A stretch of 35,166 nt of DNA from Fibrobacterota bacterium (GTDB lineage Bacteria; Fibrobacterota; Fibrobacteria; UBA11236), in the NCBI GenBank assembly GCA_023249635.1, contig JAHFCH010000047.1, forward strand, positions 1 to 35,166. Reading direction: 5' to 3'. The notes below the pieces were generated by a model. The model saw only the letters and a list, made by a program, of their open reading frames with translations. It searched no databases and was not told where the DNA came from. The position numbers and the translations under genes were made by a program. Position 1 is the stretch's first letter, and each line of letters begins with the position of its first letter. Shown here piece by piece: positions 1-35,166 of this stretch.

Positions 1-388
1 CGATTTCGGCCAAGGGATACGCGCCCGTTGCCACTATGCTATCCATGATTCCGTCCAGGATGCGGAAGTCGTAAACGGGACGGCCCTGGGCATCCTCGCT
101 ATACACGTTGGTGGAACCCCATTTCAAGGCGGCCGTGCCGTCGCCGCTATTGAGCAGGAAATGGGTGCGCACGAAAACCGACTCAGGGTTGAAGGCCTTG
201 ATATCCCGCAGCAGTGTGGAACCCGCGGCCATCGTGGTGTAGTTGGCTTCGTCGTAGCCATGGTAAGACCAGACCGGTTTCAGCGGCGTGCCGGGAACGC
301 TGGCGTCGACGGAAATCGCGATGGGAGCTTGAGCCTCGGCCATGGAGACGGCAAGACACGTGGCCGCGAAGATAAGACCCGCGTTCAA
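1..388 (-). CDS. GH39 family beta-xylosidase, N-terminal part (truncated by window edge)
   Basis: Only the first 129 residues are inside the window; the gene continues beyond position 1. The translation starts with a hydrophobic signal-like segment (GLIFAATCLAVSMAEAQA) and then reads like the N-terminus of family 39 xylan 1,4-beta-xylosidases: WSYHGYDEANYT, VRTHFLLNSGDG, LKWGSTNVYSED, PVYDFRILDGIMD and PLAEI. Known members release xylose from xylo-oligosaccharides; the catalytic glutamates lie outside the window, so activity cannot be judged. I chose the TTG at 386-388: it overlaps the stop of the upstream dehydrogenase gene in a TTGA arrangement, and GGGAG lies 7 nt before it, which suggests translational coupling. 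The ATG at 341-343 is the alternative, but it would cut off the signal peptide. It is the third gene of a minus-strand unit with two exported propeller dehydrogenases. Confidence 0.82.
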   Translation of the reverse strand, partial: MNAGLIFAATCLAVSMAEAQAPIAISVDASVPGTPLKPVWSYHGYDEANYTTMAAGSTLLRDIKAFNPESVFVRTHFLLNSGDGTAALKWGSTNVYSEDAQGRPVYDFRILDGIMDSIVATGAYPLAEI

Positions 389-2031
389 ACGCCCGCTCCC
401 GCCCCGATCGCGCGTACCCTCAAGACACCGGGATGGCCCTGCGGCAGGCGGCCGGCTTTTACCCAGGACCAGATTTTCCGCCCCTGGGGATCGAAAGCTT
501 CCGCGCTCCGGCAGGCCGCAGCGGGCTTCCAGGTGCTGCGCGGGGCCAGCATGGACCAGTCCGCCCTGTGCGCGCGCGGTCCCACGGCTACGCCGACCGG
601 ATCGGCGGGCCCGGTGTAATCGAGCTTAACCAGATTCCCATGCCCGGCATTATGCGGGTAGGCGCCGTTGTCCCCCCAGCCCAGGAAATACAAGGCGCCG
701 TCGGGTCCTATCTTGGCGTCGATGGGATTGGCGATGGGATTCGTGGTGGTTTGATCCCAGAAGCGTTTAACCTCTACCAGCTTGCCCGCATCGTCCACCT
801 GCACGGCATGGATCAGGCTGCGGGAGAAATCGAAGATGAACAGATGCCCGTCGAAATAGCGGGGAAGCTTGTTGGGCGAGGCGAGGGTGGCGTCGAAGCG
901 GTATACGGGGCCGAGCATGGAGGTGTTGGTGGACCCGCTGCCGAAGATGGGGAAGGCGCTGCCGGTGGAATTGTAGGGATACCAGATAAGGGCCGGCCGC
1001 GCGGCAGGTAACTTGGCAATGCCGGTATTATTCGCGGAGGTATTGCTCAATGCGGCGGGATCATAGGTAGCGCCCGCGTTACCGGTGGCGTAATCCAGCG
1101 CGGGGTAGCAGAAATTGTTCCCAACGCAATAGGGCCAGCCGTAATAGCCCGCATCCTTCGCGAGGTTCACTTCGTCGTATCCACGCGGGCCCATATCGGC
1201 CTTATCGGCCATGGCGTTGGGCCCGGGTTCGGCCCAGAACAGCCAACCCGTTTTCGCGTCCACGGTGATGCGGAAAGGGTGGCGCAAACCCATGGCGAAG
1301 ATTTCCGGCCGCGTTTTGGCGGTGCCGGGCGCGAACAGGTTGCCGGCCGGAACCGTATAGGTGCCGTCTTCTTCGGGATGGATGCGCAGGATCTTGCGGC
1401 GCAAATCGTTGGAATTGGCCGCCGAGCGCTGGGCGTCGTAATCCGGGCGGGTGGGATCGCGCGGGGCGTATCCGGTGCCCGTTCCGGAGAAGATGTTCTT
1501 GGTATTGTCGGCCAGCCCTATGTAGAGATTGCCGTCGGGCCCGAAGGCCAGGCAACCGGTGTTGTGCTCGTCCGCAGCGCCCAGGGAATATGGAACGCTA
1601 AGCAGATCCTTGCGGGAGGCGACGTCGATGGCGCCGGTGGCCAGGGCCGCGAAGCGGGCCACTACGATGGAGGGAGCGGGGGTGAGGGTGCCGAAGAGGA
1701 TGAATACGCGTTGATTGGTCTGGAAAGCCGGGTCCAGGACCAGGCTATGCAAGCCATCCTCACGGACGTTTGAGGCGGGCAAGGTACCCGCCGGCGTCGT
1801 TTGCCCGGTCTTGGGATCGAGCAGGTGGATGGCTCCTTCCTTGGACAGGATATAGATGCGCCCGTCGGGACGGAACGCCATCTGGGTGGGATCGGAGAGC
1901 CCGCTCGCCAGTATGGTGGTACGGAAAAGCCCCCGGGCAGGTTGCGATTGGGCCGACGCGGATGCTAGGACGCAAAGGCTTGCGGCGAGAGTGAGCCATG
2001 GGAACCGTAAGGGATTTCGCGGCTTCTGCAT
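385..2031 (-). CDS. Exported PQQ-type glucose/sorbosone dehydrogenase-like beta-propeller protein
   Basis: 548 residues from the ATG at 2029-2031, preceded by GGAAGGAT. A signal peptide (LTLAASLCVLASASAQS) predicts export. The body matches the soluble aldose/sorbosone dehydrogenase fold (GSDH family): SGLSDPTQMAFRPDGRIYIL, EHNTGCLAFGPDGNLYIGL near residues 155-173, LRRKILRIHPEEDG near 210-223, GLRHPFRITVD at 248-258, then GYDEVNLAKDAGYYGWPY. Family members oxidise sugars at C1 using PQQ, but many relatives have unknown substrates. No CxxCH heme site is present, so an electron acceptor is not visible. A C-terminal tail of about 60 residues contains FDPQGRKIW followed by LPQGHPGVLRVR, like short sorting-type beta domains. 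It lies 86 nt after the upstream dehydrogenase gene and overlaps the GH39 gene downstream, so the three are probably one operon. The open frame extends upstream to 2184, but that part lacks a plausible start and overlaps the preceding gene. Confidence 0.85.
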   Translation of the reverse strand: MQKPRNPLRFPWLTLAASLCVLASASAQSQPARGLFRTTILASGLSDPTQMAFRPDGRIYILSKEGAIHLLDPKTGQTTPAGTLPASNVREDGLHSLVLDPAFQTNQRVFILFGTLTPAPSIVVARFAALATGAIDVASRKDLLSVPYSLGAADEHNTGCLAFGPDGNLYIGLADNTKNIFSGTGTGYAPRDPTRPDYDAQRSAANSNDLRRKILRIHPEEDGTYTVPAGNLFAPGTAKTRPEIFAMGLRHPFRITVDAKTGWLFWAEPGPNAMADKADMGPRGYDEVNLAKDAGYYGWPYCVGNNFCYPALDYATGNAGATYDPAALSNTSANNTGIAKLPAARPALIWYPYNSTGSAFPIFGSGSTNTSMLGPVYRFDATLASPNKLPRYFDGHLFIFDFSRSLIHAVQVDDAGKLVEVKRFWDQTTTNPIANPIDAKIGPDGALYFLGWGDNGAYPHNAGHGNLVKLDYTGPADPVGVAVGPRAHRADWSMLAPRSTWKPAAACRSAEAFDPQGRKIWSWVKAGRLPQGHPGVLRVRAIGAGAGV

Positions 2032-2117
2032 ATCCTTCCAATCTACCTTCCGGCCCTGTCTGGAAACGGCCGCGGCCGCGGCGCATTCCCGGTAATTCGC
2101 GCCGCTTTTCACCCCCA

Positions 2118-4397
2118 TCAGAGACCTGCTCCCGGCGCGATCTTGCCGCGCAGCCAGGCGCCCCCGGTACCGCGGAATTCCCATGCGTATAAAGGTTGAT
2201 CCAGGGAGACCGTTGCGGGAGACCAGATTCCGGCCGCGGCATCATAGCGCGCGCGAAAGGCCGAGCGTCCGCGCATATCGTACAGCCTCAGCTCCCCGGT
2301 GGAAAGGCGGCCGTTGGGCAAGAGGCGCAGGCCGCCGGCCATGGTCGCGAAGCGCACGTCGCCGCGCGGTTGCACGGCCCCGGGGGCGGGTGCGCCCAGG
2401 GCTACGGGGTCCAATGCCGGCGCGCATGGGGCGGTTGCCGCCGAAGCGATTCCCGCTGCCGTTACCGCGGTAGTGGCGGTGGCATCGATATCCCGATAGG
2501 TATTCCAGATGGCGGTAAGCCCCGCGGGCTTGTCCGCGATTTCGGACAATGCCACCAGTGCCTGCAGGCGCACATGGCCATGCGCATCGTTGACGGAGCA
2601 GCGATCGCTGATAGCCTGCGCCGAGGCGGTGGTGCGCGGCATGGCCCGCAAGGCATTGCGACGCACCCCGACAGCCGGATGCAAGAGCAATTTGCTGAGG
2701 ATGGGATTCCAACGCGCCGCTTCCGAAACCATTTCGAACCTTCCCAATCCGGCCAGGGTCCAAAGCGCATGCACCACGCGCGGATTGTTATCCACCGCGT
2801 CCACGGTCTTGTCCTTGCTCAGGATGTCTTCCAGCAGGGTACCCAGTTCCGGGGAATAGCCCTTGCCGATCAGCAGCCGCTGGGCATGCAGGCGCCACAA
2901 CATGTTGGTGTTCCCCAGGGCGTCCACCAATTGCGGGACGGTCGCGGCGGCCAGGTTGAGCACCGGTTCGACCTTTCCGTCCGCCGGGACGATGCGGTAA
3001 ATGCGGCTGCGGGACTTGTCGCGCAGGCTGTTTTCCCATGCCCCGCCCATGCCCGAAGGGCTGGCGGGATTGTGCAGGAACAGGTAGTTGTACCAGTCCA
3101 GCACCCATAAGGCCCCGTCCGGTCCGGTGCGGGTTTCGATAGGCGCCACCCAGGCATCCGTGGCGGCGAAAATGTTGGAGCGCTCCGGGCCCGGCAGGCG
3201 TATGGCTTTCCAACTGCTCCCCGTAACCGTCGCGTTACCGCTCACGACCAGGCTGTCCTGGTTGCAGAGTTTGCTCGCGCCTTCGCAGGTGAAGGCGAAC
3301 CGGTTCCAGTACTTGCGCGGGAAAAGCCGCGCGGTGTAGAACTCGAGCCCGGATACCGCGGTGGTTTGGGAGGTGAACCAGCCTTGCGCGTTCTTCCCCG
3401 TCGAACCCTCCCAGAGATACCGATCGCCGGTGATAGGATAGTAGGCGTTATTGGGATAATTCCCGTTGGCCGTGCGGATATCCAATGCGGATCCGCCCTG
3501 TACGGCGGAATGGTTGATATGCGGCGAGAGCGTAGCCCCGGATTGGAACCATTGCCCGTCTTCCATCTGGCCGATGCCGTGGGCGTTGGCGGGCCCGCCG
3601 CTCCAGACCTGGAATTCGGTCTTGGCGTGACCCAAGGCGGTATGCCGGAAACGCCACATGCGGCCCCCGCCGCAATTGGTGCCGTTCACGGTGCAGCCGT
3701 TGTACCCGGTATGGCCGTAGATCCAATTGTCCAAACCGTAACGCAGGCTGTTGATGCCCCCGTGGGTGTCGTACCCGTTGGTGGGGCCCATGCCCGAAAA
3801 CAGGATCTGCGGCGTTCCCGCGGTATCGTTCTTATTGGGGAAGAAGGCCACGTACGGGACCATGGCGACCACCACGCCGCCATTGACCACTTCGATTCCC
3901 TGCGGCATGTTCAGCCCATCGCGGAACACCTTGAATTTGTCCATCACCCTGTCCCCGTCGGTATCCTCAAGGATCACGATGCGATCGAGGCCGCCGGTGA
4001 ATTTCTGATCCGTTACGCTGTTGGAAGCGTTGCGGATGATATTGGGATAACTCTTGGGTTCCACCGCCCATAGGCGACCGCGTTCGTCGAAGGTGAAATC
4101 CTGCAGGTAGGCGATGGCCCCCGGCATTTCTTCCGAGGCCCACAATTCGGCCCGCAGCCCCGGCGAGACCTCGATGCAATTGATCGACTGCGCCGCTTTC
4201 AGGGGCGTCTGGACGGTGTTTACGGGAAAGCTGGAGGCGGGATTGGGCTGGATCGGGAACTGACTCCAGCGATCATCCGCCGGCGCCGCATACCGCGTCA
4301 AAGCGGGACAGTCCCCGGATTTCAGAACCGGAATCGCGGCCAAAACCGGACCCGACAGGAATGATAAAGTGAATGCGATCCTGACCAAACTGCTCAT
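2118..4397 (-). CDS. Exported membrane-bound-dehydrogenase-type beta-propeller with HEAT-like repeats
   Basis: 759 residues from the ATG at 4395-4397, with CGGAG 5 nt upstream; a GTG six bases earlier is possible. A signal peptide (about residues 1-20, ending GPVLA) is followed by a propeller typical of the 'putative membrane-bound dehydrogenase' family common in Planctomycetes and Verrucomicrobia: LQDFTFDERGRLWAVE, RIVILEDTDGDRVMDKF, GLNMPQGIEVV, DTHGGINSLRYGLDNWIYGH and GPDGALWVLDWYNYLF. After about residue 490 come alpha-helical HEAT-like stretches (VVHALWTLAGLGRFE, VRRNALRAMPR, VRLQALVALSEI). Many relatives end in a cytochrome c domain; here there is no CxxCH. Instead the protein ends in a tail with LRLYDMRGR and LDQPLYAWEFRG, like the sorting-type tails on other exported proteins in the window. 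Paired cysteines in the propeller suggest disulfides outside the cytoplasm. Substrate unknown; sugar or alcohol oxidation is inferred from family and neighbours. Confidence 0.82.
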   Translation of the reverse strand: MSSLVRIAFTLSFLSGPVLAAIPVLKSGDCPALTRYAAPADDRWSQFPIQPNPASSFPVNTVQTPLKAAQSINCIEVSPGLRAELWASEEMPGAIAYLQDFTFDERGRLWAVEPKSYPNIIRNASNSVTDQKFTGGLDRIVILEDTDGDRVMDKFKVFRDGLNMPQGIEVVNGGVVVAMVPYVAFFPNKNDTAGTPQILFSGMGPTNGYDTHGGINSLRYGLDNWIYGHTGYNGCTVNGTNCGGGRMWRFRHTALGHAKTEFQVWSGGPANAHGIGQMEDGQWFQSGATLSPHINHSAVQGGSALDIRTANGNYPNNAYYPITGDRYLWEGSTGKNAQGWFTSQTTAVSGLEFYTARLFPRKYWNRFAFTCEGASKLCNQDSLVVSGNATVTGSSWKAIRLPGPERSNIFAATDAWVAPIETRTGPDGALWVLDWYNYLFLHNPASPSGMGGAWENSLRDKSRSRIYRIVPADGKVEPVLNLAAATVPQLVDALGNTNMLWRLHAQRLLIGKGYSPELGTLLEDILSKDKTVDAVDNNPRVVHALWTLAGLGRFEMVSEAARWNPILSKLLLHPAVGVRRNALRAMPRTTASAQAISDRCSVNDAHGHVRLQALVALSEIADKPAGLTAIWNTYRDIDATATTAVTAAGIASAATAPCAPALDPVALGAPAPGAVQPRGDVRFATMAGGLRLLPNGRLSTGELRLYDMRGRSAFRARYDAAAGIWSPATVSLDQPLYAWEFRGTGGAWLRGKIAPGAGL

Positions 4398-4518
4398 TGT
4401 CACTCCGTGACGTGCAGCTTGGCCCCCCCTCGAACGGATTCAATGTAATGCGAAAAAGCGCGCCGCGTCGGTATTTTTTCGGCGGAAATCCGCGGCCCGA
4501 CCGGAATCCCGGCGCTAT

Positions 4519-5769
4519 TCAGCGATCTTTGGGACCCCACTCCATCCGTTCGAACGCGCCCAGCCGGAACCTGATTTGGATTTCGTTGCCGGTCCCGTCC
4601 GGTTGCGTGCCCGTGCCCTGGAGCGCGAAATCCTTGAGCAAGAGACCCACCTCAAACCCGAACAGCACGTGTCTGGCGATCAGGATATCGCCGCCCGCGC
4701 CCAGGATGACGCCGGTCTCATCCTTCAATATCCCGCCATTGTGGTACTCTTTGCCGCTGATCTTGGCCGTCTCCTTGAAATCGGTTTTGATCACTCCCAA
4801 GATCCCGTGAGCGCCCATGTCGGCGTTGGAGTTGCTCTTCATCTTGCCGAACAACAGTTCGAAGGTATAGTCGTGCCGCGCGATTTTCCAGGCTTGGAGT
4901 TCACCGCCTTGGGCGGCGATGTCGGCTTGGAAGCCGCTATAGATCCGGCTTGCGAGGGTATAGGTGGAGTAGGCATACCCGGCGCGGAAACCTATGGCGC
5001 CGTTCCAGGACAGGTAGGCCCGGATCCCGAGGGGAACCTGATCCAACTCCGCGAAATCGTTGAAGTCGAAATGCTGGACTTCCTGTTCGAAGGGCGTGCC
5101 TTCGTTCTCCGTCTTATCATCGGACATGCCGATGGCGGCCCCGGCCGACGCTTCCAGACCATAGTCCAGGCGATCGGTAGTGAGGTCGGAGAGCTCGTCG
5201 CCTCCCCCTGCGCGTTTGGCGGCCGCGGAACGACCGGGACGCGGGACCATTTTTTTCCGGCCCGCCAGGTCCCGGCTCACCTCCCGCAGGGCGGAACGGG
5301 TGTCCGCGCAGGCGATGCGTCCCAGCGCCAGCGGGGCATAGGAGTCGCGGAAAATGACCAGGTATACGCAGGAATCCCCGCGTTCCTTAATCGCCAGGAC
5401 CGGACTGGAAAGGGAATCGAAGGCCGCTTCTTGGGCGGGTCCTTTGGCGGAGAGCTCGGCGCGTCTGGCATCGGGGGCGGCGTTCAGGAAAGCCGAATAA
5501 ATGTATTCGTCCCGGGCGCCGGCAGTGGGCTTGGCGTAAGGGTGCGATTGGCAGGTGGCGGGTTGGAGGTCTTCCCCCTGGAGGCTATCGCAGGCCCAGC
5601 GCTTTGCGGAACCGTCGGAGGTATCGGCATGCCAGACTACCAGATCATAGATCCCGTCGGCCGGGAGCACCTGTTTCTGCGTGAGCCAAAGTTTCGCATG
5701 CGCTTGCGTGGCCGCCAAGGCCAATACGATGCACCCCAAACGGGCGCACCATGAAAAATGGTGCTTCAT
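4519..5769 (-). CDS. Uncharacterised secreted or outer-membrane protein
   Basis: I do not recognise this 416-residue protein. It starts with a clear signal peptide (MKHHFSWCARLGCIVLALAA, cleavage likely after AHA at residue 25), and the ATG has GGAG upstream. Residues 26-190 form a soluble-looking part with four cysteines that may pair. Around residues 165-190 a basic linker (RDLAGRKKMVPRPGR) leads to a C-terminal half rich in alternating polar and aromatic strands with many glycines (LGIRAYLSWNGAIGFRAGYA, GILGVIKTDF, VILGAGGDILIARHVLFGFE, IQIRFRLGAF), which resembles an outer-membrane beta-barrel of roughly eight to ten strands. It stands alone, 92 nt after dnaE and 121 nt before the dehydrogenase operon. 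Barrel topology is my inference; the export signal is visible. Confidence 0.7.
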   Translation of the reverse strand: MKHHFSWCARLGCIVLALAATQAHAKLWLTQKQVLPADGIYDLVVWHADTSDGSAKRWACDSLQGEDLQPATCQSHPYAKPTAGARDEYIYSAFLNAAPDARRAELSAKGPAQEAAFDSLSSPVLAIKERGDSCVYLVIFRDSYAPLALGRIACADTRSALREVSRDLAGRKKMVPRPGRSAAAKRAGGGDELSDLTTDRLDYGLEASAGAAIGMSDDKTENEGTPFEQEVQHFDFNDFAELDQVPLGIRAYLSWNGAIGFRAGYAYSTYTLASRIYSGFQADIAAQGGELQAWKIARHDYTFELLFGKMKSNSNADMGAHGILGVIKTDFKETAKISGKEYHNGGILKDETGVILGAGGDILIARHVLFGFEVGLLLKDFALQGTGTQPDGTGNEIQIRFRLGAFERMEWGPKDR

Positions 5770-5861
5770 TCCGGACTCCGGTACGACGGTTATTCTCGGG
5801 AAAAACGGGCCGGGGGAATATAGTTATTCCGGAGTGCTTTTTGCCGCGGGAAATTCGCGAT

Positions 5862-8800
5862 TCAGTACGACTTGGCGCTGAGCCAGACGTTCTCTTCGCC
5901 CACCAGGCCCGCCAGGGAGCGGGTGCAGGCCTGATCCGGGGTCAGCTTGAGCTTTTCGCTGACCATGGCGATTTCGCCCTCGCCTTGATGCTCCATGTGG
6001 AGCACGAGCTGGCAATTGCCCTCGTATTCCGAACAGGTATCGTGCAGGCGGGCCACGTTGGGTTCGAGAAGCCCCACGGTCTTGAGCCGCACGTGCACGC
6101 TGCGGCTCAGCTTCTCCCGCGATTCCTGCAGGTTTATCACCTTCTGGGCGTTGAGCTTGAACATGGCCTGTTCATCATTCCAGGTGAGATTACCGCGGAT
6201 AAGGACCATGGAATCGATCTCGACCATGCTGCGCACTTCTTCGAACACGTCGGACCACAGGGTCACCTCGACCTTGCCCACAAAATCCTCAAGCTCGGCG
6301 AAGGCGAAAGTGCGGTTATCCTTGGCCGAGATCTTGGTCTTGAGGCGCGTGATCATGCCGCCCAATACCACGGGAGCGCCCTGGGGACCTCGGAAGCGCT
6401 CGCCTTCCTTGGGCCGCTCCTGCTTCACTTCGCCTACGCATTGCCTTAGGCGATCGGCATCGAGAGGGCATGTGGTGAAGCCCTTGAGCTCGATGCGGTA
6501 GGGCTCCAGCGGATGTCCGCTGAGGTATAGCCCCAGCACTTCCTTTTCCTTCTCGAGCATTTCGTTATAAGGCCAAGGATCAACGTTGGGAAGCTGCGGC
6601 TCACCGGTGTCCAGGGCCGGGCCTTCGCCTGCGGGGGCGCTGCCCATGTCGAACAGAGAGACCTGACCGATGGACTTGTCCTGCTGGAAGGATTGCGCGT
6701 AGGCGAGGGCGGACTCGGCGGCGGCGAATTGCTGCGCGCGGTTGCCCGGGATCTCGTCAGGCATCGCGCCGCCCAGGATCAGGGACTCCAAGGCGCGTCG
6801 GTTCAGGTACTGCGAGTCGACGCGTTTGCACAAATCGAAGATGGTGGTGAAGGGCCCATGCTTGCCGCGCTCTTCCACTATGCGCTCCACGGCCGAGAGC
6901 CCTACGTTCTTGATGCCGCCCAGCCCGTACACGATCTTGCCTTCGCGCACGGTATACTTGGCCTGGCTGGAATTGATATCGGGGAAGAGGACTTCCAGGC
7001 CCATCGATTTGCAATCGTTGAGCAGCACGACCAGGCGCGCGGTATCGTGCATTTCCGAGTTCATATTGGCGGCCATGAACTGGGCCGGCCAATGGGCCTT
7101 GAGGTAGGCGGTCTGGAAGGCGACGGTGGCGTAGGCGGCGGAATGCGACTTGTTGAAGGCGTAGCTGGAAAAGGGAACCAGCACTTCCCAGATGCGCTCG
7201 GCCAGCTTGGGATCGTAGCCGCGCTGCTTGGCCCCGTCGACGAACTTGGGCCGCAGCTCGTCCATCTTCTTGACGTCCTTCTTGGCCATGGCGCGGCGCA
7301 AGAGATCGGCGCCGCCCAGGGAGAAGCCCGCCAGTACCTGGGCCAGTTGCATCACCTGCTCCTGGTACACGATGACGCCGTAGGTCTCCTTGAGGATGGG
7401 CTCCAGGTTCTCGTGGTAGCAATCCACCTCTTCGCGGCCGTTCTTGCGGCCGATGTATTGGGGGATGTACTCCATGGGGCCCGGGCGGTAGAGCGCGTTC
7501 ATGGCGATGAGATCTTCGATGACGTTGGGCTTGAGCTTGCGCAGGTAGTCCTGCATGCCGCCCGATTCGAACTGGAACACGCCCACCGTCATGCCCTTGC
7601 CCAGCAACTGGAAGGTCTTGGGGTCTTCCTCGGGCAGCTTGAGGGGATCGATTTCCACGCCGGAGGCTTCCTTGATCTGGGCCAGGCAATCCTGGATCAC
7701 GGAAAGATTGCGCAGTCCCAGGAAGTCCATCTTGAGCAGGCCGATGCTCTCTGAGAAGGTCATGTCGTACTGGATCATGACCTGGCCCGAATCGGGCTGG
7801 CGGTACAGGGGCGCGAAGTTGACGACCGCGCGGGGCGCGATGATGACGGCGGCGGCGTGCATGCCGGCCTGGCGCACCAGGCTTTCCAGGGCCAAAGCGT
7901 AATTCCACATCTGCCGGTAGGGTTCGCCGCCGGCCTCGATGGCCTTCATGGCGTCCGGGATGTCCGAGACGTAGGTGTTCTCCTGCTTCTTGTCGGAATC
8001 GGGGCGCACCAGGCCTTTGGTGAGCGCAGGGATGAATTTGTTGAGCTTGTCGACTTCCTTGTGATCGATGCCCAATACGCGCGCCACGTCCTTGAGGGCC
8101 GCCTTGGCCTTGAGGCGGCCGTAGGTCACGATCTGGGCCACCGATTCGGTGCCGTATTTATCCACCACGTACTGGATGACGGCCTGGCGGCCGTTGTCCG
8201 AGAAGTCGGTATCGATATCGGGCATGGACACGCGTTCCGGATTCAGGAAGCGCTCGAACAGCAGGTTGAATCGGATGGGATCGACGTCGGTGATGCCTAC
8301 CGCGTAGGAGACCAGGGAGCCCACGGCGGAACCGCGGCCCGGGCCCACGGGAATGCCCATGCCTTTGGCGGCGTTGATGAAATCCTGGACGATGAGCATG
8401 TAGCCAGCGACCTTCATGTTCTTCATCACCTCGAGCTCGAATTCCAGGCGCTGCTTGAGCTCCGGGGTCGGCTCCTGGTAACGTTTCGCCAGGCCTTCGC
8501 GGGACAGGTGGGCCAGGTAAGCGTCCGCGTCCGGATATCCTTCGGGAATGGGGAATTGCGGATGATGCAGCTTGCCGAACTCGATGGTCACGTTGCAGCG
8601 CTCGGCTATGAGCACGGTATTCTCGATGGCGCCGGGAAAATCCCCGAACAGCGCGGCCATCTCTTCGCCGGAGCGCAGGTAATACTGATCCGAATTGAAG
8701 CGGGGCCGCCCCGGCTCCTTCAGCTTCCAGCCCCCGGCGATGCAAAGCATCACGTCATGGGCCTCGAAATCCTCGCGCTTGAGGAAATGCACGTCGTTGA

Positions 8801-9416
8801 CCGCCACCAATTGCCAGCCGTCCGACTTGTGCAACTCGAGGAACCGGCGGTTGATGGTCTCTTCTTCGGGCAGGCCGTGCGATTGCAAGGTAAGGTAGAC
8901 GTTCTCCTTGCCGAAGAAGCCGGCATATGCCTCCAGCAATTCGCGCGCCTTTTTCTCATTGCCCTTGAGCAATGCGGCTCCCACTTCACCCTGATGATTG
9001 GAAGTAAGGCAGATGAGGCCCTCGGAGCGGCCTTTGAGGGACTCGTGATCGATGCGCGGCTTCTGGTAAAAACCGTCCAGATAGCCGTCGGAACAGATGC
9101 GCATCAGATTCTTGTAGCCCGCATCGGTGGCGGCGATGAGGATTAGCTTGTGGCTCAATGGCTGGTTGGGGGCGTAAGTAGTGTTGGTACGGCTGTCGGG
9201 GGCGACATGCAGATCGCAGCCGATCAGGGGTTTGAGCCCGGCCTTCTTGGCGGCATTGTTGAACTCGAGCATGCCGAACATGTTGCCATGATCGGTGAGC
9301 GCCATGGCGGTCTGCTTCTGCTCCAGGGCTTTTTTGACCAGCCCCCCGATACGCGCCGAGGACTGGAGCATGGAATACTCCGAGTGCGTATGCAGATGAA
9401 CGAAGGGGGTTTCCAT
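5862..9416 (-). CDS. dnaE: DNA polymerase III subunit alpha
   Basis: 1184 residues, the usual size for DnaE1, the replicative polymerase catalytic subunit. The N-terminal PHP domain keeps its metal-binding residues (HLHTHSEYSML at 7-17, TDHGNMFG at 41-48), unlike the degenerate E. coli domain, so it may keep metal-dependent activity. The three catalytic aspartates are D400 and D402 in MPDIDTDF and D564 in KMDFLGLRNL. Other hallmarks are GPGRGSAVGSLV, QAGMHAAAVII, ALYRPGPMEYIP and FNKSHSAAYATVAFQTAYLK. The sequence QVSLFDM (918-924) fits the internal beta-clamp-binding motif. An OB fold (VVLGGMITRLKTKISAKDNR and after) and a C-terminal domain follow. The start ATG has CGGAG 3 nt before it and lies 8 nt after the stop of the XPB-N/WYL-like gene, so the two are probably co-transcribed. 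Confidence 0.98.
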   Translation of the reverse strand: METPFVHLHTHSEYSMLQSSARIGGLVKKALEQKQTAMALTDHGNMFGMLEFNNAAKKAGLKPLIGCDLHVAPDSRTNTTYAPNQPLSHKLILIAATDAGYKNLMRICSDGYLDGFYQKPRIDHESLKGRSEGLICLTSNHQGEVGAALLKGNEKKARELLEAYAGFFGKENVYLTLQSHGLPEEETINRRFLELHKSDGWQLVAVNDVHFLKREDFEAHDVMLCIAGGWKLKEPGRPRFNSDQYYLRSGEEMAALFGDFPGAIENTVLIAERCNVTIEFGKLHHPQFPIPEGYPDADAYLAHLSREGLAKRYQEPTPELKQRLEFELEVMKNMKVAGYMLIVQDFINAAKGMGIPVGPGRGSAVGSLVSYAVGITDVDPIRFNLLFERFLNPERVSMPDIDTDFSDNGRQAVIQYVVDKYGTESVAQIVTYGRLKAKAALKDVARVLGIDHKEVDKLNKFIPALTKGLVRPDSDKKQENTYVSDIPDAMKAIEAGGEPYRQMWNYALALESLVRQAGMHAAAVIIAPRAVVNFAPLYRQPDSGQVMIQYDMTFSESIGLLKMDFLGLRNLSVIQDCLAQIKEASGVEIDPLKLPEEDPKTFQLLGKGMTVGVFQFESGGMQDYLRKLKPNVIEDLIAMNALYRPGPMEYIPQYIGRKNGREEVDCYHENLEPILKETYGVIVYQEQVMQLAQVLAGFSLGGADLLRRAMAKKDVKKMDELRPKFVDGAKQRGYDPKLAERIWEVLVPFSSYAFNKSHSAAYATVAFQTAYLKAHWPAQFMAANMNSEMHDTARLVVLLNDCKSMGLEVLFPDINSSQAKYTVREGKIVYGLGGIKNVGLSAVERIVEERGKHGPFTTIFDLCKRVDSQYLNRRALESLILGGAMPDEIPGNRAQQFAAAESALAYAQSFQQDKSIGQVSLFDMGSAPAGEGPALDTGEPQLPNVDPWPYNEMLEKEKEVLGLYLSGHPLEPYRIELKGFTTCPLDADRLRQCVGEVKQERPKEGERFRGPQGAPVVLGGMITRLKTKISAKDNRTFAFAELEDFVGKVEVTLWSDVFEEVRSMVEIDSMVLIRGNLTWNDEQAMFKLNAQKVINLQESREKLSRSVHVRLKTVGLLEPNVARLHDTCSEYEGNCQLVLHMEHQGEGEIAMVSEKLKLTPDQACTRSLAGLVGEENVWLSAKSY

Positions 9417-9424
9417 GGCTCCGG

Positions 9425-11284
9425 CTACTCCATGATGCGCAAGGCTTTTACCTGCTCCAGCACGTATTCATTGCGGTGGCCCGAATCGGCTTCGATGCCG
9501 ATGAGCTTGATGGGGTCCTTATGCTTGAGCAGCAGCAGCGGCTTCATGGCCACGCGCCTGAGGATGGGCGCGGCATAGCTGAACTCCACCTGCTTCTCGC
9601 CGGCGATGGCGGCTTCCAGCGTTTCAATCTTGACCAACAATTCCTGCTCGCGCGTCGCCTGACCGTTCTTCTCGGCTTGCGGCTGGGGCGGGGCCCGTAG
9701 GCTGCCGGGAGTTTCCCGGTAGGCGGGGGGGCCGACTTCCGGACGCTGCAATTCCCAGGTCTGGGCAGAGCCTTCCAGGGACACCGATTCCAGTTCCAGG
9801 GTGCGCCGCGCGTCTTCGCCCGGCACGAGTCCGAAATGCTGCAGCAGTTCCTTGACCCGCGCCTTGTTCTGCCGCGTCAGGGTGAATCCGTAATCGGGGA
9901 TGACCTCGGTGATCATTTCCAGGAACTGGGGGATTTCCTTGAGCTCGTGGAAGCGGATGGGATCCGAGACGCGCAATACCAGGGTATCCATGAACAAGGT
10001 GGAGGCGTAGGTGGAAGCCCATTCCAGCAGGGTCTGCCGCGCGGGACCTTCATACCCCAGCCAACCGAGCAGATCCTGGAACGAGTCCAGGGGCAGGCCG
10101 GCCTGGAGGCCCTGGATCACCGATTCCTTGGTGAAGCGGTAGCGGCCCATGAATTCGTCGTTGCTTTTCCGGGCCACGAGTTCCAATTGCCGTAACCGAT
10201 CCAGCGGGGAATCCAACGGCACCAGGCTTTCCATGTTGGGCAGGCTGATGGGACGCGAAGCCGGCGCGCCGGCGGGGGCAGCAGGCGCGGCCACAGTAAC
10301 TTGCGGGGTACCCCCGGTATCCCCGCCTACCGAGCCTTCCTTCAGGTTGAGGCGGGCGATAGCCTCGCGATCCGGACGTAGCCAGGCGATGCGGCCCTTG
10401 GCCATGCCGAATTCGACGAGGCCCAGCAGCCAAAGTTCCTGTAGGGGCTTGGGAAGGTTTTCCCACGTGAAGGAAGCCTTGGCGTCAGCGTAACTTTTGC
10501 GATACGTCCCGGAATGGATCCACAGCAGGTTGGCCCAGGCGGCCACGCGGCCCGCGGGCGGATCGGCGGGCAGGGAGGCCAGGGCTTGCAAGGTATGTCC
10601 GAGGCCGCGCAGGCGCGACCGCATCCACCACCCGGCCAGGCGCCGCCAGGCGTCATGGCGGTCCAGGCGCAGAAAGGCTTTGCCTTCGGGGGAAAGATGG
10701 AGCTGTCCGTCTTCCTGCAGAACCAGACCGGCGCCCACAGCGAAGTGGAGCAGCAATTGCACTTCTTCGGCCGGCAATGCCGAGGAGAGGCGCTCCCCGA
10801 ATGCGAAACGCTGCGCCAACTCTTGCGCGTCCTTGCGGTGCATCTCGCCGTTCTGGGTGATTTTCACGGCGCCTAACGCGGTCTGGCACAGGAAATGGCA
10901 GAGGTGCGCGCCGATGAAATAACGGAAGGAAATCCAATTCGCCGACTCCATGCCGGGCGCCGCCGTCCAATCATCCGCCAACACCCGCGGCAGGACGATT
11001 CCGGCCATCTCCAGAAAACCATGGTAGGTGCGCGTTTTCTCGCCTTCGCGGGAAAAGATCAAAAGCTCCTGTTCCAGCTTTCCCAAAAGCAACAATGCCT
11101 GGGAAGGCGGATACCCTTCAAGCGCGCCCAGCAATTCACCTTCGGCGGCGCCGCGGTCCTCGGAGGCATACACCAAGGCCAGCAGATGGCGCCCCTGCGC
11201 ATCCGCCGAGGCCAGTACCGAGGCCAGGCGTTCCGGCTTCATGGCCCAGTCGAAAACGAGGTGGGTTACTTTGTTGGCCTGCAT
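9425..11284 (-). CDS. XPB/Ssl2 N-terminal-domain protein with WYL-like C-terminus, no helicase motor
   Basis: 619 residues from the ATG at 11282-11284 (GAAGG 4 nt upstream). The frame stays open to a TTG at 11369-11371, and 29 extra residues (starting MHSLLEFLTAAPK) could be real, because a possible promoter lies just beyond. The middle part (FRFTKESVIQGLQAG-like region around 10080-10150 through LELESVSL) resembles the helicase XPB/Ssl2 N-terminal domain family: RFTKESVIQGLQAGL, VLRVSDPIRFHELKEIPQFL, VIPDYGFTLTRQNKARVKEL. No Walker A or DEAD/DEAH motif is present. The last 70 residues (IETLEAAIAGEKQVEFSY through NEYVLEQVKALRI) resemble a WYL ligand- or nucleic-acid-sensing domain. A Gly/Ala/Pro-rich linker sits between the halves. 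Similar motorless proteins are known in other bacteria but their role is unclear. The 8-nt gap to dnaE suggests a link with replication or repair; that is inference. Confidence 0.75.
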   Translation of the reverse strand: MQANKVTHLVFDWAMKPERLASVLASADAQGRHLLALVYASEDRGAAEGELLGALEGYPPSQALLLLGKLEQELLIFSREGEKTRTYHGFLEMAGIVLPRVLADDWTAAPGMESANWISFRYFIGAHLCHFLCQTALGAVKITQNGEMHRKDAQELAQRFAFGERLSSALPAEEVQLLLHFAVGAGLVLQEDGQLHLSPEGKAFLRLDRHDAWRRLAGWWMRSRLRGLGHTLQALASLPADPPAGRVAAWANLLWIHSGTYRKSYADAKASFTWENLPKPLQELWLLGLVEFGMAKGRIAWLRPDREAIARLNLKEGSVGGDTGGTPQVTVAAPAAPAGAPASRPISLPNMESLVPLDSPLDRLRQLELVARKSNDEFMGRYRFTKESVIQGLQAGLPLDSFQDLLGWLGYEGPARQTLLEWASTYASTLFMDTLVLRVSDPIRFHELKEIPQFLEMITEVIPDYGFTLTRQNKARVKELLQHFGLVPGEDARRTLELESVSLEGSAQTWELQRPEVGPPAYRETPGSLRAPPQPQAEKNGQATREQELLVKIETLEAAIAGEKQVEFSYAAPILRRVAMKPLLLLKHKDPIKLIGIEADSGHRNEYVLEQVKALRIME

Positions 11285-11410
11285 CAGGCCTTCGCCGGGC
11301 TGATCCCGACGATGAAGCTTGATGACAAAGGTTTTTGGGGCGGCTGTCAGGAATTCGAGGAGGGAATGCAAATCCAGTCACCCGCTTCTTGGAAAAAGTG
11401 GAAGGGGGTA

Positions 11411-11440
11411 AATATAGCTCTCGGGAACCTCCCTGTTCCC
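11411..11440 (-). promoter_or_regulatory. Candidate promoter/operator of the XPB-N-like gene and dnaE
   Basis: On the minus strand TATATT (11416-11411) could be a -10 box whose start point would fall about 33 nt before the TTG at 11371. Just upstream lies a perfect inverted repeat, GGGAAC-N6-GTTCCC (11423-11440), sitting where the -35 region would be, as an operator would. No good -35 hexamer is visible. Assigned by eye only. Confidence 0.3.
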
Positions 11441-11607
11441 GTAGGCTTCCCGGTCAATTTTTGCCCGACTGTCATTCCCTGACCCACCCAGGACCGGAAA
11501 ACCCATTATATTTCGGGGGATGGGCCTCAATTCCCCGGTTCCCCAGGCCCCTGCCTTTGGCCCTGGAATTGCTCCCTGAAACCCTGGATACTAATCCCTG
11601 GAAGATC

Positions 11608-12840
11608 ATGAGTCCGCAATCGATTAAGGCAATGGCTTTAGGGCGCCGCGTCCCCGGGGCTTCCGGCGTTGCGCGGGTTCGATTCCAGCTCTTCGCCTGG
11701 GCGATTTTCGCCTGGCTGGCGGTGACACCGACCCATGCCCTGTATTCCCGGGAGTACCTGACGGCCTTTCGCATCCCGGATAATTCCCTGAAAATGGACG
11801 GACGCCCCGATTCCCTCTGGCGCGCGGTGGCCGGTATGGGGTTGTCGACCGGGCATAGCCTATCCTTCAAGGATACGGAAAAGATGGTCGTGCTCGCGCC
11901 GGAAACGGTTCGCAACGACGATCCCTCCAAGTACGTAAAGAATCCCGTGAACGGGTCCATCACCATGTTGGCGGCCTACGACAACCAAGCGCTCTATTTC
12001 TTCTTCCTGGTGAAGACCAAGACCGTCGTGAACGCGAAGACCGTCTGTCCCGCGCTTGCGGACGCCTGGAAGGCGGATGCAGCCGAGGTATTCGTTGACC
12101 CTTCGCCCTGGGATCAAGACCCGGCTGTGTATCGTTCCTACTTCACCGCCGATGCGAGCGGCTTGGTGTACGGTACTTCGCCTAAGACCATCCAGGTGGA
12201 CAAGCCGATCTCGAGGCGGGACTCGACCCGCTTCTATTACCGCGATCGCCTAACGGCGGACAAATTCCAGGTGCCCGGCACCATGCCTGCCGGATTGGTC
12301 GCGCTCTCCTCGGCGCATTCCGCCACCGATACTACGACAGTGGGCGTGGAGATGAAAATCCCTTACTGGGCCGGCACGAAACCCTCTTTCGTCGGGGGAA
12401 AGACCATGTTCATCTCCTGGGGATTCAACATGTATGCCGATACATTGTGGGCCAATTGCGGCTCCAATCCGCTCGCGTACCGCTGGGCAAAGAATTTCCT
12501 GAACTATAACAACGAAGCCGAGAAGCCGCCGGGATTCCACATGGACGACTCCACCCACTACGATCCGACGCGGTCGTGGGACGGGTGGGGCCCATTGAGC
12601 ATTTCCGGCAAGCAGGTAGATGAAGCCAATTGCAAGTCGCCTTCGGAAAGCAAAGACGCATTCAACGCGAATTGGGATCCGGCGTGGTGGGCGGCCAGAT
12701 GCCAGGGGAATATTGCTGTCGACTTGCGCGCCGGTTCCCTGCTCCGGTTCGACGCCGCCGGCATGCCCGTACCGTCCCGGTTACGGGGCCGCGACGTGCG
12801 CGGCCGTCTTGCGCCTGCCCATTCCCGCCCGCCGCTCTGA
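11608..12840 (+). CDS. Exported CBM9-like carbohydrate-binding protein
   Basis: 410 residues from the ATG at 11608 (GGAAG 4 nt upstream). An unusually long N-region leads to a hydrophobic segment (FQLFAWAIFAWLAVTPTHA), consistent with a signal peptide; an internal ATG nine codons in would shorten it. The body resembles family 9 carbohydrate-binding modules: NSLKMDGRPDSLWRAVAGM, ITMLAAYDNQALYFFFLV, then WKADAAEVFVDPSPWDQD, and later VGVEMKIPYW and MFISWGFNMYAD. CBM9 domains bind sugar chain ends; here no catalytic domain is attached, so binding to a glycan is the likely role. The C-terminus carries GRDVRGRL, a shortened form of the D-x-x-G-R tail seen on other exported proteins in the window, and ends soon after it, so the tail may be decayed. 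The gene is followed within 25 nt by a bidirectional terminator. Confidence 0.72.
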   Translation: MSPQSIKAMALGRRVPGASGVARVRFQLFAWAIFAWLAVTPTHALYSREYLTAFRIPDNSLKMDGRPDSLWRAVAGMGLSTGHSLSFKDTEKMVVLAPETVRNDDPSKYVKNPVNGSITMLAAYDNQALYFFFLVKTKTVVNAKTVCPALADAWKADAAEVFVDPSPWDQDPAVYRSYFTADASGLVYGTSPKTIQVDKPISRRDSTRFYYRDRLTADKFQVPGTMPAGLVALSSAHSATDTTTVGVEMKIPYWAGTKPSFVGGKTMFISWGFNMYADTLWANCGSNPLAYRWAKNFLNYNNEAEKPPGFHMDDSTHYDPTRSWDGWGPLSISGKQVDEANCKSPSESKDAFNANWDPAWWAARCQGNIAVDLRAGSLLRFDAAGMPVPSRLRGRDVRGRLAPAHSRPPL

Positions 12841-12860
12841 CCCTTACGGAATCCGGAAAT

Positions 12861-12895
12861 AAAAAAAGGCCGGTCCCTGGGGACCGGCCTTTTTC
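12861..12895. terminator. Strong bidirectional intrinsic terminator
   Basis: A near-perfect hairpin with stem GGCCGGTCC / GGACCGGCC and loop CTGG is flanked by a run of A on the left and T on the right, so it can end transcripts in both directions. It lies between the convergent CBM9-like gene (+) and ferredoxin gene (-). Confidence 0.9.
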
Positions 12896-12914
12896 GTTTA
12901 CCGGGTCGCCCCGA

Positions 12915-13142
12915 TTACATGGGGTTGTCGCGCTTGCCGCTATTGTCGTATTCGATGCCGATGGTTCCCACCGGGCAGCCTTCGGCGGCTTCCACGATTT
13001 CGTCCGTCAGTTCCAGCTTGGCGCCGCCCTTGATGACCATTTTCTCGGGAACCTCAAATACCTCAGGGCAGGTGGCTTCGCAGGCCCCGCACATGGTGCA
13101 CTCGTTCTCGCTCTCGTCCAACCAAACCTTCGTGATGGCCAT
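12915..13142 (-). CDS. Ferredoxin, single [4Fe-4S] type
   Basis: 75 residues, the normal size of small single-cluster ferredoxins. Cysteines C15, C18 and C21 in CTMCGACEATCP plus C56 in EGCPVGTI give the ligand pattern of one [4Fe-4S] (or [3Fe-4S]) cluster; C25 is the extra cysteine that in relatives can form a disulfide. The body PEVFEVPEKMVIKGGAKLEL and the acidic overall charge fit an electron carrier in the cytoplasm. The ATG is preceded by AGGAG. It is transcribed alone, from its own TATAAT promoter, towards the shared terminator. The partner oxidoreductase cannot be told from the neighbours. Confidence 0.93.
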   Translation of the reverse strand: MAITKVWLDESENECTMCGACEATCPEVFEVPEKMVIKGGAKLELTDEIVEAAEGCPVGTIGIEYDNSGKRDNPM

Positions 13143-13170
13143 CGCCTGGAACTCCTATGAATCTGGGGAT

Positions 13171-13200
13171 ATTATACATCCCGGCCCGCCGTAATGGCAG
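13171..13200 (-). promoter_or_regulatory. Candidate sigma70-type promoter of the ferredoxin gene
   Basis: On the minus strand a perfect TATAAT (13176-13171) lies 18 nt after CTGCCA (13200-13195, four of six matches to TTGACA). The predicted start near 13164 gives a leader of about 22 nt that contains AGGAG before the ATG. Confidence 0.5.
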
Positions 13201-13388
13201 GGTTTCCGCCAAAATGGCGCGCTTGCTGCGTAACAGAAGATACTTGGCGCCGCCCCCTTTGGCAAGCGGACAGACGGGCGTTAAGTCGCGCCGGCGCTAA
13301 GACTTATTGCGCGGGCTGCCGCGGAAATCCGCCCTGGCGCTACAAAGGCCGGAATGGGCTTTCTAACTTTCAGTTTTTAAGGAAGAAA

Positions 13389-14420
13389 ATGGCAATCAAG
13401 GTCGGTATCCTAGGCGCCACGGGCTTCACCGGGCAGGAGCTCATGGTGCTGCTGCTGCGGCATCCCCAGGTCGAGATCGCGTGGTTGAGTTCGGAATCGC
13501 AGCCGGGCACGGACTACGGCAAAATCTATCCCCAATTCCAGGGACGCCTGCCGGCATCGGTCGGAATCCTGCGCAGCTTCGCCGACGTGAAGGCCACGCA
13601 ACCGGACGTGGTGTTTTCCTGCCTGCCCCATGGCGCCTCGGCGGAATGCGCCGCGCCTTTCGCGGCCAACGGCAAAACCCTGGTGATCGATCTTTCCGCG
13701 GACTTCCGCCTGCAGGACCTGGCAGCCTACGAGAAGGCGTATGCCCACCCGCATCCCCTGCCCGAGGTGCTGAAACAGGCGCGTTACGGCCTTACCGAAA
13801 TCCACGCGGACGCGATCAAAGGCGCGCGCCTGATCGCGAATCCCGGATGTTATCCCACCTCGGCATTGCTTCCCCTGATGCCGCTGATCCAAGCCGGCGT
13901 GATTTCCCCGGACGGCATCATTATCGATTCCAAGTCCGGTGTTTCGGGCGCGGGGAAAAAGCCCACCGAAACCACCCATTACGTATACGCCAACGAAAGC
14001 GTGGCCGCCTACGGCGTGGGCGACAAGCATCGTCATCGCGTCGAGATCATGGAGCAGCTCTCGTTATCCGCGGGCCGCAAGGTCGAAGTCCTTTTCACGC
14101 CCCACCTGATTCCCATGGAACGCGGAATCCTGTCCACCATTTATTGCGATCTAGCCCCAGGCAAGGACGGCGCGGCCGCCGAAGCCTGCCTCAAGGCGGC
14201 TTATGCGGGCGCCGGGTTCGTCCGCATCCGCGAGGATTTCCCGCGCACCGCGGACGTGAAGCATTCCAACTTCTGCCACATCAAGGTTTACCAGCCGGCC
14301 GGCGGAAACAAGCTGATCATCGTTTCCGTATTGGACAACATGGTGAAGGGCGCCTCCGGCCAAGCCCTGCAGAACATGAATCTGGCCCTGGGGCTGCCCG
14401 CCGGCCTCGGTCTGGCCTGA
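13389..14420 (+). CDS. argC: N-acetyl-gamma-glutamyl-phosphate reductase
   Basis: 343 residues. It catalyses the NADPH-dependent reduction of N-acetylglutamyl phosphate to the semialdehyde in arginine synthesis. The N-terminal Rossmann motif GATGFTG (residues 9-15), the catalytic cysteine C154 in IANPGCYPTS, SGVSGAGKKP, and the histidine-rich GDKHRHRVEI are all present. The start ATG has AAGGA 5 nt before it; the frame is open further upstream, but the extra residues do not resemble the family. It overlaps argB by one base (TGATG), so the two are translationally coupled. Clear member of the classic ArgC family. Confidence 0.98.
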   Translation: MAIKVGILGATGFTGQELMVLLLRHPQVEIAWLSSESQPGTDYGKIYPQFQGRLPASVGILRSFADVKATQPDVVFSCLPHGASAECAAPFAANGKTLVIDLSADFRLQDLAAYEKAYAHPHPLPEVLKQARYGLTEIHADAIKGARLIANPGCYPTSALLPLMPLIQAGVISPDGIIIDSKSGVSGAGKKPTETTHYVYANESVAAYGVGDKHRHRVEIMEQLSLSAGRKVEVLFTPHLIPMERGILSTIYCDLAPGKDGAAAEACLKAAYAGAGFVRIREDFPRTADVKHSNFCHIKVYQPAGGNKLIIVSVLDNMVKGASGQALQNMNLALGLPAGLGLA

Positions 14421-15202
14421 TGACCGCGCGCCCCATCGTCGTCAAAATCGGCGGCTCCATGATGGACGACGAGACCGCCCTGACCGGCCTGTGCGAAGCG
14501 CTCGCGGGCTTGGGCAAAACCTCGGCCGCGCCCTTGGTCCTGGTCCATGGCGGCGGCAAGGATATCAACCGGCACCTAGCTTGGCTAAACGAAGAACCCG
14601 TCTTCAAGGACGGGCTGCGCGTGACCGGGCCGGCCGCCCTGAAAGTGGTCGAGATGACCTTGAGCGGCTATGTGAACAAAAAGCTGGTGGGCCTGTTGAA
14701 CGCCCACGGCGCCAAAGCCGCGGGACTGAGCGGCGTGGACGGCCCTACCTTCCTGTGCGAACCTATTTCCCCGGAACTGGGCCAGGTCGGCAGGATCGAG
14801 ACGGTGCGGACCGGATTGGTTGATGTGCTGCTGGCCGGCGGATTCCTGCCCGTGGTCTCTCCCATCTCCGTCGACGAACGGCAGGCGCATTACAACGTAA
14901 ACGCGGACGATGCCGCGTCCGCACTGGCAATCGCCCTGCGGGCGGAGAGATTGATCTTCGTTTCGGACGTCGAGGGCGTGCGCGGCGCGGACGGGATGCG
15001 GATCGCGGATCTGGACGGCACCGCCATCGATAAGCTCATCGCCGACGGGGTGGCCTCGGGAGGGATGATCCCGAAGTTGCGCTCGTGCAAAGCGGCAGTG
15101 GCGCGGGGAGTGGGAGCGGTGCATATCTGCGGTTGGGACGGGGAAGGGAAATTCGCTGCTCAGGTGAGCGGAAAAGCCAACAGTGGGACGATAATCAAGT
15201 GA
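14420..15202 (+). CDS. argB: Acetylglutamate kinase
   Basis: 260 residues, typical for the enzyme. It phosphorylates N-acetylglutamate, the second step of arginine synthesis and often the feedback-controlled one. Visible family motifs are VVKIGGSMM (residues 7-15), LVLVHGGGKDINRHL, the N-acetylglutamate-binding YNVNADDAASALA and the nucleotide-site SGGMIPKLRSC. The N-terminal extra helix found in arginine-inhibited hexameric forms is absent, so it may be insensitive to arginine or regulated otherwise; that is inferred. The ATG overlaps the argC stop. It is followed by a palindromic repeat before argD. Confidence 0.97.
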   Translation: MTARPIVVKIGGSMMDDETALTGLCEALAGLGKTSAAPLVLVHGGGKDINRHLAWLNEEPVFKDGLRVTGPAALKVVEMTLSGYVNKKLVGLLNAHGAKAAGLSGVDGPTFLCEPISPELGQVGRIETVRTGLVDVLLAGGFLPVVSPISVDERQAHYNVNADDAASALAIALRAERLIFVSDVEGVRGADGMRIADLDGTAIDKLIADGVASGGMIPKLRSCKAAVARGVGAVHICGWDGEGKFAAQVSGKANSGTIIK

Positions 15203-15216
15203 AAGGCGGGAAGAGA

Positions 15217-15299
15217 GGTTTAAGGGGATAGGTTTAAGGTCTAAGGTTTAAGGGAAAACGCCCCCCTTAAACCTTAGACCTTTGACCTTAAACCTTCTT
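15217..15299. repeat. Palindromic intergenic repeat of 7-nt units, copy 1
   Basis: The left arm (15231-15254) is built from heptamers TTTAAGG, TCTAAGG and TTTAAGG followed by GG; the right arm (15264-15294) carries the complements CCTTAAA, CCTTAGA, CCTTTGA and CCTTAAA. The core 15240-15254 pairs perfectly with 15264-15278 around a 9-nt loop, and the outer parts pair if one extra heptamer bulges out. A further partial unit (GGTTTAAGGGG) lies at 15217-15227. The same element occurs at 26465-26536; both end in AAACCTTCTT close to a plus-strand start codon. Confidence 0.85.
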
Positions 15300-15310
15300 C
15301 TTCATACACA

Positions 15311-16483
15311 ATGGAACAACAACACCTGCTCCAAAATTACGGCCCCCGCGATCTCACCCTGGTGCGCGGTAGCGGCTCCTGGGTGTGGGACGACAAGGGC
15401 AATCAGTATCTCGACTGCGTGCAGGGCGTCGCGGTCAATGCCTTGGGGCATGCGCATCCCGCGGTGGTGGCGGCGGTACAGGCGCAGCTCGGCAGCCTGA
15501 TGCATGCCAGCAATCTCTATCTGCTTCCCACCCAGATGAAGCTCGCGGAGGAATTGTGCGGGGCCATGGGGATGGACGCGGCCTTCTTCTGCAATAGCGG
15601 CACCGAAGCCAATGAAGGCGCCATCAAGTTCGCGCGCAGGCATTGGCAGGATCAAGGCAAAGCGGGCAAGCTGGGAATCCTCTCCTTCACGCATTCTTTC
15701 CATGGGCGCACCTATGCCTCCATGGCGGCCACCGGCCAGGAAAAGATCCGCAAGGGATTCGGTCCGCTCCCCGAGGGATTCCGGATTCTGCCCGTGAACG
15801 ATTCGGGAGCCTTGCGCGCCGCGGTGAACGAGGATACGGCCGCGGTTATTTTCGAACCCATCGAGGCCGAAGGCGGCATCATCCCCATGGAGCCGGCCAT
15901 GGCCCAGGCCCTCAAGGAAGCCCAGGCCCGCGGTGTATTGCTGATTGCCGACGAGGTGCAGACGGGCTTCGGGCGTACCGGCGAAATGCTGGCTGCGCGC
16001 GCGCTGGGCCTGGAACCCGATCTCATCACCCTGGCCAAGCCCCTCGGAGGCGGTCTGCCCCTGGGCGCGGTGCTCCTGAAGAAGTCCATTGCCGATTCCA
16101 TCCATGCCGGTGATCACGGATCGACATTCGGCGGCAACCCGGTCGCCTGCGCCGCGGGACTGGCCGTGCTGGGCGAATTGCGTCGCGAGGGTTTTCTGGC
16201 CGACGCGCGCGCGCGGGCCGCCAAACTGCGCGGGGAACTGGAAGCGCTGGTAACCCGCAAAGCCGCCAACGGCGCGCCCTGGGGTCCCGTGGTCGGCAAG
16301 GGTTTTCTGACCGGATTCCGCTACGGGGGCGATTTGGGAGCGTTCCAGAAGGCCTGCCGGGAACAGGGCCTATTGGTCCATCGCGCCGGCCAGGATGTGG
16401 TTCGGCTATTGCCCGCATTGAACATCAGCCATGAGGAAATCGGCGAGTTGATTGACCGCCTGGAAAAGGCCATGGTAGAATGA
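15311..16483 (+). CDS. argD: Acetylornithine aminotransferase
   Basis: 390 residues, PLP-dependent class III aminotransferase that converts N-acetylglutamate semialdehyde to N-acetylornithine. Visible are the PLP-phosphate region FFCNSGTEANEGAIK (92-106), the SFHGRTYASMAATGQ stretch, D214 in IADEVQTGFGRTG, and the Schiff-base lysine K243 in TLAKPLGGGLP. Family neighbours such as ornithine or succinylornithine aminotransferases share these motifs, but the arg context supports ArgD. No Shine-Dalgarno sequence precedes the ATG; instead the palindromic repeat ends 11 nt upstream, so the repeat may lie in its leader. Confidence 0.95.
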   Translation: MEQQHLLQNYGPRDLTLVRGSGSWVWDDKGNQYLDCVQGVAVNALGHAHPAVVAAVQAQLGSLMHASNLYLLPTQMKLAEELCGAMGMDAAFFCNSGTEANEGAIKFARRHWQDQGKAGKLGILSFTHSFHGRTYASMAATGQEKIRKGFGPLPEGFRILPVNDSGALRAAVNEDTAAVIFEPIEAEGGIIPMEPAMAQALKEAQARGVLLIADEVQTGFGRTGEMLAARALGLEPDLITLAKPLGGGLPLGAVLLKKSIADSIHAGDHGSTFGGNPVACAAGLAVLGELRREGFLADARARAAKLRGELEALVTRKAANGAPWGPVVGKGFLTGFRYGGDLGAFQKACREQGLLVHRAGQDVVRLLPALNISHEEIGELIDRLEKAMVE

Positions 16484-16529
16484 GGCGATCACCGGGTGCG
16501 CGCTAGCGTACCTTAGCGGGAGCGGCGCC

Positions 16530-17084
16530 TTGTCCAAGCTGTTCAAAAAAGTCACCCGCGCCTATGCGGCGGGAGAAATCATCTTCGAGCAAGGCGCGGA
16601 CGTCGACGGCATCTACAGCGTCCAAAGCGGCCGCGTTTCCGTCTACAAAACCAAGCCCACACCCCAAGGTCCCCAAGCCATCGAATTGGTGCAACTGGGT
16701 CCGGGTAGCCTGTTCGGCGAAATGGGCATGCTCGGCCACACCAAACGCGAAGCCTCGGTAAAGGCCATCGACTTCACCGAAGTCCTGATCATCACCAACG
16801 ATATGTTTGAAGCCCAGCTCGCTTCCCTCGCGCCGTGGGTGACCAACTTCATCAAGATCCTGATCAACCGCCTGGGGAACACCAACGACAGGCTCGCCGG
16901 TGCCGTGCAACTCCTCGAAGCAAATGGCCTGAAGCTCGTCGACGATAAAGCCCCCGCGGCCGTAGCACCCGCCGCTCCTCCGGCAGCGGCTGCCGCCCCC
17001 GCGCCTACCGCCGTCCCAGACATCTCCGTGCCCCCCGCCGGCGCCCCTCCCGCCGGCTCCGCTCCCAAGCCTCCCGCTACCTAA
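16530..17084 (+). CDS. Stand-alone cyclic-nucleotide-binding domain protein
   Basis: 184 residues from a TTG start with GGGAG 7 nt upstream. Residues 8-125 form one cNMP-binding (CAP-type) beta-roll: YAAGEIIFEQGADVDGIY, then the phosphate-binding cassette GSLFGEMGMLGHTKREASVK (60-78) with the key E64 and R73, then helices to about residue 140. The rest is a proline/alanine-rich disordered tail with no DNA-binding helix-turn-helix and no catalytic domain. It may therefore act as a cAMP/cGMP-binding adaptor. It lies 46 nt after argD and the same strand as the arginine genes, but a functional link to arginine is unproven. Confidence 0.82.
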   Translation: MSKLFKKVTRAYAAGEIIFEQGADVDGIYSVQSGRVSVYKTKPTPQGPQAIELVQLGPGSLFGEMGMLGHTKREASVKAIDFTEVLIITNDMFEAQLASLAPWVTNFIKILINRLGNTNDRLAGAVQLLEANGLKLVDDKAPAAVAPAAPPAAAAAPAPTAVPDISVPPAGAPPAGSAPKPPAT

Positions 17085-17619
17085 CCTCAAAGTCTTGATC
17101 TATAACCCCGTCTCCTGCCCCCGCGATTCAAAACCGGACCGCTGACAAAATTCCAGATCGTATTCGCGCGTGAGACTGGACGCGGCCGGTGCGCGAGGTT
17201 TTTCCGCCGCAGGTAGGGGCCGCCTGACCGGGGCGCGGGAGTGGGGAGGCGGGGCGCGGCGAATCAAGGCGGATGGCCTTTGGGAATCGCGAACAGACTT
17301 CGCCTGAAGCCTGTTCGCGCATCGGCACATCGGCCGCTCCGCTTGTGCGCGGACGCCGCGATTTCCAAGGGCCAGGCGACCCAGCGCATTGTCGAGCCTT
17401 GCCCCGCCGCGGACCGCCTCCCCGACCCCGCGCCAGTAGACTCGCGGAAGCCCCTAGGTAGCGGCTGGTGAACGCCCCGCCCTTTAGCGAGAAGGAAATC
17501 GCTCCGCGATTTCCCCCGTTTCCCTTCGCCCTCCCGGGCTCAGGGTTCTATCCCGAGCCGCCCAAATACTACATTTGGCTGAAACTTTGCGGTTCGAAAA
17601 TGCCGCGTCGAAAGGTCCC
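17085..17619. other. 535-bp gene-free region upstream of argG with strong hairpins
   Basis: No convincing coding frame was seen here. Two notable hairpins are present: CGCGAACAG / CTGTTCGCG (17288-17296 with 17311-17319, with an inner CTTC / GAAG), and GGAAATCGC / GCGATTTCC (17494-17502 with 17506-17514, 3-nt loop). Close to argG is the short palindrome CCAAAT-N5-ATTTGG (17562-17578). I see no match to known riboswitches, tRNA, tmRNA or RNase P RNA. It may hold a leader, an attenuator or a small RNA, or be a decayed gene. Confidence 0.5.
17562..17578. promoter_or_regulatory. Short palindrome CCAAAT-N5-ATTTGG before argG (possible operator)
   Basis: A perfect 6-bp inverted repeat with a 5-bp spacer lies 41 bp before the argG ATG, in the only AT-rich patch of the leader. 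It does not fit the E. coli ArgR box. A role as regulator site is a guess based on position. Confidence 0.25.
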
Positions 17620-18873
<1,254 letters not shown>

Positions 18874-18893
18874 GATGAAGCGGCTTGGGTAAC

Positions 18894-19622
18894 ATGGCGG
18901 ATACTGCGGACCTGCTGGCGGATCTTCCGCCGATAGGCGTGGTGCTGCCCGCGGGGGGCAAAGGCCTGCGGGCCGGCGGCACCGAGCCCAAGCAATTCCT
19001 GCCGCTGAACCAGGGCAAGACCATGCTGGCCTATGCCGTGGACGCGTTCCACCGCCTGGCCTGCGTGAAGTCCATCATCCTGGCGCTGCCGCGGGAACGC
19101 ATGGCCGCTTTCGCGGAACTGGCTTCCACCCATCCCAAGCTGAAACTGGTCGAAGGCGGCCCCGAGCGTTGGGTCTCCGTGCGCAACGGATTCCAGATGC
19201 TCGATCCCAAGCTGCCCTACGTGCTGGTGCACGATGTGGCCCGCCCCTTCGTCTCCGCGGAAGTCATCCGTCGTTGCCTGGAGGCCGTGGCCCCGGGCGC
19301 TTGCGCCATTGCCGCCATGCCTTCCCCGGATACGGTCAAAGAGGTGAATGAGGGCGTGGTGACCCGGACCCTGGACCGGCGCGGTTTGATTCTGGTGCAG
19401 ACACCGCAGGTGTTCCCGCGCCAAGTGCTGGAAAACGTCTACGCGCGGGCCTGGAGCGGGGACATCCCCACCGATGAGGCCATGATGGCGGAGCAGGCGG
19501 GCTGCCAGGTGCGCTGGGTCTCGGGTTCGGATCTCAACCGCAAGGTGACGAGCGCCGCGGACCTGGCCTGGGCGGAATGGATTGCGGGCCGGATGGAAAA
19601 AGGCGAAGCCTTTCCCGAGTAG
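18894..19622 (+). CDS. ispD: 2-C-methyl-D-erythritol 4-phosphate cytidylyltransferase
   Basis: 242 residues. It makes CDP-methylerythritol in the MEP isoprenoid pathway. Visible are the nucleotide-binding loop VVLPAGGKGLRAGG (17-29) followed by PKQFLPL, GGPERWVSVRNGF, VHDVARPFVS, AAMPSPDTVKEV, TPQVFPRQVL and the C-terminal TDEAMMAEQAGCQVRWVSGS with NRKVTSAADLAWAE. The loop has a leucine where E. coli has a conserved residue near R20, but its basic residues are kept. No good ribosome-binding site is visible; a TTG nine bases upstream is an alternative start. It sits directly before ispF, as often in bacteria. Confidence 0.93.
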   Translation: MADTADLLADLPPIGVVLPAGGKGLRAGGTEPKQFLPLNQGKTMLAYAVDAFHRLACVKSIILALPRERMAAFAELASTHPKLKLVEGGPERWVSVRNGFQMLDPKLPYVLVHDVARPFVSAEVIRRCLEAVAPGACAIAAMPSPDTVKEVNEGVVTRTLDRRGLILVQTPQVFPRQVLENVYARAWSGDIPTDEAMMAEQAGCQVRWVSGSDLNRKVTSAADLAWAEWIAGRMEKGEAFPE

Positions 19623-19643
19623 GGAAGCGGGGCGGAGGAGAGC

Positions 19644-20132
19644 ATGTTCAAGGTCGGCATCGGGCAGGACAGTCATCGCATCCAGGAGCCCGCCGCGGGC
19701 AAGGCCCTGGTGCTGGGCGGCCTCACCCTGAAGGAAGCCTACGCGCTGGAAGGCAACAGCGATTCGGATGTGGTGCTGCACGCCATTACCAACGCCATCT
19801 CCGGAATTACCGGCAAGCCGGTGCTGGGGCCCGTGGCCGACAAGCTATGCAAGGCCGGAGTGACCGACAGCGCGGCCTACTTGCAGCGGGCGCTGGAGGA
19901 TTTGGACGATACCGGTTACCGTCTCACCCATGTTTCCGTAACCTTGGAGTGCCAGCGCCCCAAGATCATGCCCCTGCACGCCGCGATGACGGTGAAGGTG
20001 GCCGAGCTGTTGGGCCTGGCCATCGAGGACGTAGGCATCACCGCCACTTCGGGCGAGGGTCTAACTGATTTCGGGAAGGGATTGGGGATCCAGGCTTTCG
20101 CTTGCGCCTCGGCGATGCGGGCCGAGTCCTGA
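19644..20132 (+). CDS. ispF: 2-C-methyl-D-erythritol 2,4-cyclodiphosphate synthase, divergent
   Basis: 162 residues, right size and fold motifs for IspF, which cyclises CDP-methylerythritol 2-phosphate. The predicted zinc ligands are kept: D9 and H11 in GIGQDSHRI and H46 in SDSDVVLHAIT. The C-terminal TATSGEGLTDFGKGLGI matches the usual TTTEKLGFTGRGEGI. However, the HSDGD motif reads NSDSD (N38 in place of the usual histidine), the usual LTDA reads ITNA, and the typical GDIGKLFPDTDP loop is replaced by GKPVLGPVADKLCK. It therefore belongs to a divergent branch. A very strong GGAGGAG precedes the ATG. Position after ispD supports the assignment. Confidence 0.85.
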   Translation: MFKVGIGQDSHRIQEPAAGKALVLGGLTLKEAYALEGNSDSDVVLHAITNAISGITGKPVLGPVADKLCKAGVTDSAAYLQRALEDLDDTGYRLTHVSVTLECQRPKIMPLHAAMTVKVAELLGLAIEDVGITATSGEGLTDFGKGLGIQAFACASAMRAES

Positions 20133-20141
20133 AGGCGCTTT

Positions 20142-20771
20142 TCAGTCCGGCAGCAGGAAGCGGAACTTAACGCCGCCCACTTCGATCTCGTCCCCGCTTT
20201 TCAGCCGGGCCGAATTCACCTCTTCACCGTTCAGCTTGATGGCCGAGAAACGCTTTACCAGCAGGTTGATGACCCACACGGTTCCCTTGCGATCGATGCT
20301 CGCGAATTGCTTGCCTATCATCAAACCGGGGATGTGGATGTCGTCGCTGCTGCTATTGCCGAAGTAGGTGGTTTCCTTGGGAAGCGGAACGGAGGCTCCG
20401 GTATCCAGGTTTTCCAGCCAAGGCTCGCGGCCTTTGGGTTCGGGATAGGCCGGCGCCGGCACGGCTTGCGGACGCTGGATCTCTTCCAGGTACTCCAGAG
20501 CGTGCTGGCCGATGGTGATGACGTCATTGGATTTGAGCAGGCATTTGTGGACCCGCTTCTTGTTGACGTAGGTACCGTTGAGGCTTTGCAGATCCTCAAG
20601 GATGAAAATCTTCTGCTCGATGTCGCCCAGGATGAAGGCGTGATTGCGCGAGATGCCCAGGTTTTCGATGCAGATCGGATGCGCCGGAAGCCGCCCGATG
20701 GTATTGAACCCCGGCCGCAGCTGGGCTTCCCCCAGGATCTGGTTCTGGTATCGGATGACGATTTTGGCCAT
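20142..20771 (-). CDS. Protein with two FHA domains
   Basis: 209 residues from the ATG at 20769-20771; no clear ribosome-binding site. The first FHA (phosphothreonine-binding) domain spans about residues 18-85 with the hallmark NTIGRLPAHPICIEN, ISRNHAFIL and SLNGTYVNKKRV. After a proline-rich linker a second, weaker FHA domain occupies about 125-207 (TYFGNSSSDDIHIPG, FSAIKLNGEEVNSARL, SGDEIEVGGVKFRFLL); its phosphopeptide-binding R and SxxH residues are not conserved (MIGKQFASI instead), so only the first is expected to bind phosphothreonine. No kinase or phosphatase is nearby. The gene ends 9 nt from ispF, convergent with it, and starts divergently 107 nt from the membrane protein gene. Confidence 0.85.
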   Translation of the reverse strand: MAKIVIRYQNQILGEAQLRPGFNTIGRLPAHPICIENLGISRNHAFILGDIEQKIFILEDLQSLNGTYVNKKRVHKCLLKSNDVITIGQHALEYLEEIQRPQAVPAPAYPEPKGREPWLENLDTGASVPLPKETTYFGNSSSDDIHIPGLMIGKQFASIDRKGTVWVINLLVKRFSAIKLNGEEVNSARLKSGDEIEVGGVKFRFLLPD

Positions 20772-20878
20772 GGCCTGGACCTGAAAATAGCCCCGGTTGG
20801 GGGATTCGGCAAGGCGTCGCCCGCAATGCGATGGAGCCCGCACCCCGATTATTGTTAGTATTAGCCAGGCTCCAGCCT

Positions 20879-22027
20879 ATGCATCTGATCAAGCCCTTCA
20901 TCCTCGGCGCGCTCGGCGGCTTGGCCGTGGCCCTCGCCGTATTGGTGGGGCTGTACGTATCGCCCATTCGCCAGGAAGTCTACTTCGCCGCCGACCCCGA
21001 GATGGCGGCCGTGCGCGGCAAACTGACCCAATACCAGGAATGGCAGTCCCAGGCCGATCTGCGGATCGCCGGTGACGATGCCGCAGCCGATTCGCTGCGC
21101 GGTGAACAGGCCAAGGCCTGGCGCGACTACAAAACCTTGCGCACGCGCCTCGGGGAAATGGCCCGATCGCATGCGCAGCCCAATGCCGATGGCTTCTTGG
21201 GATGGATGTATTCCCTGCGTTACTGGGCGGGCCCCATGGCGGCGTTGCTGATGCTTTTGCCGGCCTGCTTCTCGGGCTGGCGGGCGGCCAATCGCTATCG
21301 GCCTTCCAAATCCCGACCGGGCAAAGCGCCCAAGGGTGGCGACGATATCCGCGCGGTTTCCCCGGCGCGCTCCAAGGCCATGTCCGATTTCGAGGATGCG
21401 GTGAAAAAGGTCGCGAGGATTTCCCGGGACTCCGAAGCGGATGCGCCCCGGCAACCCGGGTCGGAACGGGATCCGATGGAATTGGAAGCGGTCCAGGATA
21501 TCCCTGAGCCCGCGGTGCCCTATTTCCACCCCGCGGATTCAGTCCGGCCGGAACCCTCGGTGCGTTCCCAAGAACCTCCCACAGATGCCATTCCCGTGGA
21601 CGAGTTCACCCGCATAGCGCCCGATCCGGAACCCTTGCCCCGCAGGGATCCCGACACGGTCCCCTTTTCCCTGGAAAAGGATCGGGGACCGGACTCGCGC
21701 GATACCGGTTCGGACACGAGGTATTTCCAGGTGGGGCCGGGATGGGGTGAGCCTCCGACCGGCGAAGCGCGGATAGGCAAACCCGGCCTGGCCATGGAAG
21801 ATGAAGATGCCCCGGGGGCGCGCGACGAAATCGCGGAAGAGGGTAACGGGGAAGATACCTTGGGCGTGATGCCCCCCACCACCGAGGTGGAGCGGGTGGA
21901 GAGGCGCAAGGAAGAAGTCCTGAAACTGGCGCGCAAGGGAATGACGTCTTCGGAAATTTCCCGCCGGATGCGCATCAGCCAGGATCAGGTGGAGTTCATC
22001 ATCCGGTTGCGGCGCGAAAAGGGTTGA
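20879..22027 (+). CDS. Membrane protein with disordered linker and HTH-like C-terminus
   Basis: 382 residues from the ATG at 20879. Two transmembrane helices are visible: about residues 6-28 (PFILGALGGLAVALAVLVGL) and 115-134 (YWAGPMAALLMLLPACFSGW), with an 85-residue, largely helical periplasmic part between. Residues 140-335 are charged, proline-rich and probably disordered. The last 35 residues (EEVLKLARKGMTSSEISRRM, then RISQDQVEFIIRL) look like a short helix-turn-helix of the type seen in DUF2802/DUF6115-like proteins, which often lie next to flagellar genes. The next gene encodes a FliK-like protein, which fits. Exact function unknown; the longer frame from 20831 is less likely because the ATG at 20879 begins right before the first membrane helix. 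Confidence 0.68.
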   Translation: MHLIKPFILGALGGLAVALAVLVGLYVSPIRQEVYFAADPEMAAVRGKLTQYQEWQSQADLRIAGDDAAADSLRGEQAKAWRDYKTLRTRLGEMARSHAQPNADGFLGWMYSLRYWAGPMAALLMLLPACFSGWRAANRYRPSKSRPGKAPKGGDDIRAVSPARSKAMSDFEDAVKKVARISRDSEADAPRQPGSERDPMELEAVQDIPEPAVPYFHPADSVRPEPSVRSQEPPTDAIPVDEFTRIAPDPEPLPRRDPDTVPFSLEKDRGPDSRDTGSDTRYFQVGPGWGEPPTGEARIGKPGLAMEDEDAPGARDEIAEEGNGEDTLGVMPPTTEVERVERRKEEVLKLARKGMTSSEISRRMRISQDQVEFIIRLRREKG

Positions 22028-22096
22028 ACCCCAAAAACCCCAAACGCTTCCCTCCCTTCCCGTTTTCGGCGTTAAAGTTCCGGAAGCCAAGAGCCG

Positions 22097-22102
22097 TATA
22101 AT
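22097..22102 (+). promoter_or_regulatory. TATAAT box 15 nt before the FliK-like start
   Basis: A perfect TATAAT lies upstream of an ATG that has no ribosome-binding site. A transcript would start about 8 nt before the ATG, giving an almost leaderless message. No convincing -35 element was seen. Confidence 0.35.
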
Positions 22103-22116
22103 GAATAGCCACCCCT

Positions 22117-24072
22117 ATGGACTCTTCCGAAAACATCAAAGGCGTACGCGCCCCAGCCGATCGTCCGGGAACGCCGACCTCGTTTTCCGGGACGGTTACC
22201 GGCGTCAAGGCCGAGAGCGGTAAGCAGACCCTAGAGGTCCAATATTCCCAGGGCAAGATACGCTTCCAGGCGGAAGGCGATTTCCAGGTCGGGGAGAAGG
22301 TAAAGCTTTCCTTTCCCGGCAACGGATCCGTGCAGGTCGAAAAGGGCGCGGGCCATGCGCAGGGCGAAGGCGATTGGCAAGGGGTAGGCTACACGTTACC
22401 CCAGAACATGAATGCCCTTAAGGATTTGCGCGCCTTCGAGGATCAAATCGTGAAATGGATGGGCGGCCGCCAACCGGGCGGCGCGCAAGCGGGCCAAGAC
22501 AAGGCGGCCTTGGGCAAACTGACCTTGCCTCAATTGCTTATGCAGGCCATGCAGGCCAAGGGCGGCAAGGAATTCGCGTCCCAGGCCTTGGCGGGAATGG
22601 ATCCCGGAGTGGTGACGGCCCTGCTCGACGCGCTCGAGGAAACGCCCGGAGATCCGGCCGCCAAGGCGGCCATGGCGGATCTGCTCCGGTCGGGCGGTCG
22701 CGGCGCGGGCCAGGCCCAGGCGAATGCGGGACGGGCGGCCGACGCGGGCGCTTTTCTCCCGGCGGAAGCCGGAGCCGGGCATGCCCCCTGGTTCGGACGC
22801 ATCGTGGATCGCAAGGATGCCGATGGCATCCTGATGTCGGCCGGGCGGATGGGATACGGGGGATCGGGAGGGCCGGGAAAGAGCGATTCCCTTTACCGGT
22901 ATACCGTGGACATGGGCGGTAGTACCCTCGAAGTTTACTCCTCCCAGGCCAAGGAGCCGGGCGAGTTCACCGACTTCGCGTTGGAGCGCCAGGGCGGACG
23001 CATGCAGGCGCGTTTCACCGATCCGGCTGCGTCCCTGCCCGCGGGGTTGCGGACCGCCATGGGCGCGTCTTCCGGCGACGTACGCCAGGGAATGTTGTTG
23101 GCTTCGCATTACCTGCAGGATTTCCAATCGGAACCGTATTACGGAAAGCTGGTGGAGGAATTCGGCACCGTGCTGGCCCAGAGCGGGCTGATGGATGCGC
23201 CGGGAGCCGGTCAGCCGCCCGCGATACCCAAGCAGGAACAAACCGATAACCTCTTGAAGCTTTTCGTTTCCTTTCCGCGCGACGCGCAACAGCCGCAAGC
23301 GCAAGCCAAGGCCTGGGGCGATGCGGTACGCGATCCGCAGGCGATGCTCAAGTTGCTGCAAACCGTGAAACCGGAGCAGGATGCATCCCTGCTCCGCTCG
23401 GATACCTCTTTACGTCTGGCCGCCCAGGGCCGCATCCCGGATGCCGCCGGGGCCCTGCTCACGGCCGCCGCCGAGGCGGGTGAATCCCCGCAAGCCACCG
23501 CGGCTTGGCTCCGCAAGCTATTGCCCGAGGCTTTCAAGTCGGAAGACCTCCTCAAACTCGCGAAGGACGTGAGCGCGCTCCCCGCAGGGGTCAAGGAACA
23601 TGACGCCGCGAAATTCCTGCTGCAGGCCGTCGCCAACGGGTTGCCCCGGGATTTGCCCATCCCGGAGGGCCAGCCTACCCAGTTCTACTATTACCAGGCC
23701 CAGGAATGGCGTAACCTGCAAGTAACCTGGCGCCAGGACGGCGGCGGTAAGGAAGGCCGGGGAAAAGGCGGCCCGAAGGCGCCTTTGCAGGTGAAGGTGG
23801 AGACCCAATCCAAACATATGGGCCGCGTGAACGTGGGCGTGGCCTGGGAGCCCAAAGGGGCGCGCCTCGATTTCAAGAATCAATACCATGACGTGCGCGA
23901 GCTGCTGTCCCAATCCCTGCCGGAGCTTGAGAAAAACCTGGCGCTGCTCGATTTCCGCGTGACGGCCTGGACCTACGAAGTCCTGCCCAACGACATCCCC
24001 GCCCTGCCCGATCCCGGTTGGACGCGTCCCGCGAGCCTTTCCGACGGGGCGCATCTGGATCTCCGGGGCTGA
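22117..24072 (+). CDS. FliK-like flagellar hook-length control C-terminal domain protein
   Basis: 651 residues. The N-terminal 60 residues form a small beta domain (FSGTVTGVKAESGKQTLEVQ, VGEKVKLSFPGNGSVQV). A long low-complexity Gly/Ala/Gln-rich middle follows. The C-terminal ~100 residues (PLQVKVETQSKHMGRVNVGV, RLDFKNQYHDVRELLSQSLP, ELEKNLALLDFRVTAWTYEV) match the pattern of the Flg_hook domain of FliK, where the conserved part reads L-x-V-x-T-x-x-x-x-G-x-V-x-V and ends in a leucine-rich helix. FliK measures the flagellar hook and switches export specificity, but no other flagellar gene is in the window, so the real role could differ. No ribosome-binding site is visible at the ATG. Confidence 0.65.
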   Translation: MDSSENIKGVRAPADRPGTPTSFSGTVTGVKAESGKQTLEVQYSQGKIRFQAEGDFQVGEKVKLSFPGNGSVQVEKGAGHAQGEGDWQGVGYTLPQNMNALKDLRAFEDQIVKWMGGRQPGGAQAGQDKAALGKLTLPQLLMQAMQAKGGKEFASQALAGMDPGVVTALLDALEETPGDPAAKAAMADLLRSGGRGAGQAQANAGRAADAGAFLPAEAGAGHAPWFGRIVDRKDADGILMSAGRMGYGGSGGPGKSDSLYRYTVDMGGSTLEVYSSQAKEPGEFTDFALERQGGRMQARFTDPAASLPAGLRTAMGASSGDVRQGMLLASHYLQDFQSEPYYGKLVEEFGTVLAQSGLMDAPGAGQPPAIPKQEQTDNLLKLFVSFPRDAQQPQAQAKAWGDAVRDPQAMLKLLQTVKPEQDASLLRSDTSLRLAAQGRIPDAAGALLTAAAEAGESPQATAAWLRKLLPEAFKSEDLLKLAKDVSALPAGVKEHDAAKFLLQAVANGLPRDLPIPEGQPTQFYYYQAQEWRNLQVTWRQDGGGKEGRGKGGPKAPLQVKVETQSKHMGRVNVGVAWEPKGARLDFKNQYHDVRELLSQSLPELEKNLALLDFRVTAWTYEVLPNDIPALPDPGWTRPASLSDGAHLDLRG

Positions 24073-24159
24073 CGCGCGCCCCGGGGCGCCCTTCCCGTAC
24101 GCGGATCCTGTTCGTCCCCGCGGGCCGCAACCCGGAACCGATTCCTAACTTTCCCCCGC

Positions 24160-24900
24160 ATGGCCCGGTACCGGTTCGCAGTGGAATATTTGGGTTCCGC
24201 CTTCGCGGGCTGGCAATTCCAGCCGGGACAGCTGACGGTGCAGGGCGAACTCGAAAAGGCGCTGAAGGTGTGCCTGCGTGAGCCTATCACCGTATTCGGG
24301 GCGGGCCGCACCGACTCGGGCGTACATGCCACCGGGCAAGTGGCGCATTTCGACTGCGCCGGCGAACCCCAGGCGCGCCGCATCGAGCACTCGCTCAACG
24401 CGCTTACCCCGCATACCATTTGCGTCCGCGCCATGCAAGCCTGCGCGCCGGAGTTCCATGCGCGTTACTCCGCGCTCTCGCGCCTTTACCGCTACCGCAT
24501 CGCGCTTCGGCCCACCGCCCTGATGGCCGGGCTTTCCTGGCATCCCGGAATACCAATCGACATCGATCGCTTTCGCGCCGCGCTTGCCGGCGTGATCGGC
24601 ACCCATGATTTTGTTAACTTTTCCCTGCCCCGGGACGACGGGAAGACCACCCTCTGCGAGGTACTTCGGGCCGAAGCGATTGCGGATGTGGCCTTCCTGA
24701 CCGTAACGCTGGAGGCCAACCGGTTCCTGCACAAGATGGTGCGTTCCATCGTGGGGGCCGCTTACGATGTGGCCCGCGGGGCCATACCGGAAGGATCCTT
24801 GCAAGGGATCCTGGCCGGAACCTTCCGGGGCGAACGGCACTGGGCACCCGCCCAGGGGCTTTGCCTGGAGAAAGTGGCTTACGAGGACTATGAATACTAA
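24160..24900 (+). CDS. truA: tRNA pseudouridine(38-40) synthase
   Basis: 246 residues. TruA converts uridines 38-40 in the anticodon stem-loop to pseudouridine. The catalytic aspartate is D52 in GAGRTDSGVHA. Other family features are the N-terminal EYLGSAFAGWQFQP, NALTPHTICVRAMQ, FHARYSALSRLYRYRI, GTHDFVNFS and NRFLHKMVRSIVGA. Length is normal. The 3' end overlaps the htrA start by 11 nt, so truA, htrA and the DUF4321 gene are probably one transcript. Confidence 0.97.
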   Translation: MARYRFAVEYLGSAFAGWQFQPGQLTVQGELEKALKVCLREPITVFGAGRTDSGVHATGQVAHFDCAGEPQARRIEHSLNALTPHTICVRAMQACAPEFHARYSALSRLYRYRIALRPTALMAGLSWHPGIPIDIDRFRAALAGVIGTHDFVNFSLPRDDGKTTLCEVLRAEAIADVAFLTVTLEANRFLHKMVRSIVGAAYDVARGAIPEGSLQGILAGTFRGERHWAPAQGLCLEKVAYEDYEY

Positions 24901-26092
24901 GCATTCGCTGCATCGCATTCCGCTCGCCGGGTCGCTTGCCTGCTTCGCCGCGCTTACCATGGGAACGGCTTTCGCCGCGGGTTCGTCTTCACCGCTCCCG
25001 CCCGCGCCCTCGGCGGTCGGAACGCCCGTTCCGGTACCCGCGCCCGGCAATCCCAACGGCTCCAATCCTTCCGATGCGCGGCGCACCGCCATCGTGGTCG
25101 CCACGGAAAAGGCGGCCCCCTCCGTCGCTTCCATTACCGTCCGCCGCACCGCGGTGGTGGCCTACGGCAACCCATTCTTCCAGGATCCCTTTTTCGATTT
25201 TTTCGGGCCGCAATACCGGCGCAAGGAGATGAGCAGCCTCGGCTCGGGCGTCATCATCTCCCGGGAAGGCTACATCCTCACCAACAGCCACGTGGTGGGC
25301 GGCGGGGAACAAGGCGGGGAGCTGGAAGGCATCACCGTGACGTTATATGACGGCCGCCAATTCCAGGCCAAGCTGGTGGGCGCGGACGGCGCCAATGATC
25401 TGGCGGTCATCAAGGTGCAAGCACCCGACCTTCCCGTGGCATCGATCCAGGAAAAGCCCGACAACCTGATCGGGGAATGGGTGGTCGCCATCGGAAATCC
25501 CTACGGCTACCTGATCGGGGACACCAAGCCGACGGTGACGGTCGGGGTCATCAGCGCCGTCAACCGCACCTTCAGCAGCACCAGCGATATCCATTACCAC
25601 AACATGATCCAGACCGACGCCTCCATCAACCCCGGAAATTCGGGCGGGGCCTTGATCAACGCGGACGGGAAACTCATCGGCATCAACACTTTCATCTTCA
25701 CCGGCGGCGGGCAGTCCCAGGGCTCCATCGGATTGGGTTTCGCCATCCCGATTTTGAAGGCCAAGCTGGTGATGGACGAGTTGATCAAGTACGGACGCAT
25801 CCGTGAATTCACCACGGGCATCTATGCCGATCCCAACCTGGACGAGGCGCGGCCCGGCGTCGCCATCGCCGGCCTCGATCGGGGTTCGCCGGGGGAGAAG
25901 TCCGGACTCAAGGTCGGCGACGTGATTTACGAGGTCGCAGGCAAGCGGATCAATACCTTGCAGGACGTGCAGGATGTCTTCAAGCTTTTCCAGGTGGGCG
26001 AATCGGTGGAGATCCTGTACGTGCGCGTGCAGGAAAAACGCAAGACTTCGATTCTGCTTGAGGAAAAGCCCCGCAAAAAGAAACTTTATTGA
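24890..26092 (+). CDS. HtrA/DegP-family periplasmic serine protease with one PDZ domain
   Basis: 400 residues. A signal peptide (LAGSLACFAALTMGTAFAAG) leads into a Pro/Ser-rich linker and a trypsin-like domain with the triad H134 (TNSHVVGG), D170 (GANDLAVIKV) and S251 (INPGNSGGAL). A single PDZ domain follows at about 310-385 (GVAIAGLDRGSPGEKSGLKV, GDVIYEVAGKRINTLQDVQD). Such proteases degrade or refold misfolded envelope proteins; the single PDZ is more like DegS or HtrA than the two-PDZ DegP. The ATG lies inside the end of truA, with GAGG upstream. Clear family assignment, subfamily not certain. Confidence 0.95.
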   Translation: MNTKHSLHRIPLAGSLACFAALTMGTAFAAGSSSPLPPAPSAVGTPVPVPAPGNPNGSNPSDARRTAIVVATEKAAPSVASITVRRTAVVAYGNPFFQDPFFDFFGPQYRRKEMSSLGSGVIISREGYILTNSHVVGGGEQGGELEGITVTLYDGRQFQAKLVGADGANDLAVIKVQAPDLPVASIQEKPDNLIGEWVVAIGNPYGYLIGDTKPTVTVGVISAVNRTFSSTSDIHYHNMIQTDASINPGNSGGALINADGKLIGINTFIFTGGGQSQGSIGLGFAIPILKAKLVMDELIKYGRIREFTTGIYADPNLDEARPGVAIAGLDRGSPGEKSGLKVGDVIYEVAGKRINTLQDVQDVFKLFQVGESVEILYVRVQEKRKTSILLEEKPRKKKLY

Positions 26093-26113
26093 ACACAAGG
26101 ATGGGAGCCGAAA

Positions 26114-26425
26114 ATGAATAGAACTGCCGGTGTCGGCCGATTGGTGGTTTTCATCCTGCTGGGTCTTATCCTGGGCGGAATCCTGGGCGAGGTGCTGGGT
26201 CTGGTGCTGGGCCAAATCGGGGTCATGAGCGGAGGCGACATCAACAATCCCATCCGCAATTTCTTCGTCAAGGCCTGGGAGCCCGACCTGGGCTTCCGCG
26301 ACGGCTGGGCCCTGGACCTGTACATGATCAAGATCCGGCTGGGATTGGGCTTCAAGTTCAATACCTGCAGCATCCTGGGGATGATCCTGAGCCTGTATAT
26401 CATGAAGTGGTCGAATCGGGGCTGA
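26114..26425 (+). CDS. DUF4321 family small membrane protein
   Basis: 103 residues. A first hydrophobic helix (VVFILLGLILGGILGEVLGL) and a second near the C-terminus (TCSILGMILSLYIM) with the conserved middle LDLYMIKIRLGLGFKFN match the DUF4321 pattern. Its function is unknown; it lies 21 nt after htrA with GGGAG before the ATG, so it is likely co-expressed with the protease. An envelope role is inference. Confidence 0.85.
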   Translation: MNRTAGVGRLVVFILLGLILGGILGEVLGLVLGQIGVMSGGDINNPIRNFFVKAWEPDLGFRDGWALDLYMIKIRLGLGFKFNTCSILGMILSLYIMKWSNRG

Positions 26426-26464
26426 CGAGCGTAGCTCCCTGCGGTTCCGCGCGCCTAGGTATGA

Positions 26465-26536
26465 GGTTTAAGGTCTAAGGTTTAAGGGGGAATCCTGTCT
26501 TCTGCTTTACTTAAACCTTAAACCTTAAACCTTCTT
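26465..26536. repeat. Palindromic intergenic repeat of 7-nt units, copy 2
   Basis: Left arm 26465-26490 has the same heptamers as copy 1 (TTTAAGG, TCTAAGG, TTTAAGG, then GGG); right arm 26510-26533 is three tandem CCTTAAA-type units. The arms pair around a loop of about 20 nt, with one mismatch. It ends in AAACCTTCTT 27 nt before gatA. The loop sequence differs entirely from copy 1, while the arms are conserved. Confidence 0.85.
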
Positions 26537-26563
26537 AATCCCCCGATTTCTACCTTTCCGCCC

Positions 26564-27985
26564 ATGCCTACCATCGCCGAAACCGCCCGTAAAGTCCAGT
26601 CCGGAGAGGTCACCGCCGAATCCCTGGTGACCGATTCCCTGGCCAAGATCGAAGCTTCCAAAGGGCTGAACGCCTACATCTCGGTGTTGGCCGATTCGGC
26701 CCTGGAACGGGCCCGCGGTTTGGACAAGCGGCGCATGGCGGGCGAGAAGCTGGGGCCCTTGGCGGGCATACCCATCGCCATCAAGGACAATATCGTGACC
26801 TCGGCGGGGCGCACCACCTGCGGTTCCAAAATCCTTTCCGCCTTCAAGTCCCCGTACGATGCGACCGCCGTGGAACTCTTGCTCGCGTCCGGAGCCATAC
26901 CGGTGGGCAAGACCAACATGGACGAGTTCGCGATGGGATCGACTTCGGAAACCAGCGCGTTCGGCGCGCCCAAGAATCCCCTCGATGAAGGCGTCATCGC
27001 CGGAGGCTCCTCCGGAGGATCCGCGGTCGCGGTCGCCTCGGGTACCGTCGCCGCCTCCTTGGGCTCGGACACGGGTGGTTCCATCCGGCAGCCCGCCTCG
27101 TGCTGCGGTCTGGTGGGGGTGAAACCCACCTACGGTCGCGTCTCGCGTTACGGCCTGGTGGCCTACGCTTCTTCGCTCGATCAGATCGGTACCTTCGGCA
27201 ACTCGGTGGCCGATGCCGCCTACCTGCTGAACTCGGTTTGCGGATGGGATTCCCACGACAATACCTCGGCCCAGGTGGCCGTTCCCGACTTCACCGCTTC
27301 GCTCTCCAAAGGCATCAAAGGGAAAATCATCGGACTGCCCAAGGAATGTTTCGGCGTAGGACTGCAGCCCGAAGTGCGTTCCGCCATCATGAAGGCCTTG
27401 GAAACCCTGGAAAAGGCCGGCGCGGTGATGCGCGAGGTTTCCATCCCCAGCTTCCAATACGCCGTGGCCGCTTACTACGTAATCGCCACCGCCGAAGCAT
27501 CGGCCAACCTTTCCCGGTACGATGGCGTGCGCTATACCTCGCGTTCCAAGGACGTGAAGGATCTCTTCGGCTTATATGCCAAGTCGCGTTCCGAGGGATT
27601 CGGGGAAGAGGTCAAGAAGCGCATCCTGTTGGGCACCTACGTGCTCAGCTCCGGCTTCTACGACGCGTACTATATGCAGGCCCAGAAAGTGCGCCGCCTG
27701 ATCACGGACGATTTCAACAAGGCCTTCACGGCCTGCGACGTGGTGGTGACCCCGACCATGCCCACCCTGCCGCCCAAGCTGGGCGCCATCTACAGCGATC
27801 CCATGGCGCAGTATCTGGGCGATATCTATACGGTGGCGGTGAACCTGGCGGGCCTGCCTGCCTCGTCCCAGCCGGTGGCCAAATCGGGCAAGCTCTCGGT
27901 GGGCCTGCAATTCATCGGCAAGGCCTTCGGCGAAGAAGAATTGCTCCAGGTGGCTGCTGCCACCGAAACCCTCTGCAAGAACTGA
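26564..27985 (+). CDS. gatA: Asp-tRNA(Asn)/Glu-tRNA(Gln) amidotransferase subunit A
   Basis: 473 residues. GatA is the amidase subunit that supplies ammonia to convert Glu-tRNA(Gln) or Asp-tRNA(Asn). The Ser-cisSer-Lys triad is K74 (AIKDNI), S149 (GGSSGGS) and S173 (TGGSIRQPAS). The characteristic GLVGVKPTYGRVSRYGLVAY and GTYVLSSGFYDAYYMQAQKV stretches separate it from other amidases and mark it as GatA. gatB and gatC are not adjacent, so they must lie elsewhere. There is no ribosome-binding site at the ATG; the palindromic repeat is just upstream. Confidence 0.96.
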   Translation: MPTIAETARKVQSGEVTAESLVTDSLAKIEASKGLNAYISVLADSALERARGLDKRRMAGEKLGPLAGIPIAIKDNIVTSAGRTTCGSKILSAFKSPYDATAVELLLASGAIPVGKTNMDEFAMGSTSETSAFGAPKNPLDEGVIAGGSSGGSAVAVASGTVAASLGSDTGGSIRQPASCCGLVGVKPTYGRVSRYGLVAYASSLDQIGTFGNSVADAAYLLNSVCGWDSHDNTSAQVAVPDFTASLSKGIKGKIIGLPKECFGVGLQPEVRSAIMKALETLEKAGAVMREVSIPSFQYAVAAYYVIATAEASANLSRYDGVRYTSRSKDVKDLFGLYAKSRSEGFGEEVKKRILLGTYVLSSGFYDAYYMQAQKVRRLITDDFNKAFTACDVVVTPTMPTLPPKLGAIYSDPMAQYLGDIYTVAVNLAGLPASSQPVAKSGKLSVGLQFIGKAFGEEELLQVAAATETLCKN

Positions 27986-28022
27986 GCGCCCGCTCCCGGG
28001 CCTTTCCCGTTCACCTTCCCCT

Positions 28023-29192
28023 TCAACGCAGGTAAGGGACCCAGGCCCGCCAGGCCGCCCGGCGCGACGCTAAGCGGCGCCCTTTCAGGTCATACGCGTT
28101 TCTGGTTTCCGCAGTCCGGGGCCGCATGGAGGCCATCGGCCGGATGGCCGCCCCGTTCCCGCGGCGTATCCACAGGTCCTGCGCGGCATGCATGTACAGG
28201 TTACCCTTGGAATCGTACTTGAGGGCGCGGGTCACCTTGGAAGTATCCTTGCCCAGGCCGCCGTTGATGGACGAGAAGGCCGTCATCCCCTTATCCGAGA
28301 TCTTGACGCCCATCCATTGGGCGCCGATCACTACGCCGCCACCCGGCGTCAGGGCGCAGGCCAAGGCGAAACCCGCGCCGCTTTGGGCGTCGGTCACCTT
28401 GACGGATGATTCGCCCGGCAGCATGGCCGCGACGTTCATGGCGTCCAAGGTTACGGCCACGCCGCCTTTGATGCCGGCGTCGATGCCATGGGCGCCGGTG
28501 CCCAATCGGAACACGCTATCCCAGCTCGCGCCCTTGTCCTTGGAGCGGTACAAAGTCTGGTAGGCGACTTTGGCCTTGCCGCCTTCGGCCCACAGGACGC
28601 CATCGGGATCCGAAGTGAACTGGCCATAAATGATCAGATCGCCGGTCTTGGTCCAGGTCTTGCCCTTGTCCTTCGAGATCTGCAGCGTGTTCATGGCCGC
28701 GCCCAAGGTGGAATAAAGCATGTACATGTTGCCGTCGGCGGCGATGCGCAGGCTGGTGGGGATGGCCCAGCCGATACCGTCAAGGCTATCCACCACGCTG
28801 GTCCAGTTGGAACCGTGATCGGTCGATTTGAAAAGGGATTTGCCCAGCTTGACCGATGGCTTGGTGATCATGTAGGCCTGCACCACGTAGAGATCGCCGT
28901 TGCCATCGCATTGGATGCTGCCGTCCCGATCCATGCCGGTCACGTCGCCGCCGGCGACCTTCATGGTAACGGGATTGGTAAGGGAGCTCCCGCCCGTCCA
29001 ATGCTTACCCGCATCGGAGCTCCACCAAGTCCCGCCTCCGCCGAAGACGCTCACGATATCGTTGGCGTCGACGACAAGGAAATCGATGGCCACGTCGTTG
29101 GGGGGATTGATCTTCTCCCAGTCCTGCGCGCGCGGCGCGGCCAGGCAGGCGAGCAAGGTTGCGAGGGCGAGGCGGTTGGCGGTGGAACGCAT
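28023..29192 (-). CDS. Exported Asp-box (BNR/sialidase-type) beta-propeller protein
   Basis: 389 residues from the ATG at 29190-29192 (GGAG 5 nt upstream). A signal peptide (RLALATLLACLAAPRAQ) is followed by repeats containing the Asp-box pattern S-x-D-x-G-x-x-W: SSDAGKHW, STDHGSNW, SKDKGKTW and SKDKGASW. Such repeats fold as a beta-propeller, found in sialidases, glycosidases and photosynthesis-related proteins; the sialidase catalytic residues are not evident, so I do not call it an enzyme. The C-terminus ends with AYDLKGRRL and then AWVPYLR, the D-x-x-G-R tail also seen on other exported proteins in the window. The gene converges with gatA (37 nt apart) and is divergent from the lipoprotein gene. 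Confidence 0.75.
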   Translation of the reverse strand: MRSTANRLALATLLACLAAPRAQDWEKINPPNDVAIDFLVVDANDIVSVFGGGGTWWSSDAGKHWTGGSSLTNPVTMKVAGGDVTGMDRDGSIQCDGNGDLYVVQAYMITKPSVKLGKSLFKSTDHGSNWTSVVDSLDGIGWAIPTSLRIAADGNMYMLYSTLGAAMNTLQISKDKGKTWTKTGDLIIYGQFTSDPDGVLWAEGGKAKVAYQTLYRSKDKGASWDSVFRLGTGAHGIDAGIKGGVAVTLDAMNVAAMLPGESSVKVTDAQSGAGFALACALTPGGGVVIGAQWMGVKISDKGMTAFSSINGGLGKDTSKVTRALKYDSKGNLYMHAAQDLWIRRGNGAAIRPMASMRPRTAETRNAYDLKGRRLASRRAAWRAWVPYLR

Positions 29193-29361
29193 GGGTTCTC
29201 CGGGTCGGGGGCCCTGGGGGCCCGGTGGTAGGGGGCGGGAGCGGCGGCATAACCTGCGCGTTACCCCGGCCATTTTCCCGAAAGGTAATAACTGCCGAAA
29301 CCCGCGTCGGCTTGATCCGGGATTGTCTAGATTTGTTTCCGACCATGTCGGAATCCTTTCC

Positions 29362-29904
29362 ATGATCGGCCGCTGGGCCCGGCTGGGCGGTACCCTGGTT
29401 CCCGTTTTCCTTGCGGCCTGCGGCCCCCTGGTACGGCCGTATTACAATCGCGATGCGGGCGGCTACATCATGCCCGATCCCTCCCTGACCCCGACCCCGC
29501 TGGTGCCTTCGGCCCTTAAAGGCCGGTCCACCGGCGCCGACGGCCTGCGCAAGGCCGCCGAGGCCTACCTGGGAGTGCCCTACCGCTTCGGTGGCCAGAG
29601 CCGGTCCGGATTCGATTGCTCCGGTTTCATCCGCCAGGTATTCGCCGAAACCCATGGCCTTGATCTGCCGCACAGTTCCGCGGCCATGTACGGGCGGGGA
29701 GAGTCCGTCTCCAGAGCGGATCTCAAGACCGGGGATGTGGTCTTCTTCAAGAGCCTGGGTTTCGTCGATCATGCCGGCATCTACATGGGCGGAGGCTATT
29801 TCATCCACTCCGCCACCAGCGTGGGCGTTGCCTATTCGGCCCTGGACGCGCCGTATTTCGGATCGCATTACGCCGGGGCGCGCCGGTTGCTCTCCGCGCC
29901 TTGA
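29362..29904 (+). CDS. NlpC/P60-family lipoprotein peptidoglycan hydrolase
   Basis: 180 residues. The N-terminus has a lipobox (VFLAAC, cysteine 20), so it is expected to be lipid-anchored in the envelope. The NlpC/P60 domain (about 58-180) holds the predicted catalytic C86 (GFDCSGFI), H137 (VDHAGIYMG) and H149 (YFIHSAT). Such enzymes cut the D-Glu to diaminopimelate link in peptidoglycan stems, like Spr/MepS. YLGVPYRFGG before the cysteine is typical. It starts a plus-strand unit with pheA and rph, though spacing of 31 nt suggests only loose linkage. Confidence 0.92.
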   Translation: MIGRWARLGGTLVPVFLAACGPLVRPYYNRDAGGYIMPDPSLTPTPLVPSALKGRSTGADGLRKAAEAYLGVPYRFGGQSRSGFDCSGFIRQVFAETHGLDLPHSSAAMYGRGESVSRADLKTGDVVFFKSLGFVDHAGIYMGGGYFIHSATSVGVAYSALDAPYFGSHYAGARRLLSAP

Positions 29905-29935
29905 GGCCCGGCCCCGCAGCACCTATCTTTGGCCC

Positions 29936-30820
29936 ATGAAAGCCGCGTTCCAGGGCGTCCATGGCGCCTACAGCGAGTTGGCCAGCAAACAATTGCTCGG
30001 CCAAAGCATCGCCACCCTCCCTTGCGAATCGTTCCAGGACGTTTTCGACGCGGTGGCCGCGGGCAAGGCCGCGCGCGGCATCCTACCCATCGAGAACTCC
30101 CTGGCCGGGAGCATCCACCAGAATTACGATCTTCTGCTCGCGCGCAAGTTGCACATCGTAGGCGAGGCCTACTTGAAGGTCGAGCACGTGCTCATGTGCC
30201 ATCCCTCCACCAGTCTGTCCGCCATCCGCCAGGTGCGCTCCCATCCGCAGGCGCTGGCCCAATGCAGCCACTTCTTCGCGAAGACGAAGCGCATCAAGGC
30301 CGCGCCCTATTTCGATACCGCCGGAGCCGCGGAATCCCTGGTCCAGGAGGCCCCGAAGGATATCGGCGCCATCGCGAGTTCCTACGCCGCGGGATTGTAT
30401 GGTCTCAAGGTGCTGAAGCGGAACCTGCAGAACAGCGCCGACAATTTCACCCGCTTCCTGGCGGTGGCCAAGCTCCCCTTGCCCAAGACCGCGGGCGGCG
30501 CGGGTTTCAAGACCAGCATCGCCTTCATGCCCAAGCGCAATGCGGTAGGTAGCCTGCACGCCGTACTCGGCGTGTTCGCCGAACGCGGCATCGACCTGTT
30601 CAAGATCGAATCGCGCCCCAATCCGCTTTCCCCTTTCGAGTACTGGTTCTACGCGGACTTGGCGGGAAGTCCCGCCGATCCCGCCGTGGCCCCGGCCCTG
30701 AAAAAACTCGCCGGGCTCACCTCGGATTTGAGGATCCTGGGCGGTTACCCCCGCGCTACCCGTACTTCCGGCACGGCCCGCGCTGCGGGCGCCGCCGTTC
30801 CCGTTAAACCCCGGAGATAA
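29936..30820 (+). CDS. pheA: Prephenate dehydratase
   Basis: 294 residues, a monofunctional dehydratase with no chorismate mutase domain. It makes phenylpyruvate in phenylalanine synthesis. The catalytic part holds AFQGVHGAYSELA, GILPIENSLAGSI, the substrate loop and the conserved TRF triplet in DNFTRFLAV. The C-terminal ACT domain holds ESRPNPLSPFEYWFY (the phenylalanine-binding ESRP motif), so feedback inhibition by phenylalanine is likely. A basic, Ala-rich tail of about 25 residues follows. No ribosome-binding site is obvious. rph starts one base after the stop. Confidence 0.96.
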   Translation: MKAAFQGVHGAYSELASKQLLGQSIATLPCESFQDVFDAVAAGKAARGILPIENSLAGSIHQNYDLLLARKLHIVGEAYLKVEHVLMCHPSTSLSAIRQVRSHPQALAQCSHFFAKTKRIKAAPYFDTAGAAESLVQEAPKDIGAIASSYAAGLYGLKVLKRNLQNSADNFTRFLAVAKLPLPKTAGGAGFKTSIAFMPKRNAVGSLHAVLGVFAERGIDLFKIESRPNPLSPFEYWFYADLAGSPADPAVAPALKKLAGLTSDLRILGGYPRATRTSGTARAAGAAVPVKPRR

Positions 30821-30821
30821 A

Positions 30822-31565
30822 ATGGCCAGACCCGACGGACGCAAACTCGATGAACTCCGTTCCATCAAGATCACGGAGGATTTCGTGTCCACCGCCGAGG
30901 CTTCCTACCTAATCGAAGTGGGGAAGACGCGCATCCTGTGCTGCGCCAGCCTGGAAGAGGATCTACCCCGCTGGCTAAAGGGCAAGAACAAAGGTTGGGT
31001 GACGGCCGAGTACAACTTGCTGCCGCGCAGCACCCTCACCCGCGTCAAGCGCGAACGCGCCGGCGCCTCGGGACGCACCCAGGAGATCCAGCGCCTCATC
31101 GGCCGGGCCCTGCGCGGCGTCGTCGATCTGGAGGCCCTGGGCGAACGCAGCTTCACGGTCGATTGCGACGTGATCGAGGCCGATGGCGGCACCCGCACCG
31201 CTTCCATCGTGGGCGGTTTCATGGCGCTCGCAAAAGCGCTGCAGCGTATGAAGGCGAAAATGCCTCCCGCCGCGGCCGCGCTGCTTCCCGCCCGGCCCAT
31301 CCTGCGGCATTTCGTCTCGGCGGTATCCGTAGGCATCGTGGGCGGCCAACCCATGCTGGACCTGTGCTACGTGGAAGATTCCGACGCCGAGGTGGACATG
31401 AACGTGGTCCGCACCGACTCCGGCCATTTCGTGGAAGTGCAGGGCACGGGGGAGGAATCCACCTACTCGCGCGAACAGCTTAATCTGATGCTCGACCTGG
31501 CCGAGAAAGGGTGTAACGAACTGGTTACCCTGCAGAAGAAATTCCTCGGAAATACGCTTCCCTGA
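30822..31565 (+). CDS. rph: Ribonuclease PH
   Basis: 247 residues, the usual size. It is a phosphate-dependent 3'-5' exoribonuclease that trims tRNA and other RNA 3' ends. Family signatures are RPDGRKLDELR, AEYNLLPRST, the RNA-binding SGRTQEIQRLIGRALR, DCDVIEADGGTRTASIVGG and YVEDSDAEVDMNVV. The ATG has CGGAG 5 nt before it, inside the end of pheA, so the two genes are probably coupled. The C-terminal part is complete. Confidence 0.97.
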   Translation: MARPDGRKLDELRSIKITEDFVSTAEASYLIEVGKTRILCCASLEEDLPRWLKGKNKGWVTAEYNLLPRSTLTRVKRERAGASGRTQEIQRLIGRALRGVVDLEALGERSFTVDCDVIEADGGTRTASIVGGFMALAKALQRMKAKMPPAAAALLPARPILRHFVSAVSVGIVGGQPMLDLCYVEDSDAEVDMNVVRTDSGHFVEVQGTGEESTYSREQLNLMLDLAEKGCNELVTLQKKFLGNTLP

Positions 31566-31583
31566 CCCCGCCGGTAAACTCCC

Positions 31584-31640
31584 GGTCAAGCTGGGGGCAT
31601 TTGAGGCCGCTTTGACCCCGGGCGCCAAGGATATGCCCCC
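31584..31640 (+). promoter_or_regulatory. Pseudoknot-capable leader upstream of the GH81 gene
   Basis: Two stems interleave: GGTCAAGC (31584-31591) with GCTTTGACC (31609-31617, one bulged T), and GGGGGCAT (31593-31600) with a perfect ATGCCCCC (31633-31640). Their order is that of an H-type pseudoknot; either stem could also form alone. A further hairpin CCCGCC / GGCGGG lies at 31654-31680. It begins 18 nt after the rph stop and ends 77 nt before the GH81 start. No match to a riboswitch class that I recognise. Confidence 0.4.
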
Positions 31641-31717
31641 TTAGACCTCCCCGCCCGCCATAGCTTATGATCACGGCGGGGGCCGCGGCGTAAGCGGGCT
31701 TACCAAGGGGGCTTGGC

Positions 31718-34135
31718 TTGAAATCCCACATCAGCTTTTCCATCGGCTGTTCCTGCCTTTTCCTCGTAACGGCGGTTGCCTCCGTCCGCGCCCAGGCCGT
31801 GGTAGGGGCGGGCAATTACGCCGTCGACGGCAACTTCGCCACGCCCGCGGGCAAGCCCTGGATCACGGATGATTTCAAGCTCCCGGTCAAATCGGCCCAA
31901 TGGTGGGTCACCCTCATCTCCGAGCAATTCTCCCAACCTATGTTCGCCCATCCCCTTTCCTTCAAGGCCACCGCCAAGGGATTGGAAATGGGATATCCCG
32001 GCGGCGGAACCACCTACGCCGAAGCCGCGGGTTTTTCCTGGGGGCATACCGCCGACATCACCATCGGCGTGGAAGGCATGAACGCGGAAGCCGCACGGGT
32101 GGCGGGCTTTTCCCATGCTTCGGTCACGGCGCGCTGGAAAGACGGGACCAAGGTCATGGAAGCGGTAATGTCCCACGGGCTGCCTTTCGCGTATTACAAG
32201 ATCACCGGTGGCAAGGCGGCCATCACTTCGGCGGGCAAGCCCTGGTACGACAAGGACGGTACCTTGGGTGTTACCGTAAACGGCAAGCACTACGGCGTCT
32301 TCGCTCCCAGCGGATCGGTATGGGGCGGTGCGGGAACGGTGACCTCGGATCTGAACGGGAAGGATTACCTCTCGGTGGCGGTGCTGCCGGATAATTCCCC
32401 GGAAACCCTGGCTTTTTTCCGGAAGTACGCCTTCGCCTTCGTCAAGGAGGTGCGCGTGGATTGGGCCTATATGGAGCCGAACGCGAAGATGATTTGCACC
32501 TGGTCGGCCAAGACCGACATCAAAGAAGGCACCGAGGCGGGCACTGTATTCGGACTGCTGCGCCATCAATGGTTGGACGCGTCTTCGCCGCTCACGGCCA
32601 TCACCTACAAGAGCCCGCGCGGCGAGATGAAGGTGGCGGCCGGGCCCAGCTTCCAAACCGTGATGCAATTCAACGGCATCCTGCCCACTTTGCCCAACAT
32701 CGGGCTGGACGCGGCGGCGCTCAAGACCCAGGTCTCCGGCTTTTCGGGATCGGTAGGCGGGGGCGATTCCTACGGCAGCGGAAAATCCATGGGACGCCTG
32801 GCCGCCATGGCGCCCATCGCCGACCTGGCCGGAGACATGGCCAAGCGCGACGAAATCGTCAAGGCGCTGGAGAAGGGGCTGGAAAGCTGGTTCACCAGCG
32901 GCGGCGGACAACAGCTCTGGTACAACAAGACCTGGTCGGCCCTGGTGGGTTACCCTTCGTCCTTCTATACGGATACGCGCCTGTGCGATCACCATTTCCA
33001 CTACGGTTATTTCATCATGGCGGCGGCCGTCATCGCGCAATACGATCCCGCCTGGGCGGCCAAGGACAAGTGGGGCGGCATGGTGGAGATGCTCATCCGC
33101 GAAGTGAATTCCTGGGATGATGCCGATCCGCTGTTCGCCCGCTTCCGCTATTTCGATGCCTACGAAGGCCACGGCTGGGCCGACGGGATGGGTTTCGATC
33201 GCGGGAACAACCAGGAGTCCAGCTCCGAGTCCATGAACTGCAATGCCGCCATCATCCAATGGGGCGTGCATACCGGCAACAAGGTCATCCGCGATCTGGG
33301 CATATTCATGTACGCGACCGAAGCCCGCGCCATCGAGCAGTATTGGTTCGATGTGGACGGGGCCAATTTCCCGACCGCCTTCCCCCACGAAGCCGTGGGT
33401 ATGGTCTGGTCCAACGGCGGCGCGTACTCCACCTGGTTCTCGGCGGACGTGGGGCGCATCCACGGCATCAATATCCTGCCTATGACCGCGGCTAGCGTCT
33501 ACCTGGGCCGTCGGCCCGACAAGATCGCCAAGAATTACGCGGAAGGCAACAAGGGTTCCTGGCCGGATCTGTTCCTGCAGTACCTGGCCATGACCGATGG
33601 CGATGGGGCCGCGCAGAAATACGGCGGCGGCGTGGAAGCCGAGGCCGGAGATTCCAAGCCGCATGCCTTGTACCAGATCAAGAGCCTGCAGGCGGCGGGC
33701 AAGCTCAACACCGACATCGGCGCGAGCGTCCCTTCCTTCAACGTGTTCGATAAGGCGGCCGCGGGCGCGACCACGCGTACCTATACGGCCTTCAACGCTT
33801 CGGCCGCGCCCGTCACCGTGACCTTCACGGACGGATTCGCCATGGAAGTACCGGCGCATACCCAACTGACCAAGCAGGGACCCGCCAAGGCCATCGCCAT
33901 CCGATCCCCCTCCCGGCCTTCCGCGCGCGCAACCGCAACCGGTCCGTGGAATTCCGCGGCGTATCCCGGACGTTACCCCTGGGGCGGCTTCGCTGCTTAC
34001 GGGGCGGACGGCCGCCGGCTGCGCGCCATCCATTCCGCCGCCTCTTCTGCCGCCTCGGGAGCCCGGTCCCGCGCGGCTGCCGGGGTTTTCCTGACGGTTC
34101 CCCAAGGCGTTTTTTCGCCAATCCCCGCCGAGTGA
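31718..34135 (+). CDS. Exported GH81 endo-beta-1,3-glucanase
   Basis: 805 residues from a TTG start with AAGGGGG 7 nt upstream. A signal peptide (FSIGCSCLFLVTAVASVRAQ) leads to a family 81 glycoside hydrolase, which cuts beta-1,3-glucans such as laminarin, curdlan or fungal-wall glucan. Diagnostic are YPSSFYTDTRLCDHHFHYGY with the predicted acid D424, and GNNQESSSESMN with E500 and E504; the E-x3-E spacing matches the family's catalytic region. N-terminal PMFAHPLSFKATAKGLEMGY is also typical. After about residue 725 the sequence changes to a Ser/Arg/Ala-rich segment and a tail with AAYGADGRRL and AAAGVFLTVP, like the D/G-x-G-R sorting-type tails on other exported proteins here. It is a single-gene unit with a possible structured leader upstream. 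Confidence 0.93.
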   Translation: MKSHISFSIGCSCLFLVTAVASVRAQAVVGAGNYAVDGNFATPAGKPWITDDFKLPVKSAQWWVTLISEQFSQPMFAHPLSFKATAKGLEMGYPGGGTTYAEAAGFSWGHTADITIGVEGMNAEAARVAGFSHASVTARWKDGTKVMEAVMSHGLPFAYYKITGGKAAITSAGKPWYDKDGTLGVTVNGKHYGVFAPSGSVWGGAGTVTSDLNGKDYLSVAVLPDNSPETLAFFRKYAFAFVKEVRVDWAYMEPNAKMICTWSAKTDIKEGTEAGTVFGLLRHQWLDASSPLTAITYKSPRGEMKVAAGPSFQTVMQFNGILPTLPNIGLDAAALKTQVSGFSGSVGGGDSYGSGKSMGRLAAMAPIADLAGDMAKRDEIVKALEKGLESWFTSGGGQQLWYNKTWSALVGYPSSFYTDTRLCDHHFHYGYFIMAAAVIAQYDPAWAAKDKWGGMVEMLIREVNSWDDADPLFARFRYFDAYEGHGWADGMGFDRGNNQESSSESMNCNAAIIQWGVHTGNKVIRDLGIFMYATEARAIEQYWFDVDGANFPTAFPHEAVGMVWSNGGAYSTWFSADVGRIHGINILPMTAASVYLGRRPDKIAKNYAEGNKGSWPDLFLQYLAMTDGDGAAQKYGGGVEAEAGDSKPHALYQIKSLQAAGKLNTDIGASVPSFNVFDKAAAGATTRTYTAFNASAAPVTVTFTDGFAMEVPAHTQLTKQGPAKAIAIRSPSRPSARATATGPWNSAAYPGRYPWGGFAAYGADGRRLRAIHSAASSAASGARSRAAAGVFLTVPQGVFSPIPAE

Positions 34136-34153
34136 CTTGGGTTGTTTGACCCT

Positions 34154-34172
34154 GGAAGCGCGGCCCGCTTCC
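34154..34172 (+). terminator. Hairpin after the GH81 gene (possible terminator)
   Basis: A perfect 7-bp stem GGAAGCG / CGCTTCC with a 5-nt loop begins 18 nt after the stop codon. It lacks a T-run, so termination is uncertain. Confidence 0.4.
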
Positions 34173-34190
34173 CGCTAACCCTTGCGCGGC

Positions 34191-34221
34191 TTGCCGAAGC
34201 CGAGCGCCGGGTTCCTATAAT
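34191..34221 (+). promoter_or_regulatory. Promoter of the HAMP protein gene, predicted leaderless
   Basis: A perfect TATAAT (34216-34221) lies only 5 nt before the ATG at 34227, with TTGCCG (34191-34196) 19 nt upstream as a possible -35. Transcription would start at or within one or two bases of the ATG, giving a leaderless message; no ribosome-binding site is present. Confidence 0.5.
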
Positions 34222-34226
34222 GTTCC

Positions 34227-34799
34227 ATGGCTGAAAAACCCCCCGCCCACCACAAACGCCATCCGATCCGCAATTTCATCATCCTGCCGGAATTGCAATG
34301 GCCGTATATCATACGCCTGCTGGCGGTGGTGAACCTCGCCGGCGTCGTGATGGCGACTTCGATTTGCGCCTTGTTCTATTTCCGGTATACCACGGGCGGC
34401 GATTCGACCGGCTCGGACATGGTCAATGCGGGATTGATGGAAGTCATGGTCGAAGAGAACCTGATGGACGTGGTGGTGCCCGCCTTCGTGATCGCGGACC
34501 TCGTCTCGCTGGCCATCGGCATGGCGGTGAGCCTCTATTTCTCGCGCAAGATATCCGTACCCATCTACCGCATCAACAAATGGGCCGAAGTGGTCACCAG
34601 CGGCGATCTCAGCTTCCGCCTCAAGTTCCGCCCGGGCGACGATCTGCAAAGCCTCGAAGCGGCATGCAATCGCGTGAGCGATACCTATATCAAGATCATC
34701 GAGGATATGCGCAGGCAGATCACGGAAGCCAACCTGCCGCTTCCGGGCAGCGTAAGCTCGATTCAGACCGCGCCCAAGCGCGCCCCTACCGAAGCCTGA
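34227..34799 (+). CDS. Membrane protein with HAMP-like domain, no output domain
   Basis: 190 residues. Two transmembrane helices (about 27-51 and 83-105) enclose a short acidic periplasmic segment (TTGGDSTGSDMVNAGLMEVM). After the second helix comes a HAMP-like region, residues 106-158: SRKISVPIYRINKWAEVVTS, GDLSFRLKFRPGDDLQSLEA and ACNRVSDTYIKI. HAMP domains pass signals across the membrane to a kinase or methyl-accepting domain, but here the chain ends after a short tail (PLPGSVSSIQTAPKRAPTEA). It may regulate a separate partner. Its promoter lies against the start codon. Confidence 0.78.
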   Translation: MAEKPPAHHKRHPIRNFIILPELQWPYIIRLLAVVNLAGVVMATSICALFYFRYTTGGDSTGSDMVNAGLMEVMVEENLMDVVVPAFVIADLVSLAIGMAVSLYFSRKISVPIYRINKWAEVVTSGDLSFRLKFRPGDDLQSLEAACNRVSDTYIKIIEDMRRQITEANLPLPGSVSSIQTAPKRAPTEA

Positions 34800-34862
34800 T
34801 TCGCGGCGGGGATTTCCCGCCGATTGAATCGATTCTCCCGGAAAAAATCCGATAGAACGCTG

Positions 34863-34882
34863 AAAGGGCCTGGTGGCCCTTT
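34863..34882. terminator. Intrinsic terminator between convergent genes
   Basis: An 8-bp hairpin AAAGGGCC / GGCCCTTT with loop TGGT lies 64 nt after the HAMP gene stop and before the end of the minus-strand small protein gene. The A and T ends make it usable in both directions, though the T-run is short. Confidence 0.65.
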
Positions 34883-34944
34883 CTTGTGCGAATATGTTGT
34901 GGAAATAAGCGGGAATCCCGCGGCGGGCCGTGAGCCCGCGACGG

Positions 34945-35040
34945 TTACACCAACTTCTTCTTGTGGCGGTTCAGACGACGGCGCTTCTTGCGCTTGTGGG
35001 TCGCCATCTTCTTCCGCTTACGCTTCTTACCGCAAGGCAT
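34945..35040 (-). CDS. AURKAIP1/COX24-domain small basic protein (mS38-like)
   Basis: A 31-residue protein starting MPCGKKRKRKKMATHKRKKR and ending RHKKKLV, too short for routine gene finding. Nearly half of its residues are lysine or arginine. The pattern CGKKRKRKKMATHKRKKRRR matches the AURKAIP1/COX24 family, related to mitochondrial ribosomal small-subunit protein mS38 and found as tiny proteins in Bacteroidetes and related phyla. A ribosomal role is known for the mitochondrial relative and inferred here. GAGGAAG precedes the ATG. It reads on the minus strand, towards the terminator at 34863-34882. Confidence 0.85.
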   Translation of the reverse strand: MPCGKKRKRKKMATHKRKKRRRLNRHKKKLV

Positions 35041-35133
35041 CTGCTTCCTCTTCTCCGGAGCTTGGGCTTCCGCCTTAGGGTCAATCCACCCAAGGGTTTA
35101 GCTGTTCTAGCCGGCATCAAAAACTGGGCCCTG

Positions 35134-35162
35134 AATCTCACAATAAACGGGGATTCTGTCAA
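35134..35162 (-). promoter_or_regulatory. Possible promoter of the AURKAIP1/COX24-type gene
   Basis: On the minus strand a perfect TTGACA (35162-35157) is followed after 17 nt by GAGATT (35139-35134), a weak -10. The leader would be about 90 nt. Supported mainly by the -35 hexamer and its position. Confidence 0.3.
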
Positions 35163-35166
35163 ACCA

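Follow-up and report, generated by a model that had tools for sequence, protein, structure and literature searches.

Among the closest described counterparts of the palindromes considered here are the intervening sequences (IVSs) of 23S rRNA genes and the heptameric repeats of Xanthomonas and Nostoc. The Coxiella burnetii IVS is 428 nt long, has a 28-bp terminal stem, is excised by RNase III and carries strain-variable tandem GACAGAT heptamers ahead of its S23p ORF (PMC4990558). The repeats of the second group have the units GGGAATC or GGGGA(C/T)T and, according to the passages of the report that deal with them, the GGGAATC heptamers form 70 inverted pairs in X. campestris, lie at a mean of 28 nt behind ORFs, are rare between divergent ORFs and vary in unit number (PMC4692102). 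Those passages on heptamers do not mention IVP, the S23p protein of rRNA IVSs, though X. campestris encodes one (2GSC, XCC0516), and a link between IVP and heptamers was not found in the open-access PMC literature that was searched.

The window analysed here, a stretch of 35,166 nt, belongs to an uncultured Fibrobacterota MAG (G000; 6.75 Mb, 341 contigs, 95% complete), which was compared with five congeneric MAGs (G001 to G005). Copies were sampled by region, the regions being partly picked for elements, and gene context was taken from a home-made gene caller, whose gene set for the window was plausible and which placed a stop codon inside the element in a few cases. An initial annotation had described two palindromes of 7-nt units in the window, and both are present (Table 1), with registered arms and with folding far better than that of shuffled sequence (z-scores of -6.1 and of -3.5 to -4.3, equalled by 0 of 200 shuffles). 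The motif TYTAAGG occurs 15 times in the window versus 4.0 expected, the maximum of 100 shuffles being 10. The "one extra" unit ascribed to the right arm of copy 1 is correct when the right arms of the two copies are compared, but the left arm of copy 1 is longer still, with one of its five units a variant. The middle unit of the right arm of copy 2 carries a C-A mismatch on the plus strand. The loops had been called unrelated, which is true of the two in the window, whereas some loops elsewhere in the genome are clearly related. The downstream start codon, proposed as the landmark of both copies, gives way to the upstream stop codon (14 and 39 nt away) as the informative one. No Rfam match was obtained anywhere in the window, a terminator scan found nothing at either copy, and neither copy contains an IVP ORF. 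Elsewhere in the window, a 39-nt inverted repeat (17232-17434; 79% complementary, 125 nt apart) occupies the gap between a cyclic-nucleotide-binding-like gene and the next gene, and a lone GGGCGTTAAG at 13276-13289 is perhaps the relic of a GGGCGTC-family arm.

Table 1. Palindromic elements of the window with their neighbouring genes, and IVP ORFs enclosed by heptamer arms in the genus.
Feature	Position	Strand	Remarks
argB	14420..15202	+	upstream of copy 1; gene model; name from the initial annotation and operon context
Copy 1, whole	15217-15294		between argB and argD
Copy 1, left (G-rich) arm	15217..15253	+	GG + TTTAAGG, GGATAGG, TTTAAGG, TCTAAGG, TTTAAGG; strict 7-nt register
Copy 1, loop	15254..15264		GAAAACGCCCC
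Copy 1, right (C-rich) arm	15265..15294	-	CCTTAAA, CCTTAGA, CCTTTGA, CCTTAAA + CC
argD	15311..16483	+	follows copy 1; 70-85% identity to the orthologues of five congeners
Small gene	26144..26425	+	upstream of copy 2
Copy 2, whole	26465-26531		before the gatA-like gene; three units, 22-nt loop, three units
Copy 2, left arm	26465..26487	+	GG + TTTAAGG TCTAAGG TTTAAGG
Copy 2, loop	26488..26509
Copy 2, right arm	26510..26531	-	three heptamers (reverse complement of TTTAAGG)
gatA-like gene	26564..27985	+	follows copy 2; 80-89% identity to the orthologues of five congeners
IVP ORF	L275:1953-2383		within inverted heptamer arms
IVP ORF	L272:6304-6773		within inverted heptamer arms
IVP ORF	L262:4072-4504		within inverted heptamer arms

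Genome-wide, TYTAAGGTYTAAGG (TYTAAGG-TYTAAGG) has 175 and 164 matches on the two strands, whereas a control read backwards has 0; from these counts the number of elements in G000 is roughly 100. The dispersed family kept for its paired arms that had been suspected from two copies is borne out, as is the gain and loss of heptamers. The 49 elements read with gene context in G000 consist of a G-rich left arm, a loop and a C-rich right arm, with a median length of 72 nt; the order TTTAA-TCTAA-TTTAA was found in 35 arms, and of the 277 units about 96% have the canonical form. The longest helix of the elements has a median of 23 bp (MFE -38 kcal/mol), and the terminal inverted repeats build a long stem of the kind by which 23S rRNA IVSs are recognised. 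Most loops differ, though GGGTnGGTCCnrTAGGCCCGGTC recurs in one group of them, with scores of up to 41 where those of shuffles do not exceed 23. At tandem sites the sense RNA does not fold more stably than the antisense (p 0.06, in the wrong direction), and this comparison therefore lends no support to selection on the RNA stem itself. At C339:5674-5762 of the same genome, AGGGTTG heptamers, possibly coding, are repeated along a single strand and lack an inverted partner.

The elements lie between protein genes, including genes of one operon (parE-parC, pheS-pheT by Pfam, argB-argD), and no insertion in a 23S rRNA helix was encountered among them. The dnaX-ybaB junction, which we take to be a further operon junction with an element in G000, was recognised from the gene sequences only. 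The gaps that hold elements in G000 are tandem in 36 cases, convergent in 13 and divergent in none (0/49), versus 41 divergent among 167 background gaps of at least 100 nt (depletion p 2e-6), and a flanking stop codon lies within 50 nt for 59 of 62 distances (median 16.5 nt). The 22 elements read in G004 behave alike, with divergent gaps at 0/21 versus 54/189 in the background and a median stop-codon distance of 11 nt. When periods of 4 to 12 were tested, period 7 alone was clearly enriched at gene gaps.

Arrays of TYTAAGG were found in none of the five congeners, three of which (G004, G002 and G003) hold abundant inverted-heptamer hairpins of other units. AGGGTNN has 112/113 matches in G004; GGGCGTY has 69/67 in G002, 36/34 in G000 and 3/1 in G003; and AAATTGM has 16/10 in G003, with small numbers in G001, G002 and G005, its only carriers among 168 genomes of the phylum being four members of the host's genus. 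The arms are nearly identical within a species and differ between species at orthologous sites: in six G000/G004 pairs the elements sit at exactly the same junction, with different heptamers and without conservation of the loop. With the argB-argD pair excluded as the starting point, at least 5 sites are shared versus 0.41 expected with only non-divergent gaps allowed (P about 7e-5). At parE-parC, G000 carries TYTAAGG, G004 AGGGTNN, G003 AAATTGM and G001 an AAAAGTN-like array, while G005 is empty and G002 shows the minimal empty junction TAAG|ATG; by eye, the arms of G001 there read as mixtures (AAATTCA, AAAGTTA, AAGGTCA). At argB-argD, G000, G004, G003 and G001 have elements, G005 retains a single AAATTGM arm as a relic, and G002 is empty. 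Of the G003 element loci that were read, five, among them parE-parC, fall where an element was sampled in G000 or G004; at one of the five, G003 and G001 have the same loop (score 40; 0/2000 shuffles), whereas G004 has another loop and heptamer.

Empty orthologous sites thus exist in some congeners, and the comparison of relatives that the initial annotation had called for does yield differences of presence and absence; the unit specificity at shared sites, and the association with IVP described below, are beyond what it could see. At the few loci where filled and empty sites were compared, the junctions are too diverged to define a target-site duplication. The idea that loops pre-date arms was dropped, since the empty sites inspected in congeners did not contain the loops. 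Elements of one species were also searched for traces of the other's unit, and no convincing hybrids emerged. Read from sequence, the pattern is the signature of concerted evolution or of repeated replacement at preferred sites, two processes that are not fully separable. Two further kinds of repeat were seen in the congeners, namely a second hairpin family in G004, attC- or insertion-like in appearance, whose members have a loop like GCCCGCGCTCTTCAAATGCGCGGGC in common but differ in their arms (L100:11093 and 18593, L103:7031 and 7376), and a palindromic repeat built on GGAGTTTGCTTCGCAAACTCC that is common to G002 (L095:1244-1330) and G003 (L099:8343-8405). One contig of G000 (C48, L065:17083) ends near a junction at which G004, G003 and G001 all have elements. 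Assembly breaks at heptamer repeats may lead to an underestimate of the copy number in G000, and such repeats could affect metagenome assembly generally.

In a few pairs the arms are separated by about 400 nt, and the three pairs that were inspected on account of this spacing all enclose a 23S_rRNA_IVP ORF (PF05635, E 4e-35 to 5e-38; TIGR02436, four helix bundle protein). A weak match to Avd, the accessory protein of diversity-generating retroelements, was also obtained with two of these ORFs, and the best PDB match of the genus IVP is 2GSC, the Xanthomonas S23p structure. The enclosing arms are AGGGTNN in G004 and GGGCGTC in G002 and G000, whose copies are orthologous and represent one locus; TYTAAGG arms with an IVP between them were not seen. 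Purifying selection acts on the ORF (pN 0.18, pS 0.86 between the G000 and G002 copies). No further IVP gene was found in the other sampled DNA of the genus, nor in 40 additional stretches centred on GGGCGTC matches, in which the pairs are short and gene-less wherever both arms lie inside the contig; a search of a phage collection gave no IVP match.

The generality of the association was examined with 33 plasmid IVP records, of which 18 genes, from Cyanobacteriota, Bacteroidota and Pseudomonadota, were scored for inverted arms. Such arms flank 13 of the 18 (score at least 29; shuffle 99th percentile 25), and the best period is 7 in 11 of these 13; significant inverted arms are missing at the other 5. 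In a control with mismatched left and right flanks the 95th percentile was 28, with a high tail that arises partly from plasmids sharing a unit. The units include AGGGTGT in Calothrix, TAGGGAG in Nostoc, CAGGAGT in Aulosira and Trichormus, GGGAAAA, AGAGGAC in Azospirillum, and GGTTTAA/GGTTCAA in Riemerella, the last being almost the unit of the window; the Nostoc copy sits between two ribonucleotide-reductase genes.

Taken together, these data are best explained by a reading in which the window palindromes are gene-less mini-elements of an IVP/intervening-sequence-like class, inserted behind stop codons, to which we assign a probability of about 0.6. Insertion just behind a stop codon, within operons or between convergent genes, would do the least harm to the host. 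Upon co-transcription the arms would form a double-stranded stem and, with a median longest helix of 23 bp, would be a plausible RNase III substrate, so that an insertion between operon genes could leave the mRNA much as IVSs are cut from pre-23S rRNA. The likeliest trans-acting factor for mobility or maintenance, and as yet a candidate, would be IVP. Slippage may change arm length, and homogenisation within a species may then give rise to a species-specific heptamer while many sites remain shared.

The likeness to 23S rRNA IVSs extends to the inverted arms forming a long stem, the IVP/S23p ORF in the loop of long copies, the heptamers of variable number by the ORF in Coxiella, and a selfish character with no evident host function. 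In contrast to IVSs, the elements occupy junctions of protein operons rather than rRNA helices, reach about 100 copies per genome, mostly lack an ORF and have both arms made wholly of heptamers, and cleavage by RNase III is in their case predicted. The comparison with MITEs that accompany an autonomous partner, raised by the initial annotation, is a fair analogy, as many short copies with terminal inverted arms stand beside rare long copies that enclose a conserved gene, although such long copies were seen in the GGGCGTC and AGGGTNN families and none for TYTAAGG. Unlike MITEs, the elements have no known transposase, and the short copies are mostly without a common interior; at the few loci compared, no target-site duplication could be defined.

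The other likeness put forward initially, to REP/REPIN elements moved by RAYT (a Y1 transposase), fares worse. The elements do share with REPs, REPINs and BIMEs a palindromic, extragenic nature, a place at gene 3' ends, an avoidance of divergent gaps and copy numbers of about 100 or more. However, Y1_Tnp (PF01797) is absent from G000, itself a MAG at 95% completeness, and from four of the five congeners, while control genomes were positive; there is no conserved REP core, the arms consist of heptamers in varying number and similarity between the loops is mostly undetectable, which makes this origin very improbable. Nor is it easy to regard the elements as plain quadruplex-type simple-sequence repeats, prone to slippage and tolerated where genes end, as has been proposed for the Xanthomonas and Nostoc heptamers. 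Tandem 7-nt units of varying number, convergent inverted pairs close behind stops and the avoidance of divergent gaps all agree with that proposal, the placement being that given in the relevant passages of Rehm et al. (2015). In contrast to those repeats, as far as these passages describe them, almost all units here are paired, isolated single arms being rare in the sample, and units such as TTTAAGG, AAATTGM, AAATTGA or GGTTTAA hold at most GG and so lack the G-triplets of a quadruplex. Slippage alone, moreover, cannot put one unit at about 100 loci and another at the orthologous loci of a sister species, and we consider this account improbable. DNA-uptake sequences likewise occur behind genes as inverted pairs, with dialects that differ between species at positions they share, a resemblance that would suit spread by biased transformation. 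However, most uptake sequences are solitary and scattered through coding DNA, and single TYTAAGG units outside the elements show no excess (26 found versus 23 expected in 480 kb); we regard this explanation as very improbable.

Gene-end terminators or attenuators, with heptamer stems that arose by chance and are kept by selection for a 3' hairpin rather than by mobility, would account for elements 10-40 nt past stop codons. Folding of the loops is somewhat better than that of shuffled sequence (KS p 0.002 and 0.03), some AAATTGM and GGGCGTC loops form GC-rich stems followed by T-rich stretches, and one such loop is kept between G003 and G001. However, the elements also lie inside operons, no directional T-tract follows them (4.5 T per 10 nt sense versus 4.3 antisense), the scan for terminators was negative at the window copies, and both the identity of heptamers within a species and the IVP genes are left unexplained; we therefore judge this unlikely, if less so than the preceding accounts. 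A more serious, though still doubtful, alternative is that different families inserted independently at a few hot-spot sites, with neither an ancestral element nor any rewriting of heptamers, which would replace one part of the IVP-based reading and is compatible with the rest. The lack of loop conservation at sites shared by G000 and G004, and the minimal empty junctions of some congeners such as parE-parC in G002, are in line with it, and site sharing could indeed stem in part from insertion hot spots. However, sharing exceeds expectation even among non-divergent gaps, and the loop common to G003 and G001 and the one-armed relic in G005, with its same heptamer, point to ancestral occupancy.

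A bolder version of the IVP-based reading, offered tentatively, is that of a hitherto unrecognised mobile class that crosses phyla, in which an IVP (Avd-like) gene within inverted heptamer arms is accompanied by gene-less swarms, and in which a template-dependent process, possibly one that reverse-transcribes the hairpin after its excision by RNase III, rewrites the arms throughout the genome of each species, changing the unit but leaving the sites in place. If true, this would bring rRNA intervening sequences, the Xanthomonas heptamer palindromes and the heptamer repeats of cyanobacteria together in one class. Already on the IVP-based reading itself, the gene-end heptameric palindromes and the S23p/IVP gene of rRNA IVSs, two orphan phenomena, appear to be parts of one element. 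A candidate protein would thereby be available for the heptamers and a candidate substrate for IVP, both testable in culturable hosts such as Nostoc and Calothrix. The species-specific heptamers at conserved junctions would also exemplify clearly how very short, dispersed DNA evolves in concert, a process for which we know of no established mechanism. On plasmids of Anabaena, Pseudanabaena and Picosynechococcus (L315, L321 and L320), IVP genes were also observed between CRISPR-cas genes (cas6/cas4, cas10/cmr3), again at operon junctions.
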